Source: Pararhizobium sp. YC-54 (GTDB taxonomy: Bacteria; Pseudomonadota; Alphaproteobacteria; Rhizobiales; Rhizobiaceae). Taken from it: 64,000 nt of DNA. The notes below the pieces were generated by a model. That model saw only the letters and a program-made list of their open reading frames with translations, did no database searches and was not told the DNA's origin. The translations under genes and the position numbers were made by a program. How positions within the stretch are numbered: the stretch's first letter is position 1; each line of letters begins with the position of its first letter. Positions 1 through 64,000 of this stretch are shown here, one piece after another. The DNA lies in the NCBI RefSeq assembly GCF_025847205.1, contig NZ_JAOYTH010000006.1, positions 124,001 through 188,000 of the forward strand, read 5' to 3'.

Positions 1-107
1 CTCGTTCTCAAGATTTTTGCAGCAGATGCAGTAGTTTGTATCGATCGATTCACCAATGTTCACGCTTTGATCTGGTCACAAGCCGCGAATCCGCTTAGGT
101 TGCGTCT

Positions 108-1307
108 ATGACACCGACAATTCTCACGCTCGATCAGCCGCTTTTCATTCTGGGCTCCTATCCGATAACCCTCGGCATGTGCCTGTTCGCCGCTGTCGCC
201 ATCCTGCTGTTGACCGGCATCCCGATGGTGCTCAGACGGCGCCGGGACCGGCAATCGACTGTCGATGCCGAGCAGCGCATGACCGCGCTCCTGGCCGCGC
301 AGACCGAGATGCAGGGCCGTATCGCGGCAATGGCCGATGTTTTTGGCGCCCGCCAGTCCGAGCTCAACCAGTCGATCAGCCAGCGGATCGACGGCATGAC
401 GCACCGGCTCGGCACGTCGATTACCGAACAGACGAAGGCAACGCACGAAAATCTGCGCCGGCTGCAGGAGCGGCTGGCGGTGATCGACACGGCGCAAACC
501 AATATCCAGTCGCTTGCCAAGGACATGGCGGGGCTGCAGAGCATTCTTTCCAACAAGCAGACGCGTGGCGCCTTTGGCCAGTCGCGCATGGAAACGATCA
601 TCGCAGACGGCCTGCCGATGGGGGCCTATGCCTTCCAGACGACGCTGTCCAACGGGTCGCGGCCGGACTGCACGATCCGCATGCCGAACGGCCAGCCGGT
701 ACTGGTCATCGATGCCAAATTTCCGCTCGAAGGCTGGAACGCCATCCGCAGCGCCGAAAACCCGGAGATGATCCGCCAGGCGCAGCAACAGTTCCGCCGC
801 GACATGGAGGTGCATATCCGGGATGTTTCGGCAAAATACCTGATCCCCGGCGAGACCCAGGAGACGGCCTTCCTCTTCGTTCCCTCCGAATCGATCTTTG
901 CCGAGATCCACGAGCATTTCGAAGGGATCGTCCAGAAGGCACACCGGTCGCGCATCGTCATCGTCTCGCCGTCGCTGCTGATGCTGTCGATCCAGGTTAT
1001 TCAGGCCATCCTGCGGGATGCCCGGATGCGCGAGCAGGCGCATCTGATCCAGGGCGAGGTGATCCGGCTGATGGAAGACCTGACCCGGCTCGACGACCGG
1101 GTGCGCAAGCTGCACGGCCATTTCCTCACCACGCAGAAGGATGTCGACGACATTCTGGTTTCGTCGGAAAAGCTCAAGCGGCGCGGCACACGCATCGAGG
1201 CGCTGGACCTCGAAACAGCAAACGCAGCGGCAGACGGCAAGCCGGATCAGAAATCCTTCGACACGCGTATGGGGCAATTGAAGCTGCGGGTGGTTGACGA
1301 GGACTGA
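108..1307 (+). CDS. rmuC: DNA recombination protein RmuC
   Basis: RmuC-family protein of 399 aa, thought to limit inversions and other rearrangements at short inverted repeats through a nuclease-like fold. One N-terminal membrane segment lies at about residues 19-42, followed by a basic RRRRDRQ stretch, a coiled-coil region (about 45-135) and the RmuC domain. That domain carries the typical VIDAKFPLEGW motif from about residue 200 and FVPSESIFAEI further on. The ATG at 108 is the first good start before the transmembrane segment. A ribokinase gene follows in the same direction after 50 bases. The family assignment is secure; the biochemical activity is known only by analogy. Confidence 0.93.
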   Translation: MTPTILTLDQPLFILGSYPITLGMCLFAAVAILLLTGIPMVLRRRRDRQSTVDAEQRMTALLAAQTEMQGRIAAMADVFGARQSELNQSISQRIDGMTHRLGTSITEQTKATHENLRRLQERLAVIDTAQTNIQSLAKDMAGLQSILSNKQTRGAFGQSRMETIIADGLPMGAYAFQTTLSNGSRPDCTIRMPNGQPVLVIDAKFPLEGWNAIRSAENPEMIRQAQQQFRRDMEVHIRDVSAKYLIPGETQETAFLFVPSESIFAEIHEHFEGIVQKAHRSRIVIVSPSLLMLSIQVIQAILRDARMREQAHLIQGEVIRLMEDLTRLDDRVRKLHGHFLTTQKDVDDILVSSEKLKRRGTRIEALDLETANAAADGKPDQKSFDTRMGQLKLRVVDED

Positions 1308-1357
1308 GCCTGTCGGGCACTGTCCCTCAAAATCGCCTGCCCGGGGAGACGCTTCGC

Positions 1358-2257
1358 ATGATCACAGTTTTCGGTTCCATCAACATGGACCTGATCGCCA
1401 CCACAGCACGCCTTCCGAAGCCCGGCGAGACCGTGACCGGCACAGGCTTTTCGACCGCCGCCGGCGGCAAGGGCGCCAATCAGGCTCTGGCGGCGCGGCG
1501 GGCCGGAGCGACCGTTCGCATGGCCGGTGCGGTTGGGTCAGACAGTTTTGCCGATGGCGCATTGGCTCTGCTGAAACAGGCCGGCACAGATCTGACGCTG
1601 ACAAAAACTGTGCGCGAACCGACCGGCACCGCGCATATTCTTGTCGGCGGCGACGGCGAAAACGTCATCGTCGTCGTCGCCAGCGCCAACGGCACGGTGA
1701 GCATGGACGATGCGCAGTCCGCGGTCGAGACAATGAGCGCCGGCGATACGCTGATGCTTCAGCTCGAAATTCCGCCAGCCTCGGTGGAAAAGGCGCTCGT
1801 GGCTGCCAAAAGCAAAGGCATCACCTCGATCATCAACATTGCGCCGCTGACTTCGGACGCCGCGCGGCTTGGCCGGATGGCGGATATCGTCGTTGCCAAC
1901 GAAACGGAATTCGAGTTGCTCGCCGGCCGCGAAGGGCTTTCGGCGAGCGAGCGTGAAGAGGCGATGCGGACGCTTTCTGCGGAAACAGGCCAGACCGTCA
2001 TCGTGACGCTGGGTGCCGAGGGTGTCGTTGCGGTGCGCGACGGCAATATCCATCGGGCCAAGGGCTTGAAGATCGAGCCGGTCGATACCGTCGGCGCCGG
2101 GGATACCTTCTGCGGTTACTTCGCCGCCAGCCTGGATGCCGGGATCGATTTCGCTGCAGCCTTGCGCCGTGCCGCCGTTGCCGGTTCACTTGCCTGCCTG
2201 AAGCCCGGTGCCCAGCCGGCCATCCCTGAGGCCGCCGAGGTCGACGCAAAAATCTGA
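1358..2257 (+). CDS. rbsK: Ribokinase (PfkB-family sugar kinase)
   Basis: PfkB-family kinase of 299 aa, the usual ribokinase length. It should phosphorylate D-ribose to ribose 5-phosphate in the cytoplasm. The N-terminal substrate-binding signature is visible (NMDLIATTARLPKPGET, then GGKGANQALAARRAG). The C-terminal PfkB signature TVGAGDTFCGYF includes the catalytic base Asp at residue 249. The ATG at 1358 starts directly in the first beta strand. No ribose transporter or ribose regulator is nearby, so it may salvage ribose released by the nucleoside hydrolase encoded at 5514-6458. That link is inferred from proximity. Another pentose or nucleoside substrate is possible. Confidence 0.9.
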   Translation: MITVFGSINMDLIATTARLPKPGETVTGTGFSTAAGGKGANQALAARRAGATVRMAGAVGSDSFADGALALLKQAGTDLTLTKTVREPTGTAHILVGGDGENVIVVVASANGTVSMDDAQSAVETMSAGDTLMLQLEIPPASVEKALVAAKSKGITSIINIAPLTSDAARLGRMADIVVANETEFELLAGREGLSASEREEAMRTLSAETGQTVIVTLGAEGVVAVRDGNIHRAKGLKIEPVDTVGAGDTFCGYFAASLDAGIDFAAALRRAAVAGSLACLKPGAQPAIPEAAEVDAKI

Positions 2258-2330
2258 CCGGTTGCGACCCGGAGATCGGCGACTGCGCAATCAGGACAGG
2301 GAAAGTCGCCAGTGCGGCATTCCAGCGAAC

Positions 2331-2352
2331 ATCCGGCAAAAACAGCCGGATT
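2331..2352 (+). terminator. Possible terminator after rbsK
   Basis: ATCCGGC, a 7-nt A-rich loop, then GCCGGAT followed by a short T-rich stretch, 74 bases after the ribokinase stop. The stem is perfect over 7 bp but the U-run is poor. Confidence 0.4.
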
Positions 2353-2544
2353 TCGGTCTTTGATATTGTCCTAATTTTAATAAATATCGGGCTATCAAAC
2401 AGCTGCAAAGGCCGCCTTCCAAGGATCAGGGGCGGCCTCACGATGCCGGTCGGCATCTGGCGCTCCATGAGGGGGCATCTTCTCCAAAGATCGCGTCATT
2501 CCGCGGCTTGAAACCCGCGGACCTCTCACAATGCGGGGACATTC

Positions 2545-4914
2545 ATGTTCAAGTTCCAGGCCAAATCGCTGGCCACAAAACTCATCGCGGTAACGGGCGG
2601 CACGATCGCGCTCGTCCTTCTCGCCTCCAACTACGTGCTGATCTCCCAGACGCAGGATCGTGTCGAGACACTGGTGCTCGATCAGGCGCGCACCGAAGCA
2701 AAATCCATTGCGTCCGACATTGCCAGCAACATTGCCGAACTGGCGGGCGCTGCCCGTTCGACGGCCGGCGTCATCGGACGCGGCCACGAGGGCGGCTATC
2801 TCGACCGCAAGGGCATCGTCGACCTGCTCAAGGCCAATGTCGAAAAGAACACGTTCGCTTTCGGCAGCTGGTTTGCCGAGGAGCCGAATGCCTTCGACGG
2901 CAAGTCCGCGGACTATGCCGGCAAGAAGGACTTCGGCGCCAGCAAGGACGGTACGCTGAACCCCTACTGGACCAAGAGCAAGACCGGCATCGCCTTCTCG
3001 ACCTTCGATTCCGATTATCCGGCCGAGTGGTATGCGCTGGCGGCCAAGAGCCTCAAGGGCGCGATGTCGCCGCCCTACGCTGAGACGACGACCGGTGAAA
3101 GCAACTCGATGTCCTCGATCGCCTACCCGGTCATCTCCAACGGCAAGCTGATCGGCGTCAGCGGCGTCGATGTTTCCCTGACCTCGCTTGCCAACAAGGT
3201 CAAGGATATCCGCCCCTTCGGTTCCGGCCGTGTGACACTGCTGTCGCAGACCGGCAAATGGCTGGTCGCACCGATCCCGGATCTGCTGATGAAGGAGTAT
3301 GACGGCATCGGCGCGGACATCGTCAAGAACGCGCTGTCCACCTCGCAGCCGGGCATGATCCATGACCTGACCTATGACGGCAACGCGACTTTCGAGCGGG
3401 TGGTCTATCCCTTCAGCCTGCCCGATGTGAACACCACCTGGGTCGTCCTCGTCGATGTGCCGCAGACCGCCATCAACGCACCGGTCATCGACCAGACCTA
3501 TATGATGATCGTCGGCGGCCTGATCGTGCTCGGCGCCGTGCTTCTCGGCCTCTACCTGTCTGTTCGCAGCTTCGTCCAGAAGCCGCTTGCGGGCCTTGTG
3601 AGCGATGTTGAAAACCTCAGCAAGGGTGTCTACACCAACGCCGTCTCCGGGCAGGACCGCACCGACGAGACCGGTTCAGTAGCCAAGGCGCTCGAGGGCT
3701 TCCGCCACCGGCTGGCCGACACCAAGCGCCTGGAGGCAGAAGCGCAGCAAGAACGTCAGTCTTCCGAACAGCAGCGCAACCAGTCCGAAGCCGAACGTGC
3801 CCAGTCGAACGCCACCCAGCGCGAGATTGTCGCCAAGCTTGCCAAGGGCCTGTCGCAGCTTTCCTCCGGTGACCTTGCCTATCGCATCACCGAAGACTTC
3901 CCCGGCGAATATGCCCAGCTGAAGACCGACTTCAACTCCGCCATGGACAGCCTCGAAGAGACGATCCAGACGGTCAACACCTCGGTCGTCAATATCGGCA
4001 CCGGCACCAGCGAAATCAGCAACGCCGCCAATGATCTGTCGCACCGAACCGAGCAGCAGGCCGCGAGCCTGGAAGAAACAGCAGCAGCGCTTGATCAGCT
4101 GACCTCGCAGGTCAATGCCAGCGCCGACAATGCCAAGGTCGCAGCGAAATCCGTCGAGACCGCCAGCAACGATGCCGAACAGTCCGGTGAAGTGGTGCAG
4201 AAGGCGATTGCCGCCATGAAGGGCATCGAGCAGTCATCCGGCGAAGTCAGCCGGATCATCGGCGTCATCGACGAAATTGCCTTCCAGACCAACCTTTTGG
4301 CGCTCAACGCTGGCGTCGAGGCTGCCCGCGCCGGCGATGCCGGCAAGGGTTTTGCCGTCGTTGCCCAGGAAGTGCGCGAACTGGCCCAGCGCTCGGCCAA
4401 TGCCGCCAAGGAGATCAAGCAGTTGATCAACACCTCGGCCGGTCAGGTTCGCGACGGGGTCGATCTCGTCGGCCGCGCCGGCGGAGCGCTGCAGAAGATC
4501 GCCGACCAGGTGGTCCAGATCAACGGCCTGATCCGCCAGATCTCCGGCTCGGCCTCCGAACAGGCCGTCGGCCTCAAGGAGATCAACACGGCGGTCAACC
4601 AGATGGACCAGGTGACCCAGCAGAATGCCGCGATGGTGGAAGAGACCACCGCCGCCAGCATGGCGCTGAACGAAGAGGCCCGCGCGCTGAGCACGCTCGT
4701 CTCCCGCTTCCACGTCGCACGCCAGGGCCAGTCTTCGGCTGAAATGCTGCGCAGCACCGCTGACCGGATGCGCACGCATGCCAAGGCATCCGCGCCAAGC
4801 TACAGCACGCCTGCCAAGCCGGCACCGGCCCGCTACGTTGCCCCGCCGCAAAGGGCAGTGTCGCAGGTTTCGGGCAATACGGCACTCGCCCAGGACAACT
4901 GGGAAGAGTTCTGA
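2545..4914 (+). CDS. Methyl-accepting chemotaxis protein, Cache-type, with C-terminal CheR tether
   Basis: Transmembrane chemoreceptor of 789 aa. TM1 lies at about residues 13-34, a large periplasmic sensor follows (about 38-315, Cache-like in layout), and TM2 is at about 319-341. HAMP and linker regions run to about 490. The long helical signalling domain carries the conserved hairpin tip, visible as [20 protein letters not shown]. The protein ends in NWEEF, a W-x-x-F pentapeptide of the kind that docks CheR/CheB for adaptation. It signals through CheW/CheA to the flagellar motor; no che genes are in the window. From memory, its place after rbsK matches S. meliloti mcpX, a receptor for quaternary ammonium compounds, so betaine or choline-type ligands are a testable guess. 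The ligand cannot be read from the sequence. Confidence 0.93.
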
Positions 4915-4946
4915 GCCCGGCCTTTAAACAGGACAAACCGAGATGC

Positions 4947-4971
4947 AAACGGCGCCCATGTGGCGCCGTTT
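4947..4971 (+). terminator. Hairpin after the chemoreceptor gene
   Basis: AAACGGCGCC, a 5-nt loop, then GGCGCCGTTT, 32 bases after the stop codon. The 10-bp stem is perfect but no T-tract follows, so it may be a weak terminator or mRNA 3' protection. Confidence 0.45.
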
Positions 4972-5111
4972 GACGTTGGCGCGCCGGTCGCCGCAGCAAT
5001 CATCGCTCACCGGCGGGACAACGCCTCCGCTGGCGATCATTCACCAACCTAAAGGGGAACTTCTGCGGCACTTCTGCGTTATAGATGCAGTTCAACGCGA
5101 AGGAGTTCGAG

Positions 5112-5426
5112 ATGACTGATCGTGGACCAACAGTTATCAATACAGGCAGAAGCACCGCCGGTTGGGCGGTGGCGGTGATTGTGGCGCTGGTCGTCATCGG
5201 CGGGTTGCTGATGTTTACCGGCGTTATCAACACCAACGGCGGTGACGGCACCGACGTGAACGTCAATGTGCCCGCGGTAGAGACCCCATCGGCGGACAAG
5301 CCCGTAACAAATACTCCGGCAACAGACACACCGGCAACAGACACGCCGGCAACCGGAACAACGGGTACGCCTGAGACCGGCACAACCGGCACGACGACCA
5401 CACCACCCACGACGACGACACCGTAG
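5112..5426 (+). CDS. Small single-pass membrane protein with Thr/Pro-rich tail
   Basis: Unrecognised protein of 104 aa. I place the start at the ATG at 5112, not the in-frame ATG at 5085, because GAAGGAG lies just upstream of 5112. One membrane segment is present (about residues 16-36, AVAVIVALVVIGGLLMF). The remaining two thirds are very rich in Thr and Pro and contain tandem ATDTP pentads encoded by near-identical 15-bp units around 5315-5355. The tail is probably outside the membrane and unstructured, acting as a spacer or cell-wall-facing linker. It has its own upstream region after the chemoreceptor hairpin and converges on the nucleoside hydrolase gene. No function can be named. Confidence 0.7.
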   Translation: MTDRGPTVINTGRSTAGWAVAVIVALVVIGGLLMFTGVINTNGGDGTDVNVNVPAVETPSADKPVTNTPATDTPATDTPATGTTGTPETGTTGTTTTPPTTTTP

Positions 5427-5464
5427 TTGTGACGTCTGATTGGGCGCAACGCCTGTGAGCTGAG

Positions 5465-5491
5465 ACAACGGCGCCTTTGCGACGCCGTTGT
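5465..5491. terminator. Convergent hairpin
   Basis: ACAACGGCG and CGCCGTTGT form a 9-bp stem in the gap between the rightward small membrane protein gene and the leftward nucleoside hydrolase gene. It could serve both strands. There is no clear T-run. Confidence 0.4.
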
Positions 5492-5513
5492 TGCCATGCC
5501 GTGCTGCCAACGC

Positions 5514-6458
5514 TCAGAGACGCGCCAGGCGCTCCGTCAAAAGATCGAAGAAGCCCTGGTCATCGACCTCGCGCATCACCTTGGCGTTGTGCTTGCGGCC
5601 GGTGACCTGCCACCAGTCGACCACCGTCATGCCGACAGTCAGCTCGGATTTTGTTTCGATCTCGACATTGCACGCGCGGCCCTTGAACAGCTCTGGACGC
5701 AGGAGATAGGCGATCACGGTCGGATCATGCAGCGGGCCGCCATCGGAACCGTATTTCTCGATATCGAAGCGCTCGAAGAATTCCAGCATCTCAGCCATCG
5801 CAACCGCGGCCGGCGAGCCGATCGCCTTGATCTTTTCGACGCGCGTCTTGTAGGTCAGCACACGGTGTGTGACATCGAGCGGCATCATCACGATGGGGAT
5901 ACCCGACTTGAAGACGATATCGGCCGCATCGGGATCGACATAGATATTGAATTCGGCTGCCGGCGTGATGTTGCCGCCCTCGAAGAAGCCGCCGCCCATC
6001 ATCACCAGTTCGCGCACACGCGGGGCAATCTGCGGCGCCTTGTTGAGCGCCAGCGCGATATTGGTCAGCGCCCCCAGGGTGCAGAGCGTAACGGTGCCCG
6101 GCTCTTCGGCAAGCAAGGTCTCGATGATAAAATCGACCGCGTGCTCAGTCTGCAGCGGCATGGTCGGCTCCTCGACCACCGGACCGTCGAGGCCTGTCTT
6201 GCCGTGCACATGTTCCGCCGTCACCAGCTGGCGGACGAGCGGCCTCTCGGCGCCGGCATAGACCTTCACGTCACGGCGATTGCACAGCTCGCAGATGACC
6301 CGGACGTTGCGGGAGGTGAGAGCCACCGGCACATTGCCGGCGACAGCGGTAATCCCGAGCACATCGAGCTCGCCGGGGCTGCCGAGCGCCAGCATGATCG
6401 CGGCGGCATCGTCCTGCCCCGGATCGGTATCGATGATGATCTTTCTCGGCACGGCCAT
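5514..6458 (-). CDS. Inosine-uridine preferring nucleoside hydrolase family protein
   Basis: Nucleoside hydrolase of 314 aa that cleaves the N-glycosidic bond of ribonucleosides to give base plus ribose. The N-terminal calcium-binding cluster is intact (IIIDTDPGQDDAAAI, Asp 10, 12, 16 and 17), and the late HDPTVIAYLL segment supplies another conserved Asp. An open frame extends 57 bases upstream of 6458, but GGAGGAGACC sits just before the ATG at 6458 and the family motif begins immediately after it. The released ribose could feed the ribokinase at 1358-2257, although the genes are on opposite strands. Exact base preference cannot be read from the sequence. Confidence 0.9.
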   Translation of the reverse strand: MAVPRKIIIDTDPGQDDAAAIMLALGSPGELDVLGITAVAGNVPVALTSRNVRVICELCNRRDVKVYAGAERPLVRQLVTAEHVHGKTGLDGPVVEEPTMPLQTEHAVDFIIETLLAEEPGTVTLCTLGALTNIALALNKAPQIAPRVRELVMMGGGFFEGGNITPAAEFNIYVDPDAADIVFKSGIPIVMMPLDVTHRVLTYKTRVEKIKAIGSPAAVAMAEMLEFFERFDIEKYGSDGGPLHDPTVIAYLLRPELFKGRACNVEIETKSELTVGMTVVDWWQVTGRKHNAKVMREVDDQGFFDLLTERLARL

Positions 6459-6518
6459 GCGGGTCTCCTCCAAATCAGCGAGCGGGACTATGATTTGCCT
6501 GTTGGTCCGGCGCAAGCG

Positions 6519-6549
6519 CCTTGCACTCGCTACGCACAGCTACCATATT
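6519..6549 (+). promoter_or_regulatory. Possible heat-shock (RpoH-type) promoter of the hsp20 gene
   Basis: CCTTGCA at 6519-6525 and CCATATT at 6543-6549 resemble the -35 and -10 boxes of alphaproteobacterial sigma-32 promoters, with spacing near the upper limit. They lie about 65 bases before an Hsp20 start codon, where such a promoter is expected. Identified by eye only. Confidence 0.35.
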
Positions 6550-6612
6550 GAGGCTCACGGATGCTGCCTCGCAGGTCCGCAAAAACAGTCGCTTGAGCTG
6601 CAAGGACTAGAC

Positions 6613-7044
6613 ATGACCCGGATCACGCCCTTTACGAGCCCGCTGCTGCTCGGTTTCGACGCGATGGAAAAGACCCTTGAGCGCATCGCCAAGGGCAATG
6701 ACGGCTACCCACCCTACAATATCGAGCGCGTCCGCCGCGACACGTCGTCCGGTGAACCGGACAGCCTGCGCATAACGCTGGCCGTCGCCGGTTTCTCAGA
6801 GGACGATCTCGACGTCACGACCGAGGAAAACCAGCTGATCATCCGCGGACGGCAAGCGGAGACAGGCGAGCGCGATTATCTGCATCGCGGAATTGCAGCC
6901 CGCCAGTTCCAGCGGATGTTCGTGCTGGCCGAGGGAATGCAGGTTTCCAAGGCCGAGCTGAAGAACGGCCTGCTCTCCGTCGACCTCATTCGTCCGGAAC
7001 CTGTCCGCATGGTAAAGAAAATTAATATTTTAGTCCCAGAGTAG
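6613..7044 (+). CDS. Small heat shock protein, Hsp20/IbpA family
   Basis: Alpha-crystallin-type holdase of 143 aa that binds unfolding proteins under stress. The open frame extends far upstream, but homology begins at MTRITPF. The ATG at 6613 follows CAAGGACTAGAC, which gives a usable ribosome site. The start FDAMEKTLERIA plus the NIERVRRD segment is typical of rhizobial IbpA-like proteins. The alpha-crystallin domain (about residues 35-130) shows ITLAVAGFSEDDLDVT, ENQLIIRGRQ and the late NGLLSVDLIRPEP strand. A DUF1150 gene follows in the same direction, a common pairing in this order. Confidence 0.92.
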   Translation: MTRITPFTSPLLLGFDAMEKTLERIAKGNDGYPPYNIERVRRDTSSGEPDSLRITLAVAGFSEDDLDVTTEENQLIIRGRQAETGERDYLHRGIAARQFQRMFVLAEGMQVSKAELKNGLLSVDLIRPEPVRMVKKINILVPE

Positions 7045-7182
7045 GATAACCGGCAGCTTATGCCGGCTGCACCAAGGACCCGGCCGCTCCCAATGGCCTC
7101 GAACTTCGTACAGGAAATCAATGTGTTGCTGGTTTCCCTCGTCTCCCGGCGATGAAATCGGCAAAGCCACGGAGTACGACTC

Positions 7183-7440
7183 ATGGGATTGAAAGACGTC
7201 AGCTCACATCTGTCGAAAAACGACCTGGCCCATCTCGGCGCCGGTGAAGTTGGCTATATCCGCAAGATGCGTTCCGACGAAGTGTCGCGCGTCTTCCCGG
7301 AAGCACCCGACATGGACCCCGATCTTGACCTGTGGGCCCTGTTCGGCGCCGACGGCACGCCGATCCTTCTCACCGACAACCGTTCCAGCACCTTCTTCAA
7401 GGCTGCGGAAGACGACCTGAAAACCGTCAGCCTGCACTAA
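7183..7440 (+). CDS. DUF1150 family protein
   Basis: Small acidic protein of 85 aa recognised as the DUF1150 family, which commonly sits downstream of hsp20 genes in Rhizobiales. Recognisable segments are GYIRKMRSDEVSRVFPE and LWALFGADGTPILLTDNR. The family has no established biochemical role. The position suggests a stress-related function or co-expression with Hsp20, which is inference. The gap from the hsp20 stop is 138 bases and contains no strong terminator, so co-transcription is possible. Confidence 0.85.
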   Translation: MGLKDVSSHLSKNDLAHLGAGEVGYIRKMRSDEVSRVFPEAPDMDPDLDLWALFGADGTPILLTDNRSSTFFKAAEDDLKTVSLH

Positions 7441-7447
7441 AGCACCA

Positions 7448-7510
7448 AGCGCTTTAGATTCCTGTTTTGCATGTCGTTATCTCAAAACCGCGGGACACTT
7501 TTGGACGACA
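7448..7510. repeat. Truncated rhizobial interspersed palindrome
   Basis: The block starting AGCGCTTTAGATTCCTG and containing GTCGTTAT, CAAAA, then TTTTG and ACGAC resembles an interspersed hairpin repeat I recall as frequent in Rhizobium and Agrobacterium genomes. GTCGT (7473-7477) pairs with ACGAC (7505-7509), and CAAAA pairs with TTTTG inside. It lies between convergent genes (DUF1150 and trmB), where it may also act as a terminator. Confidence 0.55.
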
Positions 7511-7544
7511 GCGTTAAGCTGCGGATGTCTTCACATTCTGGCCC

Positions 7545-8243
7545 TCAGACGCGCCGGAACGTCAGATAGGCGGACTTGCGTCCTTCCCGCTTAGCCTTGG
7601 CCTCATAGCGCGTGCTCGGCCAACCGGGATAGGGCGTCAGCCAGTCGGACGCGTTCTTAGCCGTCCATTCGAACGCTGCGTGATCGTGGCAGTGTGACAG
7701 CGTCCAGTTGACATAAGTATCGATATCCGAGGCGAAGCAGAAAACGCCACCGGGTTTCAGCACGCGCGCAAACCGGTCGAGATTGACGGCCGAGACGAAG
7801 CGGCGCTTCCAGTGTTTCCGTTTCGGCCATGGATCCGGATAGAGAAGATCGATCTGGTCGATGGAGGTTTCCGGCAGCCAGTCGAGCACCTGCGTCGCAT
7901 CGTCATCGTGCAGGCGAATGTTCTTCACACCGCGCTCCTCGATGTAACCCACCAGTTTTGCCATGGAATTGACGAAGGGCTCGACGCCGATAAAGCCTGT
8001 CGCCGGGTCTTCGGCGGCGCGGTGGATCAGGTGCTCGCCGCCGCCAAAGCCGATTTCCAGCCGCACGCGTCCGACCGGATGCTTGAACAGTGTCTTGATA
8101 TCCGAAGGCGCGGGTGATGCGAGATCCAGCCGGAGCAAGGGCAGCACCGTCTCGAGATGGGTCGCCTGCAGCGCGCGCAATGGCTTGCCCTTGCGGCGGC
8201 CGAAGAAGGCTTCGGTCGAGCGGCTGCGATGCTGTTCGGTCAT
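7545..8243 (-). CDS. trmB: tRNA (guanine-N7)-methyltransferase
   Basis: TrmB of 232 aa, which makes m7G46 in the variable loop of tRNAs using SAM. The SAM site ([13 protein letters not shown], about residues 62-74) and the family signature [18 protein letters not shown] are both present, as is the late [15 protein letters not shown] segment. It is the last gene of the leftward run, 87 bases downstream of metK, whose product supplies its methyl donor. Confidence 0.96.
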
Positions 8244-8330
8244 GGCAATGGTCTTTCACGATAAAAGCGGACGTCTCCGTCGGGAAACATCCGCTTTACA
8301 GTTTTATCGGCCGGTCCGTAAAGAGCCGGA

Positions 8331-9611
8331 TCAGGCGGCCTTCAACGCGTCTTCCTTCAGAGCATCCTTGAGCGGCTTGACGAGATCAAGCTTTTCCCAG
8401 GAGAAGGAGCCGTCGCGTCCGGCCTTGCGGCCAAAATGGCCATAGGCCGAGGTCTTGGCATAGATCGGCTTGTTGAGATCGAGGTGACGGCGGATGCCCG
8501 ACGGGGACAGGTCCATCGTCTTGCGGATCGCGCCTTCGACCTGATCTTCGGTGACCTTGCCCGTACCATGCAGATCGACATAGATCGACAGCGGCTGGGC
8601 GACGCCGATCGCATAGGCGATCTGGATCGTGCAACGGTCGGCGAGACCGGCGGCCACGACGTTCTTGGCGAGATAGCGCGCAGCATAGGCAGCCGAACGG
8701 TCGACCTTGGTCGTGTCCTTGCCGGAGAAAGCGCCGCCGCCATGCGGGGCAGCACCGCCATAGGTGTCGACGATGATCTTGCGGCCGGTCAGACCGGCAT
8801 CACCATCAGGGCCGCCGATGACGAACTTGCCGGTCGGGTTGATGTACCAGTTGCAGTCGCTTGCGATCTTGATGTCATGCAGCGCTTCGCGGATATAGGG
8901 CTCGACGACACTGCGAACCTTGGCCGAATCCCAGCTTTCGTCGAGATGCTGAGTGGACAAGACAATCGAGGTCACTTCCGATGGCTTGCCGTCGATGTAG
9001 CGGACGGTAACCTGGCTCTTGGCGTCGGGACCAAGGCGGCCAGCTTCGTCGGCGCCCTTCTTGCGGGCCGTTGCCAGGAGATCGAGGATACGGTGCGAAT
9101 AGTAGATCGGCGCCGGCATCAGTTCTGCCGTTTCCTTGCAGGCGTAACCGAACATGATGCCCTGGTCGCCGGCACCTTCGTCGCCCTGCCTGTCGGCGGC
9201 GTTATCGACGCCCTGTGCGATATCGGCAGACTGCGGATGCAGCAGAACGTCGATCTTGGCGGTCTTCCAATGGAAGCCGGCCTGTTCATAACCGATTTCA
9301 CGGATCGCCTTGCGGGCGGCGGCCTTGAATTTCGCCGGATTGATGAGCGGATGACCGGCGGCGTCCTTCAGGACATTGCCGTCCTTGTCCTTCTTCAAAA
9401 GAGTGTCCGGTACCCGGACTTCGCCGGCGATCACCACGCGGTTGGTGGTTGCCAGCGTTTCGCAGGCGATGCGAACCCCCCAGGGGTCAACACCGGTTTT
9501 GGCGGCTTCACGATATACAAGATCGACAATTTCATCGGAGATCCGGTCACAGACCTTGTCTGGATGGCCTTCTGCCACGGATTCACTCGTAAACAGGTAG
9601 TTAGCGCGCAT
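8331..9611 (-). CDS. metK: S-adenosylmethionine synthase
   Basis: Methionine adenosyltransferase of 426 aa, making SAM from methionine and ATP. The N-terminal ATP/Mg segment is intact ([16 protein letters not shown], catalytic His in GHPDK). The [12 protein letters not shown] signature and the glycine-rich loop [19 protein letters not shown] are also present. The length is slightly over the usual 385-420 aa, matching rhizobial versions with small insertions. It is preceded by a 266-base leader region with a near-palindromic operator at 9688-9707 and by the terminator of the upstream regulator gene, so it probably has its own promoter. Confidence 0.97.
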
Positions 9612-9687
9612 GCGGGAAGTCCCCTCAAAGAAAAAACTGCTTGGAACGTGTTAGTGATTTTGCCACGAAATGACAAGCACACAAGGA

Positions 9688-9707
9688 CATAAATATATCT
9701 TTATATG
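9688..9707. promoter_or_regulatory. Candidate SAM/SAH-responsive ArsR-type operator upstream of metK
   Basis: CATAAATATATCTTTATATG, read on the other strand as CATATAAAGATATATTTATG, matches its own reverse complement at 14 of 20 positions. It lies 77 bases before the metK start in an AT-rich patch. The ATAAAGATAT-like core resembles sites I recall for SahR/SamR regulators of methionine genes in Proteobacteria. The regulator is not encoded in the window. Confidence 0.45.
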
Positions 9708-9818
9708 AGCAAGACAGGAATGCTTTTCTCGCCTTTTGGTGCTTTAAAGTCGCATATCGCGATGGATAGCCGTCCTCGTTGCAGCAGCGGCTCAATCTGC
9801 AACCCTGCGTCAAGGCAC

Positions 9819-9851
9819 AAAAAAAAAGCGGCACATCCGGCCGCTTTTTTT
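9819..9851 (-). terminator. Strong terminator after the praR-like gene
   Basis: An A-run, GCGGC...GCCGC stem and T-run (9819-9851) form a classic intrinsic terminator on either strand. It is 27 bases downstream of the leftward regulator gene and separates it from metK. Confidence 0.8.
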
Positions 9852-9877
9852 AGCTATATCTCGGTCTCGCGTCAGCC

Positions 9878-10297
9878 TTATTCGGCTTCCGCCTCTGCTG
9901 CCAAGGCCTTTACCAAGTCTACAAGCTTGCGGCGCACCTTGGGATCGCCGATCTTGACGAACGCACGGTTGAGCTGAAGACCTTCCGAGGACGACAGGAA
10001 GTCGACAACGTAGTTCGAGCTTGAAGCTTCTGCCATACCAGACGGACCGGTTGACGAATCGCCCGGTGCATCTTCGAAAAAGAAGGATACCGGAACATTC
10101 AAAATGCTTGAAATGTTCTGAAGACGGCTGGCGCCGACCCGGTTCGTGCCTTTTTCATATTTCTGAATCTGCTGGAAGGTGATCCCGAGGCTTTCTCCGA
10201 GCTTCTCCTGGCTCATGCCCAGCATGGTGCGGCGAAGGCGAATCCGGCTACCGACATGAATGTCGATCGGGTTCGGCTTCTTCTTGTTCTCTATCAT
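9878..10297 (-). CDS. praR: XRE-family transcriptional regulator, PraR-like
   Basis: Small regulator of 139 aa with a Cro/C1 helix-turn-helix at about residues 14-70. The visible segment is MSQEKLGESLGITFQQIQKYEKG, split here as MSQEKLGESLGI and TFQQIQKYEKG. An acidic/serine linker and a helical tail with LSSSEGLQLNRAF and RRKLVDLVKAL follow. Rhizobial homologues of this composition and position (between lnt and metK) are PraR, reported to repress quorum-sensing and biofilm genes in Rhizobium leguminosarum and to affect symbiosis genes in Azorhizobium. The start follows AGGAAACCGTT. The assignment rests on recalled sequence and context, so the exact orthology is probable rather than certain. 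Confidence 0.75.
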   Translation of the reverse strand: MIENKKKPNPIDIHVGSRIRLRRTMLGMSQEKLGESLGITFQQIQKYEKGTNRVGASRLQNISSILNVPVSFFFEDAPGDSSTGPSGMAEASSSNYVVDFLSSSEGLQLNRAFVKIGDPKVRRKLVDLVKALAAEAEAE

Positions 10298-10458
10298 AAC
10301 GGTTTCCTAATAAGCGAAGTTTCAGTTGCTCCATAACCTGGACACTTGCCGAGAGCGGACTACACGCCACGTTGTGCAGCCGGGGCGGAAACCCCCGGAA
10401 CATAGGTGAAGATCGATGGTAAAAGCCACTATGCAATTTTAGGGGTTTTTGGTCAATT

Positions 10459-12048
10459 CTATCTCAAAATAAAACTAACGCGGGAAATAACCACCAAACC
10501 GAAGAGAAGACACGCAATCAGCATTCCGTTTCTTTCTTGCTCCTCAGGGCTTATTAGCAAAGAAAATTTTCCCGGCAAGATTGTGTCTACGAAACCTCTT
10601 GTTCCGAACGGAAAACCGGTGACGACCTCTCCGCGCCCGTTTACAACAGCGGAAATGCCCGTGTTGGCGTCGCGAATGAGTGGCAACCCCGTCTCCACGG
10701 AGCGAACACGAGCCTGTAGGAAATGCTGATAGGGTCCGGGCGTGTTGCCGAACCAGGCATCATTGGTGAGATTAAGCAGCGCATCGCCTTGGAGCGCATC
10801 CCCGCCGATTTCGCCGGGAAAAATCGCCTCGTAGCAGATCAGCGGATAGAGCGTCTTGCCGCCCGGCAGCGTCAGCAGCGTGCGCGTTGCCGACGCTGAG
10901 AACCCTCCCGGCATGGCGGCAGCAACCGCATTCAACCCCATCGTCGATAAAAGGTTCTCCAGCGGCAGATATTCTCCGAAGGGAACGAGATGCACCTTGT
11001 CGGACGCACCGACGATCTGGCCACGATCATCGATCACGTAGATCGAGTTGTAATATCGCGGCGGCTGGCCGGCACCGCTGGCTTCAGCCCGTACAGCGCC
11101 GGTAATGAGCAACTGGCCGTCCTGCAATACATCGGAGATTCTCAGCAGCGCATCCGGATTTTCGGTCAGGATGAACGGTACAGCGGTTTCCGGCCAGACG
11201 ACGATATCAGGCCGCTTGCCCCCATCGGCGGGCGGCGCCTGTGTCAACTCCAGATGGTCTTCGAAGATCGCCGCCCGCTCGTTGTCATCGAGCTTCTTGG
11301 ACTGGTCGATCAATGGCTGGACAAGCCGGACAGTCAGGGCTGGATCGGCAGGCGGCGGCAACGGTTGTTCCAGCCGGTAAAAGCCGTAGCCGAAATGCGC
11401 GGCGATCAGCAGAACCGCAAGGCCTAATCCGGCGCCCAAACCCTTGCGCGTGCCGATGAGCGCGGGTGCTGCAAAGACAAAGACAGCCAGCATATTGACG
11501 CCGGCAAGGCCGATCACCGCGGCGGACTGCATCATCAGCGGGACCGGCATGGCCGCATATCCGATCGCGTTCCACGGAAAGCCGGTGAGGACAAAGCTGC
11601 GCAACCACTCCAACAGCCCGAAGGAGAAGGCAAGCGCTGCGATGCGGCCCATGCCGTCCGACCAGAGAATGCGGGCCAACGCGGCTGCCAAGGCATAGAA
11701 GAAGGCGAGGAACGCCGGGACGCCGACCACCGCCAATGGCACGGCCCAGGCAAAATCATCGGCTTCGACGAGAAGCGCGTTGCCAAGCCACCACAAGCCG
11801 CCGAGGAAATAGCCGAAGCCGAACCACCAGCCGATCAGGAACGCGGGAAAGTTGCGCCTGAGAACACCGTGATCGGGATTGCCCGAAGCGCCATCGATCA
11901 GCCAGACGAGGATGGGGAAGGACAGGAACGGGGCCGCGAAAATGCCGAAGGGCGGCAATGCGAAAACGGCAATCAACCCGGCGACGAAGGCGACAAGGGC
12001 CCGGCGGGTTCCCGACAACAGCATGATCCTGCCCGCAAGCCACTCCAT
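10459..12048 (-). CDS. lnt: Apolipoprotein N-acyltransferase
   Basis: Inner-membrane Lnt of 529 aa, which adds the third acyl chain to lipoproteins after Lgt and LspA. The N-terminal half is hydrophobic with several membrane spans. The C-terminal half is a nitrilase-type domain with the catalytic Glu in WPETAVPF, the Lys in ASDKVHLVPFGEYLP and the Cys in PLICYEAIFP. A final membrane span closes the protein. The upstream CBS-domain gene is 158 bases away, the usual partner order (ybeY, corC-like, lnt). LspA, acting earlier in the same pathway, is encoded at 35285-35773. Confidence 0.95.
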   Translation of the reverse strand: MEWLAGRIMLLSGTRRALVAFVAGLIAVFALPPFGIFAAPFLSFPILVWLIDGASGNPDHGVLRRNFPAFLIGWWFGFGYFLGGLWWLGNALLVEADDFAWAVPLAVVGVPAFLAFFYALAAALARILWSDGMGRIAALAFSFGLLEWLRSFVLTGFPWNAIGYAAMPVPLMMQSAAVIGLAGVNMLAVFVFAAPALIGTRKGLGAGLGLAVLLIAAHFGYGFYRLEQPLPPPADPALTVRLVQPLIDQSKKLDDNERAAIFEDHLELTQAPPADGGKRPDIVVWPETAVPFILTENPDALLRISDVLQDGQLLITGAVRAEASGAGQPPRYYNSIYVIDDRGQIVGASDKVHLVPFGEYLPLENLLSTMGLNAVAAAMPGGFSASATRTLLTLPGGKTLYPLICYEAIFPGEIGGDALQGDALLNLTNDAWFGNTPGPYQHFLQARVRSVETGLPLIRDANTGISAVVNGRGEVVTGFPFGTRGFVDTILPGKFSLLISPEEQERNGMLIACLLFGLVVISRVSFILR

Positions 12049-12206
12049 TCATTTCCCCCAATCGGCGCAAACCGCCACCCGGCCCCAAGCGCGGCAAACA
12101 ACAGCGCGCACAGACCGTCAACCCGAATCAACGTGGCGGCAGTGTTCCAAAAAAGCGGCTGCTTGTCGTGCCTTGAAACGGTGCTTTAGCGCCCAGAGCC
12201 TGAGGC

Positions 12207-13370
12207 TTAGCCGGTTTCGCGCAGTGATTTTTCCGGCGCAGCGGCTGGAGCGGCCTCAAAGGACCCTTCCTCTTCGCCCTTTGCGTGACGGCGGCGGGCG
12301 GGCGGGCGCTTGCGGACGATGCGCACACGCTTCACACGGCGCGGATCGGCATCGAGAACCTGGAATTCAAAGCCGGGTATCGCCTGAACCACTTCGCCGC
12401 GGGCCGGGATGCGGCCGAGCGATGCAAACACCAGACCGCCGAGCGTATCGACATCCTCAAGCTGCTCGCGCACGTCGAAATCCGGGCCGATCGCCGCGGC
12501 GATCTCTTCCAGTTCGACGCGCGCATCGGCGACGAACACATCGTCGGACGTCTTGGCGAACATGACTTCTTCGTCGTCATGCTCATCCTCGATATCGCCG
12601 ACGACCATTTCGACGATGTCTTCGAGCGAGGCAAGGCCATCGGTACCGCCATACTCGTCGATCACCAGTGCCATCTGGATGCGGGCGGCCTGCATGCGCT
12701 GCATCAGATCCGAGGCGTGCATGGACGGCGGCACGAACAGGACCTGGCGGATGATGCCGGCCTCTTCGACGGTCTTCGAAAGATCGATACGGCCGAGATC
12801 GAAACCTGGCTTGGGCTGACGGGCGGGCTTCTCCGGCTTTTCAGCGGCACTGGCCGTCGCGCTCGCCGTTGAACGGCTGCCGCTGCGCCGCTTGTTGCGG
12901 GCCTGTTTGGTGACATAGGAGAGCAGATCGCGGATATGGACCATACCGCGCGGATCATCCAGACTTTCGCTATAGACCGGCATGCGCGAGCGGCCGGATT
13001 CTTCGAAGATCACCATCAGTTCACCGATGGTGATGCTGAGATCGACAGCCTCGATGTCAGCGCGCGGAACCATGACATCTTCAACGCGGACCTCGCGGAA
13101 ACGCAGAATATTGTTGAGCATGGCGCGTTCGGCCGGCGAAAAGGCCGTATCGCCGTCGGCAGCACCTGTCATCAGCGCATCGGCAAGATCTTCACGAAGG
13201 CTGGAAGCATTGCCCGCACGCCAGATCCGGGCTGCACGGCTCCAGAAGGAGGAGCCCGACTTGCCGTTCTCAGGTTTCGGGGCGGTGCTACTACTGCCCG
13301 CCTCGTCCTGACTGGAGGCTTCCGCCTCGTCTCTTACAGCCGCGGCCGGCTGTGCTCTAAAATCGCTCAT
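12207..13370 (-). CDS. Hemolysin-C/CorC-like CBS-domain protein
   Basis: Soluble protein of 387 aa of the TlyC/CorC type. A low-complexity N-terminus (about 1-60) precedes AMLNNILRFREVRVEDVMVPR, which starts the two CBS domains (about 90-260). The CorC/HlyC transporter-associated domain ends the protein (VADARVELEEIAAAIG...). There is no DUF21 membrane domain, so this is the short form. A basic RRHAKGEEEGS tail is present. It lies 12 bases after ybeY and upstream of lnt, the standard gram-negative arrangement. Homologues are tied to Mg/Co efflux or envelope maintenance; haemolysin activity is not implied. Confidence 0.9.
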   Translation of the reverse strand: MSDFRAQPAAAVRDEAEASSQDEAGSSSTAPKPENGKSGSSFWSRAARIWRAGNASSLREDLADALMTGAADGDTAFSPAERAMLNNILRFREVRVEDVMVPRADIEAVDLSITIGELMVIFEESGRSRMPVYSESLDDPRGMVHIRDLLSYVTKQARNKRRSGSRSTASATASAAEKPEKPARQPKPGFDLGRIDLSKTVEEAGIIRQVLFVPPSMHASDLMQRMQAARIQMALVIDEYGGTDGLASLEDIVEMVVGDIEDEHDDEEVMFAKTSDDVFVADARVELEEIAAAIGPDFDVREQLEDVDTLGGLVFASLGRIPARGEVVQAIPGFEFQVLDADPRRVKRVRIVRKRPPARRRHAKGEEEGSFEAAPAAAPEKSLRETG

Positions 13371-13382
13371 TGTTCCAAACTA

Positions 13383-13889
13383 TCAAACGGGATCGCTGTC
13401 CCCATAGGGATCAGATAGACCAAGACCGGCCAAAATGCGAGTCTCCAGCCTCTCCATTCTTTCCGCATCACTCTCGACAAGATGATCATAGCCGAAAAGA
13501 TGCAGAAAGCCATGCACCAGAAGGTGGCTCAGGTGTTCATCGAAAGGCTTGCCGAGATCCTTGGCCTCTCGCACCAGCGTCTCATGGGCAAGGATGATAT
13601 CGCCGAGCATCGGCCCCGGCATCTTGCCCGGCGTCACCGGAAAGGCGGGAAATGACAGCACGTTTGTCGGCTTGTCCTGGCTGCGCCACTCGGCGTTGAT
13701 CTCGCGTATGGAAGCATCGTCGGTAAAGACCAGCGACACTTCCGGCGGCGTTTTCGGAAACGGCTGCTTTTCTTCCCGCTTCAGGAAATCTGCGCTCGCG
13801 CCAAGGATGCGCTCGCTGAGCGACGCAAGTTCCGCCTCGGAAGGCCACGGGCCCTCCTCGACGCTGATCTGGATATCAAGGCTCGTCAT
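13383..13889 (-). CDS. ybeY: Endoribonuclease YbeY (rRNA maturation factor)
   Basis: YbeY of 168 aa, a zinc-dependent endoribonuclease needed for 16S rRNA 3' processing and ribosome quality control. The metal site is clear: HLLVHGFLHLFGYDH (H-x3-H-x5-H). The upstream strand NAEWRSQDKPTNVLSFP is also typical. An open frame continues 108 bases upstream of 13889 through the palindromic element at 13910-14179, but family similarity begins at MTSLDIQISVEEG, so I use the ATG at 13889. The element lies between phoH and ybeY inside the presumed operon and could affect ybeY translation. Confidence 0.94.
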   Translation of the reverse strand: MTSLDIQISVEEGPWPSEAELASLSERILGASADFLKREEKQPFPKTPPEVSLVFTDDASIREINAEWRSQDKPTNVLSFPAFPVTPGKMPGPMLGDIILAHETLVREAKDLGKPFDEHLSHLLVHGFLHLFGYDHLVESDAERMERLETRILAGLGLSDPYGDSDPV

Positions 13890-13909
13890 GATTGGCTTGC
13901 TTCCGCCTT

Positions 13910-14179
13910 TAGAGCCTCGGACGATAAATGAGGCGCATTCTGTTGTCTCAAATCGGCCGAACCACCAGAAGGACGGCGCGGAGCGATGCCGCCCCATCGG
14001 TCAAGCCGTCCGACGCAGGGGGCGGCCGATTTGAGACAACCCGGAGGGCCGGATGCTTTTTTGTCAGGAAGCGGGCTTTTGTCTCGAACGTACCGCCGGG
14101 TATGCCCTTCGACAAAAGCCCGCTTCCTGACAAAAAGTCCTTCCGGCAGAATGTGCCTCATTTATCGTCCGAGGCTCTA
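13910..14179 (-). repeat. 270-nt nested-palindrome element (copy A), three-way-junction architecture
   Basis: The outer arms 13910-13942 and 14147-14179 are 33-nt inverted repeats with one mismatch, beginning TAGAGC and ending CATTCTG on the inside. They enclose two independent hairpins. Hairpin 1 (13943-14039) has a perfect 17-bp base stem and a second GGACGGC/GCCGTCC stem. Hairpin 2 (14041-14146) has a perfect 26-bp stem, 14058-14083 with 14111-14136, below a small tip hairpin. Nearly all of the element is in a dyad. It lies between phoH and ybeY and would be transcribed with them. No open frame in it resembles a protein. It is homologous to copy B at 51066-51337. Confidence 0.9.
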
Positions 14180-15232
14180 GCGGTCGCTTTGCTCGCTTTC
14201 GTCATGCACCGCCGTCGTCGCCTCATAGGCGCGAACGATACGGGCAACCATCGGGTGGCGGACGACATCGACGTCCTTGAAGCGGATCACCGATACGCCT
14301 TCGACGCCCTTCAAAATCTGCAGGGCTTCGACGAGCCCCGACTTCATGCCGCGCGGCAGATCGACCTGGCTTGGGTCGCCGGTGACGATCATCCGGCCAT
14401 TTTCGCCGAGACGCGTCAGGAACATCTTCATCTGCATCGTCGTGGTGTTCTGCGCCTCATCGAGGATGACGGCGGCATTGGCAAGTGTGCGTCCGCGCAT
14501 GAAGGCGAGAGGAGCGATTTCAATGACACCGGCGGTGATGGCCCGCTCGACCTTGTCGCCGGGCATCATGTCATAGAGCGCGTCATAGAGCGGGCGCAGG
14601 TACGGATCGACCTTGTCCTTCATATCGCCCGGCAGGAAGCCGAGGCGCTCGCCCGCTTCGACGGCGGGGCGCGAGAGCACGATGCGATCGACAGCGCCAC
14701 GCTCGAGAAGCTGGGCCGCATGGGCCACAGCCAGATAGGTCTTGCCGGTACCGGCGGGGCCAACACCGAAAACCAGTTCCGACCGCTCCAGAGCGCGCAT
14801 ATAGGCGTCCTGCGTCGGCGTGCGGGCGGCAACGGTCTTCTTGCGCGTCGAGATCTGCGCGAGGTTCAGCTTGGCTTTCTTTTCCATGGTCGGCAACTGT
14901 AACTGATCGTCAGCGGCGACGGCCATACGGATGGCGCCTTCGACATCGGAGGGGTCGACGGTGCTGCCGTTCTGCAGGCGCCCGTAGAGATAATCGAGCG
15001 CCCGGCGGGCCTGATTGGTGGCGACCACTTCGCCCGAAATCGAAACGGAATTGCCGCGCGGGCGTGCATCGATGTGAAGACGCTGTTCGATCAATTTGAG
15101 GTTCTGGTCGAACTGGCCGAAAAGCTCGCTGGCGAACCGGTTGTTCTCGAATGTCAGCACGAAGTGATTGACGTCTGTCGCGGATGTTTTCGACTGGCGC
15201 GGCGAGGATGAAACCAATTCGTGTCCGTTCAA
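14177..15232 (-). CDS. phoH: PhoH-family ATPase
   Basis: PhoH/YbeZ-type protein of 351 aa, a P-loop ATPase usually linked to YbeY and RNA metabolism. The Walker A motif GVGPAGTGKTYLAV and Walker B ILDEAQNTT are present, with the MFLTRLGENGRMIVTGD segment after it. The start is a TTG at 15232, supported by AAGGAG nine bases upstream and by the absence of a better in-frame ATG. The TAG stop (14177-14179) is made of the first three bases of the palindromic element that follows, so the element boundary defines the C-terminus. miaB lies 29 bases upstream. Confidence 0.92.
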   Translation of the reverse strand: MNGHELVSSSPRQSKTSATDVNHFVLTFENNRFASELFGQFDQNLKLIEQRLHIDARPRGNSVSISGEVVATNQARRALDYLYGRLQNGSTVDPSDVEGAIRMAVAADDQLQLPTMEKKAKLNLAQISTRKKTVAARTPTQDAYMRALERSELVFGVGPAGTGKTYLAVAHAAQLLERGAVDRIVLSRPAVEAGERLGFLPGDMKDKVDPYLRPLYDALYDMMPGDKVERAITAGVIEIAPLAFMRGRTLANAAVILDEAQNTTTMQMKMFLTRLGENGRMIVTGDPSQVDLPRGMKSGLVEALQILKGVEGVSVIRFKDVDVVRHPMVARIVRAYEATTAVHDESEQSDR

Positions 15233-15261
15233 GCGGTCAGGCTCCTTGAGTTGGCAGTCCC

Positions 15262-16674
15262 TCAGCTTACCACCTCGGCAAACAGACTGTTAGGGCCCGC
15301 ACCAGTGATTCGTACAGAAACAATGTCACCGATTTGCGATGACTTTGCATCAACATTCACCGATTGCAGCCAGGGCGAGCGGCCGATCAGCTGCCCCGGC
15401 ATGCGGCCGGGCTTCTCCAGAAGCAGGTCGATGGTCTTGCCGATACACGCCTGCGCAAATGCGTTTTGCTGCTCCAGCAACAAAGCCTGCAATCTTTCCA
15501 ATCGCTTGGCTTTCACGTCTTCCGGCACCTGATCGCCAAGCTCGGCGCCGGGCGTTCCAGGGCGGGTCGAATATTTGAACGAAAATGCCTGTGCATAACC
15601 GACGGTTTCGACCAGACGCAGGGTATCTTCGAAATCCTCATCGGTCTCGCCGGGGAAGCCGACAATAAAATCGCCCGAGAGCGCAAGATCGGGCCTGGCC
15701 GCCTTGATACGGGCGATCAAGGCGATGTACTCGGCCGTCGTATGCCGCCGGTTCATCGCCTTCAGGATGCGGTTGGAACCGGACTGTATCGGCAGATGCA
15801 GATAGGGCATCAGCTGCGGCAGGTCGCGATGGGCGTTAATCAGGCTGTCGTCCATGTCGCGCGGGTGGCTGGTCGTATAGCGAAGACGGGCCAGGCCCTC
15901 GATCCGGGTCAGGCGATTGAGAAGCTCGCCGAGCCCCCATTGCTCGCCATCGGCGCCAACACCGTGCCAGGCGTTGACGTTCTGGCCAAGCAGGGTGATT
16001 TCGCGCACGCCGGCATCGACCAGTTTCTGCGCTTCCGCAACGATCTGGGCGACCGGCCGGGAAACTTCGGAGCCGCGCGTGTAAGGCACGACGCAGAAGG
16101 TGCAGAACTTGTCGCAGCCTTCCTGGACGGTCAGGAACGCGGTGACGCCCCTCGCCCTGGTCTTGGCCTTGTCGGGCGCCGGCAGATGCTCGAACTTGTC
16201 CTCGATGGCATAATCAGTTTCCAGCACCCGTTCGCCGCGCTTGACACGCTTCAAGGCTTCAGGAAGCCGGTGATAGGTCTGCGGGCCGATGACGAGATCG
16301 ACGGCCGGCGCCCGGCGCAGGATTTCGTCGCCCTCGGCCTGCGCGACGCAGCCGGCAACGCCGATCATCATCTCGCGGCCTTCGCCGGCCTTTTTCTTCT
16401 TCAGGTCACGCAGCCGCCCGAGCGCCGAGTACACTTTCTCGGCGGCTTTCTCGCGGATGTGACAGGTGTTCAAAAGGACGAGATCGGCGTCTTCCATGAC
16501 GTCGGTCGAGACATAGCCGTCCTTCGCCAGCGCGTCGGTCATCCGGTCGGAATCATAGACGTTCATCTGACAGCCATAGGTCTTTACAAAGACCTTGCGG
16601 ACCGGCGGGCTCTCAACAGCCATGTCAGGCTTTGCGGATAAAACGGCGATTTCCTGTGTCATGCCCGGTTCCAT
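15262..16674 (-). CDS. miaB: tRNA-2-methylthio-N6-dimethylallyladenosine synthase
   Basis: Radical-SAM methylthiotransferase of 470 aa acting on i6A37 of tRNAs reading UNN codons. The three N-terminal cluster cysteines are present ([23 protein letters not shown]). The radical-SAM triad is in [17 protein letters not shown], and the TRAM domain is at the C-terminus ([15 protein letters not shown]). The alternative start MTQEI at 16662 is equally plausible; neither has a strong ribosome site. It is part of the conserved miaB-phoH-ybeY-corC-lnt block. Confidence 0.96.
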
Positions 16675-16722
16675 AGAGCATCAAGGCCCAAAATTGAAGT
16701 CCTTTCCGTTACCGCCGCGGCG

Positions 16723-17526
16723 TCAACGCCCGCGCAGCTTGAGGGCCAGCATTGAGCGGATGCTCTTCTCCACCTGACGGCTGACGGCCTTGCGGTTGCT
16801 CTTTGCGGTATAGGTGATCTGCTCGCCATAGATCACATCGACATCGACGGCGCCCTCATAGAGGATGCCGAGGAGATGCGGCGCCAGCGCGATATCGCCC
16901 GGCCAGGCGGCGACCGGCCGGTGATAGCGCCCCATCGGCATGCCGTGAATGCCGGTATAGGCGATGGCGAGCGGTTGGACATGGACGACGCCGGTCGGCG
17001 ACAAGGGAACGGCGGCGGCGGCGGCGCCGAACAGCGAGGTCTTGATCTCCAGCAGCCGGTTGCCATCCGATGTTGTGCCTTCGGGAAACAAAACGACGAT
17101 CTCGCCATCGGCCAGCCGCTTGCCGATCTCGTTGACCTGATTGCCGGTCGTGCGTTTCTGGTCGCGGTCGATGAAGATCGTTGCCTGCAGCCGCGCCAGA
17201 AGGCCGAAGACCGGCCAGGCCTTGACGTCGGATTTGGCCACGAACACCACGTCGGCGATCGAGCCGAGGACAAGGATATCCTTCCAGCTGGCGTGGTTCG
17301 ACACCAGCATCAGCGGCCGCTGCCGGTCCGGCGTGCCATGGACGCGCACCCGGATACCGACGAGGCGGCAGGCCATCCGGTGCCAGAGGCGCGGCAGCGT
17401 GCGGCGCTGCGGCGTGTCCAGCCAGAGAAAAACGATCTGGGCCGGCGCCATGACGAGGGTCGCAAGAACGAGGATTGTCATGCACAGCGTGACGCGCAGC
17501 CAATTGATCACGCGCGGACGCTCCAT
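16723..17526 (-). CDS. olsA: Lysophospholipid-type acyltransferase, probable OlsA (lyso-ornithine lipid acyltransferase)
   Basis: PlsC-family membrane acyltransferase of 267 aa. An N-terminal hydrophobic segment precedes the H-x4-D catalytic motif NHASWKDILVLG, and the FPEGTTSDG motif follows. In rhizobia the PlsC paralogue immediately upstream of miaB is OlsA, which adds the second fatty acid to lyso-ornithine lipid. The first-step enzyme OlsB is encoded at 31937-32815 in this window. Ornithine lipids replace phospholipids under phosphate limitation in S. meliloti. A general 1-acylglycerol-3-phosphate acyltransferase (PlsC) function cannot be excluded from sequence alone. Confidence 0.8.
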   Translation of the reverse strand: MERPRVINWLRVTLCMTILVLATLVMAPAQIVFLWLDTPQRRTLPRLWHRMACRLVGIRVRVHGTPDRQRPLMLVSNHASWKDILVLGSIADVVFVAKSDVKAWPVFGLLARLQATIFIDRDQKRTTGNQVNEIGKRLADGEIVVLFPEGTTSDGNRLLEIKTSLFGAAAAAVPLSPTGVVHVQPLAIAYTGIHGMPMGRYHRPVAAWPGDIALAPHLLGILYEGAVDVDVIYGEQITYTAKSNRKAVSRQVEKSIRSMLALKLRGR

Positions 17527-17622
17527 ATCGGCAGCCGCCTGACGGCGTCTTGTCTGTCTCCAAAGCAGCAGGTCTTGTCGGCGTGGCGGCGCAAGCGCGT
17601 CCCTCTCGTTCAGCCGATACGG

Positions 17623-18135
17623 CTAGCCAAGATCGAGGCGCATGACAAGGGCGGCCGTTTTGGCGCCGTTAACACCTTGATAATAAGCGCGTCTTTCACC
17701 GACCTTGGCAAAGCCGAGTTTCCGGTAGAGACCGACGGCGGCAGTATTGGTCTCGTCGACTTCGAGGAAAACCGTCTCAGCCGCCTGATCGCGCGCCTCG
17801 CGCAATGCGGCCCGCATCAACCGCCAGCCGAGACCCAGGCGCGAAAACCGCGGATCGACGCCGATGGTCAGGATTTCCGCCTCTCCGGCCGCAACCCGCG
17901 ACAGGACGAAACCGCCGACAAGCGGTTGCGAAATAAACGGCCGCGTATAGGCATTGCTCTGGCGGGCGATAAAGCCAAAAACCGTATCCTGGGTCAGCAG
18001 GGAATGCAGTTCTCCATCGCTCCAGGCTGGCGTGAACCGCAATTTGTGGATGGCTGCCGCCTGCGGCAGGTCCGCCGTTTTCAGGGCGACGATTTCGAAT
18101 TCGGGCTTGCGGACGAAATAGTCGGTCAGCGACAT
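17623..18135 (-). CDS. rimI: Ribosomal-protein-alanine acetyltransferase RimI-like
   Basis: GNAT acetyltransferase of 170 aa. The acetyl-CoA loop is seen in PRFSRLGLGWRLMRAAL, with the conserved VFLEVDETNTAAVGLYRKLGF strand and helix, read here as FLEVDETNTAAVGLY and RKLGF. The ATG at 18135 (MSLTDYF) is chosen because family similarity starts there and it lies one base after the tsaB stop, indicating translational coupling. RimI classically acetylates ribosomal protein S18; rhizobial members may have broader N-terminal acetylase activity. It is adjacent to tsaB, as in many bacteria. Confidence 0.9.
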   Translation of the reverse strand: MSLTDYFVRKPEFEIVALKTADLPQAAAIHKLRFTPAWSDGELHSLLTQDTVFGFIARQSNAYTRPFISQPLVGGFVLSRVAAGEAEILTIGVDPRFSRLGLGWRLMRAALREARDQAAETVFLEVDETNTAAVGLYRKLGFAKVGERRAYYQGVNGAKTAALVMRLDLG

Positions 18136-18136
18136 C

Positions 18137-18802
18137 TTACGCTCTCGCCACCGCGAAACCGGCCTGCGACTTGACGTCGGGCCCGCGCAGATAAAGCGGG
18201 CTCGGCTTGCCCTGTGCAGGATCGGCCGCCGCACCGAGACGGGCGACAAGACGGATGTCGGTGAGGTCTGTTTGCGCAGCGTTTTCCGGTGGGAGATCTG
18301 TCAGATGCCCGGCGCCTGTGCCGCATACGAGGCCGTCGAAATCGGCAAACATGCGGCGGGCTTCCGGGATTTCAAGCATCAACGCTTCGCTGCGTGCCGT
18401 GCCATCCGCCTCAAAGCTCTGGCAATACAGCTCGTCGCGCTTGGCATCGATCGTGGCCAGGATGGCCTGCCCCGGATGCGCCTCGCGGGCAGCTTCGGCG
18501 ATCGCGGCAAGTGTGGAGATGCCGACAGCCGGCACATCGAGCGCCAGCGCAAACCCACGCGCTGCGGCGACGCCGACACGGATGCCGGTGAAGGAACCGG
18601 GGCCGATGGTGACGGCAATCCGGTCCATGTCCGCAAGCAGCTTGCCGCTATCGGCCAGCGCCTGATCGATAAACGCCATCAGCTGCTCGGCATGACCGCG
18701 GCCGATATCGGCGCCGGCGGAGGCCAGAACCGTGTCAGTGGTACTGTCATAGATGGCGGCAAAGCAGCCCGTTCCAGCCGTATCGATGGCCAGGACGATC
18801 AT
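18137..18802 (-). CDS. tsaB: tRNA threonylcarbamoyladenosine biosynthesis protein TsaB
   Basis: TsaB (YeaZ) of 221 aa, the ASKHA-fold partner of TsaD in forming t6A37 on ANN-decoding tRNAs. The N-terminus MIVLAIDTAG and the motif AVTIGPGSFTGIRVGVAAARG are diagnostic. It overlaps no gene but runs directly into rimI with a one-base gap. tsaD, tsaC and tsaE are not in the window. Confidence 0.95.
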   Translation of the reverse strand: MIVLAIDTAGTGCFAAIYDSTTDTVLASAGADIGRGHAEQLMAFIDQALADSGKLLADMDRIAVTIGPGSFTGIRVGVAAARGFALALDVPAVGISTLAAIAEAAREAHPGQAILATIDAKRDELYCQSFEADGTARSEALMLEIPEARRMFADFDGLVCGTGAGHLTDLPPENAAQTDLTDIRLVARLGAAADPAQGKPSPLYLRGPDVKSQAGFAVARA

Positions 18803-18848
18803 GGTTTTTCAACTTTGATGGATAGTCGCGGCACGGATGAACGCTCGC

Positions 18849-19415
18849 TCAGACGGCTTCGACCGCCTGCACTTCGGGGATGAAATGATGCAGCAGGTTC
18901 TGGACGCCATGCTTCAACGTTGCCGTCGAGGACGGGCAGCCGGAACATGCGCCCTTCATGTTGAGGAAGACCGTGCCGTCACGGAATCCCTTGAAGGTGA
19001 TGTCGCCGCCATCCTGGGCCACGGCCGGGCGAACACGGGTTTCCAGCAGTTCCTTGATGGTTGCGACGATGGTTTCGTCGCCTTCCTCGAAGAACTCGCC
19101 GTCCTGATCGCTTTCTTCAGCGCGGGTCTGGACTGCCATGACCGGCTGGCCCGACATGAAATGTTCCATGATCGAGCCGAGGATGGCAGGCTTCAGGTGC
19201 TGCCATTCCTGCGCTTCCTTGGTGACGGTGATGAAATCATAGCCGAAATAGACGCCGGTGACGCCGGGGATCGCAAACAGGCGCGAAGCCAGAGCCGAAC
19301 CGGCGGCCGCCTCTTCTTCGTCGCGGAATTCCGCCGTGCCGTTTTCCATCACCACCTTGCCCGGCAGGAATTTCAGCGTGGCGGGGTTCGGTGTGGCTTC
19401 CGTCTGGATGAACAT
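18849..19415 (-). CDS. NifU-family Fe-S scaffold/carrier protein (Nfu type)
   Basis: Nfu-type protein of 188 aa that carries iron-sulfur clusters to target proteins. An N-terminal Nfu_N domain begins at once (MFIQTEATPNPATLKFLPG). The C-terminal NifU domain holds the cluster-binding CxxC in MKGACSGCPSSTATL. The ATG at 19415 is preceded by GGAGAAAGAC. The open frame extends 11 codons further upstream without family similarity. It is not associated with nitrogenase genes and belongs to general cluster delivery. Confidence 0.92.
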   Translation of the reverse strand: MFIQTEATPNPATLKFLPGKVVMENGTAEFRDEEEAAAGSALASRLFAIPGVTGVYFGYDFITVTKEAQEWQHLKPAILGSIMEHFMSGQPVMAVQTRAEESDQDGEFFEEGDETIVATIKELLETRVRPAVAQDGGDITFKGFRDGTVFLNMKGACSGCPSSTATLKHGVQNLLHHFIPEVQAVEAV

Positions 19416-19564
19416 GTCTTTCTCCGCGTCGGCCGGGATCGCGTTCAACCAGCCTGTTTAGAATTATTCAAAAGAATATAGGCCGTTTGGGCGGCCGCTT
19501 CAAGATGTGAGGATCAGCGTTTCAACCGCCTCAGGATCAATTCCGCTGATCCTGCCGGCAAAGC

Positions 19565-20056
19565 TCAGCTCAGCGCGTCGATTTCCTCGTCCGTCAGAAG
19601 ATCCGGTATGACGGTGACCGGAATGGGAAACGCGGCGGTCTTGCCGGCGATCGAAGAGACCAGTGGTCCGGGCCCATCCTTGGCGGAACCGGCGGCCAGC
19701 ACCAGGATAGCGATATCGCGATCTTCTTCGATCAGGCTGTAGATCTGATCCGTGGCGCTGCCTTCGCGAATGACCATTTCCGGCTCGATGCCAATCGTCT
19801 CACGCACCGTCTGGGCAATCTTGGCAAGCGTTGCTTCAGCCTCGGCGCGCGCTTCCGCGCGCATGATGCCTTCGACACCCAGCCACTGCTGGAAGTCGGC
19901 GTCGGCGATGACGTAGAGCAGAACAAGACCGCCATTGGAGTTTTTGGCACGCATGCCGGCGTAATGAACGGCGCGGCTGCATTCCGGCGTATCGTCGATC
20001 ACCGCCATGAATTTGCGGCGGTGACCTTCCAGTCTTGAGAGTCGTGTTGAAACCAT
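19565..20056 (-). CDS. Universal stress protein (UspA-like)
   Basis: UspA-domain protein of 163 aa. The N-terminal strand KFMAVIDDTPECSRAVHYA and the end VTVIPDLL are typical. The ATP-binding glycine motif is reduced (AAGSAKDGPGPLVSSIAGK), so nucleotide binding is uncertain. The reading frame stays open upstream through trpS, but that part is an out-of-frame shadow; the real start is the ATG at 20056. It follows trpS by 53 bases, so the two may be co-transcribed. The precise role is unknown. Confidence 0.88.
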   Translation of the reverse strand: MVSTRLSRLEGHRRKFMAVIDDTPECSRAVHYAGMRAKNSNGGLVLLYVIADADFQQWLGVEGIMRAEARAEAEATLAKIAQTVRETIGIEPEMVIREGSATDQIYSLIEEDRDIAILVLAAGSAKDGPGPLVSSIAGKTAAFPIPVTVIPDLLTDEEIDALS

Positions 20057-20109
20057 GGCGCGACTCTTACACCCGATATTTCTGGCTGCAAGGTTTCTTT
20101 TGCGGCGAA

Positions 20110-21177
20110 TTATTGCAGGAAGCCGACGATTTCCCGGACCTGTTTCATCGTCACTTCCGCCCGTGCCCGGGCGCGCTCGCCGCCATCGCGCAGGATGCCG
20201 TCGATATGGGTGGTATCGTCCATCAGGCGGCGCATTTCGCCCGAAATCGGGGCAAGAACGGTGACCGCCAGATCGACCAGCGCCGGCTTGAAGACCGAGA
20301 ACTGCTGGCCGCCGAACTCTTCGAGCACCTGCGCCTTGGTCCTGTCCGACAGGGCGGCATAGATGCCGACGAGATTGTCGGCTTCCGGCCGGCCCTTCAG
20401 GCCATCGACCTCGCCCGGCAAGGCATCCGGATCGGTTTTCGCCTTGCGGATCTTCTTCGAGATCGTGTCGGCGTCGTCCATCAGGTTGATGCGCGACAGG
20501 TCGGACGCATCCGACTTCGACATCTTCTTGGTGCCATCGCGCAATGACATGACACGCGGCGCCGGACCGCCGATCAGCGGCTCGACCATCGGGAAATAGG
20601 CATGCACCGGCTCTTCGCCAACCTTGATATCGATACCGTAATCGGTCCTGCGGATATGATCGCCGAAGTCCATGTTGAACTTCATGGCGATATCGCGGGC
20701 AAGCTCCAGATGCTGCTTTTGATCGTCGCCAACCGGCACATGGGTGCCGCGGTAGACGAGAATATCGGCCGCCATCAAGCTCGGATAGGCAAGCAGGCCG
20801 AGCGAGACCTGCTCGGCGTTCTTGCCGCCGGACTTGTCCTTGAACTGGGTCATGCGTTCCATCCAGCCAATGCGGGCGACGCAGTTGAATATCCAGGCAA
20901 GCTCGGCATGCTGCGGCACGGCCGACTGGTTGAAGACGATGTGCTTGTTCGGGTCGATGCCCGAGGCAATGAAAGCTGCGGCGATCGAGCGGATTTGGTT
21001 GCGCAAATCGTCGTGCACGAGCTGGGCAGTGAGCGAGTGGAGATCGACGACGCAATAGATGCAGTCGTTGCTTTCCTGCAGGGCGACAAACTTTCGGATC
21101 GCACCGAGATAGTTGCCGAGGTGGAGATTGCCTGTCGGCTGGACGCCGGAAAAAACGAGCGGCTTGAATTCTGACAT
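20110..21177 (-). CDS. trpS: Tryptophanyl-tRNA synthetase
   Basis: Class I aminoacyl-tRNA synthetase of 355 aa. The HIGH-type motif is PTGNLHLGN (residues 14-22) and the KMSKS loop is [12 protein letters not shown] near residue 200. The [15 protein letters not shown] segment binds the tRNA/adenylate region. The start at 21177 (MSEFKPLVF) matches the family, although the frame is open 156 bases further upstream. No attenuator-like leader was recognised in the region before it. Confidence 0.97.
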
Positions 21178-21598
21178 TGTGTCCTCATTCGGGCTTGTGG
21201 AGGGCCCGGCCTCTTCTGTTGCTGTTGGCGGGCTTATGCACACAGGCATTGCGGCGATCAAGAGGCAGGTCGCCTGCGCCGGCGCAAAATCCACCCATGG
21301 TGACGCAACCGGCCGCCAAGACCTTGAATCCAAAGACCTGAATTGGAAATTTTTCCTCTAATATAATATCTGAATTACCAATGAAGGCAGCAATGCGGCA
21401 CATCCAATTTATAGATCAAGAAGAAATTTCCATAAAATTGCTTCATTTCAGATGAATTTGCCAATTCGCCACCACAACCAGGTTCTCAGACCGAGCTCAT
21501 CCGCCGCACAGTGCGCGTCAAGGGCGCGGGCGAACCGACATTTGCATGTGCCTTGATCCAAAAGTGGATGTTGAAGGCATATTGCCGAGGGGATTGTC
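21178..21598. other. Intergenic region between trpS and the M15 peptidase gene
   Basis: 421 bases with no convincing gene. The middle (about 21340-21475) is clearly more AT-rich than the surroundings, with GGAAATTTTTCC and TAATATAATATC stretches, and probably carries divergent promoters for trpS and the peptidase gene. GAGGGG just before 21599 is the ribosome site of the latter. No RNA gene or repeat was recognised. Confidence 0.5.
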
Positions 21599-22081
21599 AT
21601 GCGAAATCTATTATCGCTCGCTCTTGCGTGCCTGCTTGCCCTTTCCAATTTCGCCATAGCCGAGGCCAAGGATGACCGTCCGCGTAAGGTGAAGCTTCCC
21701 GTGCACAGCAGAACAACGGCTTATGCCGTGCAGACCGTATCGGTCAGAACAGGCTGCTTTTCGCCGCGCCTCGAGGGTATTCTGGCGCATATCGCCATGA
21801 AAACCGGGCGCCGGCCGCTGGTGACTTCGGGCCATCGGCCCCGCGCGCATCGGGCAGGTTCGCTGCACCGGCATTGCCAGGCTGCGGATATCCGCGTGCC
21901 CGGCGTTTCGGAAAGCAAGATCCTCGCCGCGGCGAAAACCGCGCCGGGTATTGGCGGCATCGGCCGCTATTGCAACGGCATCGTCCATGTCGATACCGGC
22001 CCCAGGCGCCAATGGGTCCACTGCGGAAAATCGAACCGTGGTTTTCTCAGCGCCAAGCGCCGTTCGGGAAGGCGGGCCTGA
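21599..22081 (+). CDS. Secreted M15-type (YcbK/DUF882-like) zinc peptidase
   Basis: Exported protein of 160 aa. The signal peptide is about residues 1-21 (LLSLALACLLALSNFAIA). The zinc site follows the VanY/D-Ala-D-Ala peptidase M15 layout: TSGHRPRAHRAGSLH with His90, QAADIR with Asp97, and GIVHVDTG with His130. It probably trims peptidoglycan cross-links or side chains in the periplasm. The C-terminus is strongly basic. It stands alone between trpS and murJ, converging on murJ, the lipid II flippase gene. The substrate is inferred from the fold only. Confidence 0.82.
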   Translation: MRNLLSLALACLLALSNFAIAEAKDDRPRKVKLPVHSRTTAYAVQTVSVRTGCFSPRLEGILAHIAMKTGRRPLVTSGHRPRAHRAGSLHRHCQAADIRVPGVSESKILAAAKTAPGIGGIGRYCNGIVHVDTGPRRQWVHCGKSNRGFLSAKRRSGRRA

Positions 22082-22095
22082 GGCCTGCCGCCGCC

Positions 22096-23688
22096 TCAGC
22101 TATCCGTGGGCGGCGGAGTATTGGCGGCACCCTTGCACTTGATATTGCGCCGGATCATCGACCAATCCGCGCCGCCGATCAGGAAAGCGATGGCGAAGTA
22201 GACGACCATCGATACGCCGATCAGAATTCCAAGTGCGGAGAGCTTCGCCCAGAACGGCGATCCTGACGCCAGCGAGACGGCAAAGACGCCGCGCAGATAA
22301 TAGAGAACGCCGCCCATGATCACGGCGGCGACGACAAGCAGCGCCGTGCGGCGCAAGAGCGCCCATTCCCACGTCAGATGACCGCGGCGCAGCAGCGTGA
22401 CGAAGAGCAGGACCGTGCTGATCCAGCCGGCCGTGGCTTCGGCAACCGCAATGCCCGGCGCACCGAGGCGGGGAAACAGCGTGAGGGCCAGTGCGCAGTT
22501 GGCCGCAACGGCAACGGCCGAAAACCGCATCGGCGTCTTGGTATCCTCGCGTGCATAAAAACCCGGCTGCAGCGCCTTGATCAGCACGAAGGCCGGCAGG
22601 CCGATGCCATAGATGGCAAGGATGGAGCCGACGACGGCGGTGTTCTCGGCATGGAACGCGCCGCGCTCGTAGAGCACCCGAATGATCTCGTCGGAGAGGA
22701 TCCACAGGGCGAAGGCAGCGGGAATGGTCAGGAACAGCACGAACTCGATCGACCGGTTCTGCAGGTTTCCGGCTTCGCGCAGATGACCGCCCTTCAGCGC
22801 CCGCGCCAGTTCCGGCAAGAGCACGACGCCGACGGCGATGCCGACGACACCGAGCGGCAGCTGGTAGATGCGATCGGCATATTGCAGCGCAGAGATGGCG
22901 CCGTCCTGCGCCGAGGCAATCGCCTGGCCGATCAGCTGGTTGATCTGGGTGATGCCGCCGGTGATGGCGGCAGGCACGGCAAGAACCAGCAGGCGTTTGA
23001 CGTTGGGTGTGAAGCGGGGAAACTTGAGGCTGATGCTCATGCCGGCATGGAGGACGCCGAAATAGACGACGGCGAGCTGCAGCACGCCCGCCACCAGCAC
23101 GCCCCAGGAGAGATACCAGGCGGTCGCCAACGGATCGGCGCCGGTGTAGAGCGCATAGAAAAGTGCGCCGATCATCACGATGTTGAGGAAAATCGGGGCG
23201 ACGGCGGCAGCGAAGAAATGGTGCAAGGAATTGAGCATGCCGCTCATCATCGCCGTCAGCGACATGCACATGAGATAAGGAAACATCACCATCGCCATGC
23301 GCACGGTGAGGCTTGATTTCTCGATATCATCGGCAAAACCGGGCGCGATGACGAAACGCACCAGAAGCGGCATCGACAGTTCCATCACGATGGTGATGAG
23401 CAGGAGCACCGTGAACAGCACGCCGAACACTTCTTCGGAAAAACGCTTGGCACCATTAATGCCATTCGCCTCGATTTCCTTGGAAAACAGCGGCACGAAG
23501 GCTGCATTGAAGGCGCCTTCGGCAAAGAGGCGGCGAAACAGGTTGGGAAACCGGAAGGCCGCATAGAAAACGTCGGCCATCGGGCCAGTGCCAAGCGCTG
23601 CCGCCATCAGTGTTTCGCGGGCAAAACCGAAGATACGGCTGCCGAGCGTGGCACCGCCCACGGTCATGAACTTCCTGACGAGACTCAT
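22096..23688 (-). CDS. murJ: Lipid II flippase MurJ
   Basis: Polytopic MATE/MOP-superfamily protein of 530 aa (about 14 spans) that moves lipid II across the inner membrane for peptidoglycan synthesis. The N-terminus [18 protein letters not shown] and [17 protein letters not shown] are diagnostic and carry essential arginines. Its ATG at 23688 overlaps the glnD stop by 4 bases (ATGA), so translation is coupled. In many alphaproteobacteria murJ follows glnD in this way. Confidence 0.96.
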
Positions 23689-26531
23689 GATTCTGCCTTG
23701 GCTTTTTTGGAACCGGAGACGGCGCGCGTGTGCTGCGGCGCGATCATGCCGGAGGGCATGCGGTCGCGCATCTCGTCCGCTTCGTCGGACATCACGGCCT
23801 TCAGCCGCGCGACGATATTGCTCTGCCGGGCCTCATTGGTGATCTTCTGGCCGACGAGGTCGGTGACATAGAACGTATCGATGACCTTCTCGCCGAAGGT
23901 GGTGATATGCGCAGAGGCGATATCGAGCGACAGATCGGAGAGCACCGCGGTGATTTCCGAGAGCAGGCCGGTGCGGTCGAGGCACTCCACCTCGATGACG
24001 GTGAACTTGTTCGACAGGCTGTTGCTGATGGTGACGGCCGGCGGCACCGTGAAGGCCTTGTTGCGCTTGCGGTGTTTGGTGCGGCTGGCGATCACTTCCG
24101 GCAGGCGCTTCTTGCCCGACAGCACGTCCTCGATCATCTTGCCGATATTCGCCGCCCGGCGCATCTCGTCATTGTCGTCAGGGAATTCGCGATTGACGAG
24201 GATCGTATCCAGCGCGCGGCCATCCGACGTGGTGAAAATCTGAGCATCGACGATATTGGCACCGGCCGCCGCACAGGCACCGGCGATCACCGCAAGCAGG
24301 CGCGGATGGTCGGGCGACAGAATGGTGATTTCGGTGATGGCGTGGAACTGGTGCGTGCGCACCATCGTCGCCAGCGCCCGGCCGGCCTTGTCGGCGTCGC
24401 GGATGAAGCGTGCATGGCGCAGCTGGTCTTCGAGCGGCACCGACAGAAGATAGGGCTGGTAGTGCAGCTTGGTATAGGTCTTGCGATCCTTCTGGCTCCA
24501 GTCGGATAGCGCATCGAACAGCACGTCGGCCGCATGCACAGCACGCTCCTTGCGCGGCAGATCGGAAAATCCGCCGGACAACAGCAGCTCAGTCTCGTAG
24601 TACAGCGTGCGCAGCAGCTGGCCCTTCCAGCCATTCCAGACGCCGGGGCCGACGGCGCGGATATCGGCGATCGTCAGGATCAAAAGCATTTTCAGCCGGT
24701 CGAGCGATTGGACCTTTTCGGTAAAATCGATGATCGTCTTGCGGTCGTTGAGATCGCGCGTCTGCGCAACCATCGACATGGTCAGATGTTCTTCGATCAG
24801 CCATGCGACCGTTTCGGTCTGCTTGGGCGTCATGCCGAAGCGCGGGCAGAGCTTGCGGGCAACCTTGGCACCGGCGGTCGAATGATCTTCCGGGCGGCCC
24901 TTGGCAACGTCATGCAGAAGAACGGCGACGAACAGCGCAGTGCGGTCCTCGATCGAGGGCATGAGCTTGAAGGCGAGCGGATGCAGTTCCTCGTCGCGGC
25001 CCTGGTCAATGCGCGAGAGAACATCGACGGCGCGCAGCAGATGTTCATCGACCGTATAGTGATGATACATGTTGAACTGCATCAGCGAAACGATCTTGCC
25101 GAATTCGGGAATGAACCGGCCAAGCACGCCGGCCTCGTTCATCCGCCGCAGAATAAGCTCCGGATTGCGCTTCGACGTCAGCATCGACATGAACAGCCGG
25201 TTGGCTTCCTCATTGTCGCGCACGGCCGGCGTGATCAGGCCGAGCGACCGGGTCACCTGCTTCAAGGCGGCCGGATGGAACTCCAGTCCGTTGATATCGG
25301 CGACATGAAAGATCCGGATCAGGTTTATCGGATCGCGCTTGAAGATGTCAGGACTGGCAAGCGCGATGCGGCCGCCGTCATCGACGAATTCCAGCGTGCC
25401 GGCGATCTTGCGGACGCGATGGGTGAAACGGCTCAGAGCGGCGGTAAACCCCGGAAGCTGCTTGGCCTGCTGGTCCTCAAGTGCTGCGCAGAAGATGCGG
25501 GTGAGATCGCCGACGTTCTTGGCCACCAGGAAATAGTGCTTCATGAAGCGCTCGACGGCCGTCATGCCCGGATGATCGTGATAGCCGAGGTTTTCGGCGA
25601 TCTCGCGCTGGATGTCGAACGAGAGCCGCTCCTCCGCCTTGCCGGTCAAGAAATGCATGTGGCAGCGCACGGCCCAGAGGAAATCATCGGCTTTCTGGAA
25701 AAGCTCGTACTCCTGGCGCGACAGCACGCCGAGCTTGATGAGATCGGCCGAATCCTTCACCCGGTAGAAATATTTGGCGATCCAGAACAGCGTGTGGATG
25801 TCGCGCAGGCCGCCCTTGCCTTCCTTGACGTTCGGCTCGACCAGATAGCGCGTATCGCCGGCCTTGCTGTGGCGTTCGTCGCGCTCGGCCAGCTTGGCGG
25901 CAATGAAGTCGGGGCCGGTGTTCTTGACGATTTCGCTATCGAAGCGGGTTTCGAGCTCTTCCGCCAGCTCCTTCGAGCCGCAGATATAGCGGGTCTCGAG
26001 GATCGCCGTGCGGATCGTCATGTCGCCGCGCGACAGGCGGATGCACTCCTCGATCGTGCGCGTCGCATGGCCGACCTTGAAGCCGAGATCCCACAGGATA
26101 TAGAGCATGAACTCGATGGCAGGTTCAGCCCACACGGCCTTCTTCACCGGCAATAGGAAGAGGAGATCGATATCGGACCCCGGCGCCAGCGTGCCACGGC
26201 CATAACCGCCGACAGCGGTGACTGCGATGCGGGTCCAGGGCTGCGCATTGGCGGCGTTGAAAACCTCGTTGAGGACAAAGTCGTGCAGCACGGTGATCAG
26301 CTGGTCCTGCAGCCAGGAAATCCGCTCGGCGCATTTCAGCCCGCTACCGTCATCGAGCAACAGTTCGCGTGCCTTTTCGCGGCCGGCCAGATTGGCCTGT
26401 TTGAACGCCGCCAAAAGTGCCTGACGCATCAGGTCGCGATGCTCCGCATGCGCCGATGCGATGAAATTGCACTTGGCCCTGAGTGCCGCGACATTCAGGA
26501 TATCGGGAAATGACGTCTCATGTATGGTCAT
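23685..26531 (-). CDS. glnD: Bifunctional uridylyltransferase/uridylyl-removing enzyme (PII sensor)
   Basis: GlnD of 948 aa from the start chosen at 26531 ([12 protein letters not shown]); an upstream ATG at 26585 would add 18 residues without family similarity. The nucleotidyltransferase motif is [18 protein letters not shown]. The HD domain with [14 protein letters not shown] removes UMP. Two C-terminal ACT domains ([15 protein letters not shown] and [13 protein letters not shown]) bind glutamine. It senses nitrogen status by modifying PII proteins, so it feeds into the NtrB/NtrC system that uses the sigma-54 encoded at 42875-44449. Confidence 0.97.
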
Positions 26532-26628
26532 CAAAGGCCGACCGTCTTCCTGTCCGGCGGGATCTGCGCGCCGTTGTGTATGCATGCGCTATAGACCTTT
26601 TGCCCGGGAATGGACAGGTCTGTAGCGG

Positions 26629-29373
26629 TCAAGAATTACCAAGCTGCTTCTTCAGCGCATAAAGCGCGTCCATTGCCTCACGCGGGGTCATATCATCGGG
26701 ATTGAGGCTTTTCAAAGCCTCCTCCACCTTCGACGGGCCCGCCTTCACGCGCTCCTCGCGGCGGATGGCCACCTGGAACAGCGGCAGATCGTCAATCAGC
26801 TGGCTGGCCGGATTTTTCCGGTCAGCATCCTCAAGCTTTGCCAGCACATCCTTGGCACGCGCGACCACGGATGCCGGCAGTCCGGCAAGGCGGGCGACCT
26901 GAATACCGTAGGAACGATCGGCGGCACCGGGGCCGACTTCATGCAGGAAGATGACGTCGCCGTGCCATTCCTTGACCCGCATGGTGGCGTTCGAAAGCCG
27001 CCCAAGCTTTTCGGAAAGCACCGTCAGTTCATGGAAATGCGTGGCGAACAATCCGCGGCAGCGGTTGCCCTCATGCAAGTGCTCGACGGATGCCCAGGCG
27101 ATCGACAGACCGTCGAAGGTGGCGGTGCCACGGCCGATTTCGTCAAGGATGACGAGCGAACGGTCGGTCGCCTGATTGAGGATCGCCGCCGTCTCGACCA
27201 TCTCGACCATGAAGGTCGAGCGGCCACGGGCCAGATCGTCGGACGCACCGACGCGGGAAAACAGCCGGTCGACGATGCCGATATGGGCTGACGTTGCCGG
27301 CACAAAGGCGCCCATCTGCGCCATGATGGCGATCAGCGCGTTCTGGCGCAGAAAGGTCGATTTACCGCCCATATTGGGACCGGTCAGCAGCCAGATCGCC
27401 CCATCGCCCTCGCCGTCATGCGGCGACAGATCGCAGGTATTGGCGACAAAAGCAGCGCCGGACTGGCGGCGCAGTGCCTGCTCGACGACCGGGTGGCGGC
27501 CGCCTTCGATAGCGAACATCTTCGACGTATCGACCAGCGGGCGGCAATAGGCCTGCTCCTCGGCAAGCGTCGCAAGCCCGGCGGAAACATCAACCACCGC
27601 AAGCGCAAGCGCCGCCGCCTTGATCGCTTCGGCTTCGGCAACGACCATAGCCGACAGCCTGTCGAAGGCTTCGAGCTCGATGGTCAGCGCCCGGTCGGCG
27701 GCGTTGGCGATCTTGGTTTCGAGATCGGAGAGTTCCGTCGTGGTGAAGCGCATGGCATTGGCCATGGTCTGCCGGTGGATGAAGCGGGCGCGCGCCTCGG
27801 GTCCATCAGTCATCGGTCCGGCATTGCCCTGAGTGACTTCGATGAAATAGCCAAGCACGTTGTTGTACTTGATCTTCAGCGACTTGATGCCGGTTTCCTC
27901 GGCATAATCGAGCTGCAGGCCGGCGATCACCCGGCGGGACTGGTCGCGCAGAGCACGCATCTCGTCGAGCTCGGCACTGGCGCCGTCACGCAGGAAACCG
28001 CCGTCGCGTTTCAACAACGGCAGTTCGTCGCCGAGAATGGCCGCCAGCTGCCGGACCATATCCTGCGGCAGCGCTCTCACCGCTTCAAGTGCTGCACCCA
28101 ATTCTTCGGAAAGATCGCCGCGCGCCAGCAGGCCGGCAACCTCGACCGCCGACTGGCAGCCGGCAAGGATGCTGCCGAGGTCACGCGGACCGCCGCGACC
28201 GAGCGACAGGCGCGACAGGGCGCGCGGCATATCCGGCACGTGTTTCAGCGCCGACCGCAGGTCGCTGCAAAACGATGGCTGGTCGGCAAGTGCTGTAATG
28301 GAATCAAGCCGGGCGTTGATCCGTTCCGGGTCCGTCAACGGCGACATCAACCGCTCGGCAAGCAGGCGTGCGCCACCGCCCGTCACGGTGCGATCGAGCG
28401 CCTTCAACAGCGTGCCATTGCGATCGCCGGACTGCGTTTTCACCAGCTCGAGATTGGCGCGGGTGGCGGGATCGATGAACAGTGTCGAGGCGGCACTTTC
28501 GCGCTCCGGCGCGCCCAGTGGCGGACGTTCGGCGAACTGGGTCTTTTCGACATAGGAGATCGCGGCCGAAGCAGCAGCAAGCTCGGCGCGCGAAAAGCTG
28601 CCGAAGCCGTCGAGCGTCTTGACGTCATAATACCGGGTGACGCGGTTCTCCGCCGTGGCACTATCAAACAGCACGGCGGGTTGCGGAACCGCGACGCGAC
28701 CGAGAACGTCGATCACCGGGCGCATGTCCGGATCGTGGAAGACGGTATCGGCAAGGATCAGTTCGCGCGGCTCGATGCGCAGGATGTCGGCCAGTAGCCG
28801 CGTCTCGGTGGTTTCGGCCAACCGGAAGACGCCGGTGGAAATATCGATCCAGGCAAGCGCGATGGCGGGCTCAGCGCCGCCGCGAATGCGGGCAAGCGCC
28901 ATCAGATAATTCGATTCCGATGGCGAGAGTAGCTTGTCCTCGGTAATCGTACCCGGGGTGACGAGGCGCACGACATCGCGCTTCACCACCGATTTTCCGC
29001 CGCGCTTCTTGGCTTCCGCCGGGTCTTCGACCTGTTCGCAGACGGCGACGCGGAAACCCAGCCCGATCAGCTTCTGCAGATAATCGTCGGCCGCATGGAC
29101 CGGCACGCCGCACATCGGGATGTCCTGGCCAAGATGCTGGCCGCGCCTGGTCAGCGTAATGCCCAGTGCCCGCGACGCTTCGACCGCGTCCTGGAAGAAC
29201 AGCTCGTAGAAATCGCCCATCCGATAAAACAGCAGCGAATCCGGGTTGTTCGCCTTGATCTCGATGAACTGTTCCATCATCGGCGTGGCGGTGGCGCGGC
29301 TTTCCTCCGTTGCCAGTTGAACGGCGGTGAGAACCTCGGGGTTGCGGGTGATTGGCTCGGTCACAAAAGTCAT
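26629..29373 (-). CDS. mutS: DNA mismatch repair protein MutS
   Basis: MutS of 914 aa, the mismatch-recognition ATPase. The mismatch-binding Phe-x-Glu is in [14 protein letters not shown]. The Walker A motif [14 protein letters not shown] and the Walker B region [20 protein letters not shown] are intact. The ATG at 29373 has AGGATCAGC upstream; the frame could start at 29400 but lacks a ribosome site there. It is divergent from maeB with a 102-base shared upstream region. mutL is not in the window. Confidence 0.97.
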
Positions 29374-29475
29374 GCTGATCCTAAAAAAGTGGTGCCACAC
29401 TATTCATGCGCGTTTATAGAAGACAACAACAAAGCGGCTAAGGAGAGCCGTCACCCACAAAAGCTTGGAGGACCA

Positions 29476-31761
29476 ATGCCCACAAACGACAAGAGCAGTC
29501 GCAACACGACCAGCGTAACGGACCAGGAAGCACTCGACTTCCACTCCCAGGGCAGGCCCGGCAAGCTCGAAATTTCCCCAACCAAGCCGATGGCCACCCA
29601 GCGCGACCTGTCGCTTGCCTATTCGCCGGGCGTCGCCGTTCCGGTCAAGGCGATCGCCGCGGATCCGGCGACCGCCTACGACTACACGACGCGCGGCAAC
29701 ATGGTGGCTGTCATTTCCAACGGCACCGCCATTCTCGGCCTCGGAAATCTCGGCGCGTTGGCCTCAAAGCCGGTGATGGAAGGAAAGTCGGTCCTGTTCA
29801 AGCGCTTCGCCGACGTTGATTCGATCGACCTCGAAGTCGATACGGAAGACGCCGATGAATTCATCAATTGCGTGCGGTTCCTCGGCCCCTCCTTCGGGGG
29901 TATCAATCTGGAGGACATCAAGGCGCCGGAATGCTTCATCATCGAGCAGAAACTGCGCGAGATCATGGATATCCCCGTCTTCCATGACGACCAGCACGGC
30001 ACGGCGATCATCGCAACCGCAGGCCTCATCAACGCGCTACAGCTGACGGGCCGCGATCTCAAGACCACACGGCTGGTCTGCAATGGCGCAGGTGCGGCAG
30101 CCATTGCCTGCGTCGAGCTCATCAAGTCGATGGGTTTTGCGCCCGAAAACATCATCATGTGCGACACCAAAGGCGTCATCTATCAGGGCCGCACCGAAGG
30201 CATGAACCAATGGAAGTCCGCGCATGCGGTCAAGACCGACAGGCGTACCCTCGAAGACGCAATGGACGGCGCGGATGTGGTGCTCGGCCTATCGCAAAAG
30301 GGCGCCTTCTCTGAGGCGATGATCCGCTCCATGGCGGAAAAGCCGATCATCTTCGCCATGGCCAATCCCGATCCGGAAATCACACCGGAGGAGGTCTCTA
30401 TCATTCGCGACGACGCGATCATGGCCACCGGCCGATCCGACTATCCGAACCAAGTCAATAATGTGCTGTGCTTTCCCTACATGTTCCGTGGCGCGCTCGA
30501 CGTGCACGCCTCAACCATCAACGAGGAGATGAAGATCGCCGCAGCGCAGGCGCTGGCAAGCCTTGCCAAGGAAGACGTGCCGGACGACGTCGCCGCCGCC
30601 TACCAGGGCAACCGCCCGCGCTTCGGCCCGCAATACATCATTCCCGTGCCCTTCGATCCGCGGCTGATCTCGGCCATCCCGGTCGCAGTCGCCAAGGCTG
30701 CGATGGAGAGCGGCGTCGCCCGCAAGCAGATCCCGGATCTTGCCGCCTATGGCCGGCAACTGTCCGCCCGGCGCGACCCGATCGCCTCGACGCTGCAGCG
30801 CATCTATGAACGCGTCCGCCGCCAGCCGAAGCGCATCGTTTTTGCCGAAGGCGAAGAGGTGCAGATGATGCGCTCGGCGCTTTCCTATGCCAATCAGGAA
30901 CTCGGCACGGCCATGCTTCTCGGCCGCGAGGACCGGATGCGCGAGACGGCGGAGCGTGAGGGCATCGATCTCGATCGCCCCGGCATCCAGATCGTCAATG
31001 CCCGCATTTCAAAGCGCACCGGTGCCTATACGGACTATCTCTATGCCCGGCTGCAGCGGAAAGGCTATCTGTTCCGCGATGCACAGCGTCTGATCAACAA
31101 CGACCGCAATCACTTCGCCGCCTGCATGGTGGCGCTGGGCGACGCCGATGGCATGGTGACGGGCATCACCCGCAACTATTCCACCGCGCTCGACGACGTG
31201 CGCCGCTGCATCGACCCGAAGCCCGGCCACCGGGTCATCGGCGTCTCGCTGGCGCTTTGCCGTGGCCGCACGGTGCTGGTTGCCGACACAGCGGTTCACG
31301 ACATGCCGTCTTCGGAAGAACTGGCCGATATCGCCGAGGAAGCGGCAGACCTTGCCCGCAGGCTCGGCTATGTGCCGCGCGTGGCGCTTCTGGCCTATTC
31401 CACCTTCGGCCATCCTTCCGGCGAACGCTCCGAGCGGGTGCGCGAGGCGGTCAAGATCCTCGACAAGCGCAGGGTCGATTTCGAGTTTGACGGCGAAATG
31501 GCCGCCGATGTGGCGCTGAATGCCAAGGTGATGGAGCAGTATCCGTTCTGCCGCCTGTCGGGACCGGCCAATGTCCTGGTCATGCCGGCATTCCACTCGG
31601 CATCGATCTCGACAAAGATGCTTCAGGAACTGGGCGGCTCGACGGTGATCGGCCCGCTGCTCGTCGGCCTCGACAAATCGGTCCAGATCGTCTCCATGTC
31701 CGCCAAGGATTCCGATATCGTCAACATGGCGGCCCTCGCAGCCCATAACGCCAATAGCTAG
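29476..31761 (+). CDS. maeB: NADP-dependent malic enzyme with phosphotransacetylase-like domain
   Basis: Two-domain malic enzyme of 761 aa making pyruvate, CO2 and NAD(P)H from malate. The N-terminal half (to about 430) is the malic enzyme, with YSPGVAVPVKAI, FHDDQHGTAII and the nucleotide fold RLVCNGAGAAAIACVE. The C-terminal half is related to phosphotransacetylase and acts in regulation or assembly rather than catalysis. The ATG at 29476 follows TTGGAGGACCA. Its place between mutS and olsB matches, from memory, S. meliloti tme, the NADP enzyme, rather than dme. Cofactor preference is therefore inferred from synteny. Confidence 0.92.
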   Translation: MPTNDKSSRNTTSVTDQEALDFHSQGRPGKLEISPTKPMATQRDLSLAYSPGVAVPVKAIAADPATAYDYTTRGNMVAVISNGTAILGLGNLGALASKPVMEGKSVLFKRFADVDSIDLEVDTEDADEFINCVRFLGPSFGGINLEDIKAPECFIIEQKLREIMDIPVFHDDQHGTAIIATAGLINALQLTGRDLKTTRLVCNGAGAAAIACVELIKSMGFAPENIIMCDTKGVIYQGRTEGMNQWKSAHAVKTDRRTLEDAMDGADVVLGLSQKGAFSEAMIRSMAEKPIIFAMANPDPEITPEEVSIIRDDAIMATGRSDYPNQVNNVLCFPYMFRGALDVHASTINEEMKIAAAQALASLAKEDVPDDVAAAYQGNRPRFGPQYIIPVPFDPRLISAIPVAVAKAAMESGVARKQIPDLAAYGRQLSARRDPIASTLQRIYERVRRQPKRIVFAEGEEVQMMRSALSYANQELGTAMLLGREDRMRETAEREGIDLDRPGIQIVNARISKRTGAYTDYLYARLQRKGYLFRDAQRLINNDRNHFAACMVALGDADGMVTGITRNYSTALDDVRRCIDPKPGHRVIGVSLALCRGRTVLVADTAVHDMPSSEELADIAEEAADLARRLGYVPRVALLAYSTFGHPSGERSERVREAVKILDKRRVDFEFDGEMAADVALNAKVMEQYPFCRLSGPANVLVMPAFHSASISTKMLQELGGSTVIGPLLVGLDKSVQIVSMSAKDSDIVNMAALAAHNANS

Positions 31762-31780
31762 GCCACCGCTTCTGAAACGC

Positions 31781-31818
31781 AAACAGCCCGCCCGGAAAAA
31801 AACGAGGCGGGCTGTTTT
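31781..31818. terminator. Terminator after maeB
   Basis: AAACAGCCCGCC (31781-31792) pairs with GGCGGGCTGTTT (31806-31817) in a perfect 12-bp stem ending in T residues. It lies 20 bases after the maeB stop and before the convergent olsB gene, so it may act in both directions. Confidence 0.85.
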
Positions 31819-31936
31819 ATGCGATATATCGAGCTTGATCACAATAAAGCTGAGTACGTTTTACGCAGTACCGGAAGCCTGATCAAAAACGTTCACTTGC
31901 ATGTAAACTGCATTCAGAAGGCTGAGCTGCATAGAT

Positions 31937-32815
31937 TCAGCTCGCGAAACGGCCGGCGTCCGCGCCGTAATAATTCAGGTAGCGGCCGGAGATATTGGTG
32001 ATCGGCAAGACGATCAGCACGTCGGTGGTGCGAAACGCGTGATCAACCACGGCACCGTTGCCGACCATGGCGCCAAGACGCATATATCCCTTGATCAGCG
32101 GCGGCAGAGCGGCCAGCGCCTTGCGCATGTTGATGGCTTCGACCGGCATCAGGTCCATGGTACGGAACAGCTCGGGGCGGGCTGACACGTCCCACTCGTC
32201 GCGCACCACCATGTTGTGATGCAGGAACGACAGCGCCAATGCATGCTCTTCGGGAATGACGCCCGGAAACGAACCGCAGCCGAACATGGCATCGACGCCG
32301 TATTTCAGCGCATAGGCCCAGTTGCCCTGCCACAAAAGTTCTACGGTGCGCTTGGTGCGGTATTCCGGCAGGACGCAGGAGCGGCCAAGCTCCATGAAAT
32401 TCTTGTCCGGATGACGCTCCAGCAGCGATCCGACGGAAAACTCCGAAGCCGAATAAAAACCGCCGGTGCGGACGGCGACATCCTGACGGAGCAGGCGATA
32501 GGTTCCAACGATCTGATCTTCCGGATCGCCATCGATCGAGGTGTCGAGCACCAAAAGGTGATCGCAGACCAGGTCCCAGGCATCGGCGTCACGCTTGCGG
32601 CGATCGGCGTCCATCGGAATCTGCGCCTTCATCTCCTCGACGAAGACCCTGTAGCGGACGGCCTGCGCGGCATCGATCTCGGACGCATTGCGGGCAAGGC
32701 GCGTCTCAAGGTTACCGATGCGGCCGAGTATGTCATGCGCCGGGGCATTGACGCCCCGGACGCGGGTCTGCGGCTGATCAACCGCCACAACCAGATCCAG
32801 AGTTTCGATTGTCAT
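31937..32815 (-). CDS. olsB: L-ornithine N(alpha)-acyltransferase OlsB
   Basis: Acyltransferase of 292 aa of the GNAT-like OlsB family, which transfers a 3-hydroxy fatty acid from ACP to ornithine to make lyso-ornithine lipid. Recognisable family segments are AVRYRVFVEEM, FMELGRSCVLPEYR and the central FGCGSFPGVIPEEHALALS. The second step is OlsA, encoded at 16723-17526. In S. meliloti olsB also follows tme, so synteny supports the call. Expression may depend on phosphate (PhoB), but I did not find a convincing Pho box before the start. Confidence 0.9.
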   Translation of the reverse strand: MTIETLDLVVAVDQPQTRVRGVNAPAHDILGRIGNLETRLARNASEIDAAQAVRYRVFVEEMKAQIPMDADRRKRDADAWDLVCDHLLVLDTSIDGDPEDQIVGTYRLLRQDVAVRTGGFYSASEFSVGSLLERHPDKNFMELGRSCVLPEYRTKRTVELLWQGNWAYALKYGVDAMFGCGSFPGVIPEEHALALSFLHHNMVVRDEWDVSARPELFRTMDLMPVEAINMRKALAALPPLIKGYMRLGAMVGNGAVVDHAFRTTDVLIVLPITNISGRYLNYYGADAGRFAS

Positions 32816-32909
32816 CGCGCGTCATCCTAAGTCGCTATGATCCTACCCGGCTTAAACCATGTTTCTGCGACAGGATAGTGACATTGGGGCGACAAGAAAA
32901 CCGTCAAAA

Positions 32910-35228
32910 TCATGGAGTAAGCAAGCGATCGATCTCGGCGGTCAGCACTTTCGGATCGGCGGGTTTCGACAACACAGCACTTGCTCCGGCCAACAGGAGT
33001 TTCTGACGTGTGCCGGGCTGCGTATCGGAGGTCAGGACGATGACCGGGACCGGCCTGCCGCCCGATTGACGCTCGTGCTGGCGAATGCGTTGCAGCATGG
33101 ACATCCCGTCGCCGCCGGGCATATTGAGGTCGCTGATGATCAGTTCCGGCGCGACACCGGCGGCGGCCGGCGCATCGAACAGGGTGACGGCAAGCGCTTC
33201 GAAATCGGCAACGACGCGGACGGTGTGACCGGCCCGCTCCAGAACGGAACGCACCATGAAGGCATTGATCGGATCGTCTTCAGCCAAAAGCACACCGCCC
33301 TCGGCCGGCTTGTCCCGTAGCGCGGGAACCTCGCGCAGCACCGGGCGGTTGTCGTTGATGGCGTCGCGCACTTCCATTCCCTTCATGCGGCCGCGCAGAA
33401 CCTCGACCAGCGATTTCTCCCGCAGCGGTCTAATCAGCCAGGCATGATAGCCATCCATCTGGTTGATCTGCCGGCCGTTGCGCTCTTCGGGATTGACGAG
33501 ATAGGTCTTGCGCAGCTTCTGCTGTTCGAGGCCCGGCATCTGCGCCAAGAGCCGACGGAACTGTTGGGCATGGCGATGATCGACGATGATGTCGGTCAGC
33601 TGCGCCCCGCTCGACAGCGCCCGCACGGCGACGGCCTGCGCATTCTCGATGGTTCCGGCGCACTCACAGAAGCCGCCCAGCGTCCTGATCGTTGCAGCAA
33701 GCGCTGTGGATGCCGGGCCGGCCGGAGCCATGACCAGCACCCGCGAACCGCCGAGCACATCTTTTCTGGCAAGAGCGGCGATCGCAAGATCGCAGCCAAG
33801 GGCGGGGAAGCGGATTTCGAACGTGCTGCCTGTGCCGGGAACGCTGGAAACCGTCAGGGATCCGCCATATTCCTCCATGATACGCCGCGAGATGGCGAGG
33901 CCGAGGCCGGCGCCTTGAGCGCGCTGGGCACTGCCGCCGGCCTGCTCGAATTCGTCGAACACCCGTGCCTGTTCCTGAGCGTTCATACCGGGACCGCTAT
34001 CATCGATGCGGATGACAACGGTTTCGCGTTCCAAAGAGGCGCTGACGAGCACCCCGCCTGTATGGGTAAACTTGACCGCATTGCCGACGACGTTGAACAG
34101 CACCTGACGCAGGCGCGCCGCATCGAAATCCATCAGGCCCGGGACGTTGGCCGCAACGGTGACGCCGATCTCGATCCCCTTTTCATGGGCGCGATGCGAC
34201 AGCATCTCGACGACACTTTCGATCGTTTCGCGCAAGGGTTCCGGCGCCGGGCGCAATTGGAACCGGCCGGCCTCGATCGAGGAGAAATCAAGCAGGTCAT
34301 CGACCAGTTGCACCAGCGCATGGCCGGACTGGCGCATGCCGGCGAGATAATTCTTCTGCTCGCTGGTCAGCCGCGTCTGGCTGATCAGGTGGCTGATGCC
34401 GAGGATACCCGACAGCGGCGTGCGGATTTCATGGCTGACGGTCGCCAGCAGCCGGGATTTCGCCCGGCTCGCATTCTCCGCACGGCGGCGCGCCTCCTCG
34501 CTCTCGCGGGCGATCCGGCTTTCTTCGGTGACATCGCGGGCGATGCTGTGCAGCATGAAGACACCGCTTGCCGGCTCGCGGGCGATCACGTCATGCCAGT
34601 CGAATATTTTCGCCCCCGCATCGGTGACGATGCGAACGCTGTAGTGATTGGAGCCGGAGGCCGGTTCGAATTCGATCCCGAGCGCCTCACAGGTCCGGCC
34701 TTCCGGCCTCAAGCATCCTGTCAGCCGGCTGAACACCGAATTGGCCTGGACGATCTTGCCGCCCGGCTCGCGGATGATGGCGATATCGCCGAGCGCATCG
34801 TGGATGGTGGAAAGAAGCTGCGACGTCTCGCTGCGCTCCCAGCGGGTGTCGCTGACTTTTTCTTCCCGAACCCGGCCCTTGACGGCGGCAGGCCTAACGC
34901 TGGACCGGTACCAGTCCCTGAGCAGCAAGGCGGCGCCAGTGACGCCAGCAACGGCAAGGCCTGCGGAGAGCAAGTAGAGGCCGGCATTCATGCCGGTGCC
35001 GAGAATGGCGACGGAGCCCAGAAGCCCGGCACCGGCCAAGGCCGGTTTCAGCGCCGGATAACGCGCTTTCGCCCCGTTGAAACCGTCTTGCGGCTTAAGC
35101 GAATGCGGATCATCTGCCAAGGGCGCACCGGAGAGGGGCGCACCGGATGCACGCCTGCTGTTCAGCGTGCGTTTCGGCGCGCTGAACTCGGCTGCAATCC
35201 GTTTTTTAAGGTTTGGCAGGTCGCTCAT
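32910..35228 (-). CDS. Hybrid sensor histidine kinase/response regulator
   Basis: Two-component hybrid kinase of 772 aa. Two adjacent membrane segments occur at about residues 66-108, followed by a PAS domain (about 140-255). The HisKA motif is VSHEIRTPLSGI with the phospho-accepting His, and the ATPase domain has FNVVGNAVKFTH and GAGLGLAISRRI. A degenerate middle region comes next. The C-terminal receiver (about 645-770) has LLAEDDPINAFM, the phospho-Asp in IISDLNMPGGDG and a Lys in VLSKPAD. No separate response regulator is next to it, so its output probably passes through an unlinked phosphotransfer protein. The signal is unknown. Confidence 0.9.
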   Translation of the reverse strand: MSDLPNLKKRIAAEFSAPKRTLNSRRASGAPLSGAPLADDPHSLKPQDGFNGAKARYPALKPALAGAGLLGSVAILGTGMNAGLYLLSAGLAVAGVTGAALLLRDWYRSSVRPAAVKGRVREEKVSDTRWERSETSQLLSTIHDALGDIAIIREPGGKIVQANSVFSRLTGCLRPEGRTCEALGIEFEPASGSNHYSVRIVTDAGAKIFDWHDVIAREPASGVFMLHSIARDVTEESRIARESEEARRRAENASRAKSRLLATVSHEIRTPLSGILGISHLISQTRLTSEQKNYLAGMRQSGHALVQLVDDLLDFSSIEAGRFQLRPAPEPLRETIESVVEMLSHRAHEKGIEIGVTVAANVPGLMDFDAARLRQVLFNVVGNAVKFTHTGGVLVSASLERETVVIRIDDSGPGMNAQEQARVFDEFEQAGGSAQRAQGAGLGLAISRRIMEEYGGSLTVSSVPGTGSTFEIRFPALGCDLAIAALARKDVLGGSRVLVMAPAGPASTALAATIRTLGGFCECAGTIENAQAVAVRALSSGAQLTDIIVDHRHAQQFRRLLAQMPGLEQQKLRKTYLVNPEERNGRQINQMDGYHAWLIRPLREKSLVEVLRGRMKGMEVRDAINDNRPVLREVPALRDKPAEGGVLLAEDDPINAFMVRSVLERAGHTVRVVADFEALAVTLFDAPAAAGVAPELIISDLNMPGGDGMSMLQRIRQHERQSGGRPVPVIVLTSDTQPGTRQKLLLAGASAVLSKPADPKVLTAEIDRLLTP

Positions 35229-35284
35229 GACACCTGCCCTAGCATAGCAAGCGTTTTGATTGGCTTCAGCCGGTCCGTAAAATT

Positions 35285-35773
35285 TTAAGCGTCGCGCTTT
35301 TTCATCTGCAGGAGTTCGTCGAGAATGATCGAACCGGCACCGATCGTGATGAAGCTATCGGCGAGGTTGAAGACCGCAAAGGACCATGTGGCCGTGTGGA
35401 ACAGCACGTAATCGATGACGTAGCCGAAGAGCAGCCGGTCGACGAGATTGCCGAGAGCCCCCGCAATGATCATTGCATAGCCGAGATGCGCAAAAAACCG
35501 GTCGTTCGGCGTGCGACGCCAGAGCCAGATCACGAAGGCAACCACGACCAGCCGCATGCTGACGATGAACCAGCCTTCCATGCCCGACAGCATGGAGAAG
35601 GCGACACCGTAATTGTAGGTGCGATAGAGCGCCAGCATCGGAATGACCGGCACGGCCTGCTGAAACGGCAGCCAGGTCTCGACAGCAACCTTGATCGCCT
35701 GATCGAGAAGCAATGCCGCAACAACAAGAATAACAATCGGCAGCGGGCGCGAAAAAAGGGCAGTCTTTTCCAT
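35285..35773 (-). CDS. lspA: Lipoprotein signal peptidase (signal peptidase II)
   Basis: LspA of 162 aa with four membrane spans, the aspartyl protease that removes signal peptides from diacylated prolipoproteins. The catalytic aspartates are in [17 protein letters not shown] and [14 protein letters not shown]. Its start codon shares one base with the stop of the upstream TrmH-family gene (TAATG), so the three genes from 37790 down to 35285 form one tightly coupled operon. Confidence 0.96.
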
Positions 35774-36633
35774 TAGGTCCTGTCGTCCAGCGTCAGCAGA
35801 TGACGGCGTGCCTCGAACAGCATGATGCCGGTGGCAATCGCCAGATTAAGCGAATCGGCCCGGCCCTGCTGCGGGATACGGGCGAGTGCGGTTGCTTCCC
35901 TGGCAAGCTCCTCGGGTAGGCCGGCCTGCTCATTGCCCATCAGAAGCACGACCGGCTTCTTGCGGTAGTCGATGGTCCGGTAATCGACGGCGCCGGCGAG
36001 ATGGGTGGCGGCGAGTTGCACGCCGGCGGCCTTCTGCCATTTGACGAACTCGGCAACAGTGGCGCGCATGAGTGGCATGGCGAACACCGAGCCCATGGTG
36101 GCGCGCACCGTTTCCAGCGAAAACGGATCCGTGGTCTCGCCGACAAGAATGACGCCGGAAGCGCCCGCTGCATCGGCGGTGCGGATGATGGTGCCGAGAT
36201 TGCCGGGATCGCGGACGCGGTCGAGCGCCACATAGGTTTCGCCGACAACCGGCTTCACGTCGCGCAGATGGGCATAGCGCTGTTCGAAGACACCGACGAC
36301 CATCTGCGGATTGTCGCGGCGGGTGATTGCCGACAGTACCTTCTCGCTGACTTCAAGGACGAGCCCGCCGGTGGCGACCGTCTTCAACGCGACCTGCTCG
36401 ACCTGCGTCTTGCCCTTGGCCGCCTTGGCGTAGACCAGCGTCTTGATGGTCCAGCCGAGATCCAGCGCATCGATGACCAGCTTCAGGCCTTCGGCGATGA
36501 AGGAACGGGTTTCGTCGCGCTCCTTCTTGTTGGCGAGCGCCTTGATATCCTTGATGATCGGATTGGCAAGGCTGGTGACTTCCTTGACCTGGCCGACGCG
36601 CCGGGGACCCTGATCGCGATGATAGTCGTTCAT
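35773..36633 (-). CDS. SpoU/TrmH-family RNA 2'-O-methyltransferase
   Basis: RNA methyltransferase of 286 aa. An N-terminal substrate-binding domain ([19 protein letters not shown]) precedes the SPOUT knot, with motif 1 [20 protein letters not shown], motif 2 [14 protein letters not shown] and motif 3 [20 protein letters not shown]. The start at 36633 overlaps the upstream methyltransferase stop by 4 bases (ATGA); this favours it over the ATG at 36645. The target could be 23S rRNA (RlmB-like) or tRNA, and the sequence does not decide which. Confidence 0.9.
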
Positions 36634-37790
36634 TTCGGCACCCAACGGCTGAAGAGAGAGGTGGAAAGCGCGCGGCCGGGCTGATTGCCGTCAAGCCCGC
36701 CTTCGCGCAGGATCAGTTCGCCCGATTCCACCGCGCCGCCGCGTCCGCGCATCGTCTCGCGCATCAGCTCGTGGATGGAATAGAAACTTGCGCGGATCGA
36801 ATAGGCGGTCAGTACCAGCCCCCTGGCGTCCGGCGACAGGATTTCGCGGCAGATGTCCAGCATCAAAGCGAGATGATCGAAGAGCTGCCAGACCTCGCCA
36901 TTGGGGCCGCGTCCGAATTTCGGCGGATCGGTGAGGATGATGTCGTAACGGCTGCCGCGGCGCTCCTCGCGCTGGATGAACTTCATCGCATCCTCGCAGA
37001 TCCAGCGGATCGGCAGATGGTCGGCGCGTCCAAGCGCCTGGTTTTCGCGTGCCCAGCCGATTGCCTTCTTGGAGGCATCGACATGGGTGACCTCGGCGCC
37101 TGCCTTTGCGGCGATCAGCGAGGCGACGCCGGTGTAGCCGAACAGGTTGAGCACCTTCAGCGGCCGGCCGGCTGTCTCGATCTGCTCCTTCATCCAGCTC
37201 CAGTGGGCCAGCTGTTCCGGAAAGACGCCGACATGGCGAAACGCGGTAAAACGGCCGTAGAACTCGGCATCGAGGATCTGCATCGGCCAGGTCTCGCCGA
37301 GTGCCTGCCTCGGGAAGCGCCAGCGTCCCATGCCGTCTTCGTCGGTATCGCCGGTGAAAATCGAGTCGGCATTGTCCCAGACATGCGACGGCAGCGTTTT
37401 CGGCCAGAGCGCCTGCGCCTCAGGACGGACGATCCGGTAGGGGCCATATTGTTCGAGCTTCAGGCCATCGCCGCTATCGATCAGGTGATAGTCGCGCGCG
37501 CCCTTGGTCTCGAGAATGATCGGAATGCGCTCATCCGGCTTGTCGCCGGCGCGGATGCGAACCTCGGCGCGTGGCGCAGCGTCGGACGCGGCCGGCTTCG
37601 GCGACGGCTTCTCCACGAACGCCTTGCCCACAGGCCGGGCGTCAGCGCGGCGTACCGCCTGAGGTTTGGATTGCTGGGGCTTGGACTGCGGCGGCCGGCT
37701 GACCGGTGCCTGTACAGCACGGCCCTGCACGCCGCGCGATGACGTTGCCGGTGCGGCTTTGCCCTTTGGCCGTCTCTCTTTATCTTTCAC
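36630..37790 (-). CDS. Class I SAM-dependent rRNA methyltransferase (RlmI/RlmK-like)
   Basis: Methyltransferase of 386 aa. The first 75 residues are a low-complexity basic tail (Lys/Pro/Gln/Arg), perhaps RNA-binding. The Rossmann domain follows with the SAM motif VLNLFGYTGVASLIAA, the acidic end VTHVDASKKAIGWARENQ and the catalytic ILTDPPKFGRG. This matches the RlmI/RlmK m5C/m7G 23S rRNA group; the exact base is not determined. The start is a GTG at 37790. It is the first gene of the operon leading to lspA and is divergent from the CoxG-like gene. Confidence 0.87.
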   Translation of the reverse strand: MKDKERRPKGKAAPATSSRGVQGRAVQAPVSRPPQSKPQQSKPQAVRRADARPVGKAFVEKPSPKPAASDAAPRAEVRIRAGDKPDERIPIILETKGARDYHLIDSGDGLKLEQYGPYRIVRPEAQALWPKTLPSHVWDNADSIFTGDTDEDGMGRWRFPRQALGETWPMQILDAEFYGRFTAFRHVGVFPEQLAHWSWMKEQIETAGRPLKVLNLFGYTGVASLIAAKAGAEVTHVDASKKAIGWARENQALGRADHLPIRWICEDAMKFIQREERRGSRYDIILTDPPKFGRGPNGEVWQLFDHLALMLDICREILSPDARGLVLTAYSIRASFYSIHELMRETMRGRGGAVESGELILREGGLDGNQPGRALSTSLFSRWVPK

Positions 37791-37908
37791 GCCGTTTCGT
37801 CCGTCAGCTGCTGTGGTTCAAAGGCTGCAAATAGCACCGCTCTTTCTCTTGGCAAAGCTGTTTCCGATCTGCGATACATTTGGACAGACACGATCAGGGA
37901 GGATCATC

Positions 37909-38367
37909 ATGGAGATGCAGGGCGAAGAACGCATTGCTGCCGGCCGCGATACCGTCTGGGCAGCGTTGAACGATCCCGACATTTTAAGACAGTGCATTCC
38001 CGGCTGTCAGTCGCTGGAGATGAAATCGCCGACCGAGCTCTCCGCCAGCGTCAAGATCAAGATCGGCCCGGTTTCGGCGTCTTTCGCCGGCGACGTCGTA
38101 CTGTCGAACATCAACGCGCCGAAGAGCTATACGATTTCCGGCGAGGGCAAGGGTGGCATTGCCGGCTTTGCCAAGGGCGGTGCCGATGTCGTTCTGACGG
38201 AGGACGGCGGCGAGACCATTCTGGTCTATGAGGTCAAGGCCGAGATCGGCGGCAAGCTGGCACAGCTCGGCTCGCGGCTGGTGGGCTCCACCGCCAAGAA
38301 ACTTGCCCAGCAATTCTTTGCCGACTTCAATGCCGCCGTTTCGGAGCACGCGGCGGCAAACAGCTGA
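37909..38367 (+). CDS. CoxG-like SRPBCC-domain protein
   Basis: Protein of 152 aa of the carbon monoxide dehydrogenase subunit G family (SRPBCC fold). Typical features are MEMQGEERIAAGRDTVWAAL, the motif PDILRQCIPGCQSLE and the central SYTISGEGKGGIAGFAKGGA. The start at 37909 follows GGGAGGATCATC. In true CO-oxidisers CoxG anchors the dehydrogenase to the membrane, but no cox structural genes are here. The family is widespread as orphans, so a CO role is not supported. Confidence 0.85.
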   Translation: MEMQGEERIAAGRDTVWAALNDPDILRQCIPGCQSLEMKSPTELSASVKIKIGPVSASFAGDVVLSNINAPKSYTISGEGKGGIAGFAKGGADVVLTEDGGETILVYEVKAEIGGKLAQLGSRLVGSTAKKLAQQFFADFNAAVSEHAAANS

Positions 38368-38373
38368 ACAGGA

Positions 38374-38721
38374 TTACTTGGAGGAGGCCGGAAGCAGCGT
38401 CTGCGAGGCCATGGTTTCGGCGCGGGTGCGGTGCTTTTCGGCTTCCGCGTGCCATTTTACCGCTTCATGCGCTTCGTTGCGGGCGCGCTTGCGGTACTTG
38501 CCCTGTGTGAACCATGTGGTCAGCGAACCGACGATCATGCCGAAGATCACCGCCAGAAACAGGAAGACGAAGAATGGTGCGGACGCCGACAGGACGCTGT
38601 CGGTGGGATTGAACGGATTGAGTGCCAGCGTCACCATCTGCCGGTTTGCCACCGACAGCACGATGAGAATGATGGCGACCGGAACCAGCACCACGATATT
38701 CAAAAGCTTCTTCATCATCAT
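38374..38721 (-). CDS. LapA-domain (DUF1049) inner-membrane protein
   Basis: Protein of 115 aa with two membrane spans (about 6-25 and 47-68), then a charged helical tail (WFTQGKYRKRARNEAHEA). This is the LapA/YciS layout. In E. coli LapA works with LapB and FtsH to set LPS synthesis through LpxC. It is encoded just after ihfB in the same direction, a common arrangement. LapB is not in the window, and alphaproteobacterial function is less well established. It converges on the CoxG-like gene with only 6 bases between the stops. Confidence 0.8.
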   Translation of the reverse strand: MMMKKLLNIVVLVPVAIILIVLSVANRQMVTLALNPFNPTDSVLSASAPFFVFLFLAVIFGMIVGSLTTWFTQGKYRKRARNEAHEAVKWHAEAEKHRTRAETMASQTLLPASSK

Positions 38722-38779
38722 CCCGTGTCTCCGTCATGCCGCCTGCCCGGCGCTATCAGCCCGGGCAGATCACCACGGC

Positions 38780-39082
38780 TCATTCATCATCTTCGTCGTC
38801 GGCGCCAGGATTAAGGCGCTCGCGCAATTCCTTGCCGGTCTTGAAGAAGGGAACCCATTTTTCCTCGACGAACACGCTGTCGCCGGTGCGCGGGTTGCGG
38901 CCGGAACGTGAAGGCCGGTTTTTCACCGAAAACGCGCCGAAACCACGAAGTTCGACCCGATTTCCGCCAGCAAGAGCGTCAGTAATTTCGTCGAGAACCG
39001 CGTTGACGATGTTTTCGACGTCACGGTGATAAAGATGCGGATTGCGAGCCGCTACAATCTGCACCAATTCTGACTTGATCAC
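38780..39082 (-). CDS. ihfB: Integration host factor subunit beta
   Basis: HU/IHF-family DNA-bending protein of 100 aa. The body is typical ([40 protein letters not shown], the last containing the DNA-intercalating proline region). It ends in an acidic GADDEDDE tail. The start is GTG at 39082. IHF bends DNA at sigma-54 promoters and in recombination; ihfA is not in the window. It lies downstream of sppA in the same direction, as in other Rhizobiales. Confidence 0.95.
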
Positions 39083-39217
39083 TGTCGCCCCCTCTTGTGA
39101 ATTTATATGTGATCTTAAAGCGTTAAGCCCATCGGACTGGCTTGTCCACCTCTTGTGCGGGATGCTTGGCCGTTTTCAAGCCTGCAAAAAGGGAAGGCAA
39201 GCGGTCATCGGGTGTTT

Positions 39218-40177
39218 TCAATCGCCGCCAACCTGCCAAACGGAAACCAGACCGTCAAGAAACAACTTGTCCCGGCCCAGATTTTCAAGGGCGCCAAAAG
39301 ACGGAAAAGCGTCATATCCCAAGGATTTGACCAGCGCAGCGGCGGCCGATCCAAGCCCAAACGGCAACGACGAACTGGGCGCTTTCCACTCGATAACGTC
39401 CAACCCCTTGCCGACCTTGCGGCTATCGAGGAAGGCGCGGATCTCGTCCTCGCCACCAAGCTCATCGACCAGCTTCATCTGCAGTGCCTGGCGGCCTGTG
39501 AAGATGCGCCCGTCGGCAATCTGCAAGGCCTCTTCACGCGGCATCTTGCGGCGATCGGCGACGAGATCGACGAACCAGTTGAAGCTGTCATCGATCATCG
39601 CCTGGATCACCACCTTGGCCTCGTCGCTCGGCGGATGGAACGGGGACGGCTCGGCCTTCAGCGGCGCCGACTTGATCTCCTCAAGCGACACGCCGATCTT
39701 GTCCATCAGGGTTTTGATCTGCGGATACTGGAAGATGACGCCGATCGAACCGGTGATCGAGGTGTCGCCGGCCACGATGCGGTCGCCGGCAAGCGCAATC
39801 ATGTAGCCGGCCGAGGCAGCCAGCGTGCGCACATTGGAGACGACCGGCTTCTTCGCCGCGACCTTGCGGATGGCCTTGAACAGCACCTCGCCGCCATAGG
39901 TAGTCCCGCCCGGCGAGGAAATGGTGACGACCAAGGCCTTGACCGCGTCTGTTTCGGCGATGGTGTTCAGCCTCTCCAGCAGTTCGCGATCATCCTGGAT
40001 GATGCCGGAAATGTTGACGCGGGCGATATGCGGCTGGCTGAGCCCCGCCATTTTGCCCGCATCGGAATAGAAATAGACGGCGACGCCCGCGCAGAGCACG
40101 AGAGCAATGGACACGAGCCGCCAGAAACCGAGTTTCCGCCGAAGCTGGCGCCGATCGGCGATGGCAAGCTGATCCAT
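39218..40177 (-). CDS. sppA: Signal peptide peptidase SppA (S49 family)
   Basis: Membrane-anchored serine protease of 319 aa, the short single-domain SppA form. One N-terminal span is at about residues 14-36 (FWRLVSIALVLCAGVAVYF). The S49 domain has INISGIIQDDRELL, ISSPGGTTYGGEVLF and the nucleophile Ser in TLAASAGYMIALAGD, with a lysine general base expected in the DLVADRRKMPREEA helix. It degrades residual signal peptides or membrane fragments. It is divergent from lptC with 225 bases between the starts. Confidence 0.93.
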   Translation of the reverse strand: MDQLAIADRRQLRRKLGFWRLVSIALVLCAGVAVYFYSDAGKMAGLSQPHIARVNISGIIQDDRELLERLNTIAETDAVKALVVTISSPGGTTYGGEVLFKAIRKVAAKKPVVSNVRTLAASAGYMIALAGDRIVAGDTSITGSIGVIFQYPQIKTLMDKIGVSLEEIKSAPLKAEPSPFHPPSDEAKVVIQAMIDDSFNWFVDLVADRRKMPREEALQIADGRIFTGRQALQMKLVDELGGEDEIRAFLDSRKVGKGLDVIEWKAPSSSLPFGLGSAAAALVKSLGYDAFPSFGALENLGRDKLFLDGLVSVWQVGGD

Positions 40178-40402
40178 GATCTTTCCTCCTCTTCAAGGGC
40201 CACAGGGACACATCGTCCCTTACAAGAAACGCACGATTCAATAGCCGCAGCGCGGTCATGTTGTAACCCGGCTTGAACAAAATTCGCGCCTCCATTGTCG
40301 TGGAACAAAAAAATCTCCATATTCGCCGTCATTCACATCGCTTGGCAGGCATGGCATACGCGCTTTCGCGCCGCGATGTATTTTGGATAACGGATTTATT
40401 TC

Positions 40403-41071
40403 ATGCTGAATGACGTGCAATTTTCCGGCGCCCTGCCGCATTCAGGGCCGGTTCTCGCCGACGCCTATACCGTGGCTGCGCGCCATTCGCGCCGGGTCAG
40501 GCGGCTGAAAATCGTATTGCCCCTGATCGCGGTGCTGATCGGCGCCATTTTCGTTGCCGTTTCCGTGGTGCGGGCCTTTCTGCCGGAAAACCTGCAGATC
40601 GAGAACGCGACGATCGAGAACGGCAAGATCGTCATGCAGAACCCGGCGATTTCCGGACGCAACAAGCAGGACATCAGCTATTCGATGAAAGCAGCGCGGG
40701 CGCTGCAGGACATCGCCAATCCGGACATTATCACCCTTGAGACGATCCATGCGGAAATGCCCGTCAACGACACGCTGATCGCCACCGTCGAAGCGACCAG
40801 CGGCATTTATGACCGCGGACGCAATACGCTGGATATGAACGCCCCCTTCAGCATCACCATGAACAATGGGCTCATCGCCGATTTCGAAGCTGCCTATCTC
40901 GATATCAATGCTGGCGAGATGGAAACGAAGAAGCCGATTGCAATCAGCATGAACGGCGGTTCCATTGTTGCACAGTCGCTGAGAATGACGGATAAGGGAC
41001 GCATTGTTACATTTGAGGGCATGGTGAAGGTCGTCGTCGACCCCAAAACCATCCGTAAAACCGCCAACTAG
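40403..41071 (+). CDS. lptC: LPS export system protein LptC
   Basis: Bitopic LptC of 222 aa. A short cytoplasmic part is followed by one span at about residues 34-57 (IVLPLIAVLIGAIFVAV) and a periplasmic beta-jellyroll that receives LPS from LptB2FG and passes it to LptA. The periplasmic part shows the repeated amphipathic strands expected of the OstA fold. It is the first gene of lptC-lptA-lptB, 15 bases before lptA. The alphaproteobacterial type is longer at the N-terminus than E. coli LptC. Confidence 0.9.
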   Translation: MLNDVQFSGALPHSGPVLADAYTVAARHSRRVRRLKIVLPLIAVLIGAIFVAVSVVRAFLPENLQIENATIENGKIVMQNPAISGRNKQDISYSMKAARALQDIANPDIITLETIHAEMPVNDTLIATVEATSGIYDRGRNTLDMNAPFSITMNNGLIADFEAAYLDINAGEMETKKPIAISMNGGSIVAQSLRMTDKGRIVTFEGMVKVVVDPKTIRKTAN

Positions 41072-41086
41072 AAAACCGGTGCACAT

Positions 41087-41647
41087 ATGTCGGCCACTTC
41101 AGCCTTTTCCTTTCGGCTTGCCGGAACATTCATTCTCTTGAGCCTTTTTGCCAGTACTGCTGTCTCTCCTGCCGCCGCCCAGGCGACGACGAGCAAGATG
41201 AAGGGCATGCAGCTTTCCAATGACGAGCCGATCCAGATCGAGAGCGACAAGCTGGAAATCAAGGATGCGGAAAGCAAGGCCATGTTCGACGGCAACGTCA
41301 AGGTCGTTCAGGGAACGACGACGCTGCAGGCCGGAAAAATGGTGGTTTTCTACAAGAAGGGCGGCGGCTCGATTTCCGGCGGCAATGCCGAGATCGATCG
41401 TATCGAAGTGACCCACAAGGTGTTCCTGCAATCCGGCACACAGCAGGCGACCGCCGATACCGGCGAATTCAACATGACGGCACAGACTCTGGTGCTGAAG
41501 GGCAAGCAGGTCGTTCTGTCGGAAGGCAAGAACGTCTTTAGCGGCTGCCAGCTGAACGTCCAGATGGACACCGGCGAGGCACAGCTGGAGGCCTGCGGCG
41601 GCCGCGTCCAGATCCAGCTCGACCCGAAGTCGCAGAAAACGAACTGA
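41087..41647 (+). CDS. lptA: LPS transport periplasmic protein LptA
   Basis: Periplasmic OstA/LptA protein of 186 aa. The signal peptide is about residues 1-32, ending AVSPAAAQA. The jellyroll repeats begin at NDEPIQIESDKLEIKDAES and continue with AMFDGNVKVVQGTTTLQAG, the typical LptA pattern. It bridges LPS from LptC to LptD across the periplasm. It sits between lptC and lptB with short gaps (15 and 13 bases), clearly one operon. Confidence 0.93.
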   Translation: MSATSAFSFRLAGTFILLSLFASTAVSPAAAQATTSKMKGMQLSNDEPIQIESDKLEIKDAESKAMFDGNVKVVQGTTTLQAGKMVVFYKKGGGSISGGNAEIDRIEVTHKVFLQSGTQQATADTGEFNMTAQTLVLKGKQVVLSEGKNVFSGCQLNVQMDTGEAQLEACGGRVQIQLDPKSQKTN

Positions 41648-41660
41648 TGCAGACGCCGAC

Positions 41661-42470
<810 letters not shown>

Positions 42471-42874
42471 GGCGCAAGCGTTTATCGATGTGGTAAATGG
42501 CAACAGCGGTGGCAGGCAAAAACCTGCCGCTTTTGGAACAGGCCTCTTGACCGGGCGCCGGATTTACGCAATTTTTTTATGCGAGCAAGAATGCTGTAGC
42601 GCAACATTCTTTCGCGGCATCTGGATGCTCCTGCTTTCGACAGAGCCGCTCCGTATGCAAACGAGCCCGAAAACAGCCGTAATGGGCTGTTTTGTTCATT
42701 TTGGCGCCGATTGCATCAAAAATCCCCGGCGCTGCCGATATTCATCTTATTTCCCACTTTCGCTTGACCAAACCCCATTAATAAGCAATTTTTGGGCCAG
42801 TTGAAGAACTGGTACTTTCGCCCCTTGGAAAGATGAGGACCGGCTCGGAGAATTGAGGGGAGTTTCGCGTCCGA
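42471..42874. other. Intergenic region between lptB and rpoN
   Basis: 404 bases without a convincing gene. The first part is ordinary sequence with an AATTTTTTTATG stretch near 42570. A hairpin terminator is at 42670-42693. An AT-rich stretch before rpoN includes TTGACC near 42763 with AATTTT about 17 bases later, a weak candidate rpoN promoter. No small ORF or RNA gene was recognised. Confidence 0.5.
42670..42693. terminator. Terminator between lptB and rpoN
   Basis: AAAACAGCC, a 6-nt loop and GGCTGTTTT form a perfect 9-bp stem flanked by A and T runs, so it can work on either strand. It separates the lpt operon from rpoN by position. Confidence 0.75.
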
Positions 42875-44449
<1,575 letters not shown>

Positions 44450-44742
44450 GCGGTGCAAGCACGCGACCACAACCATTGAACAGGCCGGTTATCCCCGTTA
44501 TCCCGGTATGCAAGAGGGTTCGAGCCTCATATTTCGGTTTTCTTAACTGTTTCGTTGACTCTCGCAACAACCGGTAGTATGAGGCGGCCGCAATGGGCAC
44601 GGGCATAAAGCCTGCCGTAAGCATATCCCTTCCAAATCCAGGCCGTTCTGACGCAAAATTCTTTTGCGTGCGTGAAATGCTTGGATGACGGATGCGGTTG
44701 GAATAGACTGGCTGCGCAAATCACGAAAAGAGAGGAAACTCC

Positions 44743-45318
44743 ATGAGTGTGCGTGTATCCGGTAAACATATGGAAATCGGCGAAACGTTTCGTCTGCGGA
44801 TCGAAGACCAGATCGAACAAGCCGTAACCAAATATTTTGACGGAGGATATTCAAGCCAGGTCACTGTGGAAAAGTCTGGATCCCGTTTCAGCGCGGACTG
44901 CAAGATACACCTCGATTCTGGTGCGGCCTTGCAGGCAAGCGGCGAAGCGAACGACCCGCAAGCCGCATTTGACGCAGCGTCAGAACGGATTGCCAAGCGC
45001 ATCCGCCGTTACAAGCGGAAGCTCAAGGACCACCACAATGGCAACGGCCATGCTGGATTTGCTGAAGTAGCCTACACCGTAATGGATTCAGTGCCCGACG
45101 AAGACGATGAGCTTCCGGACAATTATGCACCGACGATCGTTGCGGAGAGTTCAAAACAACTGAAGACGATGTCAGTCGCAAACGCCGTGATGGCGCTCGA
45201 CATGACGGATGATCCCGTTCTGATGTTCCGTAGTCCTGGCAATGAACAGTTGAATATCGTCTATCGACGCAATGATGGAAACATTGGCTGGATTGATGCA
45301 GCCAATATCAAGGGCTGA
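44743..45318 (+). CDS. hpf: Ribosome hibernation promoting factor, long form
   Basis: HPF/RaiA-type protein of 191 aa. The N-terminal S30AE domain (SVRVSGKHMEIGETFRLRI...) blocks the decoding centre. The C-terminal domain (LMFRSPGNEQLNIVYRRNDG) dimerises ribosomes, so this is the long type that forms 100S particles alone. The start follows AGAGAGGAAACTCC. It lies 293 bases after rpoN, with TTGACT and TATGAG about 17 bases apart near 44554 as a weak promoter candidate, and ends at a strong terminator. Confidence 0.94.
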   Translation: MSVRVSGKHMEIGETFRLRIEDQIEQAVTKYFDGGYSSQVTVEKSGSRFSADCKIHLDSGAALQASGEANDPQAAFDAASERIAKRIRRYKRKLKDHHNGNGHAGFAEVAYTVMDSVPDEDDELPDNYAPTIVAESSKQLKTMSVANAVMALDMTDDPVLMFRSPGNEQLNIVYRRNDGNIGWIDAANIKG

Positions 45319-45323
45319 GTGGA

Positions 45324-45368
45324 TCCGTTCGAATGCCGGCTTGCCGGCATTCGAACGGACGCTTTTTT
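45324..45368 (+). terminator. Strong terminator between hpf and ptsN
   Basis: Positions 45324-45340 pair with 45343-45359 in a perfect 17-bp stem with a very tight loop, followed by a run of six T. It is only six bases after the hpf stop. ptsN therefore needs its own promoter or depends on read-through. Confidence 0.9.
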
Positions 45369-45495
45369 CCGGTGGTTTACGCATGGAAGACCGTTGACGG
45401 TCCGCCGGTAAAGCGCCGAGAGAAGGATGGATGGAGCCGCCGTCCGGCATTTTGCCGGGCACATGCGGCTCCTACATGCGAACGAGGACAAAAGA

Positions 45496-45960
45496 ATGGC
45501 ATTGGCAGGCTTGCTGCAGCAGAATGCGATACTTCCGGCCATGAAGGCCAATTCGAAGAAGCAGTTGCTTCAGGAATTGGCGGCAAAAGCATCCAAGATC
45601 ACTGATCTACCCGAACGGGAAATATTCGACGTCATTCTTCAGCGCGAGCGCTTGGGATCCACCGGTGTCGGCAACGGCATCGCTATCCCGCATGGCAAGC
45701 TTGGCCATCTGTCGTCGATCGTCGGTATTTTTGCGCGGCTGGAATCGCCGGTCGATTTCGAAGCGCTCGACGACCAGCCGGTTGACCTTGTCTTCCTGCT
45801 GCTCGCCCCCGAAGGCGCTGGCGCCGATCACCTGAAGGCACTCTCGCGGATTGCGCGCGTGTTGCGGGATCCGGACATGGTTGCCCGGCTGCGGGCAACG
45901 GATTCAGCATCGGCGATCTATACCCTCCTCAGCGACGACCAGGCCTCCAACGCGGCCTGA
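45496..45960 (+). CDS. ptsN: PTS-Ntr EIIA component (PtsN)
   Basis: EIIA-Ntr of 154 aa. The phosphorylated His is residue 66 in GNGIAIPHGKL, the position I recall for rhizobial EIIA-Ntr. It is the regulatory end of the PtsP-NPr-PtsN phosphorelay affecting potassium, nitrogen and carbon metabolism. The start at 45496 follows GAGGACAAAAG; the frame is open 69 bases further up, but that part has no family similarity. ptsP and the NPr gene are not in the window. Confidence 0.94.
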   Translation: MALAGLLQQNAILPAMKANSKKQLLQELAAKASKITDLPEREIFDVILQRERLGSTGVGNGIAIPHGKLGHLSSIVGIFARLESPVDFEALDDQPVDLVFLLLAPEGAGADHLKALSRIARVLRDPDMVARLRATDSASAIYTLLSDDQASNAA

Positions 45961-45970
45961 TCCAATCGCC

Positions 45971-46792
45971 TCAGTACAGTTTTTGCTGATTGAGGTGATC
46001 GATAAAAATGCGAAACAGCTCCGCCTGGCTGGAAATGGCCAGGCGCTTGTAGATGTTCTTGCGGTGGATGCGCACCGTGCCTTCCGAAATGCCGATGCTT
46101 TGCCCGATCGACGCATTGCTGTGACCCCGCAGGATAAGCCGCACGATGTTGCGCTGCTGCAGCGTCAGCCGGTCGGCGCATAGCCTGCCGAAAGCCTCCT
46201 CCATCAGATCATCCTGGCCAGCTTGCGGAAATACGCGGCTCGCCTCGCGCTTCCAGCTTGAGCGGATTGCCGCCTGTACGATCGGCTCATAGGCGCGCAG
46301 ATTTTCCAGTTCGGCATCGCTGAAGCCGGAATGGCCTTTGACGCGCATCAGCGAATAGGTGGCCGTGATGCCGCCCTCCAGCGGCACGAGAAAGCCGATC
46401 TCCTCGACCAGCGATCCAGATTCCGTCGATACACACGGGTGGACCTCGCGCGAGGTGCTGAACTGGGTGTCGAAGAAATCATCCGGTGCGAGATCGCGCA
46501 TCCGCCACAGCCCGGCCGGGTGACGATTGTTGCAGGCAACATAGAAAGGATCGAGCAGATAGGCGCCGCCGAGATAGGCGGCCCAGGCCCGTGGCGCCAC
46601 ATGCCGGGTGTAGCCGTCATGCAGCAAAAGCGGCCGCGCATCGTAGGGAAACACGAAGACCCCGGACAGATCGAAGACCGCCGCCCGGCGCAGCAGCGCA
46701 TCGAGCGCCTCGCCGAACCCCGGCATCGAGAGACCGTCTATCAGCGCGGCGATCTGGCGGGCTTCATCTGGCAGCAAAGGCGGGACTTTCAT
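45971..46792 (-). CDS. LuxR-type helix-turn-helix regulator
   Basis: Regulator of 273 aa with a C-terminal LuxR/FixJ helix-turn-helix (about 205-265; LTLQQRNIVRLILRGHSNASI and GISEGTVRIHRKNIYKRL, shown in two parts). The N-terminal 190 residues do not match a receiver domain, and I do not recognise them as an acyl-homoserine-lactone domain with confidence. No luxI gene is nearby, so quorum sensing is not supported. It is divergent from the SDR/lactone-oxidase pair with 91 bases between the starts and probably controls it. Its stop is 10 bases from the ptsN stop, convergent. Confidence 0.85.
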   Translation of the reverse strand: MKVPPLLPDEARQIAALIDGLSMPGFGEALDALLRRAAVFDLSGVFVFPYDARPLLLHDGYTRHVAPRAWAAYLGGAYLLDPFYVACNNRHPAGLWRMRDLAPDDFFDTQFSTSREVHPCVSTESGSLVEEIGFLVPLEGGITATYSLMRVKGHSGFSDAELENLRAYEPIVQAAIRSSWKREASRVFPQAGQDDLMEEAFGRLCADRLTLQQRNIVRLILRGHSNASIGQSIGISEGTVRIHRKNIYKRLAISSQAELFRIFIDHLNQQKLY

Positions 46793-46883
46793 TCTTCGGG
46801 TGATCTATCCCTTATGGGATATCGACAGCCCCGATTGCGTCAACAATAATCCTTGGAGAGGCAAAAGCACGAGGAGAACGGCA

Positions 46884-47651
46884 ATGGCAGGCAGACTTTC
46901 CGGAAAGACCGCGTTGATCAGTGGAGGCGCCGGGGGATGCGGCCTTGCCGCCTCACAGCTCTTTGCCCGCGAAGGCGCCCGCGTCGGTATCGTCGACCTG
47001 CCGCGCAGCAAGGGCGAAGAGGTTGCGGCCGCGATCCGCGCCGAGGGGGGACAGGCTGTTTTCGCACCCGCCGACGTCTCCGTTTCCACTGAGGTCAAAT
47101 CGGCGGTGAAAGCCGTCGAGGATGCATTCGGCGCGATCACCGTCCTCTTCAATCATGCCGGCATTCTGGCCGTTGGGCCGTTTCTCGAAACGGAGGAGGA
47201 CGAGTGGGACCGGCTGATGGCCGTCAATGTGCGCTCGATGTTCCTGATGACCAAGGCCGTGCTGCCGGGCATGCTGGCCGCCGGTGGCGGCAGCATCGTC
47301 TCGACCTCCTCGATCTCGGCCGTGGCGGCGACGCCGATGGAGGTGCTCTACGACACGACCAAGGGCGCCTGCCACATGTTCGCCCGGGCGATTGCGGTGG
47401 AATTCCGCGATCGCGGTATCCGCTCCAACGCCGTCTGCCCCGGCTTCATCGCCACTGACCACGGCAAGCGCGAACTGGTGGGCCTTGCCAAATACGGCGT
47501 CGATGTTTCCGACGCGGCGATCGCCGTCCAGCAGGGCCGCATGTGTGACCCGATGGAAGTGGCGCAGGCGGCCCTCTTCCTTGCCAGCGACGAGTCGAGC
47601 TTCGTCAACGGCACGCATCTTTTCGTCGATAATTGTTTTACGGCGATGTGA
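46884..47651 (+). CDS. Short-chain dehydrogenase/reductase
   Basis: Classical SDR of 255 aa. The nucleotide-binding loop is SGGAGGCG (residues 13-20), the catalytic Ser is in SIVSTSSISAVAA and the YxxxK motif is YDTTK. The family ending VNGTHLFVDNCFTAM is present. The start at 46884 follows GAGGAGAACGGCA. It overlaps nothing but is 23 bases before the lactone oxidase gene, so they form an operon. The substrate is not known; a sugar or polyol is suggested by the partner gene. Confidence 0.9.
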   Translation: MAGRLSGKTALISGGAGGCGLAASQLFAREGARVGIVDLPRSKGEEVAAAIRAEGGQAVFAPADVSVSTEVKSAVKAVEDAFGAITVLFNHAGILAVGPFLETEEDEWDRLMAVNVRSMFLMTKAVLPGMLAAGGGSIVSTSSISAVAATPMEVLYDTTKGACHMFARAIAVEFRDRGIRSNAVCPGFIATDHGKRELVGLAKYGVDVSDAAIAVQQGRMCDPMEVAQAALFLASDESSFVNGTHLFVDNCFTAM

Positions 47652-47674
47652 AGAACAAACGGGAGAACGGGACC

Positions 47675-48910
47675 ATGATGGAAGCAGGCGGGCATTGGCG
47701 CAACTGGGTGGGAAACCAATCGTGTATCGTCAGGCACCGGGGCGCACCCGACAGCGAGGCGGCTCTGGCGAATATGGTGCGTGAGGCGACCTCGAACGGG
47801 TTGAACGTGCGCTGCGCCGGTTCGGGCCACTCTTTCACGCCGGTGGCACTGACCAGCGGGCTGCACCTGACGCTCTCCGGCCTGCAGGGCGTCACCCATA
47901 TCGACACGGCGCGGAAGCGAGTCTCCGTCCATGCCGGCACGACGATCAACACGCTGGGCAAGGCACTGAAGCGCAGCGGCCTGTCGATGATCAACCAGGG
48001 CGATATCGACAGCCAGGCGCTGGCGGGTGCGCTAACCACGGGCACACACGGCACCGGCCTTAAACTCGGCAACATGGCGTCGCAGATCGTCGGCATGCGG
48101 CTGGTGCAGCCGGACGGCAGCATTCTTGCCATCGACGACAGCGAGCCTGACATGCTGAACGCCGCCCGCGTTTCCATCGGCATGCTCGGCGTCATCTCGG
48201 AAATCACGCTGCAGGTGATGGACAGCTACAATCTGCATGAGAAGCTATGGCGCTGCAGCTTCGACGAATGCATGGAGCAACACGACGATCTCGCCGCCAG
48301 CCACCGCCATTTCGGCTTCTTCTGGTGCCCCGTGCCGGAAAGCCGCCATTGCTACTGCCTGCCGGATACATCCTCCGTCTCGACAACCACAAGTCTCTCC
48401 GATGTCTGCGAGATGAAGACCATCGACATCACCGATCGGCCGCCGATGGAGAGTGCCTTCGAGAAGATCGCCTATTCCTCGGAAATCTATCCGATCGAGT
48501 ATGTGCCGAACTTCCACGAGCTGGAATATGCGGTGCCGGTCAAATACGGCAAGCAGGCCTGCACCGAAGTGCGCAAGCTGATGCTGGAGAAACACCCGAC
48601 CTGCATCTACCCGATCGAATACCGCTTCACCGCCGGCGACGGCGGCTGGATCAGCCCGTTCTTCGAACAGGATTCGATCACGCTGTCGGTCTCGGGCCAG
48701 CCGGGCACGGACTACTGGAACTATCTGAAGGATGTCGACGATATCCTGCGCCAGTTCGGCTCACGCCCGCATTGGGGCAAGCTGCATTTCATGGGTAGCG
48801 AGGACGTGACGGCGCTTTATCCACGCGCCGGAGATTTCCGGGCACTTCGAAACAAGCTCGATCCGGAAGGGCGGTTTTTGAACGACCATCTGAAGCAGTT
48901 GTTCGGGTAG
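47675..48910 (+). CDS. FAD-dependent sugar-1,4-lactone oxidase (ALO family)
   Basis: Oxidase of 411 aa. The N-terminal FAD domain has VRCAGSGHSFTPVAL, whose His in GSGHS is the residue that binds FAD covalently in this family, and ALTTGTHGTG. The C-terminal ALO domain ends with HWGKLHFMG, the conserved HWGK site. Members oxidise aldonolactones or polyols with O2, releasing H2O2. The start at 47675 follows GGGAGAACGGGACC, though the ATG at 47678 is equally possible. With the SDR upstream it may form a two-step sugar or polyol oxidation route under the LuxR-type regulator. The true substrate is unknown. Confidence 0.85.
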   Translation: MMEAGGHWRNWVGNQSCIVRHRGAPDSEAALANMVREATSNGLNVRCAGSGHSFTPVALTSGLHLTLSGLQGVTHIDTARKRVSVHAGTTINTLGKALKRSGLSMINQGDIDSQALAGALTTGTHGTGLKLGNMASQIVGMRLVQPDGSILAIDDSEPDMLNAARVSIGMLGVISEITLQVMDSYNLHEKLWRCSFDECMEQHDDLAASHRHFGFFWCPVPESRHCYCLPDTSSVSTTTSLSDVCEMKTIDITDRPPMESAFEKIAYSSEIYPIEYVPNFHELEYAVPVKYGKQACTEVRKLMLEKHPTCIYPIEYRFTAGDGGWISPFFEQDSITLSVSGQPGTDYWNYLKDVDDILRQFGSRPHWGKLHFMGSEDVTALYPRAGDFRALRNKLDPEGRFLNDHLKQLFG

Positions 48911-48931
48911 TTTCAAGCGTGTGGAGGGTCA

Positions 48932-49078
48932 CCCCCCTCTGTCACTCCGTGACATCTCCCCCTCAAGGGGGGAGATTACAGAGAGCCCGAATTCTACCGA
49001 CAGACGTTAGGTGAGCACAACGTTTGCGGCTCATCTCCCCCCTTGAGGGGGAGATGTCGGCGTCGCCGACAAAGGGGG
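48932..49078. repeat. Inverted pair of CATCTCCCCC-type rhizobial repeats
   Basis: The block 48932-48976 reappears inverted at 49031-49078, with shared cores CATCTCCCCCTCAAGG and CCTTGAGGGGGAGATG. About 54 unique bases lie between them. Each copy also holds its own small hairpin (TGTCGGCG/CGCCGACA in the right copy). This is a repeat type I recall as common in rhizobial intergenic regions. It sits between the convergent lactone-oxidase and grpE genes and may terminate both. Confidence 0.75.
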
Positions 49079-49109
49079 ATTCCGCGGCACAAAGCCAGCC
49101 GACCGAGCC

Positions 49110-49724
49110 TCAAACCGCCGGCGTTTCTTCCGCAGCCACGATCTTCGGGCCGCCCTTGGCGACGCCGACCATGGCGGGGCGCAGCACGCGTTCGCCGATG
49201 GTGTAGCCGGCCTGAACGACCTGGACGACGGTGTTGTTGGGGACTTCCGCATTCGGCACTTCGAACATCGCCTGATGGAAGTTCGGGTCGAACTTCTGGC
49301 CGACCGGCTCCAGTTTCTGGACGCCATGGCGTTCCAGCGCCGACAGCATCGCGCGTTCGGTCATTTCGACGCCTTCGATCAGCGCGTTGAAGCCGGCATC
49401 GCCTGCTTCGCGGGCTTCGGCCGGAATGGCATCGAGCGCGCGGCGCAGGTTGTCGGAGACGGCGAGCATATCGCGGGCAAAACCGGCGACGGAATAGGAT
49501 TTTGCATCCTTGACGTCGCGCGCGGTGCGGCGGCGCAGGTTGTCCATTTCAGCGGCAAGGCGCAGATAGCGGTCGCGCATGTCAGCGGCTTCTGCCTTGG
49601 CAAGCTCCAACGGATCCGGCTCGGAAACGGCTGTGTCGACCTGTTCAGCGGCGGCTTCGGCATAGGCGGCCGCTGCTTCGTCCGCGTTCGCTTCAGCACC
49701 GTGTTTGTTCATATCGTCGGTCAT
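49110..49724 (-). CDS. grpE: GrpE co-chaperone
   Basis: Nucleotide exchange factor for DnaK, 204 aa. An acidic/alanine-rich start precedes a long coiled-coil helix ([23 protein letters not shown]). The C-terminal beta domain has [12 protein letters not shown] and [23 protein letters not shown], both diagnostic. The start at 49724 follows CGGAGACCGTC; the frame is open 81 bases above it without similarity. It is downstream of hrcA in the same direction, the classic arrangement. dnaK is not in the window. Confidence 0.95.
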
Positions 49725-49839
49725 GACGGTCTCCGGAATGTCAACATGTCTAGGATTTGGTGTCGATATCGAGCTTTGAAGCCGAAAAATCAAGGGTGCA
49801 ATCAACCGCTGCCGGAAAAACCGGCCTTCTTCCGGCCGG

Positions 49840-50919
49840 TTATCGCGACAAACGTGACATCAGTTGCGCAGTATAGTCCACCATTGGCACGATGCGCGAG
49901 TAATTCAGCCGCGTCGGGCCGATAACCCCGACGGCTCCGACGATCTTGTCGTCGCCATCCTTGTAAGGTGCTACGATCAGCGACGAGCCGGAGAGCGAAA
50001 ACAGCTTGTTTTCCGAGCCGATGAAAATCCGCACCCCCGGCCCGCTTTCGGCCAGGTTGAGGATTTCGATCAGGCTGTCCTTCTTTTCCAGGTCATCGAA
50101 CAACATGCGAAGGCGATCGACATCCTCGGCACCGGCCAGTCCTTCCAGCAGATTGGCACGGCCGCGCACGATCAGCTGCGTCGGCTTGTCATCCGCCTCG
50201 CTGCCCGACCAGATGGCGAGGCCGCGCTCGACCAGGTCCTGGCTCAGCGTGTCGAGTTCGCGCCGCACGGTTTCCTTGACCTTCTCAAGCTGGCTGCGCA
50301 CTTCGGGCAGCGTCTGTCCGGCGAGATGGGCATTCAGGAAATTGGCCGCTTCCGTCAGTTGCGAGCTGGTAACGCCGGCCGGAAGCTCGATGATGCGGTT
50401 TTCCACCTGATCATGCTCGCCGACGAGCACCGCGAGCGCCTTGGTCGGCGCCAGCCGGACGAACTCGACATGCCGCAGCACCGGATCGTTCTTGGCGGTA
50501 ATCACCAGCCCTGCGCCGCGCGACATGCCCGACAGCATTTGGCTCGCCTCGGTCAGCAGCGCTTCAACAGGCTGGTCGCGGTCGGCGCGGCGCACATGCC
50601 GGTCGATCGAGGCGCGATCCTCGGCGGAGAGATCGCCCACCTGCATGAAGGCATCGACGAAGAAACGCAGACCATTCTGCGTCGGCAGGCGCCCGGCACT
50701 GATATGCGGGGAATAGATCAGGCCAAGGTCTTCGAGATCACTCATGACGTTGCGCACGGAGGCCGGTGACAGCGACATCGGCAGAATGCGCGACAGGCTG
50801 CGGGAACCGAGCGGTTCGCCGCTTTCCAGATAGCTTTCGACAATGCGACGGAAAATTTCGCCCGACCGCTCGTCGAGCGCCATCAGCCTGTCCCGCATTG
50901 CAGATTTGTCCAGCACCAT
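49840..50919 (-). CDS. hrcA: Heat-inducible transcription repressor HrcA
   Basis: HrcA of 359 aa, the GroE-sensing repressor that binds CIRCE sites. The N-terminal winged helix has [23 protein letters not shown] and the [11 protein letters not shown] segment. The C-terminus includes the HrcA signature [20 protein letters not shown]. No CIRCE inverted repeat (TTAGCACTC-N9-GAGTGCTAA) was found near its own start. It is divergent from rph, with the 448-base gap largely filled by palindromic element copy B. Confidence 0.95.
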
Positions 50920-51367
50920 TCGAACGCGAAACCCATATTGTCGAAGTCAATTGAAATATAGTGATCCCGGCCCGGATAGCAAAAGGGAAATTGGCCGGAA
51001 AGCCCGCCGCATAGCGGCTTTTCACTCTTTTAGAGCAAATGATTTCCCTTCCCCCGAACTTAGGCTAGAGCGCTTCATCTTCAAACGGAACCATTCTGCC
51101 GGAAGGAATTTCGGCCAGAACCAAGGAAGATGGCGAAGAGCGTAGCCTAAGCTACGGTCGAGACGGCGGCCGCCGGTAATGGCCGAAATTCGTCCGGCCC
51201 GAAGGGTTGGCTGAAACCGGCCGTCCGCAGCGTCGGCCGGCTTGCGCGATGGTTCGGCATCGCTCTGCGCCGGCCTTCTTACGGCCCGGCCGGTTTGAGC
51301 CAACAGAATTGCTTCCGTTTGAAGATGAAACGCTCTAGAAGGCTGACAAACATCACAGGAGTTCATG
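50920..51367. other. Intergenic region between hrcA and rph
   Basis: 448 bases. The part next to hrcA (50920-51005) is AT-rich and probably holds its promoter. TTTAGAGCAAATGATTT at about 51029 resembles the start of other TAGAGC-type rhizobial repeats. Positions 51066-51337 are the large palindromic element copy B. The rph ribosome site CAGGAG ends the region. No gene is visible. Confidence 0.6.
51066..51337 (+). repeat. 272-nt nested-palindrome element (copy B), same architecture as copy A
   Basis: The outer inverted repeats 51066-51098 and 51304-51337 match at about 31 of 34 positions, beginning TAGAGCG and with ATTCTG at the inner end. They enclose hairpin X (51099-51197) and hairpin Y (51207-51303). 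Hairpin X has a CCGGA..GAATTTCGGCC stem and a CGTAGC/GCTACG tip. Hairpin Y has TTGGCTGAAACCGGCCG pairing with its partner at 16 of 17 positions and a GCGATG/CATCGC tip. Read on the minus strand the order is the same as in copy A, and hairpin Y aligns with A hairpin 1 without gaps (77 of 97). It lies between the divergent hrcA and rph genes, ending 27 bases before the rph start region. Confidence 0.9.
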
Positions 51368-52087
51368 ATGCGGCCCTCCGGCAGAAAAACCGACCAGATG
51401 CGCAAGGTTTCCTTCGAGCGCAACGTTTCCAAGCACGCAGAAGGATCCTGCCTCGTCAAGTTCGGCGACACGCATGTGTTGGTGACGGCAAGCCTGGAAG
51501 AAAAGACGCCGCCATGGCTGCGCAACAGCGGCAAGGGCTGGGTCACCGCCGAATACGGCATGCTGCCGCGCGCCACCGGCGAGCGCATGAAGCGCGAGGC
51601 AGCCTCTGGCAAACAGAGCGGCCGCACCCAGGAAATCCAGCGCCTGATCGGCCGTTCATTGCGCGCGGTGGTCGACCTGCAGGCGCTGGGCGAACGTCAG
51701 ATCTCGATTGACTGCGACGTCATCCAGGCCGATGGCGGCACTCGCACCGCCTCGATCACCGGCGCCTGGATTGCGCTGCGCGATTGCCTCGCCTGGATGG
51801 AAGCACGCAACATGATCAAGGTGGAAAAGGTCCTGAAGGACCATATCGCTGCGATCTCCTGCGGCATCTTCGCCAACCAGCCGGTGATCGATCTCGATTA
51901 TCTGGAAGACTCCGCCGCTGAGACCGACGCCAATTTCGTCATCACCGGCTCGGGCGGCATCGTCGAGATCCAGGGCACGGCGGAAGGCAAGCCCTTTTCC
52001 GAAGAGGAATTCGGCACGCTGCTCGGCCTTGCCAAGAATGGCATTGCCGACCTGGTGGGCATGCAGAAGCAGGCAATCGGGGGCTGA
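51368..52087 (+). CDS. rph: Ribonuclease PH
   Basis: 3'-to-5' phosphorolytic exoribonuclease of 239 aa that trims tRNA 3' ends. The N-terminus [19 protein letters not shown] is typical, and the phosphate site is in [29 protein letters not shown], shown here only by its core [15 protein letters not shown] use the second of two adjacent ATGs (51368) because AGGAG is then correctly spaced. It is the first gene of the rightward rph-VOC-rdgB-hemW run. Confidence 0.96.
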
Positions 52088-52111
52088 GGAGCTTAGCGTT
52101 CATGCGATCAA

Positions 52112-52228
52112 TGCCCCTCATCCGCCCTATCGGGCACCTTCTCCCCGTCGTGACGGGGAGAAGGACCAGACGGCAATCTCGGTCGTCCCCTCTCCCCGCG
52201 CGCGGGGAGAGGGCTAGGGTGAGGGGCA
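52112..52228. repeat. CCCCTCATCC-type palindromic repeat with two internal hairpins
   Basis: The outer arms TGCCCCTCATCC (52112-52123) and GGGTGAGGGGCA (52217-52228) enclose a 12-bp-stem hairpin (52137-52164) and a perfect 26-nt palindrome (52188-52213). The layout is again one outer stem with two inner hairpins, although the sequence is unrelated to copies A and B. The type is one I recall as frequent between genes in Rhizobiales. Its right edge is six bases from the ATG of the VOC gene. Confidence 0.8.
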
Positions 52229-52234
52229 CGGCGC

Positions 52235-52654
52235 ATGAGTGAACTGAAATTCGAAGGCGTTCTGGAGACGGCGCTCTATGTTGACGATCTCGACCGGGCG
52301 GAGGCGTTTTACGGCTCCGTTCTCGGCCTTGGGAAAATCAGCCGCGGCGGCAACCGGCATGTCTTCTTCCGTTGCGGCCCTGGCGTGCTTCTGCTGTTTA
52401 ATGCGGCGGAAACGATGAAACCGCCGCCGCCGGATGGATTGCACGTTCCACCGCATGGAACGCATGGTCCGGGGCATATGTGCTTCCGGGTCGCAGCCGG
52501 TGATCTCGATGCCTGGAAAGAAAAGCTGTCGGGAGTCGGGATTGCGATCGAATCCGAAGTGCTTTGGCCATCGGGGGCCCGCTCCTTCTATTTCCGCGAT
52601 CCGGCAGGAAACAGCCTGGAATGCGCCGAGGCCAGCCTCTGGGCTATCGACTGA
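52235..52654 (+). CDS. VOC-superfamily (glyoxalase/dioxygenase-like) protein
   Basis: Protein of 139 aa with a single-chain VOC fold: [21 protein letters not shown] at the start (shown as [19 protein letters not shown]), then [18 protein letters not shown], and [16 protein letters not shown] at the end. Metal ligands would be a His/Glu set such as HMCF and LECAE. It is too general for a substrate. It interrupts the usual direct rph-rdgB order, and its start codon follows the 52112-52228 repeat by six bases, leaving no Shine-Dalgarno sequence. Translation may therefore rely on the structure or on coupling. Confidence 0.85.
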
Positions 52655-52691
52655 CACGAATGGGCGGGACCCGCCGGATGAGAAAGACGTC

Positions 52692-53336
52692 ATGCGCAAG
52701 CTTGAAGACAAGACCCTGATCGTTGCCAGCCACAATGCCGGCAAGATCCGCGAAATCCGCGACCTGATCGGCCCGATGGGCTTCGAGGCCAAATCCGCTG
52801 CGGACCTCAATTTCGTCGAACCGGACGAGACCGGCATGACATTCGAGGAGAATGCCACGATCAAGGCGCTGGCCTCGGCGAAAGCCTCCGGCCTTCCGGC
52901 GCTTTCGGACGATTCCGGGCTCGTCGTCGATGCGCTGAACGGCGATCCGGGCGTCTACACCGCCAATTGGGCGGAGACCGCCGACGGCACGCGTGATTTT
53001 GCCATGGCGATGGAAAAGGTCGAGACCGCCATCCAGGAGGCCGGAGCCACGGCCTTCGACCGGCGCACCGGCCGCTTCGTCTCGGTGCTTTGCCTCGCCT
53101 GGCCGGACGGCCATGTCGAGTTGTTCCGTGGTGAAGTCGAAGGCCACATCGTCTGGCCGCCGCGCGGCACGCAAGGATTTGGTTACGACCCGGTCTTTCA
53201 ACCGCTCGGCTACGACACCACATTCGGCGAAATGAGTGCCGAGGAAAAGCACGGCTGGAAGCCGGGTGACGCCGAGGCGCTTTCGCATCGGGCGCGGGCG
53301 TTCAAGCTTTTTGCAGAGACGTGCCTGAGTGCGTAA
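52692..53336 (+). CDS. rdgB: dITP/XTP pyrophosphatase (RdgB/HAM1)
   Basis: House-cleaning nucleotide pyrophosphatase of 214 aa that removes dITP, ITP and XTP. The N-terminal motif [15 protein letters not shown] and the catalytic [15 protein letters not shown] are intact, as is [10 protein letters not shown]. The start at 52692 is followed at once by the first beta strand. It is followed by hemW 89 bases later, the conserved rph-rdgB-hemW order apart from the inserted VOC gene. Confidence 0.95.
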
Positions 53337-53425
53337 AGTGACGGCGTGGCAGGTTTCCGCGCCAGCAAGCAAGTATCGCCTAACCCAACGCGCCGTGCCC
53401 TGGCGCCTGAAAGACCCAAAACAGA

Positions 53426-54601
53426 ATGGCCACTTTTTCTTCCATCGGCGACAGCAAGGAACCCGGTTTCGGGGTCTATGTGCATTGGCCCTTCTGTGCT
53501 GCCAAATGTCCCTATTGCGACTTCAACAGCCATGTCCGGCATCAGCCGGTCGACCAGCCGCGTTTCGTCAGCGCCTTTCTGACTGAAATGGCGGCGATGC
53601 GGCATATGTCAGGCCCGCGCACCGTTACCAGCATCTTCATGGGCGGCGGCACACCGTCGCTGATGAACCCGGCGACCGTCGAGGCCGTTCTCGACGGCAT
53701 CGCCAATCTCTGGCACGTGCCCGACGGCATCGAGATCACCATGGAGGCCAACCCCTCCAGCGTCGAGGCGACCCGTTTCCGCGGCTATCGCGCCGCCGGC
53801 GTCAACCGGGTTTCGCTCGGCGTTCAGGCGCTGAACGACCGGGACCTCAAATTTCTCGGCCGGCTGCACAATGTCGAGGATGCATTGAAGGCGATCGGGC
53901 TGGCGCGCGACATCTTTCCGCGCATGTCCTTCGACCTCATCTACGCTCGCCCGAACCAGACCGTCGAGGCCTGGGAACAGGAACTGAAACAGGCCGTCTC
54001 CTATGCCGTCGATCACCTGTCGCTCTACCAGCTGACGATCGAGGAAGGCACGCCCTTCTACGGCCTTCACAAGGCAGGCAAGCTGATCGTGCCCGACGGC
54101 GAGCATTCCGCCGTGCTTTACGAGGCGACGCAGGAGATCACCGAAGGTTTCGGGATGCCGGCCTATGAGGTTTCAAACCACGCCGCGCCGGGCGCCGAGA
54201 GCCGCCACAATCTCACTTACTGGCGCTATGGCGACTATGCCGGCATCGGCCCGGGCGCCCATGGCCGCCTGACGCGCGGCCGCGACAAGATCGCGACCGC
54301 AACCGAACGCAAGCCGGAGGACTGGCTGCAGCTGGTCGAGGAACATGGCCATGGCATGGTCGACCAGGAAGTGCTCGGGTTTGGCGAACAGGCCGACGAG
54401 CTGTTGCTGATGGGCCTGCGGCTCAAGGAAGGCATCGACCTCGTGCGCTGGCAGGACCTGTCCGGCCGAGAGCCGGACCCGGACCGCGAACAGTTCCTGA
54501 TCGAACACGGTTTTATCGAGCGGCTGGGCAATTCCCGCCTGCGCTGCACGCCGGCCGGCATGCTGATCCTCGATGCGGTGGTTGCCGACCTCGCCTGCTA
54601 A
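53426..54601 (+). CDS. hemW: Radical SAM heme chaperone HemW
   Basis: HemW of 391 aa, formerly annotated as a coproporphyrinogen III oxidase homologue. The radical SAM cluster is CAAKCPYC (Cys24, 28, 31). GGGTPSLM and the HemN C-terminal domain follow. The family binds heme and inserts it into respiratory proteins; it lacks the extra N-terminal features of true HemN. The end lies in a repeat-rich gap before the convergent marR gene. Confidence 0.93.
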   Translation: MATFSSIGDSKEPGFGVYVHWPFCAAKCPYCDFNSHVRHQPVDQPRFVSAFLTEMAAMRHMSGPRTVTSIFMGGGTPSLMNPATVEAVLDGIANLWHVPDGIEITMEANPSSVEATRFRGYRAAGVNRVSLGVQALNDRDLKFLGRLHNVEDALKAIGLARDIFPRMSFDLIYARPNQTVEAWEQELKQAVSYAVDHLSLYQLTIEEGTPFYGLHKAGKLIVPDGEHSAVLYEATQEITEGFGMPAYEVSNHAAPGAESRHNLTYWRYGDYAGIGPGAHGRLTRGRDKIATATERKPEDWLQLVEEHGHGMVDQEVLGFGEQADELLLMGLRLKEGIDLVRWQDLSGREPDPDREQFLIEHGFIERLGNSRLRCTPAGMLILDAVVADLAC

Positions 54602-54602
54602 A

Positions 54603-54640
54603 GCAATTCCAGCAAAAGTGCGCTGCGCGTCCGGAATTGC
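54603..54640. repeat. Short rhizobial hairpin repeat after hemW
   Basis: GCAATTCC (54603-54610) and GGAATTGC (54633-54640) form an 8-bp stem, followed by GTAAAAACAAAAAG. This is a block I recall in many Rhizobium intergenic regions, often next to a TAGAGCG repeat, as here. Confidence 0.6.
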
Positions 54641-54655
54641 GTAAAAACAAAAAGT

Positions 54656-54703
54656 TAGAGCGTTTTCGCGATTCGGAGAAAAGCGGAAATTCTCCAAGCT
54701 CTA
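54656..54703. repeat. 48-nt TAGAGC...GCTCTA repeat
   Basis: It begins TAGAGCGTTTTCGCG and ends GCTCTA, giving inverted 6-nt termini with TA at each edge, like the large elements at 13910 and 51066. An internal GGAGAA/TTCTCC hairpin is present. On the minus strand its first three bases are the TAG stop codon of the marR gene. Confidence 0.7.
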
Positions 54704-55189
54704 TTCGAACGCAGCGAGAAATTTTCTGGCGATGGTATCGAGCGCCGCCCGCTCGTCCGGATCAAGCAGCGCCGTCAACCGGTGCTGGTTGGCGACATGA
54801 GCTGTCACGGCCCGCTCGACCAGATCGAGCCCTTCCGGCTTTAACGCGATCAGCACGCTGCGGCGGTCTTTCGGATTGGTCAACCGCTCGACGAAGCCTG
54901 CCTTTTCCAGCTGGTCGATGCGGTTGGTCATGGTGCCCGAGGTGATCATCGTCGTTGCCAGGAGATCGCCCGGGGATAACCGGTAGGGCTTGCCGGACCG
55001 CCGCAAAGTCGCCAGCACATCGAAGCTCGCCGACGACAGGCCAAGCTCCAGGAACGTCTTATCGATCTCGCGGCCGAGGTAGGTCGACAGCCGCGCCAGC
55101 CGCCCAAGAAGGCCCATCGGCTCGACGTCGAGGTCCGGCCGCTCCTTACGCCACTGCGTCAGAATTCTATCGACATGATCTTCATCCAT
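54701..55189 (-). CDS. MarR-family regulator (EamA-linked)
   Basis: Winged-helix regulator of 162 aa. The core is SSASFDVLATLRRSGKPYRLSPG followed by TTMITSGTMTNRIDQLEKAGF (each partly listed: TTMITSGTMTNRIDQLEKAG) and the wing RLTNPKDRRSVLIALKPEG. It is divergent from the EamA exporter gene and almost certainly autoregulates and controls it through the palindromes at 55211-55226 and 55248-55263. The C-terminus ends at a repeat-derived TAG stop, so the protein may be a few residues different from relatives. Confidence 0.9.
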   Translation of the reverse strand: MDEDHVDRILTQWRKERPDLDVEPMGLLGRLARLSTYLGREIDKTFLELGLSSASFDVLATLRRSGKPYRLSPGDLLATTMITSGTMTNRIDQLEKAGFVERLTNPKDRRSVLIALKPEGLDLVERAVTAHVANQHRLTALLDPDERAALDTIARKFLAAFE

Positions 55190-55210
55190 GGTTTGTGGTA
55201 GGCAAAATTC

Positions 55211-55226
55211 ATCTTGACGTCAAGAT
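55211..55226. promoter_or_regulatory. MarR operator 1 (perfect palindrome)
   Basis: ATCTTGACGTCAAGAT is a perfect 16-bp dyad in the divergent marR/EamA gap. It also contains a TTGACG that could be the -35 box of the EamA gene. Confidence 0.75.
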
Positions 55227-55247
55227 AATCACTGTTATCGTGGCTTT

Positions 55248-55263
55248 ATCTTGAAATCGAGAT
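55248..55263. promoter_or_regulatory. MarR operator 2
   Basis: ATCTTGAAATCGAGAT repeats the ATCTTGA half-site and is self-complementary at 12 of 16 positions. Its centre is 37 bp from operator 1, and it ends seven bases before the EamA start codon. Confidence 0.65.
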
Positions 55264-55270
55264 ACTTCAA

Positions 55271-56194
55271 ATGAAGATAAAATCCTCTTCCCTCACCGAT
55301 ATCGGCCTGACCGCCATCGCGCCCGCCATCTGGGGCAGCACCTATCTGGTCACCACCGAATTCCTGCCGCACGGTTATCCGCTAACCGTTGCCATGCTGC
55401 GCGCCCTGCCGGCAGGCCTCATCCTGCTGCTGATTGTCCGGCAGTTGCCACAGGGCATATGGTGGGCGCGCAGCTTCATCCTCGGCGCGCTCAACTTCTC
55501 GTTCTTCTGGGCAATGCTGTTTGTCTCGGCCTATCGCCTGCCCGGCGGTGTCGCGGCGACCGTCGGCGCCATCCAGCCGCTGATCGTCGTCATGCTGGCG
55601 CGGCTGCTGATCGGCACGCCGGTTAAGACGATGGCCATTGTTGCAGGCATTGTCGGCATGGCAGGCGTTGGACTGCTGGTGCTGACACCCGGAGCGGCTC
55701 TCGACCCTATCGGCATCCTTGCCGGGCTGGCAGGAGCGGTGTCCATGGCGTTTGGAACGGTGCTGACGCGCCACTGGGCGCCGCCGGTCACGAGCCTGAC
55801 CTTTACCGCGTGGCAGCTGACCGCCGGTGGCCTGTTGCTGCTGCCCGTGGCCCTCCTGTTCGAGCCGGCCCTGCCGGTGCCGACCATGGCCAATGTGCTT
55901 GGCATCGCCTGGCTCGGACTGATCGGCGCCGCCTTCACCTATCTATTGTGGTTTCGCGGCCTCGCAAAGCTTGAGCCGGCGGCCGTCGCCTCGCTCGGCT
56001 TCCTCAGCCCGCTGGTGGCAACGCTGCTTGGATGGGGTGCGCTCGGCCAGGACCTGACGCCGCTGCAGATTGCCGGCATGGCCGCCGTGCTGGCGAGCGT
56101 GTGGCTTGGACAACGGGCGCAGATGGCACTGGGCCCTGCGGCGGCCCTCGTGGCGAAGCCTGTCAGCCCCTACGGCGCCGCGCGTCATTCATGA
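55271..56194 (+). CDS. EamA/DMT-family transporter
   Basis: Inner-membrane drug/metabolite exporter of 307 aa with about ten spans in two EamA repeats (start APAIWGSTYLVTTEFLP; second repeat after LAGAVSMAFGTVLTRHWAP). The ATG at 55271 directly follows operator 2 and has no good Shine-Dalgarno sequence. It is controlled most probably by the divergent MarR protein. The substrate is unknown; exporters of amino acids, sugars or toxic compounds all have this fold. Confidence 0.9.
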   Translation: MKIKSSSLTDIGLTAIAPAIWGSTYLVTTEFLPHGYPLTVAMLRALPAGLILLLIVRQLPQGIWWARSFILGALNFSFFWAMLFVSAYRLPGGVAATVGAIQPLIVVMLARLLIGTPVKTMAIVAGIVGMAGVGLLVLTPGAALDPIGILAGLAGAVSMAFGTVLTRHWAPPVTSLTFTAWQLTAGGLLLLPVALLFEPALPVPTMANVLGIAWLGLIGAAFTYLLWFRGLAKLEPAAVASLGFLSPLVATLLGWGALGQDLTPLQIAGMAAVLASVWLGQRAQMALGPAAALVAKPVSPYGAARHS

Positions 56195-56227
56195 CGCGCA
56201 AAGGTCGCTGTAGCACTTTAAGTTACG

Positions 56228-56270
56228 GCATAATTTTTCCGTAAATCGATTCCGATTTACGGAATTATGC
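56228..56270. repeat. GCATAATT...AATTATGC palindrome
   Basis: 21 nt at 56228-56248 pair with 18 nt at 56253-56270 (CCGTAAATCG/CGATTTACGG core, GCATAATT/AATTATGC base) around a 4-nt loop with one bulge. It resembles a hairpin repeat I recall in rhizobial genomes. It ends four bases from the decayed proC-like fragment. Confidence 0.65.
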
Positions 56271-56273
56271 AAT

Positions 56274-56402
56274 AGCGGCCTTATCCCTCGCAGCCGCAGA
56301 TCGGCGGGCGCGACGAACCCCATGGCAAGCACTGGGCGAAGCAAGGCCTGCCCCGCCCAGCCAGCCGGTTCCGCCGATGACCCCGAGCGTGGTCAAGCCC
56401 AT
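56274..56402 (-). pseudogene. Remnant of a proC-like (pyrroline-5-carboxylate reductase family) gene
   Basis: The ATG at 56402, just inside the aminopeptidase stop region, opens TTLGVIGGTGWLGG, the N-terminal NAD(P) loop of ProC-type proteins. The frame then breaks at a GGGG run (about 56351-56354). In the shifted frame the sequence continues as QALLRPVLAMGFVAPADLRL, which fits the next strand and helix of the same family. Coding similarity stops at the palindrome 56228-56270; the rest of the gene (about 220 codons) is missing. A frameshifted, truncated gene is the simplest reading. Confidence 0.65.
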
Positions 56403-57646
56403 TCGCCCTTGCGCATCACCGGAACCTTGGCGCCATCCGAGCGAATACCATCGATATCGACGTCGCCGGAACCGATCATCCAGTCGATATGGATCAGGCT
56501 GGAATTGCCGCCCTGCGCCGCGATCTGTTCCGGGGTGAGCGATGCGCCATCGAGGAAGCATTTCGAATAGCACTGGCCAAGCGCGATGTGGCAGGAGGCA
56601 TTTTCATCGAACAGCGTGTTGTAGAACAGGACGCCGCTGGCCGAGATCGGCGAGGAATGCGGCACCAGCGCCACCTCGCCGAGACGCCGCGCGCCCTCGT
56701 CCGTGTCCAGGACCTTGTTCAGCACCTCTTCGCCTTTCGTCGCCCTGGCCTCGACGATGCGGCCGCCTTCAAAGCGGACCTGGATATTGTCGATCAGTGT
56801 GCCCTGATGCGACAGCGGCTTGGTGCTCGATACATGGCCTTCGACCCGCAGCGCATGCGGCGTGGTAAAGACTTCCTCGGTCGGAATGTTGGGATTGCAG
56901 GTGATGCCGTTCTTCGCCGTCGAGGCGCCGCCATGCCATTCGTGACCATCGGCGAGCCCAACCGTCAGGTCCGTGCCCGGGCCGGTGAAATGCAGAGCGG
57001 AAAAACGCTCGCCGTTCAGCCATGCGGAACGCTTGGCAAGATTGGCGTTGTGCTCGCCCCAGGCGGCAATCGGGTCAGTGACATCGACGCGGGAGGCGGC
57101 AAAGATCGCGTTGGCGAGCTTTTCAACGGCGACCTGCTCGGCATCGCCCGGGAACATCTGTTTAGCCCAGGCAGGGTTGGGATAGGAGACGATGTTCCAG
57201 TTGATGTCGAAATTGGAGATTTTTTCAAGCGCCGGCTTGTAGGCCATCGACATCGCCTTGTTGGCGCGCGCCACCTTGGCGGGGTCCTGCGCCGCCAGCA
57301 TCATCGGATTGTCGCCGGAAATGGCAAGGCGTGCGGTATTGTTGCCAAAGGCCTTGGCCATGCCGTCGTAAAGCCAGCCGCTGGCCTTGTCGAAGCTTTC
57401 ATCAGGGGCATGGGCGTAGCGGGCAAGCGTTGTTTCTTCGTCGGAATAGAACGTCGTCACCAGGCCGGCCCCGGCGATATAGGCATGCTTGGTGATCAGC
57501 CGCACCAGCGGCAGCGCCGCGACCGGCGCCGTGATCAGGAGATCCTGCCCGCGCTCGAGCCGAAGCCCCACCTTGATGGCGACTTCGGCGAGCTTGTCGA
57601 GTTTGACCGGATCGATGGCTTGATGGGCGGTGGAATGGAAGGTCAT
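56393..57646 (-). CDS. Aminopeptidase, M29 family
   Basis: Metallo-aminopeptidase of 417 aa of the thermophilic aminopeptidase T/PepS type. Family features are ALPLVRLITKHAYIAGA, the metal-ligand segment NIPTEEVFTTPHALRVEG, ALVPHSSPISASG and, near the end, SSLIHIDWMIGSGDVDIDG. The start at 57646 has AGCAGGATATGCG upstream; an ATG 33 bases earlier is less likely. It removes N-terminal residues from peptides in the cytoplasm. The proC-like remnant overlaps its last bases, suggesting an old two-gene unit. Confidence 0.92.
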   Translation of the reverse strand: MTFHSTAHQAIDPVKLDKLAEVAIKVGLRLERGQDLLITAPVAALPLVRLITKHAYIAGAGLVTTFYSDEETTLARYAHAPDESFDKASGWLYDGMAKAFGNNTARLAISGDNPMMLAAQDPAKVARANKAMSMAYKPALEKISNFDINWNIVSYPNPAWAKQMFPGDAEQVAVEKLANAIFAASRVDVTDPIAAWGEHNANLAKRSAWLNGERFSALHFTGPGTDLTVGLADGHEWHGGASTAKNGITCNPNIPTEEVFTTPHALRVEGHVSSTKPLSHQGTLIDNIQVRFEGGRIVEARATKGEEVLNKVLDTDEGARRLGEVALVPHSSPISASGVLFYNTLFDENASCHIALGQCYSKCFLDGASLTPEQIAAQGGNSSLIHIDWMIGSGDVDIDGIRSDGAKVPVMRKGEWA

Positions 57647-57730
57647 CGCATATCCTGCTGGCTGGTTTTTCCGAACCACAGATGTAATGCGGTTCGGACC
57701 AAAACAGAAGGCTTTTGCGATGGCCGCCGG

Positions 57731-58420
57731 TCAGGCCGCGATCTTGCTGTGCGTCAAGAGATAGGCGCCATGATGCTGCAGGAAGGCGATCAACCGCTCG
57801 GGATAATCCGCTGTTACCGCATCCACCACGCTCGGACGGACGGCAAGTGCCTGGCGCCAGAGATTGACGCGCGGTAACCCATCGAAGATGCCACTTGGGA
57901 AAAGCGCCTCGAACAGCTCGAAATAGCGGAACACCGGCGCAAAGACGGCATCGACCATGCTGAACTGTGCGCCGGCGAAATACGGCCCGTCTCCAAGTTC
58001 TTGCTCAAGCGTCGCGAACTTGGCTTTCAGCACCTGACGCTTGACCTCGAACGCCGCCGCATCCTTCGTCGTCTCGTAGCCCCAGAGATCGGCAAGGATG
58101 GAGGAACCGAATTCCATCCAGCCGCGATGCCGGGCGCGCAACAAGGGGTCTGCGGGATGGAGCGCCGGGCCGCCTTGGGTTTCCTCGAGATATTCGCAGA
58201 TCACGGCGCTTTCAAACAGGATCGCATCGGCGCGGCCGCGCGGGACAGCCAGCAGCGGCACCTTGCCGAGCGGCGAGATACGCAGGAACCAATCCGGCTT
58301 TGCGGCAAGATCGACATAGGTCCGCTCGAAGGCGACGCCCTTTTCCGACAGGACGATCGAGGCGCGCTGAACATAGGGGCAGAGATGGTGACTGATGAGG
58401 GTAAGGACTTTCGAGTGCAT
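57731..58420 (-). CDS. Glutathione S-transferase
   Basis: GST of 229 aa. The thioredoxin-like N-terminal domain has SHHLCPYVQRASIVLSEKG with a CPY redox-type start. The glutathione contact ISPLGKVPLLAVPRG and the ESAVICEYLEE motif come next, then the helical C-terminal domain. The CPxx motif suggests an omega/lambda-like enzyme with a catalytic Cys (thioltransferase activity) rather than a classical Ser/Tyr GST. The start at 58420 follows GGAGCCTTACC. It is divergent from a MarR gene, which probably regulates it. Confidence 0.9.
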   Translation of the reverse strand: MHSKVLTLISHHLCPYVQRASIVLSEKGVAFERTYVDLAAKPDWFLRISPLGKVPLLAVPRGRADAILFESAVICEYLEETQGGPALHPADPLLRARHRGWMEFGSSILADLWGYETTKDAAAFEVKRQVLKAKFATLEQELGDGPYFAGAQFSMVDAVFAPVFRYFELFEALFPSGIFDGLPRVNLWRQALAVRPSVVDAVTADYPERLIAFLQHHGAYLLTHSKIAA

Positions 58421-58441
58421 GGTAAGGCTCCAGCTTATTAG

Positions 58442-58453
58442 ATGCAGTTGCAT
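58442..58453. promoter_or_regulatory. MarR operator candidate 1 (GST/marR gap)
   Basis: ATGCAGTTGCAT has perfect ATGCA/TGCAT arms around two bases, 21 bases upstream of the GST start. It shares the ATGCAT-type core with the palindrome at 58488-58499. Confidence 0.5.
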
Positions 58454-58487
58454 ATATTACCATTTGCCAATCGCGTCAAGATAGATG

Positions 58488-58499
58488 TAAATGCATTTA
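58488..58499. promoter_or_regulatory. MarR operator candidate 2 (overlaps marR start)
   Basis: TAAATGCATTTA is a perfect 12-bp palindrome whose last base is the A of the proposed MarR start codon, so a bound repressor would block its own translation start or promoter. Confidence 0.5.
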
Positions 58500-58954
58500 T
58501 GTCTCTGGAAGCACCCCATGCGGGCCAAAAGCCCAGCGCCGATGTCACACAGGCCTGGATCAATTTGATGCGGGCGCAGCAACGCGTCCTCGGCGCCATC
58601 GAGCGCGACTTCAAGGATGCCGGAATGCCGCCGTTTGGCTGGTATGACGTGCTCTGGGAATTGGCGCGCGCCAGGGACGGACGGCTGCGGCCGTTCGAAA
58701 TCGAGGAGCGGACGCTCTTGGCGCAGTACAATCTCTCCCGCCTGATCGACCGATTGGAAAAGGAAGGCCTTGTCGAGCGCCACACCTTCGACGATGACGG
58801 CCGCGGCCGCTGGGTGGTGATGACCGAAAAAGGGCGCGGCCTGCGCGAAACCATGTGGGAGGTCTATGGCAGATCAATCGCGCGGCATGTCGGCGCAAAA
58901 CTACCGGAAGCCGATGCGGCGCAACTCGCGGGCCTCCTGTCGAAACTGGCCTGA
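58499..58954 (+). CDS. MarR-family regulator (GST-linked)
   Basis: Winged-helix regulator of 151 aa. Visible are PPFGWYDVLWELARA, the recognition region ERTLLAQYNLSRLIDRLEKEG and the wing RHTFDDDGRGRWVVMTEKG. I use the ATG at 58499 (MSLEAPHAG); an in-frame ATG at 58442 would add 19 residues encoded by the operator region. Neither has a good ribosome site. The divergent GST gene and the two ATGCA-type palindromes suggest autoregulation and control of the GST. The 3' end is two bases from the convergent ybaK gene. Confidence 0.88.
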   Translation: MSLEAPHAGQKPSADVTQAWINLMRAQQRVLGAIERDFKDAGMPPFGWYDVLWELARARDGRLRPFEIEERTLLAQYNLSRLIDRLEKEGLVERHTFDDDGRGRWVVMTEKGRGLRETMWEVYGRSIARHVGAKLPEADAAQLAGLLSKLA

Positions 58955-58956
58955 GA

Positions 58957-59430
58957 TCAGGCGATCAGGGGGGCCGCCACGGCGTTCAATGCCTTGCGTG
59001 CATCGTCAGGCGCCAGCCGCACCTGCAGCCCGCGCTGGCCGCCATTGATATAGACCAGCGGCTCGGCAAGCGCTGCCTCCTCGATCGCCGCCAGCACCTG
59101 CTTCTTCTGCCCGAACGGGCTGATGCCGCCGACGTGATAGCCGGTCAGCCGCTCGGCCTCGGCCGGCTTCATCATATTGGCCGACTTGCCGTGAAAGGCC
59201 GCCGCCAGCTTCTTCATGCTGACTTCACGATCGGACGGCACGACGACACAGACCGGCTTGCCGTCCACTTCCGCCATCAGCGTCTTCAACACGCGACGCG
59301 GCTCCTCGCCCAGCGCCTCGGCCGCCGCCATGCCGATCCGGTCGGCCAAGGGGTCGTAGTCGTAGGTATGAACGGTAAAAGCCGCTCCGGCCTTGGCAAG
59401 CGCAAGCGTCGCGCGGGTGCTTTTCGACAT
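58957..59430 (-). CDS. ybaK: YbaK-type Cys-tRNA(Pro) deacylase
   Basis: YbaK/EbsC protein of 157 aa, a free-standing editing domain that hydrolyses mischarged aminoacyl-tRNA, typically Cys-tRNA(Pro). The sequence VLKTLMAEVDGKPVCVVVPSD and GYHVGGISPFGQKK are diagnostic of the family. The start is at 59430, with the upstream antitoxin gene ending 31 bases before. The exact specificity (YbaK versus ProXp groups) is inferred from overall similarity. Confidence 0.92.
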   Translation of the reverse strand: MSKSTRATLALAKAGAAFTVHTYDYDPLADRIGMAAAEALGEEPRRVLKTLMAEVDGKPVCVVVPSDREVSMKKLAAAFHGKSANMMKPAEAERLTGYHVGGISPFGQKKQVLAAIEEAALAEPLVYINGGQRGLQVRLAPDDARKALNAVAAPLIA

Positions 59431-59460
59431 GGTCTTCCGTCAATTTAAGCGAGACGGATC

Positions 59461-59682
59461 TCAGCGTTGGTGATCGCGATCAAGCTGGTCAAGGAGTTCA
59501 AGGCCTCGCTCTTTATTACCGCGCTCCGCCCTTAGCCGGAAGCGCGTTTCAGAATCGAACTCGGCGATCGCCTTGGTGGAAAACTCTTCGAAAAGCTTGT
59601 TGAGACTTGTTCCGCGCGCAGTCGCCAGCGCCTTCAAACGCTCATGCTGATCGTTCGGCAGCCTTATCGTCAATGTGCTCAT
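59461..59682 (-). CDS. Ribbon-helix-helix antitoxin (orphan)
   Basis: Antitoxin-type protein of 73 aa. MSTLTIRLPNDQHERLKALA and RGTSLNKLFEEFSTKAI form a ribbon-helix-helix followed by a helical tail. The start at 59682 follows AAGGGAATTTTGAG. It begins one base after the stop of a truncated PIN-toxin fragment (59684-59848), an arrangement seen in toxin-antitoxin pairs. With the toxin lost it is probably a relic or an autonomous DNA-binding protein. Confidence 0.8.
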   Translation of the reverse strand: MSTLTIRLPNDQHERLKALATARGTSLNKLFEEFSTKAIAEFDSETRFRLRAERGNKERGLELLDQLDRDHQR

Positions 59683-59683
59683 C

Positions 59684-59848
59684 TCAAAATTCCCTTTCTG
59701 CCAGCAGTTCGCCGGCCGTCTGGATGGCCAGTTGCGGAAACAGTAGTTCGGCACGCGAAAAATCCCGTTTATTCGCCGTCACGATGACCGCCGCGCCGCC
59801 ACCAATCGCCAACTCGATCAAATTCGAACCGAAACTATATTTTAAAAC
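59684..59848 (-). pseudogene. C-terminal fragment of a PIN-domain toxin
   Basis: One open frame reads NLIELAIGGGAAVIVTANKR then DFSRAELLFPQLAIQT and AGELLAEREF, the end of a PIN ribonuclease (VTANKRDF is the typical motif after the third acidic residue). The N-terminal acidic half and any start are gone; the frame runs into the 3' end of the ArsC/Spx gene. A deletion joining the two genes is the simple explanation. Confidence 0.7.
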
Positions 59849-60186
59849 GCCGCCGCATACTTCTCCGGCTTGAACCCGGCGATCAGTTTTCCATCATAAT
59901 CGAGCACCGGCCGCTTGATCATCGAAGGCTGGGCGAGCATCAGGGAGATTGCCTTGTCTTCGTTGAGATCCTGCTTGGCGGCGTCCGGCAATGCTCGAAA
60001 CGTCGTACCGGCGCGGTTCAGAACGGTCTCCCAGCCGAGGGCCGCGGTCCAGCGCTGAAGCGCTTCGCGCGGGACACCGGATGCCTTGTAGTCGTGAAAA
60101 TCATAGGCGACCCCATGGCTTTCCAGCCAGGTCCGCGCCTTCTTCATCGTGTCGCAGTTCTTGATGCCGTAGATGGTCACGCTCAT
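59842..60186 (-). CDS. ArsC/Spx/YffB-family thioredoxin-fold protein
   Basis: Protein of 114 aa: MSVTIYGIKNCDTMKKARTW, with a single active-site Cys in NCDTMKKA, and SMIKRPVLDYDGKLIAGFKPE. This is the YffB/Spx branch of the ArsC fold, found in many proteobacteria. The single Cys and lack of arsenic genes nearby argue against a true arsenate reductase; YffB-like proteins are thought to act with glutathione. The start at 60186 has a good fit to the family. Its stop overlaps the toxin remnant. Confidence 0.88.
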   Translation of the reverse strand: MSVTIYGIKNCDTMKKARTWLESHGVAYDFHDYKASGVPREALQRWTAALGWETVLNRAGTTFRALPDAAKQDLNEDKAISLMLAQPSMIKRPVLDYDGKLIAGFKPEKYAAAF

Positions 60187-60368
60187 GCTCAATGCCTTTT
60201 TGCCGGTCCTTGGTGCTGTGCGCGCGTTCTCTTGGAGAAAGTGCGGCAAGTTCAAGTCATAACGGGACATGGCAACCGCCGGCAACGCGGCGATTGTCCG
60301 CTTTATTCCACCTCAAGCTTGGAGGGCGGGATTTTGCCTGCAAGCCGCGTGAAGCCAAGGGCGGTGGC

Positions 60369-61427
60369 TCAGGCCTCGAGCGCGCCCGGTTTGCGCTCCG
60401 CCTTTGTCCGCTCGTCACAGGCGATTTTCATCAGGTTATCCCGGCGGCGGGCGAAGCGCTGCGAGGTGCGTGTGGCGACCAGGCCTGCCTGCGGGGCATG
60501 AATATCGATCGTGCCGCCCTCGATGCCCGGCGCGGTGATGATCGTGGCCAGCAGATCCCCGGCGGCGACTGTATCGCCAACGCCGCGGTGGAACAGCACG
60601 GCACCGGCCTGAGGCGCCCGGATCATCTCGATATTGTCGAGCGGCGTCACCTTGCCCTTGTACGGCTGAAGGGGTGCTACGGTGCCGTGAACGGCGCCGC
60701 GGCTGGCGAGGAAGCGCCAAAGCCCGTCGGCATCCTTGCGGGCCATATCCGGATAGACATCGCGCGTGCCGCGAAGCTCGACCGTTACCGCGAGCCGGCC
60801 CGGCAGCCGCTTTGCCTTTTCTGCAGTTTCGTATTTCCAGGCATAGCCGACAGCCTCCTCGAAAGCGCTGCTTTCGCCATCGGCGAGAAACACGGCTTCC
60901 ATATCAAGCGCCGATGCCAGATCGGCAGCCTCAGGCCAGAAAGCCTCGTCGACATAGGTATATTGAACGGATTCATCATCACAATGCAGATCGAGCATCA
61001 GATCGGCACCCAGCGCCATATGCAGCAACTGCCGCTTCAGCTGCTCGACCGCCGGGTAGCGCTCGAGATCGTCGACCAGCGTCTGGCGTTCACCAAGCGG
61101 GATCAGCGGGAACTCACGATTGAAATTGGTGCGCGAGCCGAGATCGAAGCGCCCCTGCAGATCGCCGAAATGCGATTGCGCCGTGCCGATCAGATTGGCC
61201 TGCGGGACGATGGTGATATCGCTCAGGATCGCGCCATCGGCATCCGCCTGGCGCAACCGTTCACACAGGAAATGCAAAAGCGCCGTCCCCGGAAGCTCGT
61301 TGGCATGCAGCGCTGCCTGAATGTAGACTTTTGGCGCCTTGTCGTCGCTGCCCTTGAACCGGATGACCGGCATCCGCCATTCGACGCCCGGCGTATCCCC
61401 TTTGATGACGATTTCAGAAATATCCAT
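60369..61427 (-). CDS. Succinylglutamate desuccinylase/aspartoacylase-family protein
   Basis: M14-like zinc carboxypeptidase-fold deacylase of 352 aa. Zinc ligands are in QAALHANELPG (HxxE) and LMLDLHCDDESVQY. The C-terminal region APQAGLVATRTSQRFARRRD is the usual beta domain. Such enzymes remove acyl groups from N-acyl amino acids, or act in ectoine-type degradation (DoeB). No ast or doe genes are nearby, so the substrate stays open. Confidence 0.88.
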   Translation of the reverse strand: MDISEIVIKGDTPGVEWRMPVIRFKGSDDKAPKVYIQAALHANELPGTALLHFLCERLRQADADGAILSDITIVPQANLIGTAQSHFGDLQGRFDLGSRTNFNREFPLIPLGERQTLVDDLERYPAVEQLKRQLLHMALGADLMLDLHCDDESVQYTYVDEAFWPEAADLASALDMEAVFLADGESSAFEEAVGYAWKYETAEKAKRLPGRLAVTVELRGTRDVYPDMARKDADGLWRFLASRGAVHGTVAPLQPYKGKVTPLDNIEMIRAPQAGAVLFHRGVGDTVAAGDLLATIITAPGIEGGTIDIHAPQAGLVATRTSQRFARRRDNLMKIACDERTKAERKPGALEA

Positions 61428-61601
61428 GCCCGTGCCTCCCTGCGGTTTTCGGCGCTTATGCGGGTTTGGGCCGGTGGGCGCAAGGTGCCAAAAATTGCGG
61501 TTTGTCCTGCCTCATGACACCGCAACGGTCGCAAACGCAGAAACGCAACCGGCGCAGCTCGCAGCCTGCATCGCTGCAGGCGACGAGCCGCGAAGGAAGC
61601 A

Positions 61602-62255
61602 TCAATCCAGCAGCGGCCAGCGATCGATATATTCATACTCGCTCTTGCCGACGAAACTGCGGATGAGAACGAACTCGCGGGCGATCCATCTGATCGGTTC
61701 GGCGAGCATATGCTCGGGAACAGGCGTTTCGTCGTAAAGGACCGTCATATGCGGCATGAAGCGCGGATTGTAGGTGAAGGTCAGACCCACGGCCCACATT
61801 TCCTTGGCGAGCTGCACATGCAGATCCATCATTTCCTCGCTGCGCACCGCATTGGCCAGCACGACCGCCTTGGCGTTCGCGAAGGACATGGCGCGATCGA
61901 ACACCACCTCGAACGGCATAGCCCTGACGGTGGCCATCGCCGCCGAGACGGCAAAGACGATATCGTCCGGAAAATCCGGATATTTGCCGATGGCATTGAG
62001 CGAGACATGCATCAGCTCATGCGGCCGCGGATCTTTCGACAGGCCGAAGCGCTGAGCCACGCCCCTGCCAATATCGACCGCCTGCAATGCAACCTCCCGT
62101 TCAGGCACGATGGCAAGGAACAGGTTGCTCTTTCCAAGATCGTCGGCATGTTTCTGGCGGGGCTTGAGCCCTGCGCCGCCATGGCCGAATGAAAACGACT
62201 TCTGTTCACTGCGCACGACCTCATTCCCGGCTTTTCCAAGCATGGCAGACCTCAT
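61602..62255 (-). CDS. 2H phosphoesterase (LigT/2'-5' RNA ligase-like)
   Basis: Protein of 217 aa with two HxT/S motifs of the 2H family: MHVSLNAIG and FMPHMTVLYD. These form the active site of LigT/ThpR-type cyclic phosphodiesterases or RNA ligases. About 40 residues precede the domain. The ATG at 62243 (with GAGG upstream) is an alternative start. The natural RNA target is not known. It is divergent from the alkyl-DNA transferase genes. Confidence 0.85.
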   Translation of the reverse strand: MRSAMLGKAGNEVVRSEQKSFSFGHGGAGLKPRQKHADDLGKSNLFLAIVPEREVALQAVDIGRGVAQRFGLSKDPRPHELMHVSLNAIGKYPDFPDDIVFAVSAAMATVRAMPFEVVFDRAMSFANAKAVVLANAVRSEEMMDLHVQLAKEMWAVGLTFTYNPRFMPHMTVLYDETPVPEHMLAEPIRWIAREFVLIRSFVGKSEYEYIDRWPLLD

Positions 62256-62469
62256 CTCTTTTTGGATGTCGCCAGTATACCCGAGTCGAAGGTGAGATCA
62301 AGAACAAAACAGGAACATTATGAATTTATTCCCACCAACGATGGTGGATCGCAACGGCGCCCGCACCAAATTGGTGCTGCGGCAAACACCCGGCGTTCGT
62401 CTTGCGCCTCGGCATGCGGCCGGCAAGAAACGGGTGGCGGTTGCCGTAAAACTGAGCGAAAGTCATCCC

Positions 62470-62967
62470 ATGATCTACGCCTATAAAATCGTTCCCTCGC
62501 CTGTCGGCAACCTTGAGCTTGTCGCGCGCGGAAACTGTCTAACCGCCATCCTTTGGGAGAAGGATAACCCCGCGCGCGTGCGGCTCGGAGAAAGGTTGGA
62601 GAGCGCCAATCACCCTGTTCTGATGGAAACAGAACGGCAGCTGGGAGAATATTTCGCCGGCAAGCGGACGGTTTTTACCGTCAGCCTGGATATGGCGGGT
62701 ACCGGGTTCCAGAAGAAGGTTTGGGATGCGCTTTTGGCGATCCCCTTCGGTCAGACGCGGACCTATGCCGACATTGCCCGCCAGATCGGCAATCCCAAGG
62801 CATACCGTGCCATGGGAGCAGCCAATGGCAGGAATCCGGTGTCGATTATCGTTCCCTGCCACCGCGCCATCGGGTCGGACGGCCAGTTGCACGGCTTTGC
62901 CGGCGGGTTGGATGCCAAACGATATCTGCTGGCGCTGGAGAGCAGCCGTCTCAACGCGGCGGCTTGA
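62470..62967 (+). CDS. ogt: Methylated-DNA--protein-cysteine methyltransferase (first of two)
   Basis: Suicide alkyl-DNA transferase of 165 aa. The acceptor Cys lies in SIIVPCHRAIGSDG, the DNA-contact helix is AYRAMGAANGRNP, and LHGFAGGLDAKRYLL completes the family core. The start at 62470 (MIYAYKIVPSPVGNL) fits the family; the frame is open 150 bases above, but that part looks non-coding. It repairs O6-alkylguanine or O4-alkylthymine. A second paralogue follows after 59 bases. Confidence 0.9.
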   Translation: MIYAYKIVPSPVGNLELVARGNCLTAILWEKDNPARVRLGERLESANHPVLMETERQLGEYFAGKRTVFTVSLDMAGTGFQKKVWDALLAIPFGQTRTYADIARQIGNPKAYRAMGAANGRNPVSIIVPCHRAIGSDGQLHGFAGGLDAKRYLLALESSRLNAAA

Positions 62968-63026
62968 TCGACTGCGGATCATTTTTTGCCCCCCGTTTCT
63001 TGCGGGGGAATGAAAGGAATGGAACA

Positions 63027-63590
63027 ATGGCAACGAGAGCACAGACCTATCACGTTTTCGCAACGGCCGGCGGCTATTGCGGCATTGCCTGGAACGATAT
63101 CGGCGTCACGCGGTTCCAGTTACCGACGCGAAGTGCTGAGGCGACCGAACGAAACCTGCGGCGCCGCGTGCCCGCGGCCGAACGCGGCACCCCGACACCG
63201 GCGATCGGCGAGGTCATCGCTGCGGTCCGGCGTTATTTTGATGGCGAAAATATCGATTTCTCAAGCGTAACCCTCGATCTCGACGGTCAGGACGAGTTTT
63301 TCCGGCAGATCTACCAGGCGCTTCGCCGCGTCGGCTGGGGCAGCACGACCACCTATGGCAGCCTGGCAAAGGCGCTTGGCGCCGGGCCGCAGGCAGCCCG
63401 CGATGTCGGCCAGGCGATGGCCAGGAATCCGGTACCGTTGATCATCCCGTGCCACCGGGTGCTTGCCGCCGGCGGCAAGGTCGGCGGCTTTTCCGCCCCC
63501 GGCGGCGCAACGGCCAAGGTGCACATGCTGGAACTGGAAGGTGTTCGCCTCGCAGCCCCGGAGCCGGCGCAACAATCGCTGCTTTTGTGA
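63027..63590 (+). CDS. Methylated-DNA--protein-cysteine methyltransferase (second of two)
   Basis: Second alkyltransferase of 187 aa. The PLIIPCHRVLAAGG acceptor site and the ARDVGQAMARNP DNA-contact segment are present, so the catalytic centre is intact. A 90-residue N-terminal domain (ATAGGYCGIAWNDIGVTRF) is diverged from the first copy, so this is not a recent duplicate. The start at 63027 follows AAAGGAATGGAACA. No alkylation-response regulator (Ada) is fused to it. The ArsR gene that follows may or may not be related. Confidence 0.9.
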   Translation: MATRAQTYHVFATAGGYCGIAWNDIGVTRFQLPTRSAEATERNLRRRVPAAERGTPTPAIGEVIAAVRRYFDGENIDFSSVTLDLDGQDEFFRQIYQALRRVGWGSTTTYGSLAKALGAGPQAARDVGQAMARNPVPLIIPCHRVLAAGGKVGGFSAPGGATAKVHMLELEGVRLAAPEPAQQSLLL

Positions 63591-63674
63591 ATGAGAACAA
63601 GGCGATGGCTGGATAATCGCTCGTGGTTATCGCAGCGAAACGCCCAGCGTTTGACTCCGCCAGCCAAAAGCGCA

Positions 63675-63698
63675 ATACTTCACCACATGGTGAAGTAT
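63675..63698. promoter_or_regulatory. ArsR operator candidate
   Basis: ATACTTCACC (63675-63684) and GGTGAAGTAT (63689-63698) are perfect 10-bp arms around ACAT. The dyad lies 12 bases before the chosen ArsR start at 63711 and covers an alternative in-frame ATG at 63687. Confidence 0.75.
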
Positions 63699-63710
63699 CA
63701 AGCATCAGCT

Positions 63711-64000
63711 ATGGACCGCACATTCGCCGCGCTCGCCGATCCCACCCGGCGGCACGTTCTGCTGCGGTTGAAGGAAGAGCCCGGACTTTCGGTGAGCGAA
63801 CTCGCCCGGCCGTTTTCGCTGAAGCTTCCTGGAATGATGAAACATCTGGATGTCCTGTCCGATGCAGGATTGATCACACGGACAAAATCCGGTCGCACCG
63901 TGTCGGTCAACCTTTCGGTTGGGCCGATGCAGGAAGCAATGGAGTGGCTCAAACGGTATGAACGCCTCTGGACGGCCAGTCTCGATCGCCTTGTTGCGCT
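63711..64000 (+). CDS. ArsR-family transcriptional regulator (cut by window end)
   Basis: Partial winged-helix regulator, 96 codons seen. MDRTFAALADPTRRHVLLRL is the family start, GLSVSELARPF with KLPGMMKHLDVLSDAGL is the helix-turn-helix, and TRTKSGRTVSVNL is the wing. No metal-binding Cys pair is seen in the visible part, so it looks like the group paired with SRPBCC/AHSA1-domain genes rather than a metal sensor. The ATG at 63687 would add eight residues but falls inside the palindrome 63675-63698, so 63711 is preferred. The likely target gene lies beyond the window. Confidence 0.85.
   Translation, partial: MDRTFAALADPTRRHVLLRLKEEPGLSVSELARPFSLKLPGMMKHLDVLSDAGLITRTKSGRTVSVNLSVGPMQEAMEWLKRYERLWTASLDRLVA

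Follow-up and report, generated by a model that had tools for sequence, protein, structure and literature searches.

Two gene-less elements of about 270 bp, A and B, lie in the window, that is, in the whole 64-kb stretch of DNA that was analyzed. It is probable that both are non-autonomous MITE-like elements, some types of which would be moved in trans by IS630-family transposases, with a core that is kept as a folded strand. Insertion polymorphism, TA duplication, and inverted ends show that A and B are mobile, and the hairpin core is more widely shared than the ends, occurring with several end types among the loci that were read. The parts of both elements are given below with matches to R2, a model broader than the hairpin-1 model R1; the R2 training set includes hairpin 1 of A and of B, and hairpin 2 of B lies outside it.

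13910 to 14179, plus strand: element A, whole, including both TA copies; inverted ends, site empty in 25 of 25 same-genus relatives
13910 to 13942, plus strand: left outer arm of A, terminal inverted repeat of the TAGAGC type, 97% complementary to 14147 to 14179
13941 to 14042, plus strand: hairpin 1 of A, the conserved structured motif in sense; R2 104.4 bits, E 2.8e-24
14058 to 14136, plus strand: hairpin 2 of A, a perfect 26-bp stem, from the inverted repeat and the fold; no R2 match at E up to 5
14147 to 14179, plus strand: right outer arm of A, inverted repeat; its CTA at 14177 to 14179 provides the minus-strand PhoH gene with its TAG stop codon
51066 to 51337, minus strand: element B, whole, including both TA copies; inverted repeat, site empty in 22 of 24 relatives and holding an element or remnant in 2
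51204 to 51305, minus strand: hairpin 1 of B, the motif in sense on the minus strand; R2 107.3 bits, E 5e-25
51097 to 51200, plus strand: hairpin 2 of B, the motif inverted, in sense on the plus strand; R2 45.5 bits, E 4.1e-9
51310 to 51338, minus strand: left outer arm of B, 93% complementary to 51065 to 51093
51065 to 51093, minus strand: right outer arm of B, inverted repeat

Folded as single-stranded DNA, each element forms an outer stem of about 31 bp enclosing two side-by-side hairpins, at −116.2 kcal/mol for A (z −17.2 against shuffles) and −97.4 kcal/mol for B (z −12.4). Both have the ends TAGAGC...GCTCTA, and both are crossed by chance reading frames. By Pfam assignment, A sits between the PhoH and YbeY genes, which are both on the minus strand, its right end supplying the stop codon of the PhoH gene, and B sits between the divergent RNase PH and HrcA genes. 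The elements thus have the short, gene-less form with terminal inverted repeats by which MITEs are recognized (about 270 bp, with arms 90% alike within an element). Rfam 15 gave no match above the gathering score in the 64-kb window, and three sub-threshold matches fell in A and B (E 0.04 to 0.8). The window also holds, at 48951 to 49058, a perfect 26-bp inverted repeat, GACATCTCCCCCTCAAGGGGGGAGAT, with 56 bases between its arms, which looks like another repeat type.

The other marks of a MITE, mobility and target site duplication, are seen in the empty sites of relatives and in the duplicated TA. The A site was without insertion in every same-genus relative compared. The B site was filled in one relative (G006), held a remnant in another (G001), and was otherwise empty, the count being 24 because the contig of the 25th relative ends short of the site. 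At B, CTAG has become CTAGAGC...GCTCTAG, by duplication of TA or of CTAG, which are indistinguishable there. The left end of A carries one extra T relative to most relatives; an insertion-free relative (L113) carries this T as well, so that TA duplication fits the A site too. The genome contains eight full-length elements of about 270 bp, A and B included. Four are A-type, the other three being full length and 94 to 95% identical to A, and four are B-type, the other three being 81 to 86% identical to B. The A-type copies are therefore closer-knit than the B-type copies (L001 to L004 and L030 to L033), which suggests a later spread of the A type.

Partial copies of the element exist, and solo outer arms occur elsewhere in the genome. 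A pattern search for solo arms gave 6 matches and its control, the pattern read backwards, gave 66, so the search shows no enrichment. At one site (L281/L290), an element with hairpin 1 in G009 is represented in G010 by arms and a few core bases, which indicates that solos can arise by deletion. Two further loci, L286 and L299, have lost hairpin 2 in place and kept hairpin 1 and the arms, and a relative has the full element.

The outer arms differ strongly between elements. Both ends could be assigned for 45 of 60 matches, and in these 45 elements, from this and other genera, the arms form 14 clusters, being 90% alike within an element versus 48% between cluster representatives. Both arms would be expected to change together between families if a single transposon type supplied the two of them as its ends. 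The IS630 transposase domain (PF13358) was present at 30 examined loci, 7 of which are elements of about 1,050 bp with TA and GAGC- or GAGT-type ends. The best IS630 end matched the arms at 0.80 in L214 (to the B-type cluster) and in L215, at 0.77 in L234, at 0.76 in L217 and the identical-ended L233, and at 0.70 in L218, with none of 200 shuffles as good in each case; L235 reached 0.68, as did 6 of 200 shuffles. The opposite IS630 end was often no better than shuffles (39, 20, 18, and 27 of 200 as good for L214, L215, L218, and L235, respectively). The likeness extends to the B-type and some other arm clusters, and the A-type arms were the best match of none of the seven. From these ends we infer that IS630 transposases would move at least some TAGAGC-type elements. 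Two findings weaken this part of our preferred explanation: the A-type arms lack an IS630 counterpart in the set examined, and no clearly intact frame was found in the IS630 elements, the longest stop-free stretch being 201 to 278 amino acids. The only DDE_3 (IS630-type) match in the source genome, L230 (G000:C7:245480-245845), has internal stop codons and thus leaves no visible transposase source for the recent copies. For the TATACCAAG and TAGCCC ends described below, no transposase was found in the plasmids or the 30 IS630 loci.

The core reaches much further than any one set of arms. The models R1 and R2 gave matches in at least 103 of 394 family genomes (E 1e-3), and at E 1e-5 in at least 81 of 397 genomes sampled from the order and in at least 40 of 385 from the class; these are lower bounds, as at most 10 candidates were scored per genome, and the order and class samples each include the source genome and some nearer kin. 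At the family level, 40 of about 150 listed matches were read as loci. Where both ends were found among all the loci read, the element was mostly 260 to 300 bp long (sizes above 330 bp, arising from chance repeats in the flanks, were left out), and the same core stood behind TATACCAAG, TAGCCC..ATTTCTCAC, CTAGGCTG, and TAGACC ends. Because several end types share it, the core seems to have changed ends more than once. Four of the loci (L184, L193, L198, and L205) are 40 to 90 bp longer, with extra small palindromes between hairpins 1 and 2 in a nested mosaic.

Hairpin 2 carries the hairpin-1 motif in inverted and usually weaker form. On the strand opposite to hairpin 1, R2 recognizes it in B and not in A, and among 16 further loci drawn from the top matches and the source genome, 13 gave R2 matches to both hairpins. 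In the source genome, R2 gives 24 matches at E 1e-3, some of which are weaker antisense readings of one hairpin. A second family there comprises four elements with the motif in both hairpins (G000:C5:246614-246816, G000:C2:477466-477668, G000:C5:194286-194488, and G000:C5:108703-108905; L333 to L339 and L343), three of them with TACCAAG- or TATCAAGG-type ends.

A preliminary description of this DNA had proposed selection on structure from base changes between A and B, and its comparison was reproduced on recomputation. Positions 13943 to 14039 of A align without gaps to 51303 to 51207 of B (minus strand) at 77 of 97 positions, and three changes are compensated: T13946-A14036 is G-C in B, T13953-A14029 is C-G, and A13973-T14009 is C-G. 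In the second module, compared by eye, C14093-G14100 is G-C in B and so is G14090.T14103. The outer arms of A and B were likewise found to have little in common beyond their ends while staying 97% (A) and 93% (B) self-complementary. An uncompensated C.C reported in B is indeed present, the pair 13949/14033 being C-G in A and C.C in B, but it is not specific to B, as 21 of 33 homologues have C.C. When the 20 differences between A and B were placed at random, three or more compensated pairs arose in 98 of 20,000 trials, so that two copies alone are suggestive only and homologues are needed.

For hairpin 1, 33 of 60 sequences were retained below 93% identity and aligned by sequence alone. The covariation check on homologues proposed in the preliminary description was carried out on these by a test other than R-scape, and pairing was kept far above both controls. 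The 36 pairs were 93.9% paired and 34 had changed on both sides, with a covariation score of 0.487 versus 0.173 ± 0.010 for shuffles, which do not preserve relatedness (0 of 500 as high), and at most 0.098 for slid alignments. Hairpin 1 thus behaves as a structured element, with covariation above the controls. A further alignment set kept 26 of 39 sequences below 93% identity after 6 of 45 had been left out.

Single changes within the stem pairs were uneven between the two strands. Hairpin 1 had 62 G.T and 7 A.C cells, against shuffle means of 115 and 66; none of 1,000 shuffles reached this ratio, and 84 of 1,000 reached the difference. Counted as events on a tree, there were about 31 G.T versus 6 A.C changes (P = 4e-5), mainly in the inner stem (about 22 versus 3, P = 0.0002; lower stem, 9 versus 3, P = 0.15). 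In a wider set from this and other families, 6 of 80 matches were removed as overlapping antisense matches and 61 of the remaining 74 were kept below 85% identity. These 61 hairpins gave 112 G.T versus 33 A.C cells and about 37 versus 15 events (P = 0.003) in a model-fitted alignment, which may be tilted toward G.T. On its own sense strand, hairpin 2 had 34 G.T versus 19 A.C cells and about 14 versus 12 events (P = 0.85), and a strand bias in hairpin 2, present in the cell counts, is gone in the tree events. In the outer stem, a wobble asymmetry was rejected with 37 G.T versus 24 A.C (P = 0.12; 2 of 45 elements left out) and 29 versus 20 distinct mismatches per cluster (P = 0.25).

Some positions outside the modeled stems are nearly invariant in the 61 hairpins, namely, G28 and C74 in all 61, G38 in 60, and A64 in 58, a conservation that is partly circular because the matches were chosen by the model. 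Two loop positions covary beyond 1,000 permutations each: 30/72 is A.G (34 sequences) or C.A (20), and 39/63 is C.A (46) or A.G (9), the counts being of sequences and not of independent exchanges. One and the same A.G/C.A exchange is thus seen in both internal loops, consistent with sheared G.A-type pairs.

In light of the 34 covarying pairs out of 36 and the excess of G.T over A.C, hairpin 1 appears to be selected as one folded strand, either RNA or single-stranded DNA, with a putative function. The selection on structure claimed in the preliminary description is partly supported, by the covariation and wobble bias of hairpin 1; hairpin 2 has no firm strand bias. In the explanation that we prefer, A and B are non-autonomous transposable elements, about 270 bp long and without a gene. 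IS630-family transposases would mobilize them in trans, with different ends in each lineage; judging by the likeness of ends, this would apply to some arm types, those of B included and those of A not. The core would be kept as a working folded single strand, most likely a read-through RNA and otherwise single-stranded DNA. Because the motif usually occurs once in each direction, a sense copy would be made from either strand. Possible roles of the core are to attract a host protein or nuclease and to soften the effect of an insertion on the target transcript. Cores and ends would have been exchanged, and perhaps the transposase too, more than once. A bolder version, which we regard as possible if somewhat doubtful, is a class-wide selfish core, consisting of an inverted hairpin pair with two G.A-type loops, that is inherited as a unit, is carried by unrelated transposon end systems, and has a role as RNA or single-stranded DNA. 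If that were true, the structured strand, and not the transposase ends, would be the lasting identity of these elements and would have a direct role in their spread or tolerance.

The orientation of the elements relative to genes, which bears on the choice between RNA and DNA, was tallied over 55 loci, many of them unassigned. Co-directional loci had 5 hairpins in sense and 10 in antisense (5 of 15, P = 0.30), and inward-pointing genes came from the left (sense) in 18 cases and from the right in 28 (18 of 46 in sense, P = 0.18), so no bias toward sense read-through of hairpin 1 was seen. The lack of bias disfavors a simple read-through RNA role, though the inverted pair would give a sense copy either way. 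The lack of bias and the inverted hairpin pair would both suit a core that acts solely as single-stranded DNA, for example as a protein-bound hairpin by analogy with the REP sequences handled by RAYT enzymes, and G.T is milder than A.C in DNA also. Against such a role, the genome yielded no match to the Y1 transposase (PF01797), in a search whose control was positive in 5 of 14 genomes and by which RAYT/REP identity was rejected, and the TA duplication and IS630-like ends indicate a double-strand enzyme for movement. We regard a role solely as single-stranded DNA as unlikely, though it is the strongest competitor of the explanation preferred here.

The preliminary description had left the choice between a folded function and a mechanism that copies palindromes, and each has found support, the former from the wobble bias and loop covariation of hairpin 1 and the latter from two sets of loci. 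In L085, comparison with close relatives suggests that the apical stem has been rewritten as a perfect palindrome. L300 and L303, copies of one orthologous insertion found in G008 and G012, differ at 17 of 108 pairs: 6 are double changes that stay Watson-Crick, 6 are one-sided changes between Watson-Crick and G.T, and the 5 broken pairs all lie in hairpin 2. From the 23 changed bases, about 1.2 double changes would be expected, and the flanks differ at 9 of 98 positions. Half of the six double changes are mirrored, within 6 bp of the outer stem, and among the matches listed, G012 has one to element A and three to the R1 motif. This pattern fits selection in place, copying from arm to arm, or replacement by an unseen copy. 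The in-place comparison left out L302, which aligned badly, and L296/L313, which are different insertions. At site B, the copies in the source genome (G000) and in G006 keep identical outer-arm mismatches. Arm-to-arm copying probably also occurs.

Copying as the whole explanation, with the arms recopied in replication by quasipalindrome correction and the folding unselected, seems improbable to us. The mirrored changes, the rewritten stem of L085, and an outer stem with no significant wobble asymmetry speak for it, but the mismatch at position 11/98 has been kept (unpaired in 24 of 33 homologues and C.C in 21), and copying predicts neither the excess of G.T over A.C in hairpin 1 nor the A.G/C.A covariation of the loops. 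It is because of this wobble bias and the covariation in unpaired loops that we favor a folded single strand over copying alone. That these are ordinary decaying repeats, an old functionless palindrome alike through recent common descent, can hardly be right, since despite the partial and solo copies, the stems and loop letters are kept in diverged homologues of other genera and families, the size is mostly kept where both ends were found, and the covariation of hairpin 1 already contradicts it.

Several known repeats invite comparison. The Rhizobium-specific intergenic mosaic elements (RIME) and the A, B, and C palindromes of Sinorhizobium (Osteras 1995, as cited in PMC2573895 and PMC2873474) are like the core of elements A and B in being repeated, intergenic, and rhizobial. 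They are described as having no known function but a conserved primary sequence and a conserved secondary structure (PMC2573895), and some Sinorhizobium meliloti REP elements and repeats are transcribed (PMC2873474). In the available portions of those two papers, transposon ends, an inverted motif pair, and covariation go unmentioned for RIME and the palindromes, a comparison made by description and not by sequence. REP/BIME dimers share with A and B the inverted hairpin pairs within an outer palindrome and the intergenic position, and in A. variabilis and H. neapolitanus long palindromes enclose REP dimers; the available part of the same source states that the CGTC-tagged alphaproteobacterial REPs lack a dedicated transposase (PMC3733652). 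Unlike the hairpins described here, which are about 100 nucleotides long and set in TA-flanked terminal repeats, REPs are 20 to 40 bp long and CGTC stems are 8 to 9 bp (PMC3733652, in part). The Bru-RS repeats of Brucella, as far as the accessible text describes them, are palindromic and, at 103 to 105 bp (PMC2267715), about the size of one hairpin, and they are linked with a TA-duplicating insertion sequence, IS711, with the target YTAR (PMC2266754, likewise in part); compared by description and not by sequence, this kinship is a lead only.

In the literature covered on RIME, rhizobial palindromic repeats, Bru-RS, and MITEs, which included few subscription papers, we found no description of this core, and individual families may well have been named already. 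In build, A and B also resemble IS630-type MITEs, which are gene-less, with terminal repeats and TA duplication, and some of the ends resemble those of IS630 copies. Unlike those MITEs, A and B have as their middle a conserved double hairpin that stands behind several end types. Descriptions of bacterial MITEs usually center on the ends. Here, the middle is more widely shared than the ends, and its covariation, the one-strand wobble bias of hairpin 1, and the conserved loop letters are what would be expected for a functional RNA or a protein-read DNA hairpin. The core could place several palindromic repeats of rhizobia and alphaproteobacteria, whose function is unknown, in a common frame, and it allows a test of whether these repeats work as RNA, work as single-stranded DNA, or do not act at all.
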